From positions 124,001-188,000 of the forward strand of contig CACJQK010000002.1 of the NCBI GenBank assembly GCA_902595515.1: DNA of 64,000 bases. Reading direction: 5' to 3'. Positions within the stretch are counted from its first letter, which is position 1; each line of letters starts with the position of its first letter. The notes under the pieces were generated by a model. That model saw only the letters and a program-made list of their open reading frames with translations. It did no database searches and was not told the origin of the DNA. This document shows, in pieces, positions 1-64,000 of this stretch. This stretch comes from an uncultured SAR116 cluster alpha proteobacterium (GTDB lineage Bacteria; Pseudomonadota; Alphaproteobacteria; Puniceispirillales; Marisalimonadaceae). The position numbers and the translations under genes are program-made.

Positions 1-109
1 GACCACCTTTGCGAGTTTCCAAAATTTACCTCATTTAATTATTATGACTTGATATATATATAATCATTTTTGTTGAAACAAGCTATGAAGTCTTAATTCA
101 AAATAAATT

Positions 110-415
110 TTATATTTGATTAATATTTATCCAGCCTTCATATCCCTCATCCATGCTAAATACATTTTTGAAACCATGATGACTGAAAAAATTGGCAGCT
201 GATTGGCTTGAGTTGCCATGATAACAGTAAATTAAAATTGTATCGTTCTTATCTTTTTTTTTAAGAAAGTTTTGAATATCTAAATCTTCAACATGAATGG
301 CATTATCAATGTGTCCATTCTTGAACGAATTGTAATCTCTTATATCGATTAAGATTAGATCATCTTTTGATATAAGATCCTTTGCATCTTTAATTGATAT
401 ACGATTGAAAGACAT
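110..415 (-). CDS. glpE: Rhodanese-domain sulfurtransferase (GlpE-like)
   Basis: 101 aa single rhodanese domain; active-site loop CYHGNSS typical of GlpE. Confidence 0.8.
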   Translation of the reverse strand: MSFNRISIKDAKDLISKDDLILIDIRDYNSFKNGHIDNAIHVEDLDIQNFLKKKDKNDTILIYCYHGNSSQSAANFFSHHGFKNVFSMDEGYEGWININQI

Positions 416-421
416 TTTGTT

Positions 422-1594
422 TTATAAAGCTTCGATAATTACTGCTATTCCTTGTCCTCCACCAATACACATAGTAGCAAGACCATATTTCCCTTTACGT
501 TTCCTTAATTCATATACGAGTTTTGTCATAATTATTGCACCAGTCGCACCCACAGGATGACCTAATGCAATAGCTCCTCCATTAACATTAACTATCTCAG
601 GATTAAAACCTAATTGTTTATTAACGGCACATGCTTGAGCTGCAAAAGCTTCATTAGATTCAATTAAATCTAAATCTGAAACAGTTAGTTGAGCTTTATT
701 TAATGCCATTTTTGATGCAGGTACTGGGCCCATTCCCATTTCATCAGGGTCAACACCTCCAAATCCATATGAAACTACTCTAGCTAACGGTTTACCACTT
801 TTTGCTTTTTCTTCATTAGCTAGTACTAAAGCGGAAGCTCCATCATTAATTCCTGAAGCATTACCAGCTGTTACTACACCATCTTTTTTAAAAGCAGTTT
901 TGAGACCTGTTAATGTTTCTATACTAGTTTCTGGTTTTGGATGCTCGTCTATTTCAAAAATCTGAATTCCCTTTCTTGTTTTTATTTCAATAGGAAGGAT
1001 TTGATCTTTAAAATTACCATTTTCAATGGCCTCGTGAGCCCTTTTTTGACTAGCTAATGCAAATTCATCCTGCATTTCTCTACTAATTTGATATCTACTT
1101 GAAATATTTTCTGCGGTTATACCCATATGTCCATGACCAAAAGGATCATGAAGTGCACCTAACATCATATCATGAACTTGTCCATCACCCATTCTTGAAC
1201 CCCATCGAAACCCTTGAACAATATGTGCACCATTTGACATAACTTCTACACCTCCTGCTACTGCAACTGAAGCATCTCCAAGCATGAGAATTTGTGAGGC
1301 ACTTACAATTGCCTGAAGCCCTGAGCCACAAAGTCTATTTACAGTCAACGCAGCAGATGCTTTGTCCATTCCAGCCTGTAATGCAATAACCCTACTTACA
1401 TACATATCTCTAGGTTCTGTATGAATGACATTACCAAAAACAGCATGCTCAACTTCATTAGCCTCATAACCAGATCTTGCAATAGCTTCTTTTGCCACTA
1501 AAGTTCCAAGATCGACAGGACAATGATTTTTAAGGGCACCTCCAAATCCTCCAATTGCAGATCTGTTTGCTGACATAATGTAAACATTGTTCAT
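422..1594 (-). CDS. Acetyl-CoA C-acyltransferase (thiolase)
   Basis: Thiolase motifs NRLCGSGLQA, NEAFAAQ, GGAIALGHPVGATGA, CIGGGQG. Confidence 0.93.
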   Translation of the reverse strand: MNNVYIMSANRSAIGGFGGALKNHCPVDLGTLVAKEAIARSGYEANEVEHAVFGNVIHTEPRDMYVSRVIALQAGMDKASAALTVNRLCGSGLQAIVSASQILMLGDASVAVAGGVEVMSNGAHIVQGFRWGSRMGDGQVHDMMLGALHDPFGHGHMGITAENISSRYQISREMQDEFALASQKRAHEAIENGNFKDQILPIEIKTRKGIQIFEIDEHPKPETSIETLTGLKTAFKKDGVVTAGNASGINDGASALVLANEEKAKSGKPLARVVSYGFGGVDPDEMGMGPVPASKMALNKAQLTVSDLDLIESNEAFAAQACAVNKQLGFNPEIVNVNGGAIALGHPVGATGAIIMTKLVYELRKRKGKYGLATMCIGGGQGIAVIIEAL

Positions 1595-1625
1595 TTTAGT
1601 TTTCCTCCAGAAGTTAACTTTTATT

Positions 1626-2705
1626 CTAATTTTTTAAAATTAAGTCTAAGTCTCCTAAATCCTCAAAAAATAGATTAACTCGAGTTTCATCAACATCTTG
1701 AATTTTATTAGGTTTCCAATTTGGTTTTCTATCTTTATCTACAAGCATTGCTCTAACGCCTTCAAAAAAATCTCCAATTTCTACACAACGTTGAACCATT
1801 CTGTACTCCATTATAAGTTCGTCTTTTAAACTCATGTGACTAGCATTTCTGATTTGCTTTAAAGAGATTTTTAAGGAAGTTGGAGATTTATGTTTTAACT
1901 CTTCGTATTGAACCTTTAAAAATTCATTTTCAATAAGTTTTTCACATTCGTCAAATATTTGTTCGATTGTATCATAAGAGAAAACTTTTTTAATCAAATC
2001 CCCATTATTCATCAACACACTATCTTCAGTCTCTGGTTTTGATGAAAATTGATCAATAATATTGTTAACATTTTGATTAGAATTTGGTGAAGAAGAAATG
2101 ATTGAATTCTTTAAAATCTCAACTTTTTCTGAGGAAACGTAATGAGTAATTAGTTTAAGCTTCAATAAGTCATAAGCTTTAATTCTTGCACCAACTAGAG
2201 ACAACCAAGCCCCAATTCCTTTATCTAATTGACCAAGCAACCACCCTCCTCCAACGTCTGGAAATAATCCAATTGCTGTTTCCGGCATTGCAAACATTGT
2301 TTTTTCCGAGGCAACCACGTGACTACCATGCATTGACACACCGACACCTCCACCCATAGTAAATCCATTAATTAAGGAAATGAAAGGTTTTTTATAATTA
2401 CTAATTTTATAGTTAAGAGTATATTCGTCATAAAAAAAAGATTTAGATAAATTGGTTGGTGGTCCACCGTCTGCTAAAACTTCTTTTCTTAACTTAACAA
2501 CATCTCCTCCAGCACAGAAAGAACGGTCTCCAGAGCCCTCAATTATAATGCAGTTTATATTATCGTTAATTTCCCAAGAATTAAGATTTTTATTTATTTT
2601 TTGAACCATTGAATAAGTGAGAGCATTTAACCTATCTGGTCTATTAAGGGTAATTACACCTACGCCATTATCTTCAGTGAATATAACTTCATCCTGCATT
2701 GTCAA
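1626..2705 (-). CDS. 3-hydroxyisobutyryl-CoA hydrolase / enoyl-CoA hydratase family
   Basis: 359 aa crotonase fold with HIBCH-type length and motifs (ITLNRPDRLNAL, FCAGGDVV, GGGVGVSMHGSH, PETAIGLFPDVGG). Confidence 0.88.
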   Translation of the reverse strand: MTMQDEVIFTEDNGVGVITLNRPDRLNALTYSMVQKINKNLNSWEINDNINCIIIEGSGDRSFCAGGDVVKLRKEVLADGGPPTNLSKSFFYDEYTLNYKISNYKKPFISLINGFTMGGGVGVSMHGSHVVASEKTMFAMPETAIGLFPDVGGGWLLGQLDKGIGAWLSLVGARIKAYDLLKLKLITHYVSSEKVEILKNSIISSSPNSNQNVNNIIDQFSSKPETEDSVLMNNGDLIKKVFSYDTIEQIFDECEKLIENEFLKVQYEELKHKSPTSLKISLKQIRNASHMSLKDELIMEYRMVQRCVEIGDFFEGVRAMLVDKDRKPNWKPNKIQDVDETRVNLFFEDLGDLDLILKN

Positions 2706-2722
2706 AATTATCCTTTTTAAAT

Positions 2723-3886
2723 TTAATTAGCTTTTAAATGTCTTGAAATAATAACTCTCATTATTTCATTAGTCCCCTCTAAGATTTGATGAACCCTTAA
2801 ATCCCTTACAAGTCTTTCTAGCGGAAAGTCTTTCAAATATCCATAACCACCATGAATTTGAAGAGCCATATTACATATCTCAGAGCATACATCCGTTGCA
2901 TATCTTTTAGCCATTGCACATAGTTTTGTAGCTTGTTTATCTGCGGTATCTAATGCACAAGCGGCTCTTAAAACCATAAGGCGAGAAGCCTCCAACTCAG
3001 TTGCCATATCCGCTAACTTAAATTGTGTGACTTGGAATTTGTCTAGTGATTTGCCAAATTGTTTTCTTTCTGCAGAATAACTGATAGATGCTTCTAAAGC
3101 TGCTCTTGCTCCACCCAAAGAACATGCGGCAATATTTACTCTTCCACCATCTAGACCTTTCATTGCAATTTTAAATCCATCGCCTTCATTTCCAACAAGA
3201 TTATCTATTGGTATTTCACAATTATCAAAATTTACCATAGATGTGTGTTGACTATTCCAACCCATTTTCTTTTCTTGTTTTCCAAATGATAAACCCTTTG
3301 TTCCTTTTTCTACTAATATACATGAAACACCACTAGCACCTTCTTCACCTGTTCTGCACATTACTGCAAAAATATCACTTGTAGGTCCTCCAGATATAAA
3401 ACTTTTTGAACCATTTAAAACGTAATGACTATTTCCTTTTTTTGTAGCTTTAGTTTTCAATGCCACAGCATCTGATCCAGAACCTGGTTCTGTAAGACAG
3501 TAACTAGACATCATTTGCATAGTTGATAACTTTTTAATGAACCTTTCTTTTATATGATCTGATCCATGAGCATCTATCATCCAAGTAACCATATTATGGA
3601 TAGATATATAAGCTGCAGTGGACACACATCCCCTAGAAAGTTCTTCGAAGCAAATAGCAGCATCCAACCGACTAAGGCCTGAACCTCCATAAGTCTCATT
3701 CACATAAATAGCAGCCAAACCAAGTTCAGCCGCTTTTTTTAAAGTTTCGACAGGGAAAATTTCGTTTTGATCCCATTCAGATGCATGAGGCATGAGTTCT
3801 GTTTCAGCGAAATTTTTTGCCATTTCTTTTATATTTAACTGATCCTCGTTATATTCAAAGTTCATTTTTACCTCTTCATTACCCAT
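2723..3886 (-). CDS. Acyl-CoA dehydrogenase, isobutyryl-CoA dehydrogenase-like
   Basis: ACAD motifs YCLTEPGSGSDA, catalytic ILEGTNEIMRVI; neighbour of HIBCH-like gene. Real start may be the internal Met (MNFEYNEDQ). Confidence 0.88.
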   Translation of the reverse strand: MGNEEVKMNFEYNEDQLNIKEMAKNFAETELMPHASEWDQNEIFPVETLKKAAELGLAAIYVNETYGGSGLSRLDAAICFEELSRGCVSTAAYISIHNMVTWMIDAHGSDHIKERFIKKLSTMQMMSSYCLTEPGSGSDAVALKTKATKKGNSHYVLNGSKSFISGGPTSDIFAVMCRTGEEGASGVSCILVEKGTKGLSFGKQEKKMGWNSQHTSMVNFDNCEIPIDNLVGNEGDGFKIAMKGLDGGRVNIAACSLGGARAALEASISYSAERKQFGKSLDKFQVTQFKLADMATELEASRLMVLRAACALDTADKQATKLCAMAKRYATDVCSEICNMALQIHGGYGYLKDFPLERLVRDLRVHQILEGTNEIMRVIISRHLKAN

Positions 3887-3896
3887 TTCATACTTA

Positions 3897-5498
3897 CTAA
3901 ATTTTATGTGACTGCAAAATCATCTCTGATGCCTTTTCAGCAATCATTAATGTCGGCGCATTCGTATTACCAGAAGTTATAGTGGGCATTACTGAAGCAT
4001 CAGCAACCCTAAGACTATCCACTCCTCTTACTTTTAAGTTACTATCTGTCACTGAGGTTTTATTAGAGCCCATTGCACACGTGCCGACTGGATGAAAAAT
4101 CGTTGTACCAATATCACCAGCAACTTTTTTGAGTTCATCTTCAGATTGAAACTGTATACCCGGCGCAAATTCTTTGGGATTATATTTTTTCATTGCAGGT
4201 TGGGAAATTATTTTTCTTGCTAACTTTATAGATTGAGCAGCTACAATTTTATCTTTTTCTTCAGATAAGTAATTGGGGTCTATTGATGGAGCTATCTTGT
4301 AATCTTTTGAAGTAATGTGAACTTTCCCTCTGCTTTGAGGGTTAAGGTTACAAACACTTGCTGTTAAACCTGGAAAACTATGTAAAGGGTCTCCAAATTT
4401 ATCTAAAGATAGAGGTTGGACATGAAATTGAAGATTGGGTGTTTCATAAGATTTATCAGACATTGCAAAAACACCTAATTGACTTGGCGCCATTGACATT
4501 GGTCCAGATCTCTTGAGAGCATATTCCAAACCAATAGCTATTTTACCAAGTAAAGAGTTTGCTTTTTGATTAAGTGTTTTAGCATTTTCTAGCCTATAAA
4601 TAACTCTCAATTGAAGATGATCTTGTAAATTCTCACCAACATTATTACTCTCAACCAAAGTATTAATGCCTAAGTTTGAGAGTATTTTTGGATTACCAAT
4701 ACCTGATAATTCTAATATTTTAGGTGACCCAATAGATCCAGCAGAAAGTATAACTTCTCTGTTTGCAAAAATGTCTTCTAGCTTTCCATTTCTAAATACT
4801 TGTATACCTTTGCACTTTTTATTGTTCAAAATTATTTTATTAACTTCACATTTACTTATTATTTTAAGGTTCTTTCTGTTTTGAATTGGTTTAATAAATG
4901 CTTTAACAGTATTCCACCTAAATCCAGAATTTTGATTTACTTTAAAATAAGAAACTCCAAAATTATTTCCTTCATTAAAATCATCTGTTTTAGGTATTCC
5001 AGCTTCAATAGTTGCGTCTCTAAAACTATCTAAAATATCCCATGAAAGCCTTTGTTGATTTACTTTCCATTCGCCACCAGCGCCATGAAACTCACTTTCA
5101 CCATCATAACTATCTTCCATATTTTTGAAATATGGTAAAACATCATCCCAACTCCAACCTTCATTACCCATTTGTCTCCATTGGTCATAATCACCTGCTT
5201 GTCCTCGCATATAAATCATACCATTTATAGACGAACAGCCTCCCATGATTTTACCTCTTGGATAATTTAGAGATCTTCCGTTTAATCCTTTTTGAGAAGT
5301 AGTTTTATAAAGCCAGTCTGTTCTTTTATTTCCCATACAATAAAGGTATCCAACTGGTATATGAACCCAGTGGTAATTATCATTTCCTCCAGCTTCTATT
5401 AATGCGACAGAATATCTATCGTTTGCTGATAATCGATTCGCTAAGAGACATCCAGCAGTTCCTGCACCAACAACGATAAAATCAAAGCTTTGTGTCAT
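3897..5498 (-). CDS. GMC-family FAD-dependent oxidoreductase (choline/alcohol dehydrogenase-like)
   Basis: N-terminal DFIVVGAGTAGCLLANRLS, GGCSSINGMIYMRG, C-terminal HPVGTCAMG and NTNAPTLMIAEKA. Confidence 0.92.
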   Translation of the reverse strand: MTQSFDFIVVGAGTAGCLLANRLSANDRYSVALIEAGGNDNYHWVHIPVGYLYCMGNKRTDWLYKTTSQKGLNGRSLNYPRGKIMGGCSSINGMIYMRGQAGDYDQWRQMGNEGWSWDDVLPYFKNMEDSYDGESEFHGAGGEWKVNQQRLSWDILDSFRDATIEAGIPKTDDFNEGNNFGVSYFKVNQNSGFRWNTVKAFIKPIQNRKNLKIISKCEVNKIILNNKKCKGIQVFRNGKLEDIFANREVILSAGSIGSPKILELSGIGNPKILSNLGINTLVESNNVGENLQDHLQLRVIYRLENAKTLNQKANSLLGKIAIGLEYALKRSGPMSMAPSQLGVFAMSDKSYETPNLQFHVQPLSLDKFGDPLHSFPGLTASVCNLNPQSRGKVHITSKDYKIAPSIDPNYLSEEKDKIVAAQSIKLARKIISQPAMKKYNPKEFAPGIQFQSEDELKKVAGDIGTTIFHPVGTCAMGSNKTSVTDSNLKVRGVDSLRVADASVMPTITSGNTNAPTLMIAEKASEMILQSHKI

Positions 5499-5623
5499 AC
5501 AGATTGCCTTTTATAATTGTATAAAATAATAAAAATTGATATTATAGTATTTGATCTAAAATTAATTTTCTATGTAAAAAATTTAAATCTGCTTCAAAAG
5601 ATAATTTTTAAAACCACTTAATT

Positions 5624-6406
5624 CTACTTTTCGTTCCAAGAAGGAGGTCTTTTGTCTAAGAAGGCACTAATACCTTCATGTGCGTCTATTTCCATCATGT
5701 TAATTGCCATTACTTCAGAAGTATAGTGATAAGCCTCATCTAGTGACATGTCTACTTGTTTATAAAAAGCCTCCTTTCCAATCTTTACTGTAGAAGTTGG
5801 CTTTGAAGCAATTAATTTTGCCAAGTTTAGTGTATCAACATGAAGCCGTTCTAATGGCACACATTTATTAATAAGCCCAAACTGAACAGCTTCTTGTGCG
5901 CTAAGTTTTTCACCAGTTAAAAGCATTTCCATGATTTTTTTTCTGCTAATGTTTCGAGAAACCGCAACCATAGGTGTTGAGCAAAAAAGACCTATATTTA
6001 CACCTGGTGTCATAAATGAAGATTGTTTCGAAGCAACAGCTAAATCACAAGTTGCTACTAGTTGACAACCAGCAGCAGCAGCAATTCCACAAACTTCAGC
6101 TATCACTGGTTGTGGCAACCTTAATATGGTTCGCATTAAGATTGAACATTCATCAAATAAATTTTTAAAGAAAACTTTATTTTTCTTGTTTTGTCTCAGT
6201 TCTTCTAGATCGTGCCCAGCTGAGAAACCAGGTCCCTCAGAAGAAATAATTATTACTTTTATTTTAGTTTGCGCAGAAACATCTCCTAAAGCTTCTGTAA
6301 GATTTTTTATTAATTGTAAAGATAATGGATTGTGTTTTTCACCGTTAGTTAATTCTATCCTAACTATGTTTTCAGTCTCATTTTTAATAGAAAAAAAATT
6401 ATCCAT
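5624..6406 (-). CDS. Enoyl-CoA hydratase/isomerase family protein
   Basis: Crotonase motifs GFSAGHDLEEL and GIAAAAGCQLVATCDLAVAS. Confidence 0.87.
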   Translation of the reverse strand: MDNFFSIKNETENIVRIELTNGEKHNPLSLQLIKNLTEALGDVSAQTKIKVIIISSEGPGFSAGHDLEELRQNKKNKVFFKNLFDECSILMRTILRLPQPVIAEVCGIAAAAGCQLVATCDLAVASKQSSFMTPGVNIGLFCSTPMVAVSRNISRKKIMEMLLTGEKLSAQEAVQFGLINKCVPLERLHVDTLNLAKLIASKPTSTVKIGKEAFYKQVDMSLDEAYHYTSEVMAINMMEIDAHEGISAFLDKRPPSWNEK

Positions 6407-6538
6407 TTTTTGATCATAAATTGTTTATTTACCATTTGAAAGATATTTTGAATTTTGGTCAATCAATATTCTTATTTTATTGTTTATTTTACTTAAAATA
6501 AAAATCACATTAAATTGAATAAAATGAATTGTTATTAA

Positions 6539-7717
6539 ATGAAAAATTTTAATTATAAAGTTTTAGTCTTAATTTTAACTGGAACAGCCGCTCTTGCTTT
6601 AGCAATAGGTATTGGTAGGTTTACTTATACTCCTATATTACCTTTTATGTTAGAAGAGTTAAACATTACTAAAACTGAGGGTGGTTTAATTGCCTCATGG
6701 AACTTTTTTGGGTACTTATGTGGTTCACTGTTATCAATTTCTTCAATTTTTAAAAAAAGAGTTAAGCTTGTTTTTTTTATTTCTATAGTTTTTTCAATAT
6801 CAACTACATTTTTAATGAGCATAGATGATGAAGTGATATTTTTTATTATTATTCGATTTATAAGTGGTTTATCCAGTGCTTTTGTTCTCATATTTGGCAC
6901 AGCGTTAATTCTACCAAACATACAAGCATTAGGGAAAAAATCACTTAGCACTTCACACTTCATGGGTGTAGGTTTTGGAATAGTCATATCTTCCATTCTA
7001 GTTACATTTTTAGGAGAATTAGGTTTCCATTGGGATGATTTATGGATTGGTGTGGCTGTGTTATCAGTAATCTTAGCTGTTCCAATCTTTATATGTACTC
7101 CTAACGAAATTTTGCAATATTCATATTCTCAAAATTCAAATTATAAAAATAATTTTAGTTTTTCTTTAATTTCTACTTCGTATGGTTTGTATGGTTTTGG
7201 ATACGTAATTTTGGGGACGTTTATTTCAGCCATGGCTAGAGAAACATCTGGTCTAGAAGCTACTGAAATGTATGTTTGGTTGTTAGTAGGTTTAGCAGGC
7301 ATACCTATGGTTATTTTTTGGCCATGGTTTGGTAAAAAAATCGGCAATGACTTAGCTCTTTTTTTAGCTTGTGCAATAATGGGGTTAGGAGTTTTAATGC
7401 CCGTGCTATTAGAAAATAAAGTTGGGATTACTTCTGCATCTATTTTGCTTGGCTCAACGTTTATACCAATAACTGCACTTGCATTATTAGAGGGTCAGTC
7501 TAGATATAAGGGATCGATTAGAGTCTCTACTGCTATTTTAACTTCATCATTTAGTGTTGGGCAAATGATAGGACCTTATTTCGGTGGATTTATAATAGAT
7601 TTATTTAATTCTTATAGTATTGCATTAACAATATCCTCAATATCACTTTTTATTGCTTCTATATTAATGATTAATCCTAAAAGATTTCTTGGTAGTAAAT
7701 TTAGAGATATTCTTTGA
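6539..7717 (+). CDS. MFS transporter, YbfB/YjiJ-like
   Basis: About 12 hydrophobic segments; N-terminal GIGRFTYTPILPFM typical of the YbfB/YjiJ family. Confidence 0.8.
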   Translation: MKNFNYKVLVLILTGTAALALAIGIGRFTYTPILPFMLEELNITKTEGGLIASWNFFGYLCGSLLSISSIFKKRVKLVFFISIVFSISTTFLMSIDDEVIFFIIIRFISGLSSAFVLIFGTALILPNIQALGKKSLSTSHFMGVGFGIVISSILVTFLGELGFHWDDLWIGVAVLSVILAVPIFICTPNEILQYSYSQNSNYKNNFSFSLISTSYGLYGFGYVILGTFISAMARETSGLEATEMYVWLLVGLAGIPMVIFWPWFGKKIGNDLALFLACAIMGLGVLMPVLLENKVGITSASILLGSTFIPITALALLEGQSRYKGSIRVSTAILTSSFSVGQMIGPYFGGFIIDLFNSYSIALTISSISLFIASILMINPKRFLGSKFRDIL

Positions 7718-8756
7718 GAATTCTTGAACCTAAATCTGCGACTGGTTCTGCTTGTTCTCCAACTTCATAAGCATTTTCACCTGAGTTATTTCCATCAATA
7801 ACACGCTTTGCTATACCTTGAAGAATACCTGCAAATCTAAAACAATTGAATGCTAGTAAAAACTTCCAATATTTTGGCTTATCAAAACTAGTTAAGTTTA
7901 AATAACTTTCTAAAATTTTATCTTCAGTTGGTATGCCTGAGTAAAATTTTTGATTATTAAAATTACTTAAACCACCTATTGGCCATGTTTTTTCGAAACT
8001 AAGCATTAATACCCAATATGATAAATCAATAAAAGGAGGTGATAGTGTTGACAATTCCCAATCTAACAAACCAATTATTCTTGGGATAGATTTGTTTTTT
8101 TCTAAAATCATATTATCTAAACGAAAATCACCGTGTAAAAGGCATGGTTTTAAATTATCTATTTCAGTTGGAATATACTTTGGTATAGTGTCAATTAAGT
8201 ATTCCATACTTTTTATATGTTTTGTTTCAGAGTCTCTGTATTGTTTTATCCACAAACTGATTTGTCTTTCAAGATAACCATAAGGTTTACCAAAATTCTC
8301 TAAACCAATTTTTTTTAAATCTATTTTAACTAATTCTGCCAAAATTTTGATTTTATGTTTATAAATTTTGTCTCTTTGTTCACTTGTATAATTTGAAAGA
8401 TCTGGATCAAACTCATGTGCCCCATTTATAAATTCCATAACATAAAATTCACTTCCAATTATATCTATATTACTACAATATCCATACATTTTAGGAGTAG
8501 GAATTTTTGAATTAGATAAAGCACTCATCACCTTATATTCTCTGTCAATCCGATGTGCACCTCTTAGAAGATTACCCAATGGTTTTGACCTAAGTACAAA
8601 GTTTTTATCTTCAGATTTTAAAAGAAAAGTAGGATTAGATTGGCCAGTTTCAAACTTTGTAATAAATAAAATTTTTTCATCAATCGATGTGTTTTTTTTT
8701 AACCAAAGATTTATGTTATTAATTTTATTTTTTACTGACATATTTACATGACTCAT
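7701..8756 (-). CDS. Phosphotransferase (APH fold), ACAD10/11 kinase-domain-like
   Basis: Kinase motifs LLHGDFRLDNMIL and GLLDWELSTLSPPFIDLSYW; adjacent ACAD10/11-like dehydrogenase. Confidence 0.85.
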   Translation of the reverse strand: MSHVNMSVKNKINNINLWLKKNTSIDEKILFITKFETGQSNPTFLLKSEDKNFVLRSKPLGNLLRGAHRIDREYKVMSALSNSKIPTPKMYGYCSNIDIIGSEFYVMEFINGAHEFDPDLSNYTSEQRDKIYKHKIKILAELVKIDLKKIGLENFGKPYGYLERQISLWIKQYRDSETKHIKSMEYLIDTIPKYIPTEIDNLKPCLLHGDFRLDNMILEKNKSIPRIIGLLDWELSTLSPPFIDLSYWVLMLSFEKTWPIGGLSNFNNQKFYSGIPTEDKILESYLNLTSFDKPKYWKFLLAFNCFRFAGILQGIAKRVIDGNNSGENAYEVGEQAEPVADLGSRILKEYL

Positions 8757-8805
8757 TTATTGTTATTGAAACATAAATTTTAAATTATTTTTAGGTATAT
8801 GATAC

Positions 8806-9540
8806 ATGAGCGTTCAATCTAACACTGTTTTAATAACTGGTGCAAGCAGAGGGTTAGGCTCAAATTTTTCTAAGGTATTAGCAAAGGATGGTTTCCGAAT
8901 TATTGGTGTTGGACGTAATATACAAAATCTAAAATCAGTTATTTCATCTCTTCCTAACCCAGAATTAGGTCATTCCTATTTAGAACTTGATATTACAGAT
9001 GAGTTACAAGTTCGTGATATGTTAAATAATTTAAATATTTACGCCTTAATAAATAATGCAGGTATTGCAAATACCAAATTGTTACATGAAGAATCTTCTT
9101 CAGATTTAACAAAAATAATTAATACAAATTTACTAGGTTCAATCAATGTATCAAATGCTTTAATTCCAAATATGATTAAGAATAAAAACGGCAAAATTAT
9201 TAATATTGCTTCCACTCTTGGTTATAGACCTTTATCATTTGTTGGAGCATATTCTGCAACTAAAGCTGCCTTAATACAAATTACTAAATCTCAATCAATA
9301 GAATTAGCAAGATATAATATATGTGTTAACGCACTTGCACCAGGCTATATACTAACTGACATCAATAGAAAACAATTAGATGGTGAAGCAGGCGTTTTAC
9401 TTAAAAAGAAAATACCACTCAGAAGATTTGCTACTGTAAAAGAGCTTGATGTAATTATTTCTATGTTAGTAAATCCACTAAATACCTATATGACTGGTGC
9501 TACAATAGCTGTTGATGGTGGACTAAGTACAGGACTTTGA
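8806..9540 (+). CDS. SDR-family oxidoreductase
   Basis: TGASRGLG, NNAG, YSATKAA, ITVDGG-like C-terminus (IAVDGGLSTG). Confidence 0.9.
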   Translation: MSVQSNTVLITGASRGLGSNFSKVLAKDGFRIIGVGRNIQNLKSVISSLPNPELGHSYLELDITDELQVRDMLNNLNIYALINNAGIANTKLLHEESSSDLTKIINTNLLGSINVSNALIPNMIKNKNGKIINIASTLGYRPLSFVGAYSATKAALIQITKSQSIELARYNICVNALAPGYILTDINRKQLDGEAGVLLKKKIPLRRFATVKELDVIISMLVNPLNTYMTGATIAVDGGLSTGL

Positions 9541-9555
9541 CAATAGGAGCAAATT

Positions 9556-10755
9556 ATGGATTTCAAACTTCCAGAACATATTGAAACTCTAAGATTAAAA
9601 ACGAGAGATTTTGTTAATCAAAAGATTATTCCCTTAGAGTCAGATTTATCCTCATATGATAAACACGAAAATATAAATGAAGACTTGCTACATCAAATAC
9701 GTTTAGAAGTCAAAGCCGCTGGACTTTGGGCACCACAAATGCCTTCATCAAGATCTGGTCTTGGGTTAGGTCCTATTGGTATGTCTGCCCTATATGAAGA
9801 AATGAATAGATCAATTTTTGGCCCTGTTTGTTTCAATTGTGCCGCTCCTGACGATGGTAATATGTACATACTTAATAAAATTGGAACTGAAGATCAAAAA
9901 ATTAAATGGCTTGATCCAATAATTAACGGCGAAGTCCGCTCTTCCCTTGCCATGACTGAACCAGCACCGGGCGGCGGCTCTGATCCATCAATGATTAAAA
10001 CTGAAGCTCTATATTCAAATGGTAAATGGATCATTAATGGTCTTAAATGGTATATTACAGGAGCTGCTGTTGCATCTCATTTCATCCTACTAGCTAAAAC
10101 TAAAGAAGGCTTAACTGCTTTCCTTTATCATAAAGATCAGCCAGGTTGGAAAATTAAAAGACGTATTCCAATCATGGGTCCTGAAGAACACGGTGGGCAT
10201 TGTGAGATAGAGTATAATGGACTAGAAATACCTGACGAAAATAGGTTAGGAGAAGTTGGTAAAGGTCTTAAAATTGTTCAAATCCGTCTTGGCCTTGCTC
10301 GTCTTACACATTGTATGAGATGGATAGGGCTCTCTAAAAGATGTTTGGAAATAGCCCTAGATTATGTTTCCACTAGAGAGGGATTTGGTGTTAAACTTTC
10401 TGATAGAGAATCTGTTCAAATAAAACTTGGTAAATCCGCAATGGATATTGACATTTCCCGTTTGCTTGTAATGAGAGCTGCATGGAAAATTGAACATGGT
10501 AGCAAATCTAGACAAGATGTTTCAATGGCCAAAATATACGTCGCTGATACTTTAAATAATGTTTCAGATACTGCTATCCAACTAAATGGGGCTAAAGGTT
10601 ATAGTAAAGATATTATACTTGAATGGATTTATCGTTATGCACGTCAAGCCAAGTTAGTTGACGGAGCTTCAGAAGTTCATCAAATGATTATTAATAGATT
10701 TTTTAATAATTATAAAACTGATTTTTGGCATTGGGGTATAGGTCACGATAGTTAA
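9556..10755 (+). CDS. Acyl-CoA dehydrogenase, ACAD10/11 (LvaC-like) subfamily
   Basis: MTEPAPGGGSDPS, HGGHCEIEYNGLEIP, RLGLARLTHCMRWIG; DGASEVH in place of canonical EGTNEI. Confidence 0.85.
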   Translation: MDFKLPEHIETLRLKTRDFVNQKIIPLESDLSSYDKHENINEDLLHQIRLEVKAAGLWAPQMPSSRSGLGLGPIGMSALYEEMNRSIFGPVCFNCAAPDDGNMYILNKIGTEDQKIKWLDPIINGEVRSSLAMTEPAPGGGSDPSMIKTEALYSNGKWIINGLKWYITGAAVASHFILLAKTKEGLTAFLYHKDQPGWKIKRRIPIMGPEEHGGHCEIEYNGLEIPDENRLGEVGKGLKIVQIRLGLARLTHCMRWIGLSKRCLEIALDYVSTREGFGVKLSDRESVQIKLGKSAMDIDISRLLVMRAAWKIEHGSKSRQDVSMAKIYVADTLNNVSDTAIQLNGAKGYSKDIILEWIYRYARQAKLVDGASEVHQMIINRFFNNYKTDFWHWGIGHDS

Positions 10756-11435
10756 TTCTTTAGTATTTTTTCTATTTGTTCTAATGAATTTATAATTAGA
10801 TCTGGTTTTCCTGGTAGTTTTTCCATTCTACTATCAAATCTATTTACCCATATAGTTTTAAATCCATAATTTGAAGCTGCATGCATATCCCATGCGTTAC
10901 TTGAAAAAAAAACCACGTTTTGTTTATTTACTCCCATTTTTTTTTTTACTAAATCATATACAACACTCGCAGGTTTATAAACTTTACATTCATCTACGGA
11001 TATAATTTCATCAAGCAAATGTTTGATATTCGCATTTCTTACTGCGCTCTCTAACATTTTACTATTTCCGTTTGATAATATAGCAGTTTTCAACCCCATA
11101 TTTTTGATACTTTCTAGAACAGATTTAACCTCAGGATAAGCTTCTAGTTTTAAGTATAGTGATAATAATTCATCTCTTAAGGTAATATTTTTGATATGTA
11201 ATGTTTCCATAGCATAATCTAGAGCATCAGCAGTGATTTTCCAAAAATCTATATATTCTTTCATTGAGTTTCTTAACCATGTGTATTCTACTTGCCTTAG
11301 TCTCCACAAACTTGAAAGTTCATTCCATTTATCACCAACTTCTTTTGATAATTCTCGACAAGCTGCATTTACATCGAATAATGTACCGTATGCATCAAAT
11401 ACACATGTGGTTATTTTATCCATTTTATTCCTCAC
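10752..11435 (-). CDS. HAD hydrolase, haloacid dehalogenase type II-like
   Basis: CVFDAYGTLFDV nucleophile motif; AILSNGNSKML; FFSSNAWDMHAA. Confidence 0.82.
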   Translation of the reverse strand: MRNKMDKITTCVFDAYGTLFDVNAACRELSKEVGDKWNELSSLWRLRQVEYTWLRNSMKEYIDFWKITADALDYAMETLHIKNITLRDELLSLYLKLEAYPEVKSVLESIKNMGLKTAILSNGNSKMLESAVRNANIKHLLDEIISVDECKVYKPASVVYDLVKKKMGVNKQNVVFFSSNAWDMHAASNYGFKTIWVNRFDSRMEKLPGKPDLIINSLEQIEKILKN

Positions 11436-12216
11436 TTAGATACTCGTAAAAACTTTTTTTATTTTTTTTTGCCCATTCTATGTATTTCTTATTTTTAATT
11501 CGTCTTAATGCAAAAATTTTTGATACCTTTAAATTTTTCATTTTCAATGATTTTACCTGATATTTTTTATAGGCCTGGTCAATTTTAATTGAAAATCCTT
11601 TCTCCTTAGTTACTGATTGTTTTTGAAGGTTTAACTTATAATAATCATTTTGTATCATCTCTACTTTGTTTTTTTTATTTAGTAATATCGCTGTGTTGTA
11701 AACATCTTGACTTCTATAATTTTCAAATTGTTTAATCAGGTTCTTATTTACAAATGGATGAAAGCTACAAGGAATTTCTCCTATATCTTCTATGCTTAAA
11801 TATTTTTTTTCCTTTCCTTTGAATTCACCAATTAAATTGTTATTATTGTAAATCCTTGTGGGTGCAAACGTTAATCCATTTTTTTTTACTAATTCATACA
11901 TCTTTTCAAGATAATTTTCTGACCACTCGTCATCTGCGTCTAGAAAACCTATGAATTTTCCTCTTGCTTTTGCAAGCCCTACATTTCTTGCATTACCCGG
12001 ACCTGTTTTTATACCATCTGTTTTTAAAAACCTAAGATACATGTTTGCATTCATTTTAGGGACTATATTTTTATAATTTTTTCCATCATCTATTACTAAA
12101 AGAATTTCAATTTTTCTATCAATGTTAATTTTTTGATTATTTATCGAATTTAAAGTTTTTTTCAGTGTATTTATAGCTTTGTACACTGGTATTATTATTG
12201 AAACATTTATTTTCAT
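11425..12216 (-). CDS. Glycosyltransferase family 2
   Basis: VSIIIPVYKAINTL, GNARNVGLAKARGKFIGFLDADDEW. Confidence 0.85.
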   Translation of the reverse strand: MKINVSIIIPVYKAINTLKKTLNSINNQKINIDRKIEILLVIDDGKNYKNIVPKMNANMYLRFLKTDGIKTGPGNARNVGLAKARGKFIGFLDADDEWSENYLEKMYELVKKNGLTFAPTRIYNNNNLIGEFKGKEKKYLSIEDIGEIPCSFHPFVNKNLIKQFENYRSQDVYNTAILLNKKNKVEMIQNDYYKLNLQKQSVTKEKGFSIKIDQAYKKYQVKSLKMKNLKVSKIFALRRIKNKKYIEWAKKNKKSFYEYLSEE

Positions 12217-12293
12217 TTAATTTCTTTTTTTTTTATTTTATATTGTCATTTGTTTTAAACTTTGCAAAATTTTATTTGTAAGGAAATTTCCTA

Positions 12294-13202
12294 ATGAAAT
12301 CACTTTTACTGCACCCCTCTAATTGGAAAGACTATTCTTTGATTGACTCTGGCGATGGTAAAAAGTTAGAAAGATTTGGAAACTTCTTATTTAGCAGACC
12401 TGAACCACAAGCTATTTGGTCACCTAGATTGTCTATCAAAGAATGGGAAAAAACTTCTGGAGCTTTTCTTTCATCTTCAAATCCATTTAACGAAAATGGT
12501 GCTGGTAAATGGTCCCTTAAAAAACATTTACCACTAAAATGGGAAATGGATTATGACAATATAAAATTTTTTGCAACACCTACCCCATTTAGGCATCTTG
12601 GTTTTTTTCCTGATCAATCTCCACATTGGCTGTGGGCTGCAAAAAAAATAAAAGCTGCCATTAATTATTCAGACAAACGTTTCTCTCCTAAAGTTCTAAA
12701 TCTATTTGGTTATTCAGGTCTTGCTTCTTTACACGCAGCTTCCCACGGCGCTTCTGTGACACATATTGATGCAAGTAAAAAAGCAATTAACTTTGCCTTT
12801 GAAAATAGAGACTTATCTTCATTTCAACACTTACCAATTAAATTCATAACTGATGACGCCATAAAATTTGTTAAACGAGAAATTCGTCGTGAAAATAAAT
12901 ATGATGGTATAATTCTTGATCCACCAAAATATGGAAGAGGGCCAAATGGTGAGATATGGGATTTTTTTAATGATCTTCCAATTTTGTTAAAGCTAATTAC
13001 TCAAATTTTATCTCCTGAACCTATTTTTATTATTCTAAATAGCTATGCTATTAGATCTAGTCACTTAGCTTTACATTTTGCATTAAACGAAACAATGAGA
13101 GAGTTTTCTGGTAAAGTTGAATCTGGCGAATTATCCATTGTTGAAGATCAGGAAGATCCAAGACAAATAAACACAGCAATCTTTGCTAGATGGGAACAAT
13201 AA
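12294..13202 (+). CDS. Class I SAM-dependent methyltransferase, RlmI/RlmK-like rRNA methyltransferase
   Basis: VLNLFGYSGLASLHAASHGASVTHIDASKKAI, IILDPPKYGRG. Confidence 0.8.
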   Translation: MKSLLLHPSNWKDYSLIDSGDGKKLERFGNFLFSRPEPQAIWSPRLSIKEWEKTSGAFLSSSNPFNENGAGKWSLKKHLPLKWEMDYDNIKFFATPTPFRHLGFFPDQSPHWLWAAKKIKAAINYSDKRFSPKVLNLFGYSGLASLHAASHGASVTHIDASKKAINFAFENRDLSSFQHLPIKFITDDAIKFVKREIRRENKYDGIILDPPKYGRGPNGEIWDFFNDLPILLKLITQILSPEPIFIILNSYAIRSSHLALHFALNETMREFSGKVESGELSIVEDQEDPRQINTAIFARWEQ

Positions 13203-13207
13203 ATGAT

Positions 13208-14017
13208 TTAATTAGGATTTGTCCTAATAGATTCGTATAGAATAATTCCTGTAGATACCGCAACGTTAAGGCTGTCTGATTTACCTAGCATTGGTATTTT
13301 AATCAATTGATCACAATTATTCATAAATCCGTCTGACAAACCATTTTGCTCATTACCCATAGCTAAAATAAAAGGTGTTTTCCAATTAGCCTTAGTGTAA
13401 TTGGAAGCTTTCTCTAATGAGGTTCCAATCAAGCTAATATTTTTATCAGACTTCCATTTTAAAAAATGTTCAAGATTCGAAGCTATAATGTTTATGTTAA
13501 AAATAGCTCCCATACTCGCCCTTACTGCTTCATATGAAAAAGGGTCTGTGCATTTATTAAGTAAAACACAATCACTTGCTCCCATGCCATCCATAGTCCT
13601 TAGAATTGTACCTAAATTACCAGGGTCCCTTATATTTTCAAGAGCTACAATGCGTTTATTATCAACAGAATTAGGAAGACCATGCCATTTTTGTATAAAA
13701 ACACCTAATACGTTTTGAGGGTTATCTTTATGTGACAATTTAGATAATATTTGAGAGGATACTGCTATTGTATCTGCACCTAATGAAGTTGTTTCATTCA
13801 CTAAATCATGTATTGCTAAGTTATCTTTATTTTCTTTATTGAATAATAAATACTTAATGTCCCAATTATTCTCCAAAGCTTCTTTGCAAATTCTAACACC
13901 TTCTGCAACAAAAAGGTTCAAATCTTTTCTATATTTACGATGATATAAACTATTTATTAATTTAACTTTATTATTAGTCAAACTAGAAATTTCATATTGT
14001 TTTCCAAAAACAACCAA
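13208..14017 (-). CDS. SpoU/TrmH-family RNA 2'-O-methyltransferase
   Basis: ALENIRDPGNLGTILRT, AMGNEQNGLS, IPMLGKSDSLNVAVSTGIILYE. Confidence 0.9.
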   Translation of the reverse strand: MVVFGKQYEISSLTNNKVKLINSLYHRKYRKDLNLFVAEGVRICKEALENNWDIKYLLFNKENKDNLAIHDLVNETTSLGADTIAVSSQILSKLSHKDNPQNVLGVFIQKWHGLPNSVDNKRIVALENIRDPGNLGTILRTMDGMGASDCVLLNKCTDPFSYEAVRASMGAIFNINIIASNLEHFLKWKSDKNISLIGTSLEKASNYTKANWKTPFILAMGNEQNGLSDGFMNNCDQLIKIPMLGKSDSLNVAVSTGIILYESIRTNPN

Positions 14018-14027
14018 ATTGTAATTC

Positions 14028-14456
14028 CTATGTTAATTTCTCTTTAGCTGATTTTTTAATCGAAGAGACAAGAGAAGAAAGACCATTTTTTCTTGTGGGG
14101 GATAAATGATCATTCAACCCAATTTGTTCAAGAAAATTTATATTTGTGTCCAGAATTTCTTGAGGTTTCTTGCCTGAAAAAACTTTTAACATTAGAGCAA
14201 TAAGCCCCTGAACTATGGCTGCATCACTGTTCGCTAAAAAAGTAATAGTTCCATCTTCATTATAATATTTATAAAAATATACTAAAGATTGGCAGCCTTT
14301 CATTTTATTTTCTTCAGTTTTAAGCGCTTCATCCATTTGAGGAACATTTCTTCCCATATCAATGAGATATTGATACTTGTCTTCCCAAGAATCAAAAAAT
14401 GAAAAATCCTCAATTAATTCATTAATTTCATTACTAAAATTCATATAAAAACTCAT
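14028..14456 (-). CDS. sufE: SufE family Fe-S cluster assembly protein
   Basis: WEDKYQYLIDMGR, KGCQSLVYF, SDAAIVQGLIALML. Confidence 0.9.
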   Translation of the reverse strand: MSFYMNFSNEINELIEDFSFFDSWEDKYQYLIDMGRNVPQMDEALKTEENKMKGCQSLVYFYKYYNEDGTITFLANSDAAIVQGLIALMLKVFSGKKPQEILDTNINFLEQIGLNDHLSPTRKNGLSSLVSSIKKSAKEKLT

Positions 14457-14596
14457 TCATTGACTTAACTTATTAATTAAGCTCAATTGTATAACAAATC
14501 AAGAACGTACGCTTTATTTGTTTTAAAACTGCCAAACCACAATAATATTGTAATTTTATTAATTATAGAATAATTTATACTTACCGGGAGATTGGG

Positions 14597-16084
14597 ATGT
14601 TGTCACTCCGTAACAAGAGGGAAAGCTTAACATTAATTAGCACTCCTGTAGTTCTTTTTATCTTAATGACCATAACTCTTTTAAGGATATATTCTTTATA
14701 CGTATCCCCAATAGAATTGTCTGTTGACGAAGCACAATATTGGCATTGGTCTAGGAATATAGATTTTGGCTATTACACTAAGCCACCATTTATAGCATGG
14801 CTAATTGGATTTTCGACTTTTATTTTTGGAAATGAAGAATGGGCTATAAGACTTTTTGCACCCATTACACATTTATTTATTTCTTTAGTTTTATGGGGAA
14901 CCGTGAAATATGCATTTGGAGCAAACTCTGGAAAAATTGCAGCTTTAATTTGGATATTCACACCAGCAGCTTCATTAGGTGGATTTATAATTTCAACTGA
15001 TACTCCACTATTATTTTTTTGGTCTTTATCTTTGTTATTTTTATTAATTTCGTTGAGACAAAATTCTAGCTTTACATCTTTATTTGTAGGTATTTTTCTT
15101 GGCTTCGCATTTTTATCCAAATATGCAGCTTTATATTTTTTGATTTTCTTCATACTTTGGTGGCTAATTTACGACCGAAGTACATTTTTAAGTATTAAAA
15201 ATATATTAATCATATTGTTTGCAAGCTTTTTGGTAGCAAGCACGAATTTATATTGGAATTATTTAAATGATTTTGTAACGGTAAATCATACTATTTCAAA
15301 CGCAAATCTTTCAGTAATTACTCTAAACTATGATAATGTGATCGATTTTTTATCATCTCAATTTTTGGTGTTTGGGCCATTGTTATTTTTATTATATCTT
15401 TTGGTAATAATGGATAGCTTTTTTAAAGACCGAGAAATAACTCTATTAGCTCTGATTTCTTTTCCTATAATTATTCTAATAACGATTCAAAGTTTTTTAA
15501 AAATTGCAAACGCAAATTGGGCAGTTACTGCTTATGTAGGAGCAACTCTTATTATAAGTTACTATGTAGCCTTGACAAGAAGTACTATATTTAAAATGTC
15601 TTTTTATTTAGGACTTTTTTTAAATATTGCTATTTCAGCATATATATTAACGATTACAATCAATGGAAGTTTTTACCCTTTGAATTTAAAATCTAATCCA
15701 CTAAGAAAAAATTTAGGATTTGAAAACCTAGCTTCAAAAATATATGACACATTTAAGAAAGAAAAAGTTTCAAAAATAATTTTTGAAAAAAGAGGAGATA
15801 TATCAAGATTTAATTATTATCTCAATAAGCACGATAACAATTTCCAAAATAAAATTTTTATAAAAACAAATAGCATAGTTCCTAGTAACTTCTATGAATT
15901 GAATTTTAATTACAACCTAATTAATAAAACAGAAGGTGAAAAAATATTAATTGTAAAAAATGTTCCTGATATATCAGAGACCAACTATAACCTTAATAAG
16001 ATTAAATTTATTAAAAGTATTACCACAAAAACAGTTCAAAATTCAAAGAGGACTTATTATCTGTATATAGGGGAAATAAGGTAA
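14597..16084 (+). CDS. Glycosyltransferase family 39 (ArnT/PMT-like) membrane protein
   Basis: N-terminal SVDEAQYWHWSRNIDFGYYTKPPFIAWLIG; multiple TM segments. Confidence 0.82.
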   Translation: MLSLRNKRESLTLISTPVVLFILMTITLLRIYSLYVSPIELSVDEAQYWHWSRNIDFGYYTKPPFIAWLIGFSTFIFGNEEWAIRLFAPITHLFISLVLWGTVKYAFGANSGKIAALIWIFTPAASLGGFIISTDTPLLFFWSLSLLFLLISLRQNSSFTSLFVGIFLGFAFLSKYAALYFLIFFILWWLIYDRSTFLSIKNILIILFASFLVASTNLYWNYLNDFVTVNHTISNANLSVITLNYDNVIDFLSSQFLVFGPLLFLLYLLVIMDSFFKDREITLLALISFPIIILITIQSFLKIANANWAVTAYVGATLIISYYVALTRSTIFKMSFYLGLFLNIAISAYILTITINGSFYPLNLKSNPLRKNLGFENLASKIYDTFKKEKVSKIIFEKRGDISRFNYYLNKHDNNFQNKIFIKTNSIVPSNFYELNFNYNLINKTEGEKILIVKNVPDISETNYNLNKIKFIKSITTKTVQNSKRTYYLYIGEIR

Positions 16085-16088
16085 ACTT

Positions 16089-16508
16089 TTAAGTTTTATT
16101 AAATTTTTCGAAAACACTTAAAGTTTCAGAACTGACATGATGCTCTAAACCTTCAGCATCATTTTTAGCAACTTCTTCATTCACACCAATTTTTATTAAA
16201 AAATTGTAAACAATTTCGTGTCTTTTTTTGCAATAATCTGCCAGCAACTTTCCTTTTTCAGTCAAAAAAATAGATCTGTAAGGTCTACTTTCTACTAAAC
16301 CCTCTCTTACCAAACGCCTAATAATACTATTAACTGTTGGACCAGTTACTCCGAAATGCTTTGCTAAATCAACAGCTCTAGCTTCCCCTGTTTCTCTAAT
16401 CAAATCTGCTATCATTTCAGTATAATCTTCAGCTGTTTCTGTATTTCTAGCATTTCTAACTTGAGCAAACCTATCAGAGTTAATTTCAATTTCATTAACC
16501 ATAAACAA
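16089..16508 (-). CDS. mntR: Manganese-responsive DtxR-family regulator MntR
   Basis: Winged-helix DtxR fold, VTGPTVNSIIRRLVREGLVES, EGLEHHVSSETL metal-binding region. Confidence 0.82.
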   Translation of the reverse strand: MFMVNEIEINSDRFAQVRNARNTETAEDYTEMIADLIRETGEARAVDLAKHFGVTGPTVNSIIRRLVREGLVESRPYRSIFLTEKGKLLADYCKKRHEIVYNFLIKIGVNEEVAKNDAEGLEHHVSSETLSVFEKFNKT

Positions 16509-16629
16509 AACTCCTAAAGTTAGCCTAAGCTAATATAATTTTTAAAGGTTTACAAATTTTTAATTCATTTGTCTTTGTGTTGAATTTAGATTAATAAACT
16601 TATTTAGAATTTTGAAATAAGGTACTTTT

Positions 16630-16929
16630 ATGAATAATGAACAAAAAACTAAAGTAGAATCTATTGTTTTTAAAAAACTTATAGAGCATCTTCAGAATAG
16701 AACTGATGTGCAGAATATAGATCTTATGAATTTAAGTGGTTTTTGTAGAAATTGCTTGTCAAGATGGTATTCAGAAGCTGCCGAAGAAACTGGTTTAAAA
16801 GTAGATAAAGATCTTGCTAGAGAAATAGTATATGGCATGCCACATTCAGTCTGGAAAGAAAAATATCAAACTGATGCAGATGAAAATCAAAAAAACAAAT
16901 TTAAAAAATCTTTTACTAAAGATCACTAA
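16630..16929 (+). CDS. DUF1244 family protein
   Basis: LSGFCRNCLSRWYSEAA and AREIVYGMPHSVWKEKYQ, typical of DUF1244; precedes gapR. Confidence 0.85.
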   Translation: MNNEQKTKVESIVFKKLIEHLQNRTDVQNIDLMNLSGFCRNCLSRWYSEAAEETGLKVDKDLAREIVYGMPHSVWKEKYQTDADENQKNKFKKSFTKDH

Positions 16930-16930
16930 A

Positions 16931-17197
16931 ATGGATCAGAATTCAAAAAAAAACCTAGAAATAATTCAAAAACGGGACGATAAACTTAAAAGTTTTATAG
17001 AGAGACTTGAAAGGCTATCGGAGGAAAAAAGTAATATAAATTATGATATTAAAGAAGTTTTTTCTGAAGCAAAATCAAGTGGATATGACACAACAATAAT
17101 GAGAAAAATATTAGCTCTGCGTAAAATGGATGTTGACGAAAGACTTGAACAAGAAACATTGTTAAAAACTTATAAAAATGCACTAGGTATCTATTAA
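16931..17197 (+). CDS. gapR: GapR-family nucleoid protein (DUF2312)
   Basis: Start trimmed from the track ORF (16832) to ATG at 16931, just after the DUF1244 stop; 88 aa FIERLERLSEEKSNINYDIKEVFSEAKSSGYDTTIMRKILALRKMD. Confidence 0.87.
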   Translation: MDQNSKKNLEIIQKRDDKLKSFIERLERLSEEKSNINYDIKEVFSEAKSSGYDTTIMRKILALRKMDVDERLEQETLLKTYKNALGIY

Positions 17198-17200
17198 TAG

Positions 17201-18109
17201 ATGATCAATCATTTTGGTGACAGACTTGTAGAACAAATAAGAAAGTTTAAATCTTTTTTGTGTCTTGGTATTGATCCTCATCTAGATTTAATTCCAGAAA
17301 TATTCAATGAAAACGGAACTATTAATAATATTAAAATAGTTGAAACATTTTGTTTCTCGTTGCTAGAGGCAGTTATTGGTAAAGTTCCAGCGGTAAAACC
17401 ACAGATTGCATTATTTGAACAATTAGGACCAGAAGGTATGATCTTATTGTCATCCTTATGTAAATATGCACATTCTAAAGGCTTTTTAATTATAATGGAC
17501 GCAAAAAGAGGTGATATAGGTAGCACTAGCAAAGCATATGCAAATGCTTATCTTGGTCAAAATGCCCCATTCCCTAGTGATGCACTAACTGTAAATCCTT
17601 GGTTAGGACTTGATAGTCTCGAGCCCTTTTTTAGTAAAGCACAAGATACTGGATCAGGTTTATTTATTTTGATTCATACTAGTAATAAAGGCTCCCAAGA
17701 TATTCAAGAGATTTTAATTAATCGAGATTTAAAATGTTATGAACACTTAGCCAATATAATTAAACCAGTCATTGAAAAAAATAATGGTAAATCAGGATTA
17801 TCATCGATTGGAGTTGTTTCTGGTGCGACTTTTAAGGAACAAGCTGTATCTTTAAGAAAAACATTACCAAGTGCACCATTTTTAATTCCAGGTTATGGAG
17901 CCCAAGGAGCTTCTGCTTCTGACGCTTGCGCCTCATTAATTACTGACCAGAGTGATTCTGGTCTAAAAAGTTTTGGATTAATAAATGCATCAAGAAGTGT
18001 GTTATTCCCAAAAAATTCATATTTGGTTAATAGCATTGAAGAATGGCAGGATATAATATTAACAGAATTAGAAAAAACTAATAATATACTTATTAATACA
18101 AAAACGTAA
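17201..18109 (+). CDS. pyrF: Orotidine 5'-phosphate decarboxylase (type 2)
   Basis: [35 protein letters not shown]. Confidence 0.9.
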
Positions 18110-18122
18110 GAAAGTTAAATTT

Positions 18123-18581
18123 ATGACAAAACCAAATCAACTTGATTCGCTTGGGAATAAAAGCGACATCCCAAACCATCCAGACAAAAATGTGCTTGAA
18201 AAAGTAACTAACCCCAAGATCGGAGTTAATTATTCAATAAGATTAACTTGTCCAGAATTTACATCTATATGCCCTGTTACTTCTCAACCAGATTTCGCTT
18301 ATATCATAATTGATTACATACCAAACAAATTTATTGTAGAAAGTAAATCATTTAAGTTATATTTATTAGGTTATAGAAATCATGGTGCATTTCATGAGGA
18401 TTGTACAATAACATTAGCTGAAGATATAGTTGAGCTTTTATCACCTAAATGGTTAAGAATAGGTGGTTATTGGTATCCTAGGGGAGGTATCCCAATCGAT
18501 ATTTTTTGGCAGACTTGCAAACAGCCAAATGATTTATTTATACCTGATCATTTAGTTCCTAATTATAGAGGTCGGGGATAG
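18123..18581 (+). CDS. queF: NADPH-dependent 7-cyano-7-deazaguanine reductase
   Basis: [35 protein letters not shown]. Confidence 0.95.
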
Positions 18582-18628
18582 GCTAAATTTTAAAACTATA
18601 AGCTCTAAAAATTTTTTAGGATTTTAAT

Positions 18629-19843
18629 ATGGAAACAAAAAAAGTCGAATGGCAAGTTGTTATACTTGTCTGTTCTGTAATAATAATCATGATTATGGGA
18701 GTTAGACAAGCCTTGGGTTTATTTCTAGATCCCATAAGTCAATTTATGAATAGTGGTAAAGAATTTTTCTCATTTGCAATAGGCTTTCAAGCAATGATTT
18801 GGGGCCTTGTTACATTTTTTTTAGGAATTGTTTTAGATAAATTTGGGCCCAAGAAAGTTTTAGCATTTGGCATAATATGTTTTGCATTAGGCATTTTTTT
18901 AATGAGCAATCCTACATCGGAAATTAAATTATTTTCAGGAACAACTCTTATGGGTTTTGGACTTGGAGGCGCAGGAATGGCTACCATGGTCAGTATAGCA
19001 GGCAAAGTAGCGCCAGTAAAAAAACGTTCTTTAGCAATGGGTTTAGTTGCTGCTGCCGGATCCTTTGGTCAATTTGCAGTTGTTGTTCCAACAATGTGGA
19101 TGAATAAGGAATTTGGGTGGCAGTTTAGTTTGATTATTCTGTCATTAATCTCAGTTTCATTATTATTACTTTTACCTCTGTTAAATAATACTGATCAAAC
19201 CTTGGAAAAAACAGAACAATTCAAAGAAGGACTTAAAAATACAATCTTTTTTACATTAGCAGAAAAAAATTACATTTTATTAATTTTGGGATTTTTCGTA
19301 TGTGGTTTTCACGTCACATTTATTGGACTTCATTTACCTACTGATCTCATATCTAAAGGCATTTCTGCTGAAGTTGCTGGATGGTCTTTAGGAATAATTG
19401 GCGTTACAAACATTATTGGTACTCTGAGTTTTGGTTGGTTAGGAACGAAAGTAAAGAAACCTCTGCCGTTAGCATTTATATATTTGATGAGATCCTTAAC
19501 TATAACCATTTTTGTCTTATCACCACCTTCTGCAACTCTTGCTATTTTATTTGGAGCTGTTATTGGTATTTTGTGGTTAGCTACAGTTCCTATGACTAAT
19601 GCCATTATACTCTCATTTATAGGACCTAAATACTTAGCCACATTATCTGGTATATGTTTTATTTGCCATCAGATAGGTGCTGTCTTAGGAGCTTGGCTTG
19701 GAGGTAGAGTTTTTGATTTAAATGGTAGTTATGAAAATATGTGGTGGCTAAGTGTTGCTCTTGGTCTAATTGCTTTCTTATTAACAATTACTGTAAAAGA
19801 AGAACCATTTTTAGTTAATTCAGAAGCTAAGCAAACTGATTAA
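18629..19843 (+). CDS. MFS transporter
   Basis: 404 aa, about 12 TM; GVRQALGLFLDPIS, LDKFGPKKVLAFG. Confidence 0.85.
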   Translation: METKKVEWQVVILVCSVIIIMIMGVRQALGLFLDPISQFMNSGKEFFSFAIGFQAMIWGLVTFFLGIVLDKFGPKKVLAFGIICFALGIFLMSNPTSEIKLFSGTTLMGFGLGGAGMATMVSIAGKVAPVKKRSLAMGLVAAAGSFGQFAVVVPTMWMNKEFGWQFSLIILSLISVSLLLLLPLLNNTDQTLEKTEQFKEGLKNTIFFTLAEKNYILLILGFFVCGFHVTFIGLHLPTDLISKGISAEVAGWSLGIIGVTNIIGTLSFGWLGTKVKKPLPLAFIYLMRSLTITIFVLSPPSATLAILFGAVIGILWLATVPMTNAIILSFIGPKYLATLSGICFICHQIGAVLGAWLGGRVFDLNGSYENMWWLSVALGLIAFLLTITVKEEPFLVNSEAKQTD

Positions 19844-21807
19844 AAATTTAGCTCTTTTATATTTTTATATTCTTTTAAACATTCAGGGTTAGCCAGTGCA
19901 GTAATATTATTTATTGGTTTATTGTGAATTAAATCTCTTACTGCAAGTTCTGCTATCTTACCTGACTTTGTTCTTGGTATGTCCTGAACTGTTATTATCT
20001 TTGCTGGAACATGTCTTGGAGAGGCACCTGTTTTAATTTTAGCTTTGATTAGATCTATTAATTCTTCTGTCAAATAAGAATTTTTATTCAGCCTAACAAA
20101 AAGTACAACCCTTGTATCACCTTTCCAAATTTGACCTATAACTAAACCCTCCAAAACTTCTTCAATTTGTTCAACTTGCCTATAAATTTCAGCTGTACCA
20201 ATACGAACTCCTCCTGGATTTAAAGTAGCGTCTGATCTACCGAAAATAATGAACCCATTATTTTCAGTCTTTAAGATATAATCACCATGACACCACACAT
20301 TCTCATATTTATTAAAGTAAGCTTCGTGATATTTTTTATTATTGTTATCATTCCAAAAATATAATGGCATACTGGGAAAACTTTTAATACAGACTAATTC
20401 TCCTTTCTCATTTTTTAAAGAGTTTGCATTTTCATCATATACATGCACATCCATTCCTAAAATTGGACCTTGAATTTCTCCTCTTCTTACCACGGACATT
20501 GGGTTACCGCCTATAAAACATCCAACTATATCTGTCCCCCCAGATAAACTTGCAACGGAAACATCTTTTTTAACACTAGAATAAATATAGTCAAAACTCT
20601 CATGGATTAATGGGGAGCCAGTTGAACCTATAGTCTCTAAATTTTTTAATTCATATTTGTCAATCACATTGATGTTTTCCTTACTTAAAGCATCAATATA
20701 TTTTGCTGATACACCCATAAAATTTATTTCTTCACTATTTACAAAATTCCAAAGAACTTCTGGATTTGGATAAAAAGGTGAGCCATCATACAAATAAATT
20801 GTAGACTTTAATAACAGACCTGACACAAGCCAATTCCACATCATCCATCCACAAGTAGTAAAGTAAAAAACTCTACTTTCTTTTTTTGCATTTGAGTGCA
20901 ACCCCATTTCAACTAGATGTTTTAACAAAATACCACCATTAGAATGAACTATACATTTTGGTTTTCCAGTAGTGCCACTTGTAAACATAATATATAAAGG
21001 GTCACTCAAACTAAGCGGCTCAAAAAAAATTTCTTTTGTCGAATATTGATTTTGAATGTCATTATAATTTACAAATTTGCCGTTATCATTATCAACTTCA
21101 ATTCCTAAAAGAGGTGCTAATATTACTTTTTCTAAAGAAGGTAAAGATTTAACAATGTCTAAAACTTTATCGGTGATATTTATTTCATTACCATTGTACC
21201 AATAACCATCGGTAGTGAGTAAAATTTTTGGGTCAATTTGACCAAATCTGTCTAAAACACCATCAACACCGAAATCTGGTGAGGCAGATGAAAAAATTGC
21301 TCCAATTGAAGAAGTTGCTAACATCATTATTACAGTTTCTGGCATATTTGGCATATAAGCAGCAACCCTGTCTCCTTTTACAACACCATGTTTTTTCATA
21401 AAATTAGCAAATGCAGTCACTTGAACTTTTAATTCTTTCCAAGACACCTCTCTTCTAATTTTATCTTCGGATTTAAACACAATAGCAGGGCCTGAAGTAT
21501 CGCCTGAAAGCATGTTTTCAGCATAGTTCACTTTTCCATTAGGAAAGAACTTGCTTCCTGGCATTTTATTTATTGGATTAACATAAGGTTCCATCCCTTT
21601 AGATCCAATCACATTAAAAAAATCCCAAACAGCAGACCAAAAGTCAGCCTTGTTTTCAATTGACCAAGTATGTAAGTCTGTAAAATTTTGAATATTTAAT
21701 TTTTTTTTTTCATTAATAGTTTTAATGAATTTATACATCTGTGAAGACTTAATTCTTTTATCACATGGAGACCACAAAACAGGATTGGAAATTATCTCTT
21801 TAGTCAT
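19840..21807 (-). CDS. Acetoacetate-CoA ligase
   Basis: 655 aa AMP-forming ligase; YIMFTSGTTGKPKCIVHSNGG, GRSDATLNPGGVRIGTAEIYR, IPRTKSGKIAELAVRD. Confidence 0.92.
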   Translation of the reverse strand: MTKEIISNPVLWSPCDKRIKSSQMYKFIKTINEKKKLNIQNFTDLHTWSIENKADFWSAVWDFFNVIGSKGMEPYVNPINKMPGSKFFPNGKVNYAENMLSGDTSGPAIVFKSEDKIRREVSWKELKVQVTAFANFMKKHGVVKGDRVAAYMPNMPETVIMMLATSSIGAIFSSASPDFGVDGVLDRFGQIDPKILLTTDGYWYNGNEINITDKVLDIVKSLPSLEKVILAPLLGIEVDNDNGKFVNYNDIQNQYSTKEIFFEPLSLSDPLYIMFTSGTTGKPKCIVHSNGGILLKHLVEMGLHSNAKKESRVFYFTTCGWMMWNWLVSGLLLKSTIYLYDGSPFYPNPEVLWNFVNSEEINFMGVSAKYIDALSKENINVIDKYELKNLETIGSTGSPLIHESFDYIYSSVKKDVSVASLSGGTDIVGCFIGGNPMSVVRRGEIQGPILGMDVHVYDENANSLKNEKGELVCIKSFPSMPLYFWNDNNNKKYHEAYFNKYENVWCHGDYILKTENNGFIIFGRSDATLNPGGVRIGTAEIYRQVEQIEEVLEGLVIGQIWKGDTRVVLFVRLNKNSYLTEELIDLIKAKIKTGASPRHVPAKIITVQDIPRTKSGKIAELAVRDLIHNKPINNITALANPECLKEYKNIKELNF

Positions 21808-21824
21808 TTTTAATTCACATAAAA

Positions 21825-22121
21825 TTAATTATAATTTTTAAAACAACTTTCAGCAAAAAGTGCCATATCATAATCTAACTCTGTAATTCCACCTTTGTCA
21901 TGGGTAGTTAGAGTTATAGTTACTTTATTATAAACATTTTCCCATTCAGGATGATGGTTTATTTGTTCGGCTTTCATTGCAATAGAGGTCATAAAAGAAA
22001 AAGCTTGTTTAAAATCAGAAAATTTGTATTTTTTTGTAAATGCTTCTCTACCATCATTTGTTTTTGTCCAACCATCAATATCTTCAAACTTTTTGTCTAA
22101 ATCTTTACATTCCATTACCAA
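21825..22121 (-). CDS. phhB: 4a-hydroxytetrahydrobiopterin dehydratase (PCD/DCoH)
   Basis: [33 protein letters not shown]. Confidence 0.92.
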
Positions 22122-22734
22122 ATTCCTTTCTATTAATAAAAGTTCTTAATGGTTTCATATTAGATGCATAAGCTAGTAACAAATTCAAAACATAATCAAT
22201 CCTGTCATCCAACCAATCTGGAATATTTTTGCCATGAGAACCAGGATTAAATTCTTCAACGTTTCTAATAATAATGTTTTCTGGTATCCACATTATATGA
22301 GTATTTTTATAGGAAGATGATCTTAACTCAGCTATTGGATAAGCCCCACCATTTCCGCTACTAACTGATACAATCAAACCAGGTTTATGTGAAAATTCTC
22401 CATTACCACATAATAAGAAAATATTTTTAGCAGCCGGAGTTGCCATACCTCCATATTCTGGGACAACTAAAATAAAAGCATCTGAACTTTCAAAATTTTT
22501 TGAGATGAAACTCCACGTTTCTCCCCATACACCCTCAGCATTTTTTTTATCAGATGACCAGAGTGGCAATGGAGTTTTAGCTAAATCTAAAGAAAAAATA
22601 TCTAAACTATTATTTAAATTTAATAGGTTATTTTTTAAAAAATCAGATATTTTTTTTGATTCAGAGTTTATTCTGTGACTTGCAGAGATAATTGAAATTT
22701 TCATAGTAAATTTGCCAAAAGTAATTATTGTCAC
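22105..22734 (-). CDS. NADPH-dependent FMN reductase family (flavodoxin-like)
   Basis: [39 protein letters not shown]. Confidence 0.82.
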
Positions 22735-22788
22735 TAAATAATATGTATTAACATATAAAACTTAATTTTAAAAGATTAGATAAAATCA

Positions 22789-23829
22789 ATGAAACAAATA
22801 GAAATTATCAAACCAGATGATTGGCACATTCACTTTAGGGACAATGATATCATGAGACAGGTAGTACCTGAAACAACCAGATATTTTGGTCGTGGAATAG
22901 TTATGCCTAATCTTGTCCCTCCTATATTAAATGGAACACAGGCAATTGAATATAAAAAAAGGATAATAAAATCTATACCTAGAAATAATAACTTTGAACC
23001 ATTTATGACTATTTATCTTACAGAAAAGACTAGAAAAGATGAACTAAAAGAAGCACATGATAATGGCACTGTGTTTGCTGCAAAACTTTATCCGGCTGGA
23101 GCAACTACTAACTCTGAATCAGGGGTCAAAGATATATCAAAGATTATACCAGTACTAGAAAAAATGTCAGAAATAGGAATGCCACTTCTCATTCATGGAG
23201 AAGTTACAGACAAAAATATTGATATTTTTGATAGAGAAAAAGTGTTTATTGAAAAATATTTAGAATTTATTCTTAAAGAATTTCCCGATCTTAAAATTAC
23301 TCTCGAGCATATTACTACAAAAGACGCCGTAGAGTATGTAGATGGAAACAATAGAAAACTTGCAGCTTCTATTACTCCTCATCATTTAGCTCTAAATAGA
23401 AACGCAATCTTCTCAAATGGTATAAACCCGCATAATTATTGTTTACCTATTTTAAAAAGAGAAAAGCATAGAGAAGCTCTTGTAAAAGCAGCAGTTAGTG
23501 GGAATCCCAAATTCTTTCTTGGGACTGACACAGCACCACATTTAGTAAAAGACAAAGAGAATGCTTGTGGATGTGCTGGTATTTTTAATGCAACATACTG
23601 CTTGCAAATTCTTGCTCAAATATTTGAAAATGAAAATTCATTATCAAATCTTGAAAAATTCACAAGCAAAAACGGTTCTATCCATTATAGTCTAAAATTT
23701 AATGAAGATAAAATAACATTAGTTAAATCTGAAGAAGCTCAAGAGATTGTGAAATTTTTAAATTTTCAAAATGAAAAAATTCGAATTTTTAGTCCGAACT
23801 TTGATATTTTTTGGAAAGTTAAGGTTTGA
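22789..23829 (+). CDS. pyrC: Dihydroorotase
   Basis: PDDWHIHFRD, KLYPAGATTNS, ITPHHLALNRN, FLGTDTAPH. Confidence 0.95.
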   Translation: MKQIEIIKPDDWHIHFRDNDIMRQVVPETTRYFGRGIVMPNLVPPILNGTQAIEYKKRIIKSIPRNNNFEPFMTIYLTEKTRKDELKEAHDNGTVFAAKLYPAGATTNSESGVKDISKIIPVLEKMSEIGMPLLIHGEVTDKNIDIFDREKVFIEKYLEFILKEFPDLKITLEHITTKDAVEYVDGNNRKLAASITPHHLALNRNAIFSNGINPHNYCLPILKREKHREALVKAAVSGNPKFFLGTDTAPHLVKDKENACGCAGIFNATYCLQILAQIFENENSLSNLEKFTSKNGSIHYSLKFNEDKITLVKSEEAQEIVKFLNFQNEKIRIFSPNFDIFWKVKV

Positions 23830-23925
23830 AAAAATTAAAATTTAACTAATAAATTTTCATAAGTGTTATTACAACTATTCTTTAATTTTATTTTTCTTAA
23901 ACTACTTATTATTTTTATAATGAAG

Positions 23926-24957
23926 TTAATTTTTTCGATTTAATTTTAGCCTTATAAAAATTCTAATAAATAAATAAATTGAAAATACTAAAAAAAATAA
24001 AGTAAAACTCCACGTAGGATAGTACTTTTCAATGTATAATCCAAATATTAACATTACTAATGCAGAAAAGATGATTGCTATCATAGTTATTTTTTTTGAC
24101 AACCCTAATATTTCTAATAAATGGTGTATATGATCTCTATCAGCTTCTATTAAAGAACGTTTTTCAATAATTCTTATTATTACAACACAAAAAAAGTCAA
24201 ATAAAGGTATCAAAACACACCATAAAGCAAAACTTGGAGCAAAATTAGAAATATTTTCAGCACTGTAAATTAAGGCCCAAGCTACTAGGTAACCTAAAAA
24301 CAAACTACCTCCATCACCAAGAAAAACTTTTAATTTTGGATATGAAGCAATATTAAATATTAAAAATGGAAACAGAGCTGCAGCAATTGATAGAAGTATA
24401 TTTGTAATAATAAAGCTCTCATTAAACATATTAGAGAAGAACATACCTAAAATTGCAACAAGCACTAGACTTCCTGCAAGACCATCAATTCCATCAATCA
24501 TATTAAAGGCGTTTGTTAAACCAACTACTGCAATAATAGTAATTGGTATTGAAAACCATCCTAATTCAATAGGGTAAGATAAACTAAACAAAAACCCAAA
24601 GCTCTGTAATTTTAAATCTGTAAAATAGATCATCAAACAGACAATTAAAACTTGAAGGGCTAATTTTACTTTTGCTCTTAAATTTACTAAATCATCCCAA
24701 ATACCTAGAATCAAAATTAATGTGGCAGTTACTACAATCCCAGTTGATGTTTTATCAAATTCATTTAAATAAATTTGTGAAATCATAAAACCGAGGTAAA
24801 TGCATACACCACCGATAAATGGAATTTGTCCATAATGATTTTTACGATCTGTCGGAAAGTCAAGAAGTTTAAACTTTATAGCATATGGTCTTAATAAGAT
24901 TAGTGACAACAAAGTAGTTAAAAAACTTATTTCAAGCACATGACCTTGCATAAACAA
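23926..24957 (-). CDS. WecA/MraY-like undecaprenyl-phosphate sugar-1-phosphate transferase
   Basis: GLTNAFNMIDGIDGLAGSL, KVFLGDGGSLFLGYL, DRDHIHH; multi-TM. Confidence 0.9.
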   Translation of the reverse strand: MFMQGHVLEISFLTTLLSLILLRPYAIKFKLLDFPTDRKNHYGQIPFIGGVCIYLGFMISQIYLNEFDKTSTGIVVTATLILILGIWDDLVNLRAKVKLALQVLIVCLMIYFTDLKLQSFGFLFSLSYPIELGWFSIPITIIAVVGLTNAFNMIDGIDGLAGSLVLVAILGMFFSNMFNESFIITNILLSIAAALFPFLIFNIASYPKLKVFLGDGGSLFLGYLVAWALIYSAENISNFAPSFALWCVLIPLFDFFCVVIIRIIEKRSLIEADRDHIHHLLEILGLSKKITMIAIIFSALVMLIFGLYIEKYYPTWSFTLFFLVFSIYLFIRIFIRLKLNRKN

Positions 24958-25081
24958 ATCGTATGAAATTTAATTAACCTATTAAATGTTTTAATTTTTA
25001 GCAATATTCGAAAAAATTTGCAAGTATGTGATTTTTTGAAAAGTAACAATTACTTACTGAAATCAGATTGGTTACATTTAG

Positions 25082-25105
25082 AAATTCTTATGCAAGTAAG
25101 AATTT
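25082..25105. promoter_or_regulatory. Perfect 9-bp inverted repeat (AAATTCTTA-TGCAAG-TAAGAATTT) in a divergent intergenic region
   Basis: Exact arms read directly; lies between divergent starts at 24957(-) and 25317(+). Confidence 0.45.
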
Positions 25106-25272
25106 TATATTGTTGTTATATAAATTAAACTCGTTTAGGTTTTTTTTATTTATTTTTAGAACTATAACTCTAAATTAATTTTCATTTTCGATGCAAAAAA
25201 TATGTAACGAAATTAAATTTACTAAAAACACAAAAGTAATTAATATTTATAAAAATTTCTTTGAAAAGTATT

Positions 25273-25295
25273 AGGTTTATAGATCTATAAAACCT
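25273..25295. promoter_or_regulatory. Near-perfect palindrome centred on ATAGATCTAT upstream of the tviB-like gene
   Basis: AGGTTTATAGATCTATAAAACCT, about 22 bp before ATG at 25317. Confidence 0.4.
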
Positions 25296-25316
25296 TAGAA
25301 ATTATATGAGGGTATT

Positions 25317-26615
25317 ATGAATCATAAAAATCTTAAGCTAGGCATAATTGGTTTAGGTTATGTTGGTCTTCCACTAGCTGTAGAATTTGCACAAAAACGT
25401 GCAGTAATTGCATATGATAAAGATAAAAACCGCATTATTGAATTACAAAATGGTCTCGATCGAACAAATCAATTAACTAGTAAAACAATTATAAACAGAA
25501 AAGAACTTGTTTTAACTGAAAACATTGAAGACCTAAGAAAATGTAATTGCTACATCATAACTGTCCCAACTCCAGTAGATAATTATAACCAACCTGATTT
25601 ATCAAATTTACTATCCGCATCTAAACTTGTTGGTAGTATATTATCACCAGGAGATATTGTTATTTATGAATCCACAGTTTACCCAGGAGCAACTGAAGAT
25701 GATTGTGTACCGGTTCTATCTAAGCAATCTGGTTTATCTTATGCTACTTCATTATACCCAACCGAAGAAAAAGTATTTTATCTAGGCTATAGCCCTGAGC
25801 GTATTAATCCAGGAGATAAGGAGCATCGATTACCAGATGTAATAAAAGTAACATCAGGTTCTACTCCAGAGATTGCAAACATAATTGATCAACTTTATGG
25901 TAGCATTATTAAAGCAGGAACTCATAAAGCCTCAAGCATTCGTGTTGCAGAGGCTGCTAAAGTGATTGAAAATATTCAACGTGATGTAAATATTGCTCTA
26001 ATAAATGAATTTACAATGATTTTTGAAAAATTTGGGATAGATACTGAATCTGTCTTGAAAGCTGCAGGCACCAAATGGAATTTTTTACCATTCCGTCCAG
26101 GTCTTGTTGGTGGACACTGCATTGGAGTGGATCCATATTATCTGACACATAAAGCTGTTCAATCAGGATATACCCCAGAAATAATATTAGCTGGAAGAAA
26201 AATTAATGATAATATGAGCGTATATGCAACTAATCGTGTAATAAAAGCAATGCTTGGTAGAAACATAAATATCATAGGAGCAAACGTTTTAATATTGGGC
26301 ATAACATTTAAAGAAAATTGTCCAGATTTAAGAAATTCTAAAGTTTTTGACATGATAACCCAATTTTCAGATTATAAATGTAATGTACATGTAAATGACC
26401 CTCTTGTAGACAAGAAATCTTTGCCAGAGAGCTTAACCGCCAATTATATATCTACTCCACTTTCTAATAACTATGATGCAATTATTCTTGCTGTAAGTCA
26501 TAAAGAATTTATAAAACTTGGCGCAACAAAAATTAGGGAATATGGTAAATCTAATCACGTTTTTTTTGATATAAAATATGCTTTTAAAACGTCAGAGACT
26601 GATGAAAGATTATAA
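25317..26615 (+). CDS. tviB: UDP-N-acetylglucosamine 6-dehydrogenase (Vi polysaccharide TviB-like)
   Basis: GLGYVGLPLAVEFAQKR, GYSPERINPGDKEH, FLPFRPGLVGGHCIGVDPYYLTHKA. Confidence 0.92.
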   Translation: MNHKNLKLGIIGLGYVGLPLAVEFAQKRAVIAYDKDKNRIIELQNGLDRTNQLTSKTIINRKELVLTENIEDLRKCNCYIITVPTPVDNYNQPDLSNLLSASKLVGSILSPGDIVIYESTVYPGATEDDCVPVLSKQSGLSYATSLYPTEEKVFYLGYSPERINPGDKEHRLPDVIKVTSGSTPEIANIIDQLYGSIIKAGTHKASSIRVAEAAKVIENIQRDVNIALINEFTMIFEKFGIDTESVLKAAGTKWNFLPFRPGLVGGHCIGVDPYYLTHKAVQSGYTPEIILAGRKINDNMSVYATNRVIKAMLGRNINIIGANVLILGITFKENCPDLRNSKVFDMITQFSDYKCNVHVNDPLVDKKSLPESLTANYISTPLSNNYDAIILAVSHKEFIKLGATKIREYGKSNHVFFDIKYAFKTSETDERL

Positions 26616-26737
26616 AAATTTTATAACTTAATTTAAAACTAGATTGTTGTAGTGTTATATATTCTTAAAAAAATTAAACTTAATTATGAAAAAATCACAC
26701 ATATACTAAAATGAATAATCTTAGAAGGTTGTGAACA

Positions 26738-27301
26738 TTGTTAAAACGCATAAGTGACATTATTATATCAACAATTCTTGTTAGTATACTCATTATACCA
26801 ATAATAATAATTATGATTGCTATTAAGCTCTCTTCTAAAGGTACAACAATTTATTGGTCTCGACGAGTAGGTAGAAACAAAACTTATTTTTTGATGCCTA
26901 AATTTCGAACTATGATTGCGGAAACACCCGAAGTAGCAACTGACAAACTTTCTTCTCCAAACAAATATTTAACACCAATTGGATCATTTTTGCGAAAAAG
27001 TAGTCTTGACGAGTTACCTCAATTATTATCAGTTTTGAAAGGTGATATGAGTATTGTAGGCCCCCGTCCAGCGCTTTACAATCAACATGACTTGAATAAA
27101 AAACGTAGTGAGCTTGGAATTAACGTTTTAAAACCAGGTATTACTGGATGGGCGCAAATAAATGGGCGTGATAAAATCTCTATTAAGAAAAAAATTGATC
27201 TTGATTATTACTATTTACAACATCAATCAATTCTGTTTGATTATCAAATCATGCTAAAAACAATTTATACAATGATAAAATCTAAAGACATAATATATTG
27301 A
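26738..27301 (+). CDS. Bacterial sugar transferase (PglC/WbaP C-terminal-like, monotopic)
   Basis: MPKFRTM, LDELPQLLSVLKGDMSIVGPRP, PGITGWAQINGRD. Starts with TTG at 26738, AGAAGG about 10 nt upstream. Confidence 0.9.
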   Translation: MLKRISDIIISTILVSILIIPIIIIMIAIKLSSKGTTIYWSRRVGRNKTYFLMPKFRTMIAETPEVATDKLSSPNKYLTPIGSFLRKSSLDELPQLLSVLKGDMSIVGPRPALYNQHDLNKKRSELGINVLKPGITGWAQINGRDKISIKKKIDLDYYYLQHQSILFDYQIMLKTIYTMIKSKDIIY

Positions 27302-27347
27302 TAGTAAGTTTGAAACATTTGTGATTTTTTAAATATAGTGATTTAGT

Positions 27348-29273
27348 ATGACCAAAATTAATTTTAGATTATCAGTCCTAGCACTACCACGTGTAATAAA
27401 ACGGCTAATAGTTATCATAGTAGATGCTTGTCTTGCAATATTTGCTGTTTGGATATCATATTACCTCAGAATTGGTGACTTTATACCATTATTCGAAAGA
27501 TATAATGAACATTATGCTTTTCCTGCATGTATAGTAACTATAGTAGTTTCACTCCCACTTTTTATGAGTTTTGGTCTCTATAGAATGATTTTCAGATATT
27601 CTAGTTTATCAGCAATGTCAGCAGTAGGTAAAGCTATTATAGTTTATGCAATTATTTATAGTACAATATTCACTTTTATTGGCATTGAAGGAGTACCTCG
27701 AACTATAGGTATTATTCAACCTATAATATTATTATTGTTAATTAATTTTTCCCGATTTTTTGCTTGGTATTGGCTTAGTGGTATGTATATCGAACAGTTG
27801 CAATTAGGTAACAAACCAAGAGCTTTAATTTTTGGTGCAGGTAGTGCTGGTCGCGAATTAGCAGCTGCTTTAGCACAAAATGTTAATACTCATGTAATTG
27901 GTTTTCTTGATGATGACCCAAAGATACAAGATAACAAAATAAATGGTCTAACAGTTTATAATCCTGAAGATATTGATAAAATTATAGTGAAAAAACGTGT
28001 TAATGAAGTAATGTTAGCCTTACCAAATGCAGATCGTCACCGACGAAATAAAATTCTGAACTTACTAAGAAAAAAAAATGTTGTTGTTCGCACTTTGCCA
28101 AGTTATTCGGATCTTATGAAGGAAAAGGTCAATGTAGAAAATATAAGAGAGCTCTCAATTGATGATATTTTAGGACGTGACTTAGTTGAACCAAAATCAA
28201 AATTAATGCAAGCTGATATAACAGGAAAAATTATATTAGTTACTGGTGCTGGGGGATCAATAGGAAGTGAACTTAGCCGTCAGATCTATCTTCAAAAGCC
28301 AAAAAAATTGATACTTTTTGATCATAGCGAATTTGCACTTTATACAATTGTCGAAGAGATAAAAAAAATTTCTTATAACATTAAAGCTCAAATCGATATT
28401 GTTGCATCTCTCGGATCAGTAACAGATGATATAAAAATTCAACAACTCTTAGAGAAGGAAAAGCCTAATACTATTTATCATGCTGCAGCATATAAGCATG
28501 TTCCACTTGTAGAGGAAAACCAAATTGAAGGTCTTAAAAATAATTTTTATGGAACATTAAACTTGTCTGAAGCTGCAATTAAAGCAAGAGTTAAAAAATT
28601 TATTTTAGTCAGTACTGACAAAGCTGTTCGTCCTACGAATGTAATGGGTGCTAGTAAGAGACTTGCTGAAATGGTTTTGCAAGCACTATCAACTAAACAA
28701 AATAAAACCATATTTGCTGTTGTTCGTTTTGGAAATGTTTTAGATTCGTCAGGCTCAGTTGTTCCTTTATTTAGGTCACAAATAAAATCTGGTGGTCCTT
28801 TGACTTTGACTGATCAAAATGTAACACGTTATTTCATGACAATATCAGAGGCTGCTGAGCTTGTTATACAAGCTGGTGCAATGACTAATACAATTACTAA
28901 AAAAAATGTTTCTGCTCCAATATATCTTTTAGAGATGGGATCCCCAATAAGAATATATGATCTCGCCCAACGTATGATTGAATTATCAGGGCTTAAAGTT
29001 TTGAATAAAATTACAGGTGAAGGTGATATAGAAATAAAAATTATTGGATTAAGACCAGGTGAAAAATTGCATGAAGAATTACTTATTGATAATATTTCAA
29101 GTGATACAACTCATTCCAAAATAAAACTTGCTAATGAATCTTTTATTAAGTGGCCAAAACTAAAAAAAGAATTATCAAAAATTAAAAATGCTATTGACAA
29201 AAATCATCAATTAAAAATTAGAAAAATACTATCAGAATTAGTTACAGGATTTAATTCAAAGAACATGATTTAG
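27348..29273 (+). CDS. UDP-sugar 4,6-dehydratase, WbpM/PglF/CapD family membrane protein
   Basis: Four N-terminal TM, NAD-binding GAGSAGRELAAAL, LVTGAGGSIGSELSRQI, VSTDKAVRPTNVMGASKRLAE. Confidence 0.92.
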   Translation: MTKINFRLSVLALPRVIKRLIVIIVDACLAIFAVWISYYLRIGDFIPLFERYNEHYAFPACIVTIVVSLPLFMSFGLYRMIFRYSSLSAMSAVGKAIIVYAIIYSTIFTFIGIEGVPRTIGIIQPIILLLLINFSRFFAWYWLSGMYIEQLQLGNKPRALIFGAGSAGRELAAALAQNVNTHVIGFLDDDPKIQDNKINGLTVYNPEDIDKIIVKKRVNEVMLALPNADRHRRNKILNLLRKKNVVVRTLPSYSDLMKEKVNVENIRELSIDDILGRDLVEPKSKLMQADITGKIILVTGAGGSIGSELSRQIYLQKPKKLILFDHSEFALYTIVEEIKKISYNIKAQIDIVASLGSVTDDIKIQQLLEKEKPNTIYHAAAYKHVPLVEENQIEGLKNNFYGTLNLSEAAIKARVKKFILVSTDKAVRPTNVMGASKRLAEMVLQALSTKQNKTIFAVVRFGNVLDSSGSVVPLFRSQIKSGGPLTLTDQNVTRYFMTISEAAELVIQAGAMTNTITKKNVSAPIYLLEMGSPIRIYDLAQRMIELSGLKVLNKITGEGDIEIKIIGLRPGEKLHEELLIDNISSDTTHSKIKLANESFIKWPKLKKELSKIKNAIDKNHQLKIRKILSELVTGFNSKNMI

Positions 29274-29317
29274 TGATATGGTTAATTTACTAGTCTATCA
29301 ATAAATTATTATAGTGT

Positions 29318-30124
29318 TTATTGTTTTGCGTGTATCCAATTTAATTGCAATGCTACCTCTTCAGGCGAACCAACTTGAAGTCCTTGTCGGACCGTAAGAG
29401 TTCGGACAAAATTACTAGCATCTAGCAGTGATGAAAAAGTTCCTGTGTCAAGCCATGCATATCCACGTCCTAATTTTTTTACAATTAACAATCCATCATC
29501 TAAGTAAGTCTTTAATAGAGACGTGATTTCAAGCTCACCACGTTTAGAAGGTTTAATTTTCTTTGCTCTTTTAGATGCGCTATGATCTAGAAAGTATAGT
29601 CCGGTAACTGCGTAATTTGAAGGGGATTTTTGTGGTTTTTCTATGAGACGATTAACTTTTCCATTAATGTCGAAGTCAATGACACCATATCTCTCTGGTT
29701 TAGATACGTGATATCCAAAAACTGTGGCTCCTAAAGGGTCAATATTTGAGTAGTTCAATATTTGAAAAAGGCCATCACCAAAAAATATGTTATCACCCAA
29801 AATCATTGCAGAAGGTGCTCCATCTAAAAAATCCTCTGCTATTATAAAAGCTTGAGCCAAACCCTCTGGTCTTGGTTGTATTTTGTAACTTAAACTTATT
29901 CCCCATTGTGTCCCGTCACCTAACAAGCGTTTAAACAACCCTATGTCATCAGGTGTTGTGATAATTAAGATTTCTCGTATTTGTGCCATCATAAGTACTG
30001 TTAATGGATAAAAGATCATTGGTTTATCGTAAACAGGCAACAATTGCTTTGATACTGCTTTTGTAAGTGGGTAAAGCCTTGACCCAGACCCACCTGCCAG
30101 AATAATACCTTTTCGATTTTTCAT
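29318..30124 (-). CDS. rmlA: Glucose-1-phosphate thymidylyltransferase, C-terminally short
   Basis: GIILAGGSGSRLYPLTKAVSKQLLPVYDKPMIFYPL; 268 aa, ends at LQLNWIHAKQ. Confidence 0.93.
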   Translation of the reverse strand: MKNRKGIILAGGSGSRLYPLTKAVSKQLLPVYDKPMIFYPLTVLMMAQIREILIITTPDDIGLFKRLLGDGTQWGISLSYKIQPRPEGLAQAFIIAEDFLDGAPSAMILGDNIFFGDGLFQILNYSNIDPLGATVFGYHVSKPERYGVIDFDINGKVNRLIEKPQKSPSNYAVTGLYFLDHSASKRAKKIKPSKRGELEITSLLKTYLDDGLLIVKKLGRGYAWLDTGTFSSLLDASNFVRTLTVRQGLQVGSPEEVALQLNWIHAKQ

Positions 30125-30969
30125 TATTTAACCTTTAATTCTTTTAATATATTCTCTAAACCTCTTTTCCATTTAGGTTGATTTATACAAAATGTTTGTT
30201 TGATTGTATCACAATCTAATCTGGAATTTAAAGGACGTTTGGCATTCATTGGAAAATCTGATGTATATATATATTCTACTTTAGTATCTTTGCCCGCTTG
30301 ATTAAATATTTCAGAGGCCAGTTCAGCCCAAGACACGTTAGGTGTTCCACTATAGTGGTATATTCCGGATTTAATAGGATCTGATCTTAATTCGCTCGCA
30401 ATTTGCAAGCAAACTTGAGCTATATCTCTAGCATATGTTGGTCCACCAATTTGATCTGATACAACCTTAATTTTATCTCGAGTTTCAGATAAACGAAGCA
30501 TGGTTTTGACAAAATTACTACGATGGGAAGAAATTATCCAAGAAGTTCTTATAATTGCGTAAGTAGCACCGCTGTTACGAATACTAATTTCTCCTGATAA
30601 TTTACTTCTACCATATGCATTTTGCGGTGTTGTAAGATCCTGAACTCTCCAAGGTATATCCCCTCTGCCATCAAAGACATAATCTGTTGAGATATGTATA
30701 AATGGAATATTCAATTTGCTACATGCTATAGCCATTGCCTTTGGAGCATCACTATTAATGATAGTTGCTAGAGCTTCATTTTCTTCTGCTTTATCTACGT
30801 TTGTATATGCAGCTGCATTAATAACAGCCTCAGGTTTATAATTAAGAATTGCGATAAGACAACTACTAGGATTACTCAGATCTACTTGATTACGTTCTAA
30901 AGTAATTATATTTTCACGGAACTGCAGTTCTTTTGCTACCTGACCTGTCTTACCAAATACAAGTATCAT
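30124..30969 (-). CDS. rmlD: dTDP-4-dehydrorhamnose reductase
   Basis: GKTGQVAKEL, STDYVFDG, YGRSKLSGE; within rmlCBDA. Confidence 0.93.
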   Translation of the reverse strand: MILVFGKTGQVAKELQFRENIITLERNQVDLSNPSSCLIAILNYKPEAVINAAAYTNVDKAEENEALATIINSDAPKAMAIACSKLNIPFIHISTDYVFDGRGDIPWRVQDLTTPQNAYGRSKLSGEISIRNSGATYAIIRTSWIISSHRSNFVKTMLRLSETRDKIKVVSDQIGGPTYARDIAQVCLQIASELRSDPIKSGIYHYSGTPNVSWAELASEIFNQAGKDTKVEYIYTSDFPMNAKRPLNSRLDCDTIKQTFCINQPKWKRGLENILKELKVK

Positions 30970-32015
30970 GATTTTAAACCTAATCTTTTGCCTAACTTAG
31001 ATTGTTTTAAAAGTGGTTGCCACCAATCTTTATTTTCTAAATACCATTTAACGGTTTTTTTTAAACCTTCTTCAAGTGTTACAGACGGACGCCAACCCAA
31101 TTCTTGATATATTCGATTAGGATTTATAGCGTAGCGTTCATCATGCCCTGGACGATCATTTACAAAAGTTATAAGATCAGCATAAGTACCTTTTTTACAA
31201 GGATGAAGCTTATCTAATATCATACAAATCTTTTTTACTAATTCTAGATTTGAACATTCATTTTCACTACCAATATTATAACTTCTTCCTATTTTACCCT
31301 TTTCTAGTATTAATAAAAGTGCATTTGCGTGGTCATTAACATATAGCCAATCTCGTATATTTTCACCAGTTCCGTATATAGAAATTTTTTTTCCAGCTAT
31401 TGCATTTAAAATTACTAAAGGGACCAATTTTTCAGGGAAATGATAAGGACCATAATTATTTGAACAGTTTGTTACAATTACAGGTAAATTGTAGGTATTA
31501 TACCAAGCTCTTACCAAATGATCTGAACTTGCTTTTGAAGCAGAGTAAGGACTACGAGGATTATAGGGTGTATTTTCAGTAAATTTAATATTATTATTAT
31601 AAGAAAGACTTCCATAAACCTCATCTGTGCTTACATGAACAAACCTATACCTATTACTATAACCTTTCGATTTCCAATAGCTTCGCATAGCCTCTAGCAT
31701 ATTGAATGTTCCATTTACATTAGTTGATATAAATTCTGCAGGAGAATCAATAGAACGATCTACATGCGTTTCCGCTGCTAAATGTATTACACCGTCTGGA
31801 GAATGTTTAGTAAAAATATCGTTTAAACCTTTTTTAATTCTAATATCACATTCTTCAAATTTATATTTAGAAGTGTTTGCCACTTTAGCAACATTTTCTG
31901 AACAACCAGCATAAGTAAGAGCATCAACATTTATAACTTGATGCCCACGCTCAATAGCAAGTCGTACAACAGCAGAACCTATAAATCCCATTCCCCCTGT
32001 TATAAGTAACTTCAT
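30966..32015 (-). CDS. rmlB: dTDP-glucose 4,6-dehydratase
   Basis: ITGGMGFIGSAVVR, HLAAETHVDRSID, STDEVYGSL, YSASKASSDHLVRA. Confidence 0.95.
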   Translation of the reverse strand: MKLLITGGMGFIGSAVVRLAIERGHQVINVDALTYAGCSENVAKVANTSKYKFEECDIRIKKGLNDIFTKHSPDGVIHLAAETHVDRSIDSPAEFISTNVNGTFNMLEAMRSYWKSKGYSNRYRFVHVSTDEVYGSLSYNNNIKFTENTPYNPRSPYSASKASSDHLVRAWYNTYNLPVIVTNCSNNYGPYHFPEKLVPLVILNAIAGKKISIYGTGENIRDWLYVNDHANALLLILEKGKIGRSYNIGSENECSNLELVKKICMILDKLHPCKKGTYADLITFVNDRPGHDERYAINPNRIYQELGWRPSVTLEEGLKKTVKWYLENKDWWQPLLKQSKLGKRLGLKS

Positions 32016-32557
32016 GAGTTTTCCTTGTATATAAATGGACTGTTAAGTTCTCTTAATAAAGGTGCATGTTTGTCTTTCTTACCAATAATTGGTTGTGTAT
32101 TTAAGGGCCATTTTATATTTATATCAGGATCATTCCACACAATAGATAATTCTTTTTTTTGATTGTAATAATTAGAACATTTGTAAACTATCTCAGAATT
32201 ATCCTCTAAAGTGACAAAACCATGAGCAAAACCAATTGGTATATATATTTGGTGTCCATTTTTTTCGGTAAGATGATATCCTTTCCAGTTTCCATAATTT
32301 GGACTTCCTTTACGAATATCTACTACAACATCAAAAATAGCACCTTTTCCACATCTAACTAATTTAGCTTGTGCAAATGGAGGTGCTTGAAAATGAAGAC
32401 CTCGCAAAGTTCCAGCGTGTTTCGATAAGGAATGATTATCCTGAACAAATTCATCGTGAATACCGATTTCTATGTATTTTTTTCGAGTATATATCTCTGC
32501 AAAAAAACCTCGATTGTCGACATGTCGAGTAGGCACAATAAGTTGTAATTTATTCAA
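32012..32557 (-). CDS. rmlC: dTDP-4-dehydrorhamnose 3,5-epimerase
   Basis: DNRGFFAEIY, QDNHSLSKHAGTLRGLHFQ, IPIGFAHGFVTLED. Confidence 0.95.
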   Translation of the reverse strand: MNKLQLIVPTRHVDNRGFFAEIYTRKKYIEIGIHDEFVQDNHSLSKHAGTLRGLHFQAPPFAQAKLVRCGKGAIFDVVVDIRKGSPNYGNWKGYHLTEKNGHQIYIPIGFAHGFVTLEDNSEIVYKCSNYYNQKKELSIVWNDPDINIKWPLNTQPIIGKKDKHAPLLRELNSPFIYKENS

Positions 32558-32775
32558 ATTTTATATCCTGTTGATAATTTTGTAAATCAATTTGAAAACT
32601 TCTAAATAAAATTATCGATTCTCGTAATAGTAATTTTTTAAACAGTAATATCAATCAGTTTGTCTATAATTAAACAATAATTAGTTATATTAAGAATAAA
32701 GTTAGCATTAAATAAATTAAGTAAAAATTCTCATAATAAAAAATTCATTTTAAGTTTTACCTAATTCAATTTTGT

Positions 32776-33450
32776 TTATCTTATCTTTTCCCAACTAAAT
32801 GCAAATTTTAGGGTCAAGCATTTCAAATGAAAACTTCTTAATAAATAATATTTAATTCTATTTTTTATAATACCATTTCTTTTTAAACGACAAGAGGCAA
32901 CTTCGTTTCTGTCTTCAAGCAAAATTTGTGATAGGTATACTTCAATAATATTATTTTTTTTTAATCTATATTTTAAATAAGGGTCATTATATCCATATGA
33001 GCCTCTAAAAAATTCATTATACCCTCCTGAAGCCCAAAATTCTGTTTTATTTAACAATAACGTACCCGCAGTTGGTTTTCCTGCTTTAAGCCCATTTCTT
33101 CCGAAAGAATAAAATTGATTTTTGAAAAGTTTTAAATTTTTTAGTTGTATCAGTGCGCCATAATCAAAGACTAAGTCACAATCAAGATGGACAAACCATT
33201 CTGTTTTAGAGACAAGAGCAGCTAAATTTCTTGCCCCAGGTATATTCCAAGGATAATCTTGACTAATTCTGTATATTGAAACATCTTTAGGTATTTTTGG
33301 TAAAAAAGTTTCTATCGGAAATTTACTAGAACCATCATCAATAATAGTATAATTAAAACCTTCATTAATTGCTAAGTGCATCTCTTCATAATGATAACTT
33401 AAAGCTTCAGGTTCATCATAATAAAGTAAACAAATAGTAATATCAGACAT
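32776..33450 (-). CDS. Glycosyltransferase family 2-like (galactosyltransferase C-terminal motif)
   Basis: PGARNLAALVSKTEWFVHLDCDLVF, GGYNEFFRGSYGYNDPYLKYRL. Confidence 0.7.
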   Translation of the reverse strand: MSDITICLLYYDEPEALSYHYEEMHLAINEGFNYTIIDDGSSKFPIETFLPKIPKDVSIYRISQDYPWNIPGARNLAALVSKTEWFVHLDCDLVFDYGALIQLKNLKLFKNQFYSFGRNGLKAGKPTAGTLLLNKTEFWASGGYNEFFRGSYGYNDPYLKYRLKKNNIIEVYLSQILLEDRNEVASCRLKRNGIIKNRIKYYLLRSFHLKCLTLKFAFSWEKIR

Positions 33451-33471
33451 TTTTATAAATTTTACAATATA

Positions 33472-34473
33472 TCAAAAGTTTAGTTCTTTGGCCAATAAAT
33501 TAATTCTATGACTCCAAGTATGATTAGAATGAGCATACCTAACAACCTCTTTGGAGTAAGGATCTTGTTTTTCAAGTATTCTTAATTTTAACTCATCAGA
33601 ATTATTTACAATACAAACATTATTTTTAAGACCAGTAATTTTTTCCAATTCTTGATTTGGGAATGTAATAGGTGTAGAACCTGACGCCATACTTTCAAAG
33701 AACCTTGGAGTAATTAAGCCACAAGAAGTTGTACATAGGGTAAATTTAGATTGTGCTAAAATCTTATAGTAATCAGTTGTCTCCAGTCTCTTATAATTAT
33801 TTAAAAAATTTCTTAACCTTTTGCCAGGTGCATTGCTATTCCAAAAAATTTTTGCAGGAGTTTTGTTTTTTATTTTTATTCCATTAAATGTATAAAAAAG
33901 CTTTTTCATCGTGTCAGTTCTATATTTTTGTTGTTCATCATACCATGTTGGATTTTCTATAACTCCAGAAAAACATAAGTCCAATTTTTTCGATAATTTA
34001 TTATTTTTTTTAAAAACTTCTGGATCAAACCCAAAGGGAATAAAAATCACTTTTGGATTATAGTCTGTTAGTTTAATTTTACCAACATCACCTAAATGAG
34101 AAATCAATATTTTAATTTTAAAATGCTTAAAAAATTCTAATTTATCTTTTAACCTCGCATATTCTTTTTGGACAAAGGCAACTTTATCAGTTTTTACTTT
34201 ATGCAAAAATTCTAACCCAAAAGGTATAATGTTTTCAGTAGGATCGTCGCCTAGCAAATTGTGTCCAAGTAAAACTAGATCAAAACAATTTGCTTGATCA
34301 ATTAGATCATTTTGATATTTTTTTGTAATCAGTTCACCATATGGCGTTCCATAGGATGACTGAAGAACCTTAACTGTTACATCAATTTTCCGACATAAAT
34401 AATTAATTATATCAGATTGATAATTTGCACTTTGATATGCTGAGTAAGGTCGAGTAAAATATATTATTTTCAT
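33472..34473 (-). CDS. Glycosyltransferase (GT-B, CgeB-like)
   Basis: FIPFGFDPEVFKK, KFTLCTTSCGLITPRFFESMASGSTPITF. Confidence 0.72.
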   Translation of the reverse strand: MKIIYFTRPYSAYQSANYQSDIINYLCRKIDVTVKVLQSSYGTPYGELITKKYQNDLIDQANCFDLVLLGHNLLGDDPTENIIPFGLEFLHKVKTDKVAFVQKEYARLKDKLEFFKHFKIKILISHLGDVGKIKLTDYNPKVIFIPFGFDPEVFKKNNKLSKKLDLCFSGVIENPTWYDEQQKYRTDTMKKLFYTFNGIKIKNKTPAKIFWNSNAPGKRLRNFLNNYKRLETTDYYKILAQSKFTLCTTSCGLITPRFFESMASGSTPITFPNQELEKITGLKNNVCIVNNSDELKLRILEKQDPYSKEVVRYAHSNHTWSHRINLLAKELNF

Positions 34474-34608
34474 CTAATTCATCCTAATCAAATATATAAA
34501 TAATATTTATCTGAATTTAGTACCATAATTAAAAAATTAAATAAAAAGTCATAAATAGGAAATATTATTTAAGTGATAAAAACACTGGTTTATCTTATAA
34601 ATAGTAGC

Positions 34609-35223
34609 TTACCAAGGGTTTTTAATGTCCGTTAAATTAAAGCTTTTAAATTCTTTACTACTTATTAATCCTGTTACATTTATGGTAGCAGTTATTTTTG
34701 TACCACAATTTGTACCACAATGGCCTGCATTTGGATGCCAGGTAATTCCTGTGCCTGCTTCCCAAGATGTTAACCATTCTTTTTCAACGCTAAAAGCGTG
34801 ACCATTTTGGTGCTGTAAAGGAAAATACATAAATCTTATTGGTAAATATTCACTTTCATCATATTCAGGACAAGAAGATCGAAACTTAAAATATGTATCA
34901 ACATGCCAACCAATCATGTTTCCTGGTGTTTTTACAATAATGCTAGCTTTGGGGTTTTTAAGCCCTGTCCATTCTTTTAATGGTTCAAAAAAATCATTTT
35001 CAGAACAATGAATTTGTACAAAATCGTTTTGTTTTCCTTGATAGCCATTTTTAAGAGCAGCTTCTTGCTGCTTTTGAACTATAGGATCTTTTGATTCATT
35101 TTTACTTATAAAAGTATTTTTTAAGTTCGCATTTTTCTGACTTAGGTTAATAAGTTCATCTACTTTTAATTTATTAAACTTAAAATTTGGAAGACGATGT
35201 ATAAATTTAGACATTAGACTCAA
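34609..35223 (-). CDS. Putative 2OG-Fe(II) oxygenase-like protein
   Basis: GWHVDTYF (HxD) and distal ITWHPNAGHCGTNCGTKITATINVTG; 4-nt overlap with upstream PLP-fold gene. Confidence 0.5.
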   Translation of the reverse strand: MSLMSKFIHRLPNFKFNKLKVDELINLSQKNANLKNTFISKNESKDPIVQKQQEAALKNGYQGKQNDFVQIHCSENDFFEPLKEWTGLKNPKASIIVKTPGNMIGWHVDTYFKFRSSCPEYDESEYLPIRFMYFPLQHQNGHAFSVEKEWLTSWEAGTGITWHPNAGHCGTNCGTKITATINVTGLISSKEFKSFNLTDIKNPW

Positions 35224-36095
35224 CTATTTAAAATGTTTGACAAACAAACTCGATTTACCCCAGCTCTTTCAAATGCAGAAAATTCATCACCACCAAGCCC
35301 AAAAATAACACAATCTGAAGGTGTGAGACCTAATTTTTTGCAAATTTCGTGTTGTTTATCTTTAAACTCTATATACGGAAAGTTCAAAGAAAATTTTTGG
35401 AGTACCTCTGTTCCTATAAGAACACCTAAATTGTTACGCATGCCTATAAAATTGGCTGCTCCAACTGGATCATCAACATACTTTCTTTGAAGACGAAGAC
35501 CAATTCGAATTCTTTCTAGTCCTTTGGAAAATTTACTAAGGCTGAAAACTAATTCTTCCACACAATCATAATTATTTAATCTACTAATATTTTTTACTAA
35601 TGGTAGATATGCCATATCAAGTAATACTGGCACATTTAATTTTGTACAATCATCTAACAAGTCAGATATATTTGTGTTAACACTTCCATTTTTAGAAAAT
35701 GGAAGTGATACAACTAAACAATCGCCCATTTTTATCGGTTCATTCTCGCTTATCTTTACAGCACCACCTAAAGCAGGTAAACGCCATATAATTTCGTGAT
35801 ACATAAAATCACCTTCTAAGACTCTAAGACGTTTATTACTGTGCCTCAAAAAAAATGCCTCAAAAGCATGAATGGCACCATTGATAAAAGCAGGAACTTT
35901 GAAGGTTTCTTTTATATCCAAATAAAAATCAAATTCAGATAATCTATCACTCCAAATTTTATAGTAATCATCTATTGAAACGTCACTACTAAGAGATAAC
36001 CCTTTTGCTTTATCAAGTGCGCTAGATATTACTTTAGTAACTTCATTTATTTCAATTGGATGTGCGTTTTTATCTAATTTTGAGATAATTGACAT
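35220..36095 (-). CDS. Putative short PLP-dependent aminotransferase-fold protein
   Basis: VLLDMAYLPL and FSLSKFSKGLERIRIGLRL resemble class I/II aminotransferase Asp/Tyr and Schiff-base Lys motifs; only 291 aa. Confidence 0.5.
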   Translation of the reverse strand: MSIISKLDKNAHPIEINEVTKVISSALDKAKGLSLSSDVSIDDYYKIWSDRLSEFDFYLDIKETFKVPAFINGAIHAFEAFFLRHSNKRLRVLEGDFMYHEIIWRLPALGGAVKISENEPIKMGDCLVVSLPFSKNGSVNTNISDLLDDCTKLNVPVLLDMAYLPLVKNISRLNNYDCVEELVFSLSKFSKGLERIRIGLRLQRKYVDDPVGAANFIGMRNNLGVLIGTEVLQKFSLNFPYIEFKDKQHEICKKLGLTPSDCVIFGLGGDEFSAFERAGVNRVCLSNILNS

Positions 36096-36314
36096 TATAA
36101 ATCCTATTCATTTTGTATCATTATTATAATTTATGTTATGTGTCAATGTAACAGAGTACTATATTTTTGTTGTGAAATTATATAGTTGCCATCATCAACT
36201 AAATTCAAAATTTTTTCGTATTTCTAACACCTTTTATTAATTGTTAAGACTGTTTAAATATATGAAATTAACGCTCACTGAATTGTTAATAGTACAAAAA
36301 TGAGCTCATTTTTT

Positions 36315-36857
36315 TTAGATTATACTGACCAATAATTTTTTATGAAAATTTCTCATAAAAAATTTTAAACGGGCATCACCTCTTAAAATTTTAGAAATAT
36401 TTGAGTAAATAAAATTTTTATTTCTTTTAACTATTTTCCAATTATCTAAGCCATCATCAACACCAATAAGTTGATTACAAACCAAATCTTTTAATATATT
36501 TTTGAGTAATTGACAGTTTCCTATTTTAATAAAAAATTTTCGACTAAAATTCCAACTATTGTAATAATTTTTCTTTAATCTTGTACGTACAATAGCAATA
36601 TCACATGAAAAGTTTATTTTTTCTTTTCTCATATCATGAAATTCTAATGCTCCTTTTTTTAAAAATTTCAACTTTTCAAAAATAGATAAGGTTATGTTAA
36701 CAGTTTCTTCATTAACATGATCATTTGCAACATATAAAAGAATTGAATGCGGTTTATACAAACTATTTTTTGAAATTTTTTTTATTGTGGCAGCAGCAAA
36801 TAAAATCTGTAAAACACTGGTAATTTCAACTGAATATGAGTAGTGAAATTTTGTCAT
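36315..36857 (-). CDS. Hypothetical protein, possibly truncated glycosyltransferase-like
   Basis: 180 aa; only weak IGVDDGLDNW motif; Lys/Asn/Ile-rich C-terminus. Confidence 0.35.
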   Translation of the reverse strand: MTKFHYSYSVEITSVLQILFAAATIKKISKNSLYKPHSILLYVANDHVNEETVNITLSIFEKLKFLKKGALEFHDMRKEKINFSCDIAIVRTRLKKNYYNSWNFSRKFFIKIGNCQLLKNILKDLVCNQLIGVDDGLDNWKIVKRNKNFIYSNISKILRGDARLKFFMRNFHKKLLVSII

Positions 36858-36937
36858 ATAAACAACCTAAGATATTAACAATTGCCAAATTTTATATTTG
36901 TTGAAGTTGCATTACGATAATTTTTTGCATTTAGTTA

Positions 36938-36978
<41 letters not shown>

Positions 36979-37202
36979 CGAATATCATTATTATACGTGA
37001 ATGTACATTTTTTTTTACTTCAAACCAAAGTAAGTTTCGAGAATTAAACCTTGCGAACAAACTGTTCTATTTGAAGTTCTGACTTTATTCATTCTTAACA
37101 GTAGAGTTTTAGTGAATTTATAGAACGACAAGACAATTCCTCAAAATAATTTATATATAATTTTTTAGATACAAAATTTTTTGAAAATATTATTAAAAAA
37201 TT

Positions 37203-37985
37203 TTATTTATAATCAGTTTTTGTGACAATAAAAATTATTGATTGTGATTTCACATTTAACATTGGAATTTTTGAAAACAGGTATCTATCACTTAAGAAAT
37301 ATAACTTTTTAAAAAAGTTATACTTAGAATATTTTGATACTATTCCCTTAAAATAATCATTTAAAAAATAAAACAATGTTTGTCCATTGAAAACTTTTTT
37401 GATGTTCAATTTATTTTGTTTTAAGACATCTTTAATTTTTGACCTTGTGGTTGTTTCAATTGCATATTCTGGTAATTTGTTTGGTGAAGATGTTTGCCAC
37501 ACATCAAACATCAAAATACCATTTTTTTTTAACAGTTTTGATAAATTATTAATTGCAATTTCAATATTATTTGTAAATGAAACCTGATGTCCTAAACTGA
37601 TTATAAAATCATATTTGTTTTTTGATATTTCGTCAGGCAAATCTTTATGCAGTTCAACAACATAATAATTTAATGAGTTTGGACCTTTATAAATTTGTTT
37701 TTTATGGATATCACTTTGATCAAAAAAAAGATTATGTTTTTCTAATTTTTTTGATATTCTTCCAGTATAACTTCCAACTTCTAAAATTTTAGCTTCTTTG
37801 TTTAGTTTTTTAACTTGATTATTTATAAAACTCTCATCAAAAAAGTTATCAAAAATAGATTTTCCACTCAAATATTTGTTATCATATGAATTAATATGTG
37901 ATGTTTCTTTATAATATTTGTTGGCTAAATTCAAATTTAAATCATCTTTCAAATAAGGCCCGAATAAATAAATCAAATTTTTCAA
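37203..37985 (-). CDS. Class I SAM-dependent methyltransferase
   Basis: KILEVGSYTGRISKKLEKH, YDFIISLGHQVSFTNN, LLKKNGILMFDVW. Confidence 0.72.
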   Translation of the reverse strand: MKNLIYLFGPYLKDDLNLNLANKYYKETSHINSYDNKYLSGKSIFDNFFDESFINNQVKKLNKEAKILEVGSYTGRISKKLEKHNLFFDQSDIHKKQIYKGPNSLNYYVVELHKDLPDEISKNKYDFIISLGHQVSFTNNIEIAINNLSKLLKKNGILMFDVWQTSSPNKLPEYAIETTTRSKIKDVLKQNKLNIKKVFNGQTLFYFLNDYFKGIVSKYSKYNFFKKLYFLSDRYLFSKIPMLNVKSQSIIFIVTKTDYK

Positions 37986-38739
37986 AAGTATAATCTATTT
38001 TTAAACTATTATTATTTTTAGATAAAATTATCATTCCAGCTTGTCTAATACGAAGGTTTCTTTGGCTTGGATTTTCAAACAATCCTGGCACTATTACATT
38101 ACCATGTGCTGTAATAATAGTATTTTTATTTTCTTCGATATCAATTGATGAAAAAAAATCTCTTAGATCATTAAATCTCTTTTTTTGAGTTTCAGAGTAT
38201 ACTCCAGTGTGCAATAAATTGTTATCTATTTTGTCATAATAACCAAACATTATTTCAGCTGTTTGACGTGCTCTACAACTTGGACTAGTGAAAATTTTTC
38301 CAACAGGGAGCCTTATTTCTTTAAGCAACTCACCCATACCTTTAGCTTGGATCTTACCATCATCAGTTAAACAGACTGCTGTAGAAAAATAGTCATTTTC
38401 AGCATATCTTGTTCCGTTAACACCATTTTCATGAATTTCTGCTTCTAACAAGTCAAATATACCGGTACTTGGAAAGTCAGACCTTCTTTTAGCATGACGA
38501 ATATAAATAATATATCCTCCGCTAAGTAATTTTTTTGCCCATTTTTTATCCTCTAAGTTACCAGTAAAATGTGAACTGCTGAGTTTAACTTTTTTCTCAG
38601 AATTTATTTTAGTTTTTATGAATTTTTTAAATGCATCATTTGTAAAAATATTAAAACCAAAATTTAATATCATAATAAATAGAATTGAGAATATCAAAGA
38701 CATATAAACAAAAGTTTTATTTCGATTAAAAAAATTCAA
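37942..38739 (-). CDS. Membrane-anchored histidine phosphatase family protein (Ais-like)
   Basis: N-terminal TM; IYIRHAKRRSDF, TSPSCRARQTAEIM, TAHGNVIVPG. Confidence 0.75.
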   Translation of the reverse strand: MNFFNRNKTFVYMSLIFSILFIMILNFGFNIFTNDAFKKFIKTKINSEKKVKLSSSHFTGNLEDKKWAKKLLSGGYIIYIRHAKRRSDFPSTGIFDLLEAEIHENGVNGTRYAENDYFSTAVCLTDDGKIQAKGMGELLKEIRLPVGKIFTSPSCRARQTAEIMFGYYDKIDNNLLHTGVYSETQKKRFNDLRDFFSSIDIEENKNTIITAHGNVIVPGLFENPSQRNLRIRQAGMIILSKNNNSLKIDYTFEKFDLFIRALFER

Positions 38740-38951
38740 TTGACTACTACCTCAGAAATATACAAGTAGAAACAATAGTTTCATTTTAAAAATATTACAA
38801 CATTGTTTTTGTTATTAATTATTATAAATAATTTTAAATACAATTTAGGAGTAGAGAATTAGATTAATTAAATAATTATAACATGCCTGCTTATTAATAA
38901 TATAAAGCTCTATATTTATTGTACTAAAGTTTTAATTTAAAAAGTATATTA

Positions 38952-39824
38952 TTAGATTTTTTGTGATACAACATATGAACGATCATCAAATGAGTTAATT
39001 ATAAACTTTGAGTAGTTGAATTGAGCACAAATAGTGTCGACCGCTCTAACAATTTCAGGAAATTTTATTGTATTATAATCGTCAAAAATTATGATATCAC
39101 CTTTTTTTTGATAATCTTTTATTGCTTTAAACTCAAACATGACGTCATTAAAAGTATGTGCACCATCTAAAAATGCAAAATGAATTCTTGATCTACATAT
39201 TTTTGGTAATTCGATTTGTGAATAACCCTCAACAAAAGTAATGTAACGTTCCATCAAATCATTCCAAGGCTTGAGTAATTGTTCTCTAGTTTGCGGACCT
39301 ATAATGTGATCAGCAATACAGTTCCAAATCATTCTTCTACGATGTGGCAACACATCAAATGTAATTATGCTTCCCTCAATATTGCTATCTTGCAAAGCTT
39401 TAGCCATACATAAGGAAGAAAAACCACGCGCAGTACCAGTTTCAATAATTGATATATTTGTTAACTTATTCTGTTTATTTAAATAATTTCTTAACTCTGA
39501 GTATAATACTCTTCCATGCGCATAATTTAACTCGCTTCCCTTAATTACAATTTGTGTTTGCAAAGCAAGTTTTTGAAGCCAAATCCTGTCAATTTTAAAT
39601 CCTTTTTTAGTTTCAAACCTGTCAACATCTTTACAATTTTTGTTTTTGGCTTTATCAGATAATTTTATGTAATCATCAAGTGTGCCAATCTTATTTTTGG
39701 AAATTGGATTATAGTGCCATTTTTTATTTGCTATTTTATATGCTGCTTTTAGAGCAATTGGTCCTTTATAATTATTAAAAACATTTATAAAATAAATAAG
39801 TTTATAATAAATTGTTCTCAACAT
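38952..39824 (-). CDS. Class I SAM methyltransferase (CmcI/Methyltransf_24-like)
   Basis: ISIIETGTARGFSSLCMAKAL, IHFAFLDGAHTFNDVMFEF, GDIIIFDDYN. Confidence 0.7.
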   Translation of the reverse strand: MLRTIYYKLIYFINVFNNYKGPIALKAAYKIANKKWHYNPISKNKIGTLDDYIKLSDKAKNKNCKDVDRFETKKGFKIDRIWLQKLALQTQIVIKGSELNYAHGRVLYSELRNYLNKQNKLTNISIIETGTARGFSSLCMAKALQDSNIEGSIITFDVLPHRRRMIWNCIADHIIGPQTREQLLKPWNDLMERYITFVEGYSQIELPKICRSRIHFAFLDGAHTFNDVMFEFKAIKDYQKKGDIIIFDDYNTIKFPEIVRAVDTICAQFNYSKFIINSFDDRSYVVSQKI

Positions 39825-39919
39825 ATTAAATCCAAATAGTTTTCTATTATAATTTAAATTTTATAAGTAAACAGGAGATATGAATATTCAACCTGTTAAA
39901 ATTAATCAACAAATAATTA

Positions 39920-41227
39920 TTAAATTTTTACATTTTTCCTTACTGCTGCAATTATTTTTGAATTCAAATTTCCAACAAACTGACTTTTTGGGTTAGTTTT
40001 AGTCAGACAATTTTTAGAAAAATACGCATAGCCTTTAGAACAATGCATCCCATTTTTTTTTGCAACGAATACAACTTCAGAATTTAAATTCATGTAGGAT
40101 CCATTTGGCAAAATAACTTTAGTTTCTTCTGTTATTTCATTAGGGTATGTTAATGTAACAAACAAACGGTTAGAGCGATTATCAAATTCCCCAAAAAGTG
40201 CTAATTTCTCATTTAAAATTTTACATTTTTCTAATAATTTTTGTGCTGCTTCATTGTGAGTGACAGATAAAAATTCTATATCAAAGTCTCTAGTCATTCT
40301 TGGATTTACTTTCTTAAAAACCAATCCAATTTTCCTTAAAAACTCCTCATGATTTTTTAGTCTATAATAGTATTGAGTTTTAAGGAAGGGCTCTTGACTA
40401 AGACCAGTGGCAATTATGAGACCACAATTTTCTTTTGTTTTTTGAATGTACTCCAAAAGTAACTTGTCGTAAAATTGAAACATATCTAATAAAGGATCTC
40501 TTTTATCACTTTTAGATTTATCCTCCCGCCAGCGGAAATAATGATGCTGGATATGTGCACCTGCATTAAAAAAAACAGTTGAAAATTTAGGATATTTTTT
40601 TTCATTTAAAATATTGTGTAACCTAAATAATAAATAGTCCAAAACAAGTGCTTTATACCATTTTTTATTATATGATTTCGAACATATCTTAATAAAATAA
40701 AAAAAATCAATTGGTCGGAACGTTTTAATAATTACTTCTATAATTGTGAGAAATGACTTCTTGCTTATACTCCCAACGCTATTATCACCTACGACTTGTA
40801 CCAACATTTCATAAACTCTTTTACAAAAATTACCTCCGGATACATTAGATTTTATCCACGGATCTGGTATGTAAAATTTTGGATTTTTCAACCTGTTTGG
40901 CATGTTCATTGGTGATATACATCCAATAGAAAAACCTGATTTTTCTATTTTATCTAAAAGCCAATTTTCAGAAGATATTTGCTCAGTATCACCTAGATGA
41001 AACACTCTATGTTCATCGAACTTCTTCCCTGAATAAACGCTGACCCACTGTATCCATGGCTCAAGAAGTTCATAATTTTCTTCTGCGTAAGTGATCTGCG
41101 TATCAAATTCTGCCATCAATTTATTAAAACCAGGGAAAGGGTATTTTTTTAAATATTGTTTTTTTAAAAAATCAAGATTAACTTCATTAAGCTGTATCAA
41201 AATTATTGAATCTAACTTTTTTGACAT
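39920..41227 (-). CDS. Alkaline-phosphatase-superfamily-like protein of unknown function
   Basis: IILIQLNEVNLDF N-terminus, VFFNAGAHIQHHYFRW, GLIIATGLSQEP; weak fold-level resemblance. Confidence 0.45.
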   Translation of the reverse strand: MSKKLDSIILIQLNEVNLDFLKKQYLKKYPFPGFNKLMAEFDTQITYAEENYELLEPWIQWVSVYSGKKFDEHRVFHLGDTEQISSENWLLDKIEKSGFSIGCISPMNMPNRLKNPKFYIPDPWIKSNVSGGNFCKRVYEMLVQVVGDNSVGSISKKSFLTIIEVIIKTFRPIDFFYFIKICSKSYNKKWYKALVLDYLLFRLHNILNEKKYPKFSTVFFNAGAHIQHHYFRWREDKSKSDKRDPLLDMFQFYDKLLLEYIQKTKENCGLIIATGLSQEPFLKTQYYYRLKNHEEFLRKIGLVFKKVNPRMTRDFDIEFLSVTHNEAAQKLLEKCKILNEKLALFGEFDNRSNRLFVTLTYPNEITEETKVILPNGSYMNLNSEVVFVAKKNGMHCSKGYAYFSKNCLTKTNPKSQFVGNLNSKIIAAVRKNVKI

Positions 41228-41230
41228 AAC

Positions 41231-41989
41231 TTAAATACCACTCTTAAAATATTGCATACTCTTAAAGTATAATTTATTTAATATAAATTTAAATAAATTA
41301 AAACCCGGGGCTGATAATTTAAGGAATCTAATTATCTCTAAATTTAGTAAAATTTTTGAACTAAAATGTCCGCTCAAACCACCAGATCGCATTTGAACAA
41401 GTGGTGTTGGTATATAATGACTTTTACATCTATTAATTTCCAAAAGTCTATACATAAACTCAATATCAGCTGCTATTTTCATTTTTTCAGAATACCCACT
41501 AATGTTGTTTAAAATCTTTTTTTTGTAAAAAAACCCAGGGTGTGGAGGTGACCATCCTTTTTGGAATGCGCCCATCGAATAAGAAGAACTTTTCCAATAT
41601 CTATTTACTCGATTAGAAATAGGATTAATACAACATAGATCACCATATAATAAAGAAATATCTGGGAAAGATTTTATAGTTTCTACAACTAACTCACAAA
41701 CATATATATTTGTTAAATAATCGTCTCCATTTAAAATAGTTAACCAACTGCCTTTTGCTTTTTTTGAAGCTTGATTTATAGCATTATATAAACCAAAATC
41801 TCTTCCACGAATAAGTCTAACTTTATTACTACTAAACTTTTGAAGTTTTTCTATAGTTCCATCCGAAGAACCACCGTCAAAGATAATATGCTCAATATTT
41901 TTATATGATTGACTTTCAACACTCTTTACACAATCAATTATCGTTTTTGCAGAGTTCAAAGTGGGTGTGATAACTGATAATTTTATCAA
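41231..41989 (-). CDS. Glycosyltransferase family 2
   Basis: LSVITPTLNSAKTIIDCVKSV, IFDGGSSDGTIE, LNGDDYL, RSGGLS. Confidence 0.9.
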   Translation of the reverse strand: MIKLSVITPTLNSAKTIIDCVKSVESQSYKNIEHIIFDGGSSDGTIEKLQKFSSNKVRLIRGRDFGLYNAINQASKKAKGSWLTILNGDDYLTNIYVCELVVETIKSFPDISLLYGDLCCINPISNRVNRYWKSSSYSMGAFQKGWSPPHPGFFYKKKILNNISGYSEKMKIAADIEFMYRLLEINRCKSHYIPTPLVQMRSGGLSGHFSSKILLNLEIIRFLKLSAPGFNLFKFILNKLYFKSMQYFKSGI

Positions 41990-43149
41990 GTAAAACTCCT
42001 AAGTTCTTTTATCAATAACATATCACTCCTTTCTGAAGTCAATGCTAATGCAATCTGTTGAGCCTTCCAAACTTTTTGTAAAGTTACTTTAGGAGATTCT
42101 AACATTTTTTTAATTTGAATCGCTGTATTTTTTGGGTCACTTAAATTACTAAAATTTATATTTTTACCATAGATTTCTTTAAATGCTGGGTAGTTATTAC
42201 AAATCACAGGAAGTCCTGAAGATACAAGTTCCAATAGGGAATACCCAAAAGATTCGCACGATGACATGAAAATTCCTATATCACATTTTAAAAATATCCC
42301 CAAAATTTCATCATGATTTAAATCTTGAAAAATTTGCAACCTTACTGTCTTAATTGCGTGCGAAGATAAATAATTTTTAAGTTCTAATGTTCGAGACGAC
42401 TTATCCCCACCAATAAAAATCAATTTGATTTTTTTTCTAAACAATTTTGAAAACTCAATTGCCGTATCTATTACAAATTCATGATGTTTATAAAGAGCAA
42501 GAACACTAGGATAAACAATTGTGATTTCATCTTTTTTTCTAATAGAAATAATGTCAAGTGGCTTATGCATAGCTTTTTTCTTAATTTCATTTAACCAACT
42601 TAACCCTAAACCTAAAGGAATAACCTTTGCTGTATCCAATTTTTTATGAGTAAACTTTGGTAATTTAGATTTCACTACTAATTTTGAAAATTCTGTATTA
42701 AACACCAATTTTCTTGTAAAAATAATTGAAAATGCTGTTAAATACTTAGCCATTTTTAAATTGAACCTGCCTAAGAAACATAGGCGTGAATAATAAAAAT
42801 CATCAAACGGTAAGTTATTTTGAATCATTAGTAAATTAGATAATCCTGGATAAAAGCCAATTCCACCAGGTACAAATACAACTTTTCTTTCATCAAAATA
42901 ATAAAATTTAAAAAAGTCTAAAAAAAACGTTTTTGTCTGATAAAAATTAACATTATTTGTTTTATAATCAAATTTACTATCTTCTAAAATGTTATTATAT
43001 GTTTGTTTTTTTAGAATTACTTTTATAGATGAAAAACAATTTAATTTAATTGCTGTACGTATAAAACCTTTTAGCTGCATAATTGTACCAGGAGAGCCAA
43101 TATTAAAAGCAACTATTATTAATTGTTTTTTTTTCAAAATCACTTCCAT
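41986..43149 (-). CDS. Glycosyltransferase family 4-like (GT-B)
   Basis: FVPGGIGFYPGLS, CDIGIFMSSCESFGYSLLELVSSGLPVIC. Confidence 0.82.
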   Translation of the reverse strand: MEVILKKKQLIIVAFNIGSPGTIMQLKGFIRTAIKLNCFSSIKVILKKQTYNNILEDSKFDYKTNNVNFYQTKTFFLDFFKFYYFDERKVVFVPGGIGFYPGLSNLLMIQNNLPFDDFYYSRLCFLGRFNLKMAKYLTAFSIIFTRKLVFNTEFSKLVVKSKLPKFTHKKLDTAKVIPLGLGLSWLNEIKKKAMHKPLDIISIRKKDEITIVYPSVLALYKHHEFVIDTAIEFSKLFRKKIKLIFIGGDKSSRTLELKNYLSSHAIKTVRLQIFQDLNHDEILGIFLKCDIGIFMSSCESFGYSLLELVSSGLPVICNNYPAFKEIYGKNINFSNLSDPKNTAIQIKKMLESPKVTLQKVWKAQQIALALTSERSDMLLIKELRSFT

Positions 43150-44060
43150 TTTTTTTGAAAATATAAAAAAGTTTCATAAATTTCATTGTCAAAGTGGGAC
43201 CAAAAATCACTAAATAGTATATCTGAAGTACACTTAGGGTATATAGGAGTTTCAGCCGAAATGTTTGATACAATTCGAAATTTAGTGTAATAACTAATTT
43301 TCTTTACATAATCTAAAATTTTTGTGGGTTTATCGGGATATAAGTTTATTGTTTGTCCAAGGTATTTACCTTTAATACATTTATTTATAACAAAGTCGCA
43401 TAATAACCCTAAAGGAAAAAGATTAAGAGTTATGTTGTTTTTTGCTCTTAACTCTATTACCCCTTTGCATGCCATCTCAATAATTTGATTTCCAAAAAGA
43501 TGCGTCGTTTCACCAAACATTTTATTTGAATGACCAAACATATTGGGTAATCTTAAAATTGTAAAATTTTTTTTATTTTTTTGTAAACTGAGTTTATCAA
43601 TTAAATTATTTTCAGCAATTATGTGTGAGTTGCCATATGGGTCATTTGGACAAGCAAATGCCCTAGGTTTGTTATATCTACAGTTTACACCCCCAAAAAC
43701 ATGAATACTAGAAAAATGTAAAACGTTTTTGGCAAGACCATATTCAAGTATTTTATGAATTTTATATATTATTTCTTTTCTACGATGAATTGCTTCAGAC
43801 GGATATTTTTCGCAAAATTTTCTGTCTGGACCTGCACAATTGATAATATAAGAATATTTTAAACTGTTTTTATTTTTCCTGTTAAATAAGTTAGCTAAAA
43901 CTTCATTATTATTATTATAAAGAACTCCAGACTGGGACAAAAAATCTACGTTAATTCCAGCAATCTTAAAGCGTTGTGAGAGCCTATTAGCTATATAACT
44001 ATTATACCCAATGATTAGTAATGTATTAACATTACCATGTCTTCCAACCTGGTTTCCCAT
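43140..44060 (-). CDS. NAD-dependent epimerase/reductase (atypical extended SDR)
   Basis: LLIIGYNSYIANRLSQRF, INCAGPDRKF, FSSIHVFGG, DPYGNSHIIAEN (YxxxH). Start may be internal; overlaps rfbF-like gene. Confidence 0.7.
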   Translation of the reverse strand: MGNQVGRHGNVNTLLIIGYNSYIANRLSQRFKIAGINVDFLSQSGVLYNNNNEVLANLFNRKNKNSLKYSYIINCAGPDRKFCEKYPSEAIHRRKEIIYKIHKILEYGLAKNVLHFSSIHVFGGVNCRYNKPRAFACPNDPYGNSHIIAENNLIDKLSLQKNKKNFTILRLPNMFGHSNKMFGETTHLFGNQIIEMACKGVIELRAKNNITLNLFPLGLLCDFVINKCIKGKYLGQTINLYPDKPTKILDYVKKISYYTKFRIVSNISAETPIYPKCTSDILFSDFWSHFDNEIYETFLYFQKKWK

Positions 44061-44811
44061 TTTTCCATTCTGCTTCTAGAGTCAATTTATCTCTTAAAGT
44101 ATCCATACATTGCCAGTACCCTTGATGAAGATAAACTCCTAACTCTAGAGATTTTGCAATTTTGGGGAGAGTATATTCTTCAAAAACTGTGTCGGAATTT
44201 TCAATGAAATCAAAAACTTTTTTTGAGCAAATAAAAAACCCACCATTAACCCAGTTTCCATCACCTTGATTTTTTTCTAAAAATGAAACTACTTTATTTT
44301 CTTTAACCCCTAAAGCACCAAACCGGCCTCTAGGCTGAACTCCTGTAAGTGTAACTATATTTTTTTGTTCAAAATGCACTTTGCTAATCTCCGATAAATC
44401 CACATCGGATAGGCCATCCCCATAAGTTAAAAAGAAATCTTCGCTACCTATTACATTTTTTGCAGCTAATATCCGACCACCTGTCATAGTATTAATTCCA
44501 GTATCAATGATGTTTATCATCCAATCTTCGCTAGAATAATTTTTGTATTTGATTTCGTTGTTCTTAAGATTTAATTCAATATCTGAATTATGACTAAAAT
44601 AATTCAAGAAATATTCTTTTATAATATAACTTTTATAACCTGTTAAAATTACGAAATCGTTATAACCTTGTTTAGAAAAACCTTTCATAATATGCCATAA
44701 AATTGGTTTTCCACCTATTTCAACCATGGGTTTAGGCTTTACTGTTGTTTCTTCACTAAGTCTAGTGCCATAACCACCAGCAAGTATTACTACTTTCATG
44801 AGATTTTCCAA
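44032..44811 (-). CDS. rfbF: Glucose-1-phosphate cytidylyltransferase
   Basis: VVILAGGYGTRLSEETTVKPKPMVEIGGKPILWHIMK, LTYGDGLSDVDL, YWQCMDTLRDK. Confidence 0.95.
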   Translation of the reverse strand: MENLMKVVILAGGYGTRLSEETTVKPKPMVEIGGKPILWHIMKGFSKQGYNDFVILTGYKSYIIKEYFLNYFSHNSDIELNLKNNEIKYKNYSSEDWMINIIDTGINTMTGGRILAAKNVIGSEDFFLTYGDGLSDVDLSEISKVHFEQKNIVTLTGVQPRGRFGALGVKENKVVSFLEKNQGDGNWVNGGFFICSKKVFDFIENSDTVFEEYTLPKIAKSLELGVYLHQGYWQCMDTLRDKLTLEAEWKNGKPGWKTW

Positions 44812-45242
44812 TCAAAATCAAAGTGATTCAAACTTAGGTTATCTTGTTCATCAGGGTCGTGAATTTCATCTATGATATTAATAATCAAAGATAAGCTAGA
44901 AGAAATTCCTTGAAAACCAAACCAAAAATTCGGCGGAATGTAAAGTCTTTTATTATCATCTGATGATAAATAGTATTTTATAAATTGATCTCCTGCAGAT
45001 GTAAGAACAAACCGAACTTTTCCATTTAAAATGCTCAAATTACAACTCACTCGACGATGACGCTTCCATCCTCTGATAGATCCGTGTTCTATGCTAGAAA
45101 AATAAGCCTCTCCGAATCCAAAAAAACCTTCTGAGTTCGTTTTCAAAAAATGTTTAACCTCACCACCGTCATTTTTCGAAAATGTTCTTTCATCAAATAA
45201 TTGTGGATTAAACTGAGAAGACATTTTCACTATAAATTCCAA
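44796..45242 (-). CDS. RmlC-like cupin, dTDP-4-dehydrorhamnose 3,5-epimerase family-like
   Basis: IRGWKRHRRVSCNLSILNGKVRFVL, YIPPNFWFGFQG; between rfbF and rfbG. Confidence 0.7.
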   Translation of the reverse strand: MEFIVKMSSQFNPQLFDERTFSKNDGGEVKHFLKTNSEGFFGFGEAYFSSIEHGSIRGWKRHRRVSCNLSILNGKVRFVLTSAGDQFIKYYLSSDDNKRLYIPPNFWFGFQGISSSLSLIINIIDEIHDPDEQDNLSLNHFDFDWKIS

Positions 45243-46285
45243 TAATTTTCAATTTGTTCTTCCATTATATTTTCTAGTAATTCTACTTCATTAAGATAAG
45301 TTCTATACCAATCTGCTAACCAAGTTACGGAGTTTTCAATTGTCATCCTTGGTTTCCAATTAAGTATTTTTTGAGCCTTTGTTGTATCTAAGTATAAAAG
45401 TTTATGTTCTATAATATCAGTATCAGTGGCTAAAATGTCAAAATTTAAATCTGGTAGTTTCTTTTTTAATAGTTCTAAAAGACTGAGAACTGATAAATTA
45501 TCACTCAAATTAGGCCCAAAATTGAATATCTCACCGTCTAACTTTTTACTTTTTAGATGAGTTGCAAAATTTAGATATCCATTTAAGGGTTCAAGAACAT
45601 GTTGCCAAGGTCTGGTAGCTTTAGGGTTTTTGACAAATAAAGTTTTATTTTTTTTTAGAGCGTTTATTGCATCGGGTATAATTCTACCAGGCGAAAAATC
45701 ACCACCACCAATTACGTTTCCTGCCCGAGCAATCCCAAAGGATATATTACTTTTTTTCTTTAAATAACACTCGTAATAAGACCTTATTATTATCTCGGCA
45801 GCTGTCTTAGAAGCGCTGTAAGGATCAATGCCACCAAGTTTGTCATTTTCTCTATATCCGTAAATCCATTCGTTATTTTCATATACTTTATCACTTGTTA
45901 CAAAAACTACAGCAATATCTCTATCAATAGTATTAAGACTATCTAGAAATTTTGAAGCTCCTGCTACATTTGAAATTATAGTCTTATGAGGGTCTAAAAA
46001 TGCGCTTGGAACAAGTGCTTGTGCTGCTAGATAAAAAATAATATCAATTTTTTCTTTTTCTATAATTTTTGAAAAATCTGCATTTTCTACATTCTCAAAT
46101 ATTTCTTTATCAAATATATTACTACTAAGGTTTTTGTAGCATAAATGATAATCTTCAATTTTATTTGAAAGGCCAATAACTTTAGCTCCTCCAAGATTAA
46201 GAATTTTGGACAACCAAGAACCTTTGAAACCTGTATGACCAGTTACTAAAATTTTTTCATTAATAAAGTTTTTCATTAAGATCAA
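45230..46285 (-). CDS. rfbG: CDP-glucose 4,6-dehydratase
   Basis: VTGHTGFKGSWLSKIL, FVTSDKVYEN, YSASKTAAEII, ATRPWQHVLEPLNGYL. Confidence 0.95.
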   Translation of the reverse strand: MILMKNFINEKILVTGHTGFKGSWLSKILNLGGAKVIGLSNKIEDYHLCYKNLSSNIFDKEIFENVENADFSKIIEKEKIDIIFYLAAQALVPSAFLDPHKTIISNVAGASKFLDSLNTIDRDIAVVFVTSDKVYENNEWIYGYRENDKLGGIDPYSASKTAAEIIIRSYYECYLKKKSNISFGIARAGNVIGGGDFSPGRIIPDAINALKKNKTLFVKNPKATRPWQHVLEPLNGYLNFATHLKSKKLDGEIFNFGPNLSDNLSVLSLLELLKKKLPDLNFDILATDTDIIEHKLLYLDTTKAQKILNWKPRMTIENSVTWLADWYRTYLNEVELLENIMEEQIENYWNL

Positions 46286-46324
46286 TCTACACTAAATAAC
46301 ATAAACATCTACCGGATTTACATT

Positions 46325-46498
46325 TTAGGAACACACTAATTCACCAAAAGAACCTTTAAATAAATCAGAAAATTTTGTTTCAACTAAAGCATTTTTGTAG
46401 CAAAAAACACGATATTTTTCTTTTCTTTCTATTATTGAAAGTAGAGATTTTTTACGATTACTAAATTCAGAATGTGTAGTTGATATGATTATGTCCAT
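46325..46498 (-). CDS. Small ORF (57 aa), candidate coupled peptide or truncated gene
   Basis: Hand-translated MDIIISTTHSEFSNRKKSLLSIIERKEKYRVFCYKNALVETKFSDLFKGSFGELVCS*; ATG overlaps upstream gene's stop as TAATG; absent from the track (<60 aa). Confidence 0.45.
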   Translation of the reverse strand: MDIIISTTHSEFSNRKKSLLSIIERKEKYRVFCYKNALVETKFSDLFKGSFGELVCS

Positions 46499-47421
46499 TA
46501 ATTAGTACCCCAAACTATAATGTAATTATTTTTTGAGGTTAATGGAACTTCTCTTATTAATCTTGCCCCACGAATTTTTTTTATTAATTCGTCTGATGTG
46601 TATCTTTTTAATTTATTTTCGCTTGATATCATTTTGTCTGATTTATTCACTAACCCTGTATTCATTGTAAGATAACCACATCTTGAATTTAAAATTACTT
46701 TATTCATGTATATTTCTTGAAGATTTCTGGGCAATTCTGAGAAAGCATAGTTACTAATCACTAAATCAAAACTTCGTCCTTTGCAAAGAGAGTTGATATC
46801 ATTTGCTGAAAAACTACTATTTAAATAATATGAATTGATATAAAGCTCTATTAGTTTGATAACTACTGGAAGATCAAAAATTCTGTATTTCGCTAAAGGT
46901 TTATGAAGAGTATCAAAAATTAATGCTTGACCACCATATCCCCCACCTATTTCTGCAATATCTTTTATTCTATTAATATCAAATAGTGACTTTATTTCGA
47001 GATAAACCTTACAATATCTAAGTGAGGTACCAGAAACAGATCCAAAATCAAACTTATACAATTCTGGAGAACCTACTCTATCGTTTCTTACCATAGCATC
47101 AAAATAAGGAACAAAACTTTGACCATCTGAAAAAATTTTGACCTGTTTTAGATATTTTTGTGCTAAATCGTAATTAACATGTTCTAAGACAATCTTGTAA
47201 AAAGGGGATTGTCTAAATCTTCTAAATCTTTTATCACTCTCGAGAAATGATTGTACTGTTGCTGTGTATTTAATAAATGTTGAAACACTGTGTTTGTTTT
47301 CTCCAATTTTCTGAGTTTTTAACTTAACTCTATATAAATAAATAAAATCAAAAATAAGGAAAAACAATTTTTTTAAGATTTTATAAATTGAATTATTTAC
47401 TATAAACATTTTTCTTTGCAT
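46498..47421 (-). CDS. Putative sugar O-methyltransferase
   Basis: IAEIGGGYGGQALIFDTL, YRIFDLPVVIKL, FDLVISNYAFSELP. Confidence 0.78.
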   Translation of the reverse strand: MQRKMFIVNNSIYKILKKLFFLIFDFIYLYRVKLKTQKIGENKHSVSTFIKYTATVQSFLESDKRFRRFRQSPFYKIVLEHVNYDLAQKYLKQVKIFSDGQSFVPYFDAMVRNDRVGSPELYKFDFGSVSGTSLRYCKVYLEIKSLFDINRIKDIAEIGGGYGGQALIFDTLHKPLAKYRIFDLPVVIKLIELYINSYYLNSSFSANDINSLCKGRSFDLVISNYAFSELPRNLQEIYMNKVILNSRCGYLTMNTGLVNKSDKMISSENKLKRYTSDELIKKIRGARLIREVPLTSKNNYIIVWGTN

Positions 47422-48697
47422 ATAATCCTAAAAAAACCCAAAAAATTAGTATAGATTTTGTTATAATAAAATTACCTAACAATAATAAGAAAAAAATTGA
47501 AATCAGTAGATAGTTTGTGGATTTCACGTTCCCATAACTAACATTAAATACTTTTTCAATTAAAATAAAGCAAATAATGCCCGCTAAAAGACCTGCATGA
47601 AAATAAACCTCTATAAAACCAGAATGGGACAAACCACTCCATTCTAAATTACCAAACCTGTAATAAAACACAGTTGATATAGATGGAACAAAATATTCTC
47701 CAGCAGGTCTTAAAAAATTGTAAAAAATATCTTTTTCTGTAACATGATTTAATGCTCCAAACCACATAGCACACCTATCTTCAAAAATCTTATATATCAG
47801 TTTATTTAAATATTCTAAATAAAGATAAGTGCTATCATCGAAAACTCTAAAGTCTGAAATAAAGCGAGGTAACTTTATAGAAAAAATTATGATTATAGCA
47901 ATAATTGCACTACACAAGCGAATAAGTTGTTTGTAAAAAAATGAAATACTAAATGGAAATATAAAACATATTAAAAAAAATACAAAAAATAAAGTTGTAG
48001 TAAAGCTCGCAAAAAATTGTAAATTATTAGTATAGATGATTAATAAAAAAGTTAACACCAAACTTATACTCAAATAAGAAAATTTTTTAAAATTTACACG
48101 AAGAAATAAATTAAAGAAAAGTATAAGAAATATAAAAGCGGCATGAGACATGTTTCCTAGTCCTAAAATAATCCAGCTAATAAATAATATTAGTAGCAAA
48201 ATTTTTGAGTAAGTTTCTGCATCAACTATGTGCCCATTATCCTTAAGTTCACCAATATAACTAAATACAACGAAACAAATGGGCAAATAGAGTATCCATT
48301 TATAATTTTTAAAATTTGAAAAGTACCCCAAAATTGAACTTATTAAACATAAAGTAATTAAAATAATTACAAGAACATCTAATAGTTTTATTGTTTTGTT
48401 GAAATTTAATATACGAATTAAATAACGAGAAAATATAGTTACTATACAAAAAAAATCCAAGGACATGTATTGAAAAAAACCAGTTGCAAATATTTTTCCA
48501 GAATTAAAGTCATAGCTAGCCGAGGAAATCAAAGATAAAGGTAAAAAAACATATTTGATAAATCTAGAATTTTCTTGAATTAAACAAAACCAAAATATAA
48601 ATGTAGCAATAACTATGCTACATAACCAAGAAATTATTTGATTGCCTGTAACTAACGTATGCAGAGCAAAACTGATCCAAGGAATTAAAATACTCAT
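47393..48697 (-). CDS. O-antigen polymerase-like membrane protein (Wzy-like)
   Basis: 434 aa, about 10+ hydrophobic segments with a long periplasmic-type loop before the C-terminal TMs; polysaccharide context. Confidence 0.65.
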   Translation of the reverse strand: MSILIPWISFALHTLVTGNQIISWLCSIVIATFIFWFCLIQENSRFIKYVFLPLSLISSASYDFNSGKIFATGFFQYMSLDFFCIVTIFSRYLIRILNFNKTIKLLDVLVIILITLCLISSILGYFSNFKNYKWILYLPICFVVFSYIGELKDNGHIVDAETYSKILLLILFISWIILGLGNMSHAAFIFLILFFNLFLRVNFKKFSYLSISLVLTFLLIIYTNNLQFFASFTTTLFFVFFLICFIFPFSISFFYKQLIRLCSAIIAIIIIFSIKLPRFISDFRVFDDSTYLYLEYLNKLIYKIFEDRCAMWFGALNHVTEKDIFYNFLRPAGEYFVPSISTVFYYRFGNLEWSGLSHSGFIEVYFHAGLLAGIICFILIEKVFNVSYGNVKSTNYLLISIFFLLLLGNFIITKSILIFWVFLGLYAKKNVYSK

Positions 48698-49905
48698 TTA
48701 ATTAAACTTCTATACAAACATATATACTTTTTTGCCTGAGCTGATGGAGAGTAACGTTTTTTACAAAGATCCAACCAAGGATTCCCAGCTTTTTCATTTT
48801 TAAATTTTGCTAATGTAGCAAGTTTAATATTCAAAATTAAATCTTCCATTGATGAAAAATTTGCTTCGAATATAAATGGTAAAGATTTGTCAATTCCAAC
48901 TTTGGAATTTTTTTGCATAATTACGGGCGTACCAGCTGCTCCACTTTCAATTATAACTTTACCAAAAGATTCATACTTTGTTGGGTATAAAAATACCGAA
49001 GTAGATTTAAATAAACCATAGAGTTTTCGGCGTGAATTAATAAAACCATAGTCTTTAATAAAAGGCTTGGCCTCACCACGTCCAAATTGCCAAACTTCAT
49101 AAATTTTTGTCAACTCCGACAAACATAATTCAAGATCTTCATAACCTTTCCAAGATTCTTTTGTTTTCTTCGGTATAAGTAATATTGGTTTTTTTAAAAC
49201 TTCTGACTTAACCCATTTTTGTATTGGAGTAGCCTCTTTTACTTGATTTAAGTCTACAAAGTTTTCTATTAAATGTATTTTCTTTGATGCTAAAATGGGA
49301 GAATTTTGGAATGAGGTAACAAATTTTGAAATTGAGACTATCTCAAAGTTTTTAGAACGATCAATCAATCTCTTTTTTCTCAAGAAAAGAGTTCTTGTAA
49401 AAAAATTAACAAGATTAGAGTTATTGGTAGACAAAGCTGGACAATTACTACATTCATTCATGTAATTAGTACAATTCATTGGGTAGTGACAACCTGCAGT
49501 TGCCAACCACATATCACGCATTGTAAAAACAATATTTAAATTAGAAAATAAGGAAAAAGAAAAACATCCATAACCAGGCCAATGCAAGTTTACAATATCA
49601 ATATTATAATGATTTATGTACTTTTTGAAAGACCATGCAAATAAACCAGTAGTGAATATTGCTGGAGTTTTTTTTGTAAATATTAAAGAAAGAAGTTTAC
49701 TCTCAACTCTTTGCCAGAAAAAAGCAGAAATGTTTTCAAAAAAATTCCCAGAATTTATACATCCTTTACTGAAAGTTTTTTGGGTGTCTTTTAAGTATAA
49801 AATCTTTGAATTCACACCTAATTTTAGCAATTGTTCGTGAAGAACTTTAGCACCTAAGGCTGCTCCAGCGTCACTTAATGAACCAACAACATGAAGAATA
49901 TTCAT
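48694..49905 (-). CDS. Glycosyltransferase family 4
   Basis: ILHVVGSLSDAGAALGAKVL, FTMRDMWLATAGCHYPMNC, FLYPTKYESFGKVIIESGAAGTPVI. Confidence 0.88.
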   Translation of the reverse strand: MNILHVVGSLSDAGAALGAKVLHEQLLKLGVNSKILYLKDTQKTFSKGCINSGNFFENISAFFWQRVESKLLSLIFTKKTPAIFTTGLFAWSFKKYINHYNIDIVNLHWPGYGCFSFSLFSNLNIVFTMRDMWLATAGCHYPMNCTNYMNECSNCPALSTNNSNLVNFFTRTLFLRKKRLIDRSKNFEIVSISKFVTSFQNSPILASKKIHLIENFVDLNQVKEATPIQKWVKSEVLKKPILLIPKKTKESWKGYEDLELCLSELTKIYEVWQFGRGEAKPFIKDYGFINSRRKLYGLFKSTSVFLYPTKYESFGKVIIESGAAGTPVIMQKNSKVGIDKSLPFIFEANFSSMEDLILNIKLATLAKFKNEKAGNPWLDLCKKRYSPSAQAKKYICLYRSLIK

Positions 49906-50184
49906 TTGACCTTTTCGATTAAAAAGAAGTGTTTTTGCTACTCGCTATAATCAAATTATTTAAAAAAAACTATTCTAATTTTGACTTGTTCCGCTTTTCT
50001 TTAAGAATATTTATATATAACTTTAAATGATTATCAATGAATTTTAATTCAATGTGTGACACAAATCATAATTAGTTTTTTAATTTCTTATTATTTACTT
50101 CATTTCTAATTCTATTATATTAATTAATTGAATATGCTTTAGTTTATTTTTAACTTTTCAAAATACTTATTGAGAATTGAATAA

Positions 50185-50925
50185 ATGTTCATAAAAAAAT
50201 ATATTAATTATTTTTTAAAAATTTTTAATGTTAAACTTCAAAAACGTAGGCAAACATTCGATGAATTAATACCTAAATTAATTGGTAGTAACACACCAGT
50301 CATTTTTGATGTTGGCGCAAATAAAGGACAGTCAATAATCAGATTTAGAAAAATTTTTAAAAATTCTATAATACATTCATTTGAACCTCTTCCAGATTTA
50401 TATAAACACATTAAAGATAATTATAAATTTAATAATTTGTTTTTAGTTAACAAAGCATTAGGTAGTTGTGAAGGTCAATCTCAACTTTTTTTTAATAATA
50501 TTGGGAATTTTGGTGCAATGTCTAGTTTTAATAAATTAGACAAAAATTCTGCATATGTAGAGGAATACAAAAGAATTAACAAAAATTGGAATGAAATCAA
50601 TGATGACAGTGTATCTGTTAAGATTACAACATTAGACAAATACGTTAAATTTAATAAAATAAAATCTATAGATTATCTAAAAATTGATGTTCAAGGATGG
50701 GAGCCTGAAGTATTGAGGGGAGCTAGCGAAAGCCTCAGAAAGGGTGTCATAAAAAATATTGAATTAGAGTTTATGATTGCCCAAGCATATGATGGAACAG
50801 TTTCATTTTCTGATTTTGATTCAATTTTATGCAAAAATAAATATAAGCTAATAGCCATCAATAATTATGGTGATGTAGTTAGTAATAAAAACTTATCTAT
50901 AGACGTAATTTATACAAGACATTAA
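50185..50925 (+). CDS. FkbM family methyltransferase
   Basis: VIFDVGANKGQSIIRF, HSFEPLPDLY, IDYLKIDVQGWEPEVLRGA. Confidence 0.92.
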   Translation: MFIKKYINYFLKIFNVKLQKRRQTFDELIPKLIGSNTPVIFDVGANKGQSIIRFRKIFKNSIIHSFEPLPDLYKHIKDNYKFNNLFLVNKALGSCEGQSQLFFNNIGNFGAMSSFNKLDKNSAYVEEYKRINKNWNEINDDSVSVKITTLDKYVKFNKIKSIDYLKIDVQGWEPEVLRGASESLRKGVIKNIELEFMIAQAYDGTVSFSDFDSILCKNKYKLIAINNYGDVVSNKNLSIDVIYTRH

Positions 50926-51037
50926 AATATTCACAAATAACAAAAAACAAATGCCATTTATTCCATTTTGCAATTAATTTTGTAAAATAACTAAATTGAT
51001 TTCTATATCCATTTGAGTAAAGCTATAAATTTATCAC

Positions 51038-51883
51038 TCAATAATTTAGTTTAAAAAGACGAGATGTTTTAGGATATATAATATTTTTTTGTTTGAAGTT
51101 TTTTCCAATGTGATACGCAAAAAAATTAAAAGTACTATCAGAAACAATTATAGTGTTAAATCTACTCATAACAAAAAGTGTATCTACTGAATTACTTTGA
51201 GAACTACCAATGTAAAAAATTTTATGTTTTTCTATAATTAAATTTGCTTTACACCATTCAATATCATCGGAAAATATTGCTATCATAACTGGTTTTTTCC
51301 CCTTAACAAGTCTTAAGATAGCATTTTCATAATAACTTGCATTTTTAGCTATACCAAGTTTAACGTAATCACCTCTTCTTACAAACACGCCAATACTATC
51401 TTTTTTGACTTTGTGGTAGATTTTTGTCAATTCAGAACTTAATTGATTATGAATTTTTGGTTTAAACTCTAACAAGAATTTTTGATGCATTTCTCTTTTA
51501 AATTGATTTTGCCAATGTCCTGTGAAAATTATGTCATCAAAAAATTTTCTAAAAAACCAAAATAACTTTATTGTTTTATCATTCAGAATTAAAAAACTTC
51601 CTTTTCTCCAACAACATAATAGATTTATAAAGTAAAATAACTTTCGTCTTATCCCGGCAGGAATTGAGTAATATTGATTGAGAACTTTTGAACTATACCA
51701 AGAAATATCAACACCATTAATATTATCTAATTCTGGCTTTCTTTTATCTAAGAGAGGTATATTTTCTCTATAGAAGTATTTAATATATACAAATTTTATA
51801 TTTAAATTTCGTTCAAAATTTTTAGATTGGAGATACTGAAATAACTGATTTCCGAGCCCCCCTGTTATCTGAAAGATATACAT
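51038..51883 (-). CDS. Alpha-1,2-fucosyltransferase (GT11)
   Basis: ITGGLGNQLFQYLQSK, GVFVRRGDYVKLG, MIAIFSDDIEWCK, TIIVSDSTFNFFAYHIG. Confidence 0.9.
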   Translation of the reverse strand: MYIFQITGGLGNQLFQYLQSKNFERNLNIKFVYIKYFYRENIPLLDKRKPELDNINGVDISWYSSKVLNQYYSIPAGIRRKLFYFINLLCCWRKGSFLILNDKTIKLFWFFRKFFDDIIFTGHWQNQFKREMHQKFLLEFKPKIHNQLSSELTKIYHKVKKDSIGVFVRRGDYVKLGIAKNASYYENAILRLVKGKKPVMIAIFSDDIEWCKANLIIEKHKIFYIGSSQSNSVDTLFVMSRFNTIIVSDSTFNFFAYHIGKNFKQKNIIYPKTSRLFKLNY

Positions 51884-53740
51884 TTAATGACAGTAAGGTT
51901 GGGAAAATGATAATGCTTGATCACTTAAAACTTCAAGCATATATCCAGCATCCAGAACTGGTGCTTGTATTTTTATTATTTGTGGAATAAGTATAAATTT
52001 AAAAATGCCTTCACCAAATAACACAATATCAGGATTAAATTTATTAATTAAATCGATATCTAAAGATGCCTTACAAGTAAACTCCGAGCTTATCCTAAAA
52101 TGTTTAACCTCTAAAACACCTTTTTCAATTAATGACTCTGAAACCCTATTAGCCTTACTGGCAAGAAAAGAACTTATAACTAAAACTTTTTTTCTGTAAA
52201 ATATTTTACCCCTACTAATCATAGCATATACAAAATAAAAGGGAAAAAGCTTTTTATCAAGTTTCGATGAATCTAGTTTAATAAAAGTACGTAAAAATTT
52301 ATTTATATAAGGTATTTGATTTTTACTTTTATTTGACCAAGATAAATGAGCACAAAAAACTATCTCGTTACTATGATTTCTTATATTTAACCAACTTTTA
52401 TTTCTAATTATTTTAAGTAATTTACGAGATATTTTACTATTTCCAGAATAATTAGTATTAGAAATTTCAAATTTGTTAGTTGAAAAAAATTTTATTAGTC
52501 TAAACAAAGCTCCTAATCTTGATTTCAATGAAATACCTTTTGATAATAGAGGTAGCCCATACAACAACTTAAATTCATCTTCCGAAAATCTAAGGAGTAG
52601 CAATGATGTTTTTTTTTCTGTAGAAAAAATAACCATCCTCTCTAACTCATCATAGATTGTTTGTGCGTTATGACCTCTTTTTATTATTGAAAAAACTCCG
52701 TTTCCCCATCTGCAGAAATGATCTAAATTTAGTCTAGAAACTATAAAATTTTTATTTAATTTATTAGAGGTTTTTAAACAATCTCGACTTGACGGAGAAA
52801 TATATCTTAATGAATAATATAAATGTTTAAAAAAAATAACTCTTAAAACAGTCCATATACTTGACTGAGTGTAGTGACTTGTTATAGCCAAGATCCACCT
52901 CTGGAGCATTTTACCTTCAAAAGATCCAAAGTGTACTTTAGTAAGTTTACCTATCCTTAGATAAGTTTTAAAAATCTTGTAATTTTCATTTTTTTTACTC
53001 CATAATAAAGTACTGACCTTCAAACTCAAAAGATGTTTTTTGAAATCATCAAAAAAAGATTTATTTTTTAACAAGCCAGAGTTTATATCATGTAACGAAC
53101 TGTTAGCATTATGTCGTCTATATAATTGAAGATTTTCTAAAACTATTTTTCTACGAGACACTAAATTTGCTATTAAATGTGCTTGTTCGTCATATTCTAA
53201 GTAATCAAAAAGTCCTTCTAGCATTAGATCTGATACACGTCTAGTGATAGCAGTACAACAGCCTGCAATAAAAGGATCAAAACTGCCAAAGTAATTTCTA
53301 ATTATTTTTGCCTTTGATAGTCCAAATTTTTGGTTTTTATCCCAATAGAATTGACAATTATTAATTACAGCGTCACAGAACCCATTATTTAAATATTTTG
53401 ATGTAACTTCTATCTTATTTCTATTCCATATATCGTCTTGATCAGAGAAATAAATAATATCTGATTTTACAAACTTTAGTCCATAACGAAAAGCACTTGA
53501 ATACCCTTGCTTTTTTTTATTTTTCACTATTTTATTTTCGATTGAATAATTTTTCAAAATTTTTAACATATTGATTCTTAATGTTTTTGAAAAATAACCA
53601 TCAACTACAATTATTATTTGGTTTGGCATAATTGATTGTTCCAAAATTGATATGAGTTGGTACTCTAAATATTTCACATTTGGTTTATGCACAGCCATTA
53701 CAACTGATATAAGGTGGTTAGTCAAAATCCAAGCTTTCAT
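51884..53740 (-). CDS. Two-domain glycosyltransferase: N-terminal GT2 plus C-terminal GT-D-like domain
   Basis: N-term LISVVMAVHKPNVKYLEYQLISI and YFSDQDDIW; C-term LLLLRFSEDEFKLLYGLP and PVLDAGYMLEVLSDQ. Confidence 0.7.
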   Translation of the reverse strand: MKAWILTNHLISVVMAVHKPNVKYLEYQLISILEQSIMPNQIIIVVDGYFSKTLRINMLKILKNYSIENKIVKNKKKQGYSSAFRYGLKFVKSDIIYFSDQDDIWNRNKIEVTSKYLNNGFCDAVINNCQFYWDKNQKFGLSKAKIIRNYFGSFDPFIAGCCTAITRRVSDLMLEGLFDYLEYDEQAHLIANLVSRRKIVLENLQLYRRHNANSSLHDINSGLLKNKSFFDDFKKHLLSLKVSTLLWSKKNENYKIFKTYLRIGKLTKVHFGSFEGKMLQRWILAITSHYTQSSIWTVLRVIFFKHLYYSLRYISPSSRDCLKTSNKLNKNFIVSRLNLDHFCRWGNGVFSIIKRGHNAQTIYDELERMVIFSTEKKTSLLLLRFSEDEFKLLYGLPLLSKGISLKSRLGALFRLIKFFSTNKFEISNTNYSGNSKISRKLLKIIRNKSWLNIRNHSNEIVFCAHLSWSNKSKNQIPYINKFLRTFIKLDSSKLDKKLFPFYFVYAMISRGKIFYRKKVLVISSFLASKANRVSESLIEKGVLEVKHFRISSEFTCKASLDIDLINKFNPDIVLFGEGIFKFILIPQIIKIQAPVLDAGYMLEVLSDQALSFSQPYCH

Positions 53741-55373
53741 GAAAAGTGTAAAGAACGGTTAAAGTTGGAAAATAATTTTTTATATTTTTAATTATTTTTT
53801 TTGCTGTTATTTTATCTATTGCAGAAAAAGCTTCGTCAAGAATTAGAATATCTGGCATAATTGATAGGGCTCTTGCAATACATAAACGTTGTTTTTCTCC
53901 TCCAGACAAGACTCTACAATCTGCAGAAAAACGGTCAATCTTCATTTCGTCCGGAAAACAAACTACATCAAGGCTGAAATCTAATGTAGATTGATTTATA
54001 ACCCTTCCTAATGTCATATTTTCATAAACTGAACCTTCAATTAAGTGAGTAGATTGAGGAACGTATGTATAAATAAGTTTAGCTTCTGCAATTGTTAAAG
54101 GTTTTCCTAAATTTGGATAGACAAGAATTTCACCATTAGTAACTTTTGGTCTCCAAAAACCTACTAGAATATCTAGCAAAGAGCTCTTACCTGAACCTGT
54201 TATGCCCTCTAGGCGAACCCACTCTCCAGAATTTATTTCTAAATTAAAAGGACCTATCAACTTATTTTCAATGAAAAAGATAAAATTTTTAACAATAATT
54301 TTTTTAAATTTTTTAATTAAAGGACGGTTTTTGTAATTAATTTCATTTTCAAAAACTGATATAGCCTTTTTTATATAATCGTTTAGTTCAAAGACGAAAG
54401 TAACACTATGACTTATCAAACCTGAATGAGCACTTATCCTGTTAATTGCCGGATACATTCTTAGAAATGCAGCAAGACTAAAAACTAATGAAGAGTTAAG
54501 ACCTGTAGTCTTTTCCTCACTTCCAATTAAGAAAATAGAAAGTATAAATAAGATTGATAGAAATTCGATAATGGCCTTTAAACCAATTGTTAAACCAAAA
54601 ACTGAAATTTGATATTTCAGGACTTTATGATTGAACAAATCAAGTTGTTCAACAAACCAAAAAGTGACCCCAAGTGATTTAATCTCTCTATACATTGATT
54701 GAGCGTCAACAATAACTCTATTTTTTTTTTCGTCCTGTTGCTTCTGCTTATCTGAAAGATTTGAAATAATTTTAATTGTCATTAATAGTAAAATAAATAT
54801 CAAGATAAACAGACACGATAATAGTAATAAAACTTGATTTGGTAAGATTAATATCAACGCTATTGAGAATATTATTAAAGTTACTATTTCAATACTCAAT
54901 GCTGAGATTGCCTGTAGATAAGTTGAACAGAATATATTGACACCTCCGCTAACAAGTCTCATTTGTTTAACAGCATTAGATTTAGCGAATGTATGAACAT
55001 CAAAACTTAAACTTGTTAGGAAAACTTTTTTTGAAAGTTTACGAGCAATATTTGCTATTAGCATTGATACGCCTAAGGGACAAAAAAAGCCTGCAAAAAG
55101 CCTAACAGTGATTATAAATATTAGTATTTGTAGATCACTGAAATTTAACCCTAAACTATCTAAAAACAAATTTACATAATTGATAAATGGAGCTAACTCT
55201 TCACCACCAAAAAGAAATGCCACAACCAATCCAATAGAAAACAAGTCTAAAACAGACACTAGTAAGGCAGATGAAGTTAAAATAAATAAAACATTTAAAC
55301 TATTATATCCTGAGAAAGAGAAAATATTTATTGTGGATTTTATTAATAAGACTAAATTTTGAAAATAATTCAT
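53718..55373 (-). CDS. ABC exporter (TMD-NBD), PglK/MsbA-like
   Basis: Walker A GITGSGKSS, signature LSGGEKQRLCIARALS, Walker B DILILDEAFSAID, H-loop YTFHES; N-terminal TMs. Confidence 0.88.
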   Translation of the reverse strand: MNYFQNLVLLIKSTINIFSFSGYNSLNVLFILTSSALLVSVLDLFSIGLVVAFLFGGEELAPFINYVNLFLDSLGLNFSDLQILIFIITVRLFAGFFCPLGVSMLIANIARKLSKKVFLTSLSFDVHTFAKSNAVKQMRLVSGGVNIFCSTYLQAISALSIEIVTLIIFSIALILILPNQVLLLLSCLFILIFILLLMTIKIISNLSDKQKQQDEKKNRVIVDAQSMYREIKSLGVTFWFVEQLDLFNHKVLKYQISVFGLTIGLKAIIEFLSILFILSIFLIGSEEKTTGLNSSLVFSLAAFLRMYPAINRISAHSGLISHSVTFVFELNDYIKKAISVFENEINYKNRPLIKKFKKIIVKNFIFFIENKLIGPFNLEINSGEWVRLEGITGSGKSSLLDILVGFWRPKVTNGEILVYPNLGKPLTIAEAKLIYTYVPQSTHLIEGSVYENMTLGRVINQSTLDFSLDVVCFPDEMKIDRFSADCRVLSGGEKQRLCIARALSIMPDILILDEAFSAIDKITAKKIIKNIKNYFPTLTVLYTFHESLDFD

Positions 55374-56167
55374 TTATTTGCTAAAAATTTTAAAAATAAA
55401 TAATAGATTGGTCTTACAAAAAATTCAATAACGCTGTAAATTCTAATATGTCTACGACAATGTATCCAATTATAAATGTTGTAGGGAAATTTATTATTTT
55501 TGTGGCCGTTTACTTGATATGTAGGATTTTTTTTTGAAGGTATCCAGACTTCTAATTCTTCTTTTTTAAACTTACTTAGAAAAATAGAATTAGATAATTG
55601 ATCCCTAGTGTTCCATCTTTTTATTTCAAAAAACCATTCTTCAAAATAACTTTCAACTTTAATAGTTCTTTTAAACATAAATATATTATTTTCCGTAAGT
55701 AAAGCTTCTTTGTTGTCTTCATTTAAATATGACATTTGACGCTTTATTTCTATTAACTTATTAACATCTTTTATCTTGCTATTATTTAGTAAAAATTCAA
55801 ATTCATTTATTAATGAGTTTCTATGTGGGTGTTTTTTGACTAAAATTTGCTTTTGACTATTAATAAATTTATCTAAAACTCTTTCAAAACCTTTTTTAAT
55901 TATGATATTTCCATCTAAATATACGAAATGTTTATAATTAGGAAATATTTTAAATATATTAGTTTTTATGTAACGTGATAATAAGTAATTTGTTTTAAAT
56001 TTTGGGTAAATATTTCTATCTAGATTAACACCGAAAAGGTTAGGGATTTTTTTACAGTCGATACATAGAACTTTGATATCACAAAGAGGTAAGATTTTTT
56101 TAGTATTCTCTGGAAACAAATAATCATAATCAGAAGTGCATACCGTATATACTAGTGTATTTTTCAT
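55370..56167 (-). CDS. Glycosyltransferase-like, DUF616 family
   Basis: FVYLDGNIIIKKGFE, LVKKHPHRNSLINEFEF, RDQLSNSIFLSK. Confidence 0.7.
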   Translation of the reverse strand: MKNTLVYTVCTSDYDYLFPENTKKILPLCDIKVLCIDCKKIPNLFGVNLDRNIYPKFKTNYLLSRYIKTNIFKIFPNYKHFVYLDGNIIIKKGFERVLDKFINSQKQILVKKHPHRNSLINEFEFLLNNSKIKDVNKLIEIKRQMSYLNEDNKEALLTENNIFMFKRTIKVESYFEEWFFEIKRWNTRDQLSNSIFLSKFKKEELEVWIPSKKNPTYQVNGHKNNKFPYNIYNWIHCRRHIRIYSVIEFFVRPIYYLFLKFLANK

Positions 56168-56252
56168 TTAATAATTTCATCTAAATTTTTACTTAAAGTC
56201 ATAATTTATATATATACCTATTTAGAAAGAATTATATTGATTTTTTAGACAT

Positions 56253-57245
56253 CTATATTTCATTTGCTTGCAAAGCCCAATTAATAAGATCTTTAATTCC
56301 GTCTTCAATTTTAATTTTTTGGATAAAGCCTAGTGATCTTGCTTTTGTTAAGTCAGGTATCCTTCCTAAATCACCTGATGGTTCATTTTTATTGAAACGC
56401 AAAATTAATTTTTTTTCATCAAAATATTTGATAATTATTTCGGATACTCTTTTAATTGAAGTTGCATATGGATCTCCAATTTGAGCCTTATCAAAAATTT
56501 TAAGAGGTTTAGAGGATAATAAAGCGGAAGTTAAAAAATCCGCAACATCTCTTGCGTCTATAAATGAACGTGATTGCTCACCAGAACCCCAAACATCCAA
56601 AATTTCTCCTTTTTTTAAATTTTTTGCTTTCTTTATCAAAGAAGGAATTACTTGTGATCTTGATAAATCAAAATCACAATAAAATCCATATACATTATGT
56701 AGTATGATACTACATGTTTCGGTATTTTTATTTTTTCCAAGTTGTTCAGTTAAAATTTCACCCATTAATTTAGACCATCCATAAGTGGATTCTGGTGCTG
56801 CTGGAAATTTAGATTCTTCGAATAATTTGCTATTTATTCCATTTTGTAGATGCTTGGGGAAACTACAAGCAGTTCCAACATAAATATATCTGGGTATTTT
56901 TTTTTTGTTGATGTAACTTGTTACGTTAGCATCAATTAAAAGATTTTGGTTTAATAATTCAAATTCATTATTAAACACATACTTGATACCAGCCACTACA
57001 TCAGCCAAGTGTACAACAGCGTCTGGAATTGGAAACAAGGTATCATCAATATTTTTTGATAAATCACATTCATAAAATTCAAAATTACTTCCTGTCTCAG
57101 AAGCATGAGATTTAAGTAAATCAATATTACTTGATTTTCCCCTAAAAAAATTGTCAACACCTATGACTTCAATAGAATTATCAAGAAGATTTTTAATTAG
57201 AGCTGTGCCAATCATTCCAGCAGCGCCTGTGACTAAAGCTTTCAA
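56253..57245 (-). CDS. NAD-dependent epimerase/dehydratase, GDP-mannose 3,5-epimerase-like
   Basis: VTGAAGMIGTALI, YVGTACSFP, AAPESTYGWSKLMGE. Confidence 0.75.
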   Translation of the reverse strand: MKALVTGAAGMIGTALIKNLLDNSIEVIGVDNFFRGKSSNIDLLKSHASETGSNFEFYECDLSKNIDDTLFPIPDAVVHLADVVAGIKYVFNNEFELLNQNLLIDANVTSYINKKKIPRYIYVGTACSFPKHLQNGINSKLFEESKFPAAPESTYGWSKLMGEILTEQLGKNKNTETCSIILHNVYGFYCDFDLSRSQVIPSLIKKAKNLKKGEILDVWGSGEQSRSFIDARDVADFLTSALLSSKPLKIFDKAQIGDPYATSIKRVSEIIIKYFDEKKLILRFNKNEPSGDLGRIPDLTKARSLGFIQKIKIEDGIKDLINWALQANEI

Positions 57246-58000
57246 TTTGTTCTCCGCTTTATAAATTTCCTTAAAATTGGTGGTAAACAGTAAAAAAAAC
57301 TTAATATTACTAATAGTTTTTGTAAATTAAACCCTTTTATTATTTTTAGCCTCTCATAAAACACTTGTGATCTTTTTGTGTCACTTAAACCACCTGGTTC
57401 TACAGTTACAAGTATTGTATTATCAACATTAAAAGAATATCCAGATTTTTTTAACCTATGCAAAACATCAAAATCTGCAGAGATTTTATATTTTGAATCA
57501 TAAAAAAAGTTTTCATGCACCCGTTTCCTAAATATAATAGCTTGGTGTGAAGTAGGCATTTTATATACAAATTTTTGAAAATTGTTTGGTTTGAATGTTT
57601 TTCCTTTAATTTCATATCCCATAAATAAAATGTCAACTTTATTTAATTTTTTAGTTATTTCTTGTAAATCAACATTTTTTTTTATTTGATCACCAGCGTT
57701 TAAAAACATAACATATTCTCCGATAGCATTACACAAGCCAATATTCATCGCATTGTAAATGCCAGAACTTTGATCTTTTAAAACTCTTGCTGAGATTGCA
57801 GAATTTAAAGATAGCATTTTTGCTAATTTAGAATTACCACCGTCAATTATAGTCCAAAGGAAGCTAGATTTTTTTTGACTTATTATGTTTTGAGCAGTTA
57901 AAGCAAGCCCGTCATCGTTGTTAGACGAAATTGTTATAATTTCTAAAAGTTTTGGTAACAAAACATTATTTTTAGAAACCTTAGCGTCTACTTTGGACAT
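57242..58000 (-). CDS. Glycosyltransferase family 2 (WcaE-like)
   Basis: WTIIDGGNSK, SGIYNAMNIGLCNAIGEYVMFLNAGDQI. Confidence 0.85.
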   Translation of the reverse strand: MSKVDAKVSKNNVLLPKLLEIITISSNNDDGLALTAQNIISQKKSSFLWTIIDGGNSKLAKMLSLNSAISARVLKDQSSGIYNAMNIGLCNAIGEYVMFLNAGDQIKKNVDLQEITKKLNKVDILFMGYEIKGKTFKPNNFQKFVYKMPTSHQAIIFRKRVHENFFYDSKYKISADFDVLHRLKKSGYSFNVDNTILVTVEPGGLSDTKRSQVFYERLKIIKGFNLQKLLVILSFFYCLPPILRKFIKRRTN

Positions 58001-59351
58001 TTATTTGAGTTTTCGATTTAAAATCGAGAATAAATAAAAAAATTAATCCATATATAATCCCAATAAATATACCAAAAGATCCTACAAGAATTAAATTACG
58101 TATATTAATTATATTTTTTTGCCCAATCAATTGCGGCTTTACAAAAGGGTAATACTTATCATTTTCTTTAGGAATAAAGTTTTCCTTATAATCACTTATA
58201 AAATTATTATATATTTTTAGACTATCAAATATTTCGTTATACATGTATTCTGTTAAAGTACCTCCATCATTATTTAAACTCTGGATTTCATCAATCTCTC
58301 TTTTTGTCTTAGCTAGTTCATTTTCCAAATTACTTCTTTTTGAAATATGATTTAGGTAAATTTGAGACTCATATTCGTTATGTTTAAGTTCAGTAAGCAT
58401 TTTTAAAGCATCAGCATTTATTTCATTACTAGTCATTACACCAATCTTTTCCTCATTTGCATCTTCTTTCTTGAGAAAAGTAATTGTGCGATCAATACCA
58501 GCTAGTTTTTCTTCTAATTCTAATTTATTCATTTTAAGACTATTTAAAAAAAACAGAATTTCAGATGTTTCTTTTTTCACTTCAGAATTAAAATAAGGTA
58601 TTAAATATATTGTTTTTAGTAGTTTCAATTTTATTAAAATATCACTACTTTTATTTCCACCTTTTGAAGATAATAATGAAAAATTTCTTTGGTCATACAA
58701 TTTTAATTTTTCTAGTGTATTAATTGCATTTGAAACGGTGTCATAAGTTACCAAAGCTTTCACATTTACTTTATTAATTTTGGCTATATTTTCTGAATCT
58801 GGGGATATGTAAAAATCTTTTAAATAAGTACTTGCGAATATTCTGTTCCATGTTGAAGGGAATGCAGTTAAAATTTCAGTGGCCTGTTTAACACTTAGGC
58901 CTAAACTTTGATAATCAAATGAAATTCTTGCTGACAATCTGTTAGCACTCTCAATTTTCTTAACCATCTGTTTTCCTAAAGCTTCTATTTCAGCAGGTTT
59001 TAATCCAGGTTTTCTCATCATTATTTGATGTTCCTTCTGGATAAAAGGAGTTAGTGGACTTATGGCATCAACACTGAAACTATTTTGAAGATCTTCTGCG
59101 TTTATGTCCCATTTTTTTTGAAGCTCTTTAAAAACTGCTAGTGTGCTTGTGTCATTTATAAAATAAGAGTTTCCTTCATTACTATTATTGAATTGAATAT
59201 AGTAAACCAAAAAATTCTTTGGATACACTTTTTGGGTATAACTATAGGCAAAAAACAATAAAATGAAAACACAAGGAAATAATATGACATAATATCTAAT
59301 CTTCCAAAATGATAGGATTACTTGTTTTATGTTTATCTCAAAATCACTCAT
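57981..59351 (-). CDS. Wzz-like chain-length determinant
   Basis: N-terminal TM, about 380-aa coiled-coil-prone periplasmic region, C-terminal TM; YYPFVKPQLIGQK. Confidence 0.75.
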   Translation of the reverse strand: MSDFEINIKQVILSFWKIRYYVILFPCVFILLFFAYSYTQKVYPKNFLVYYIQFNNSNEGNSYFINDTSTLAVFKELQKKWDINAEDLQNSFSVDAISPLTPFIQKEHQIMMRKPGLKPAEIEALGKQMVKKIESANRLSARISFDYQSLGLSVKQATEILTAFPSTWNRIFASTYLKDFYISPDSENIAKINKVNVKALVTYDTVSNAINTLEKLKLYDQRNFSLLSSKGGNKSSDILIKLKLLKTIYLIPYFNSEVKKETSEILFFLNSLKMNKLELEEKLAGIDRTITFLKKEDANEEKIGVMTSNEINADALKMLTELKHNEYESQIYLNHISKRSNLENELAKTKREIDEIQSLNNDGGTLTEYMYNEIFDSLKIYNNFISDYKENFIPKENDKYYPFVKPQLIGQKNIINIRNLILVGSFGIFIGIIYGLIFLFILDFKSKTQINVQSRR

Positions 59352-59434
59352 ACCAATTTCCTTACGTGAAATAAATTGACTTTTAATTATGCTAAAGAAA
59401 TTAAATACTAACTATAACAAAAATAAATAAAAGT

Positions 59435-60397
59435 CTAAATTTTTAGATAATCTTTTTTATTACAATACCACTCATAGGCATCTTTAAGTCCAATTTCTAA
59501 ATTAATTGAACTATTCCAGCCTAAATTTTTTAACTTTGATACATCTAAAAGCTTTCGAGGAGTTCCATCGGGTTTTCCTTCATCAAAAATTATACTACCC
59601 TTAAAACCGACAACTACACTAACTAATTCTGCTAATTCTTTAATAGTAACATCATAACCAGTTCCTACATTAATATGAGGAGCTTGTTGAGAAGTAACAT
59701 TATCATATTCTTGACGATCTAATCCTAACACGAACAAACATGCGCTTGCCATATCGTCAACATGTAGAAACTCTCGCCTAGGATTTCCAGTCCCCCATAC
59801 CACTACTTCTTTTTGTTTATTTAACTTTGCTTCATGAAACCTTCGTAATAATGAAGGTACAACATGGCTGTTTTCCGGGTGAAAATTATCACCTGGACCA
59901 TAAAGATTAGTTGGCATTACTGCTCTATAATCTCTTCCATATTGACGATGATAACTATCACACATTTTTAACCCAGCGATTTTGGCAATCGCATATGGCT
60001 CGTTGGTTGGTTCTAGTTTTCCATCCAGTAAATAATGTTCTTTTATAGGCTGAGGAGAATGTTTTGGGTAAATGCATGATGATCCTAAAAATAATAATTT
60101 ATTAATATCCAGACGATGAGCACAATCTATGATATTTGTTTGTATTTGAAGATTTTCATTAATAAATTGAGCAGGATAGATGTTGTTTGCATTAATTCCT
60201 CCAACCTTTGCGGCTGCTAATATTATCTGAGTGGGTTTATTTTTTTCTAAAAAGTTTCTTACTGCATACTGATTTGTAAGATCTAGTTGTTTCCTAGATG
60301 CTGTGATAAGATTTAAATCTTTCTTTTTGGACAGAATTCTAAGTATTGCACTGCCGACCATACCATTATGACCTGCTATATATATTGAGTTTTTCAT
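59435..60397 (-). CDS. fcl: GDP-L-fucose synthase
   Basis: [62 protein letters not shown]. Confidence 0.96.
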
Positions 60398-60428
60398 TTA
60401 CTTAATCCTACAAAAAAATTTATTATAC

Positions 60429-61520
60429 TTATGTAATAGACTTTTTTTGTGCTTCTTTATTTAAAATATTGTAATCCTCAAGTACCATTTGGCGACACAT
60501 CTCTCTTGCTGAAATTTTAGGTTCCCAACCCAAAACTTTTTTAGCTAAGCTGGCATCACCAAGCAAAGAATCAACCTCAGAAGGTCGGAAATATCTTGGA
60601 TTAATCCGAATTATTTTTTGTCCAATTTGAGCGCCAGTCGCCTTATCACCATTGATTTTAACAATTTTTCCAACTTCTTCCAATCCGCTACCATTAAATT
60701 CAATAATCATACCTAGGTCTTCGCAAGCCCATGTAATAAAATCACGAACAGAATGCTGCTTACCAGTAGCTATAACAAAATCTTTTGGATAATCTAACTG
60801 AAGCATTAACCACTGCATTTCAACATAATCTTTTGCATGACCCCAGTCTCTTAAAGAATTGATGTTTCCCATATATAAACAATCTTCCAAACCAAGGGCT
60901 ATTTGCGCAATGCCACGAGTTATTTTACGAGTTACAAATGTTTCACCACGACGTGGGCTTTCGTGATTAAACAATATGCCATTGCAAACAAACATATTGT
61001 AAGCTTCACGATAGTTAACAGAAATCCAGTAAGAATATAGTTTTGCAACTGCATAAGGAGAACGTGGATAAAATGGTGTTTTTTCATTTTGAGGAACTTG
61101 TTGAACTAGACCATAAAGTTCTGAAGATGAAGCTTGATAAAATTTTGTTTTTTTTAAACCTAAAAACCTTACAGCCTCTAATAGTCTTAATGTTCCAAGA
61201 GCATCAATGTTTGCTGTGTATTCAGGGGTTTCAAAACTAACTGCGACATGACTTTGTGCAGCAAGGTTATATATTTCGTCAGGTTTAACTTCACTAATTA
61301 CTTTTGTTAAGTTAGATGAATCTGCCAGATCTCCATAATGAAGTTTTAAATTTTGTTCATCTGTATTTGGATCCTGGTAGAGATGGTCTATTCTTCCAGT
61401 ATTTAAAGAAGAAGACCGTCTTTTTAAACCATGTACTTCATATCCTCTATCAATTAAAAATTCAGCCAGATACGAACCATCCTGTCCAGTTACACCGGTA
61501 ATTAGAGCTCTTTTTTTCAT
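60429..61520 (-). CDS. gmd: GDP-mannose 4,6-dehydratase
   Basis: [54 protein letters not shown]. Confidence 0.97.
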
Positions 61521-61569
61521 AATTTTACCTGCTTTTTTACTTTTCTATAGACTTTAAAATTAGTCGAAA

Positions 61570-62244
61570 TTACCATTCATCCTCACTCCTCAAATCAATC
61601 TCTATGTCTTCACGGTCAAAATAGTTTCGATATTTTTTATATATTAATTCAGAGGCTTTTTGAGGATCTTCAGCTTTTGTTTGATGAAATTTTTTCATAT
61701 CGGGATATAAAAACACATCCAAAGACTTTATTTGTTTATTCATATTTGTACTCAAAATACCAGGACTGATTAGTTTAAAATTCAATTCTGGAAAATCTTT
61801 TTGATACTGAAGTAACATAGATCTAAAAGCAGATTTAGTAACACAGTAATTCAGCCAACCATCATAATTTTTAGTAGCAGCTCCAGATGATATTCCAATA
61901 AAATATTTACATCCATTTAATATACTCCAATCAATAATGATTTTGTTAGCAACTACATTGATTTTTAAGGCTTCTAAAAATTCTTCCACTTTTATCTCAT
62001 TAGCAGATCCAATAGTGCCCAATGTTCCTGCATTTAATATACATAATTCATGCTTAATTTTATTCATTTCTAATTTTTGTTTTAAACCTGATAAATCCTC
62101 TAAATTAGATATAATATTATATTGGCTTGAAGATATCCTTCTGGAAATGTTTATAATGTCATAATACTTTGAAAATGATTTGTATAAATACTTTCCAAGA
62201 CCAGAAGATGCGCCAGTGATTACTATTGATTTGTTTTTACTCAT
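61570..62244 (-). CDS. SDR-family oxidoreductase
   Basis: VITGASSGLGKYLY, LNAGTLG, YCVTKSAFR; overlaps aldolase gene by 8 nt. Confidence 0.87.
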   Translation of the reverse strand: MSKNKSIVITGASSGLGKYLYKSFSKYYDIINISRRISSSQYNIISNLEDLSGLKQKLEMNKIKHELCILNAGTLGTIGSANEIKVEEFLEALKINVVANKIIIDWSILNGCKYFIGISSGAATKNYDGWLNYCVTKSAFRSMLLQYQKDFPELNFKLISPGILSTNMNKQIKSLDVFLYPDMKKFHQTKAEDPQKASELIYKKYRNYFDREDIEIDLRSEDEW

Positions 62245-63181
62245 TAGTTAAGAATTTTTTATTATAATTATCTTTTGAAAATCCTGTAATTCCCTCTAAA
62301 CGAGTTGCAAACTCGCTTGGAGCAAGACCTATTTTTTCAGCTTCAACCGCATAATGATCTGTAATACTATCTCTAGCCGTTAAAATCCCATATGGTCCAG
62401 ACGGCATTAAGAACAAATTCTTATCTATTATTAAATGATCTAATATATGTTCTCTTCCACGAATATCAAAAACGTGCTCTAATCTTAAATTACCCAAACC
62501 CTTACCTAAACCACCTAGAGAAACATCCGTTGCTTCAAAACCAGCGTTTAAAAGATTCCTATAATTAAAATAAGCTTTTCCTGAATGGTCATGTAGGTGA
62601 AGTCCAGGTGTCATGCCAATTTCTTTAATCAACTTTGTGTATTTCTTAAATATTGCTAATTTTTGACCTAAATCAAGACTTCCATGCGTATCAGCGAAGT
62701 ACATGAAATCTGCGTTTGAACCAGTTGCTAACTGACATGCTATTGCTAAATCATCTTCTGTATAATTAGTAATATTGAAAAAATTTATACTTAATTTACA
62801 TCTAGCATATTTTTTTAGCTCTTTTACAAACATGCAACCTTCTTTTATATCCTCTTTTCGCAAACAAACCCTAATTAATCCTAATTCTTTGAAATTAAAA
62901 TTACTTGGAAAATCTTCGATATTGTGAGAACAGTAATGATAATCAACCATAATAGAGACTTTTTTCTTAGTCATTTTACAGATAGATTTAAGTAATTTTT
63001 CTTCAATAGAGTAAAAAGGACCGTCAAATTTACCACTTTGCTTCCAATATCCTAGTTCAATAAATTCAATTTCTGGAAACAAACTGATAGATTCCATATA
63101 CCTTTGAACAAATTCTAATGGCCAATTAAAGCCATGTTGGTGCCCACCATCTCTAAGAGTAACATCAATAAATTTCATCAT
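62237..63181 (-). CDS. DRE-TIM (HMGL-like) aldolase, 4-hydroxy-2-oxovalerate aldolase-like
   Basis: DVTLRDGGHQHGFNWP, GLHLHDHSGKA, DVSLGGLGKGLGNLRLE. Confidence 0.82.
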   Translation of the reverse strand: MMKFIDVTLRDGGHQHGFNWPLEFVQRYMESISLFPEIEFIELGYWKQSGKFDGPFYSIEEKLLKSICKMTKKKVSIMVDYHYCSHNIEDFPSNFNFKELGLIRVCLRKEDIKEGCMFVKELKKYARCKLSINFFNITNYTEDDLAIACQLATGSNADFMYFADTHGSLDLGQKLAIFKKYTKLIKEIGMTPGLHLHDHSGKAYFNYRNLLNAGFEATDVSLGGLGKGLGNLRLEHVFDIRGREHILDHLIIDKNLFLMPSGPYGILTARDSITDHYAVEAEKIGLAPSEFATRLEGITGFSKDNYNKKFLTNE

Positions 63182-63849
63182 TTATCTTTCAAAAACCTTG
63201 CAAATTCTAGGTCATCAAAATTGTCAATTTCGACACTTTCAATATGACTTAATGGATAGAAAAGTAATGGTTCTGGTAAACGTTTTTTTTGATCCAATAT
63301 ATCACCTGCTTTTGCAATAAAAAAAGCACCCTTCGACACAAAAATTGGAGATAAATCTTGGGTGCGTTGAACTCTATCTGTAAAAAAATTTACAGAAGAA
63401 ACATCACTATCATTTTTTAACCATACAAAATCTTGAATTTTTAAAACTGAATGAATAGACTTGGCATAAGGATCATTGCGTAACACATTGACTGCATCAA
63501 ATATCGTGTTTTTTTTTAGAAATGGGGACGTTATATGTGTTAATACTACTATCTCGGATGTATCTAAGGTGTGGCAAAAATCAAATAACATATCCTCAAC
63601 CGGACTAGAATCAATGTTTTCATTATTTTCCCAATCTATATGTCTTTGTTTCCTTTTAATTACATTAATTGATTTCATGTTAGAATTTTGAATTTGATCT
63701 ATAAACTTTTGACTGTCTGAATTTACCGTTACATCAAGGTCCTTTAATTCGGAAAGTAAATGCCACCAGAGAGGATGACCATTAATATCTTTAAAATTTT
63801 TGTAAGGTATTCTTTTTGAATCTTCTTTTATTATTGTGAAGACTTTCAT
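63178..63849 (-). CDS. Acylneuraminate cytidylyltransferase-like (NeuA-like)
   Basis: FTIIKEDSKRIPYKNFKDINGHPLWWHLL, VVLTHITSPFL, NFDDLEFAR; start placed at internal Met (63849); track ORF extends to 63864. Confidence 0.78.
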   Translation of the reverse strand: MKVFTIIKEDSKRIPYKNFKDINGHPLWWHLLSELKDLDVTVNSDSQKFIDQIQNSNMKSINVIKRKQRHIDWENNENIDSSPVEDMLFDFCHTLDTSEIVVLTHITSPFLKKNTIFDAVNVLRNDPYAKSIHSVLKIQDFVWLKNDSDVSSVNFFTDRVQRTQDLSPIFVSKGAFFIAKAGDILDQKKRLPEPLLFYPLSHIESVEIDNFDDLEFARFLKDK

Positions 63850-63850
63850 A

Positions 63851-64000
63851 TCAATTTTGACCATTTATAAATGTTATAATAAGTTCTCTTTTTCTCATCG
63901 GATCTAACTCAACAAAAAAAATACGCTTCCATTTTCCTAGCCTTAATTTACTGTTTTTTACAGGTATATTCTCGGATGAGTTAAAAAACAAAGATCTAAT
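63851..64000 (-). CDS. YjbQ/UPF0047-like protein, C-terminal part (truncated by window edge)
   Basis: Hand-translated partial frame IRSLFFNSSENIPVKNSKLRLGKWKRIFFVELDPMRKRELIITFINGQN*; resembles the YjbQ C-terminal 'LG.WQ.I...ELD..R' motif; absent from the ORF track. Confidence 0.6.
   Translation of the reverse strand: MRSLFFNSSENIPVKNSKLRLGKWKRIFFVELDPMRKRELIITFINGQN

Follow-up and report, generated by a model that had tools for sequence, protein, structure and literature searches.

A conserved aldolase–cytidylyltransferase cassette in SAR116-cluster bacteria as a candidate route to a CMP-activated ulosonate

Introduction

What does an operon make in which a DRE-TIM aldolase gene overlaps that of a CMP-sugar cytidylyltransferase and no PEP-dependent synthase gene adjoins the pair? 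To our knowledge, the skeleton of every CMP-activated 2-keto sugar acid with an established biosynthesis (sialic acids, Pse, Leg, Kdn and Kdo) is built by such a synthase. The locus lies at the right end of the window, by which we mean the whole stretch of 64,000 nucleotides analysed here and which comes from the 201,877-base contig C2; the assembly (G000) totals 1.87 Mb and is 80% complete. A preliminary description of this DNA had proposed that the aldolase replaces the PEP synthase and that the product is activated with CMP. Our analysis makes it fairly likely that the operon supplies the cell surface with a CMP-activated 3-deoxy-2-keto sugar acid, or 'ulosonate', whose skeleton comes from a pyruvate aldolase and not a PEP synthase; every reaction, each substrate, the sequence of steps and the acceptor molecule are what we infer. 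On this reading, the operon is a variant of CMP-ulosonate biosynthesis and not a new kind of system.

Results

All cassette genes lie on the minus strand, which had gone unmentioned in the preliminary description, and are transcribed from position 64000 towards 61570. The four tightly packed co-directional ORFs described there are all present with the spacing and overlaps given. They are the 3′ part of yjbQ (UPF0047; 63851–64000), a CMP-sugar cytidylyltransferase of the CTP_transf_3 family (63178–63864), a DRE-TIM (HMGL-like) aldolase of 314 aa (62237–63181) and a short-chain dehydrogenase/reductase (SDR) of 224 aa (61570–62244; PF00106 38.2 bits, with TGASSGLG and YCVTK motifs in the translation). 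The block is real, but a fifth gene beyond the window edge had been missed. In locus L002, where positions equal window positions minus 56000, the whole yjbQ gene (149 aa) spans 7851–8300, and a KdsC-family phosphatase of 181 aa at 8303–8848, outside the window and also on the minus strand, is the first gene of the cassette and ends 2 nt upstream of yjbQ. The complete order from 5′ to 3′ is manC, kdsC-type phosphatase, yjbQ, cytidylyltransferase, aldolase, SDR, gmd and fcl. The last two, both on the minus strand, are context: gmd (GDP-mannose 4,6-dehydratase; 60429–61520; PF16363 497 bits) is not a member of the cassette and follows it in the window's genome only, and fcl (GDP-fucose synthase-like epimerase; 59435–60397; PF01370 212.6 bits) is followed by a gene that looks Wzz-like by eye and then by a long polysaccharide cluster. 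The window also encodes, at 51884–53740, a 618-aa glycosyltransferase with an N-terminal GT2 domain whose second half, of ~300 residues, has no family match.

At the junction of yjbQ and the cytidylyltransferase gene the letters read TGA-T-ATG, so that the ATG at 63849 (223 aa) stands one base past the yjbQ stop; an alternative in-frame ATG upstream, at 63864 (228 aa), would give a 14-nt overlap with yjbQ. The cytidylyltransferase and aldolase genes overlap by 4 nt, and the aldolase and SDR genes by 8 nt. Such tight spacing is not due to chance, since it is similar in four other genomes.

The aldolase occurs in 5 of 136 genomes of the order (G000, G421, G434, G446 and G455), and in all five the yjbQ, cytidylyltransferase, aldolase and SDR genes stand in identical order with a short aldolase–SDR overlap; the four genes thus co-occur as a block in four genomes besides that of the window. 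A kdsC gene stands in front in four of the five (the G434 copy is cut by a contig end); G446, 88% complete, lacks one. Proteins of the relatives' cassettes share ~62–86% identity with the window copies, and pN/pS values of ~0.10–0.35 for all five genes indicate purifying selection. The closest relatives with the operon are SAR116-cluster alphaproteobacteria according to public records, one of them labelled Pseudomonadota only. Assemblies of the cassette genomes are 68–88% complete, and hence gene absences among them are weak evidence. Scanning the genome collection with a five-row aldolase alignment, built on clade-specific peptides, recovered the four known loci and no others, and viral contigs scanned for the aldolase gave no match; a phage search gave one faecal contig, which carries no annotation. 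Surroundings of the cassette vary from manC and gmd–fcl in the window to flagellar genes in G446 and G434 and a tetratricopeptide-type (TPR) protein in G455 and G421. With such differing surroundings, the cassette is a movable unit of surface-glycan metabolism.

The cassette aldolase is a distant relative of 4-hydroxy-2-oxovalerate aldolase (HOA). A PF00682 match above cut-off, an Arg-Asp-Gly start, the Glu, HxH and GN motifs and a TIM-barrel fold place it in the DRE-TIM metallolyase superfamily, and R10, D11, E42, H195, H197 and N231 are invariant in an alignment of short and long aldolase forms. H14 follows the RDG motif with the spacing of the catalytic His20 of BphI; long forms have Tyr at this position. 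With the HOA aldolases (DmpG, BphI and HsaF) and with PDB 3dxi, a putative aldolase of Bacteroides, it shares the fold, the Arg-Asp-Gly start, the HxH metal motif and GxGxGN. It differs from them in that its identity to solved or characterised relatives is 20–29%, its score is far below the HOA cut-off (TIGR03217 26.4 against 286 bits), no gene for a partner acylating aldehyde dehydrogenase (acetaldehyde dehydrogenase) accompanies it and its context is that of biosynthesis of surface glycans. We know of no enzyme activity for this DRE-TIM subfamily.

Claisen-type synthases also exist in the superfamily, and the protein might be one of them, isopropylmalate- or homocitrate-synthase-like and acting on acyl-CoA, with the cytidylyltransferase activating a branched hydroxy acid. 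Weak matches to LEU1/NifV models agree with this reading, as does a different aldolase relative in Legionella that lies near an isopropylmalate-dehydrogenase-like gene. However, profile and fold searches (model pLDDT 64) placed 3dxi first and the HOA pyruvate aldolases next, with isopropylmalate and homocitrate synthases behind; the motif DVSLGGLGKGLGN resembles DxSLxGxGxGxGN of HOA aldolases and is unlike EGTINGIGERAGN of isopropylmalate synthase (IPMS); and the presence of a KdsC-type phosphatase suggests a sugar phosphate. We hold a Claisen-type activity to be quite improbable and retain a pyruvate aldolase as the preferred assignment.

The cytidylyltransferase matches PF02348 above cut-off (38.8 bits), its nearest model is PseF at 42.5 bits, far below the cut-off of 205.7, and in Foldseek the CMP-Neu5Ac, CMP-Pse and CMP-Kdn synthetases rank first (model pLDDT 59). 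The earlier label 'NeuA-like' fits with respect to the CTP_transf_3 family and the fold, but the enzyme is not a canonical NeuA: Gln104, Asp209 and Asp211 (N. meningitidis numbering, PMC2901514) align to His110, Glu212 and Asp214 in all five copies, and Lys stands for Arg12. In N. meningitidis, a change of Gln104 cripples the use of Neu5Ac (PMC2901514), and the His present here in all five copies speaks for a substrate sugar different from Neu5Ac. This His was rejected as a signature of linkage to an aldolase, as an Enterobacter plasmid encodes a NeuB-linked enzyme that also has it.

Absence of neuB from the window, as previously stated, is correct, and it extends to the 12 kb beyond the window and to the whole G000 assembly at its 80% completeness; to the right of 64000, no neuB, kdsA or TPP-enzyme gene adjoins the operon. 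The ordinary housekeeping kdsA of G000 is on contig C5, away from the cassette, and for this reason the cassette was rejected as the cell's Kdo route. These locations bear on a reading in which an ordinary nonulosonate or Kdo pathway has its synthase elsewhere and the aldolase is a side enzyme that degrades or recycles the keto acid to pyruvate and a sugar. NeuB genes on other contigs in G446 and G421 and the kdsA of G000 would agree with it, and aldolases are reversible. However, NeuB was found neither in G000 nor in G434, both incomplete assemblies; the aldolase gene overlaps that of the cassette's own cytidylyltransferase, with a phosphatase gene also in the cassette; independent lineages pair the aldolase, and not NeuB, with a CMP-sugar cytidylyltransferase (see below); and a catabolic aldolase has no need of CMP activation. 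Such a side role seems improbable to us.

The cassette runs parallel to NeuB operons of the same order. Its phosphatase belongs to the KdsC/YrbI family (TIGR01670 138.5 against a cut-off of 106.95 bits, with DVDG and GDD motifs) and falls below the model of the KdsC equivalog proper, the Kdo-8-P phosphatase (NF007019 126 against 208 bits). KdsC-type phosphatases are rare in the order (9/136 genomes): four are in the cassette, four stand beside NeuB (G480, G443, G411 and G429; three of these loci also have a cytidylyltransferase in the stretch read) and that of G417 is elsewhere. Their association with the cassette, in four of five cassette genomes, gives a Fisher p of 4.5e-5 when kinship is ignored. 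Two NeuB operons (L084 and L086) contain genes for a SIS isomerase, KdsC, NeuB, a xylose-isomerase-like TIM barrel, a NeuA-type enzyme and an SDR, and G411 (L085) has SIS, KdsC and a shortened NeuB at the site equivalent to that of the window, as judged from the gene order between an amidase and a PIG-L gene. The window cassette corresponds to such a NeuB operon with the aldolase at the place of NeuB and, perhaps, YjbQ at that of the SIS sugar-phosphate isomerase. At L085:1034-2667 of G411, an opposite-strand ABC transporter gene overlaps the shortened NeuB, as if the cassette there had been partly replaced.

With the NeuB/NeuA pathways (CMP-Neu5Ac, CMP-Pse, CMP-Leg and CMP-Kdn), the cassette shares the fold family of the cytidylyltransferase, a HAD phosphatase as in the Kdn and Kdo type, a probable use on flagellin or surface polysaccharide and, through G411, a chromosomal site. 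It has a CTP_transf_3 cytidylyltransferase as such pathways do, whereas a DRE-TIM aldolase is present instead of the PEP-dependent NeuB and YjbQ is found where relatives have the SIS isomerase. With the Kdo pathway (KdsD-KdsA-KdsC-KdsB), it shares a KdsC-family phosphatase, a CMP transferase and the logic of condensation, dephosphorylation and activation; in contrast, its condensing enzyme is not KdsA and its cytidylyltransferase is not of the KdsB type.

Aldolase–cytidylyltransferase pairs recur in several other marine bacteria. A distantly related long aldolase form (~535 residues) occurs in one family of ~1-Mb alphaproteobacteria, where 26 of 296 genomes carry it; 24 of these have a cytidylyltransferase gene immediately downstream (L099-L124, L125-L136), mostly of the KdsB type and in a few cases of the NeuA type; several of these operons extend into radical-SAM/SPASM protein and SDR genes. 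Another proteobacterium (G376) and Leisingera plasmids have the order long aldolase, cytidylyltransferase and HAD hydrolase, and an Acuticoccus plasmid (L066:5183-8344) combines genes for an aldolase/citrate-lyase-family (HpcH/HpaI) protein, a NeuA-like cytidylyltransferase, a phosphoglycerate-dehydrogenase-like protein and a HAD hydrolase. Varied cytidylyltransferases and phosphatases beside the aldolase are expected if chemistry, and not common descent, keeps these genes together. A Legionella plasmid aldolase was not counted as a parallel because Pfam shows no cytidylyltransferase-like neighbour, and neither were aldolase relatives of G130, Mesorhizobium, Paraburkholderia and Priestia. On two rhizobial plasmids (L093:4125-8224 and L094:3261-8809), a related aldolase lies beside SDR and HAD-IA genes, with no cytidylyltransferase. 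For the C-terminal domain of the long aldolases (~235 residues), neither Pfam (above cut-off) nor the PDB gave a match; it carries a conserved LAGFDG motif (L042:8037-8750, L092:7880-8593 and L097:5988-6701; alignment A6).

YjbQ is a very widespread protein, and the cassette copy is a regular member of UPF0047 (PF01894 86.6 bits and TIGR00149 74 bits, both above cut-off) that shares His37, Glu46, Asp54, Asn96, His100, Asp133 and Arg136 with distant YjbQ proteins. In each cassette genome, it is the sole YjbQ. The preliminary description saw no obvious role for it, and this can be improved upon: the position in the cassette and the neighbours in other genomes suggest sugar-phosphate chemistry. 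In Shinella, Enterococcus and Lacticaseibacillus (L068, L069, L071, L073 and L075), yjbQ lies directly 3′ of a triose-phosphate-isomerase-like gene in sugar-metabolic operons, and no RpiB-like gene is annotated near these loci; YjbQ may on these grounds be a sugar-phosphate isomerase, a role that would fit its position in the cassette. In Thiodictyon, yjbQ precedes a RuBisCO-like gene.

Which surface molecule receives the sugar may differ between genomes. In G446, the genes beside the cassette encode three proteins of the flagellin type as well as two sigma-54 regulators, and the same regulators are found in G434. Directly upstream of the cassette in G455 and G421 is a TPR protein with a layout like that of the flagellin O-glycosyltransferase FlmG of Caulobacter (PMC7591256), as the G455 protein consists of a TPR N-terminus and a C-terminal domain of ~280 residues (563 against 596 aa); the donor in Caulobacter differs, being CMP-pseudaminic acid from NeuB (PMC7591256). 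TPRs were detected in this neighbour of the cassette, and Pfam and PDB searches with its C-terminal domain gave no match, the one family hit being a weak one to Aah/TibC. At least some relatives probably attach the sugar to flagellin; for the window's genome, a polysaccharide whose synthesis uses GDP-fucose is the probable acceptor. No CMP-sugar glycosyltransferase family was recognised among the window glycosyltransferases scanned, which were a subset of the ORFs.

Alternatively, the cassette may serve primarily flagellin glycosylation, with its site in the window's polysaccharide cluster reflecting recent transfer and its product perhaps still reaching flagellin, a reading that differs from the model above in the acceptor only. 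The flagellar neighbours in G446 and G434, the FlmG-like protein in G455 and G421 and four flagellin matches in G000, of which those listed sit on another contig, all speak for it. On the other hand, the cassette in G000 has manC on one side and gmd–fcl on the other, a search of that genome for FlmG-like proteins gave none at E<1e-10, and TPR glycosyltransferase-like genes are so common in the order (59/136 genomes) that adjacency in two is limited evidence. We give flagellin as the primary acceptor somewhat less than even credence.

Discussion

According to our model, YjbQ would most likely convert a sugar-phosphate precursor to an aldehyde phosphate in an isomerase- or epimerase-like reaction, and the aldolase would join pyruvate to this aldehyde, probably still phosphorylated, to give a 3-deoxy-2-keto acid phosphate. 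The KdsC-type phosphatase would then release the free keto acid, the cytidylyltransferase would couple it to CMP, and the resulting CMP-sugar would enter surface glycans, with the SDR presumably oxidising or reducing one position as a redox step. The carbon number, the roles of YjbQ and the SDR and the acceptor are all what we infer from the locus.

Conservation as a unit, the lack of an adjoining NeuB or KdsA, the parallel with NeuB operons, recurring aldolase–cytidylyltransferase pairs and intact motifs support the model; it is weakened by the missing kdsC of G446, by the lack of a recognised CMP-dependent transferase in the window cluster and by the incompleteness of the genomes. The original proposal, that the aldolase replaces the PEP synthase and the product is CMP-activated, withstood both the search for a synthase next to the operon and the survey of gene neighbourhoods, and in outline it is the best explanation. 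The KdsC-type phosphatase, the NeuB operons of relatives and the independent pairs strengthen the idea of an aldolase for a synthase.

A more specific version is unlikely in our judgement: YjbQ would be a sugar-phosphate isomerase (for example, from a ketotetrose phosphate to erythrose 4-phosphate) feeding the aldolase, the product would be a CMP-activated C6 to C8 ulosonate such as a 3-deoxy-heptulosonate, and aldolase-type CMP-ulosonate pathways would form a widespread second class beside NeuB and KdsA in ocean bacteria. If a pyruvate-aldolase class is present in SAR116, 1-Mb alphaproteobacteria and roseobacters, genome surveys based on neuB and kdsA would overlook some of the ocean's ulosonate glycans; a DRE-TIM subfamily would also gain a function, and there would be a lead on YjbQ. 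The five cassette proteins are small and intact, which makes direct in vitro testing feasible. A literature search, with most subscription journals outside its scope, found no paper on such an aldolase–cytidylyltransferase pair.

In a flagellar cluster of G455 (L088, G455:C4:18000-32000), positions 3290-7217 hold genes for a DAHP-synthase paralogue (TIGR01361 above cut-off), a shikimate-dehydrogenase-like protein, a GT2-like protein and a PseF-like cytidylyltransferase, a group that possibly supplies flagellin with a CMP-activated heptulosonate made along a PEP route.
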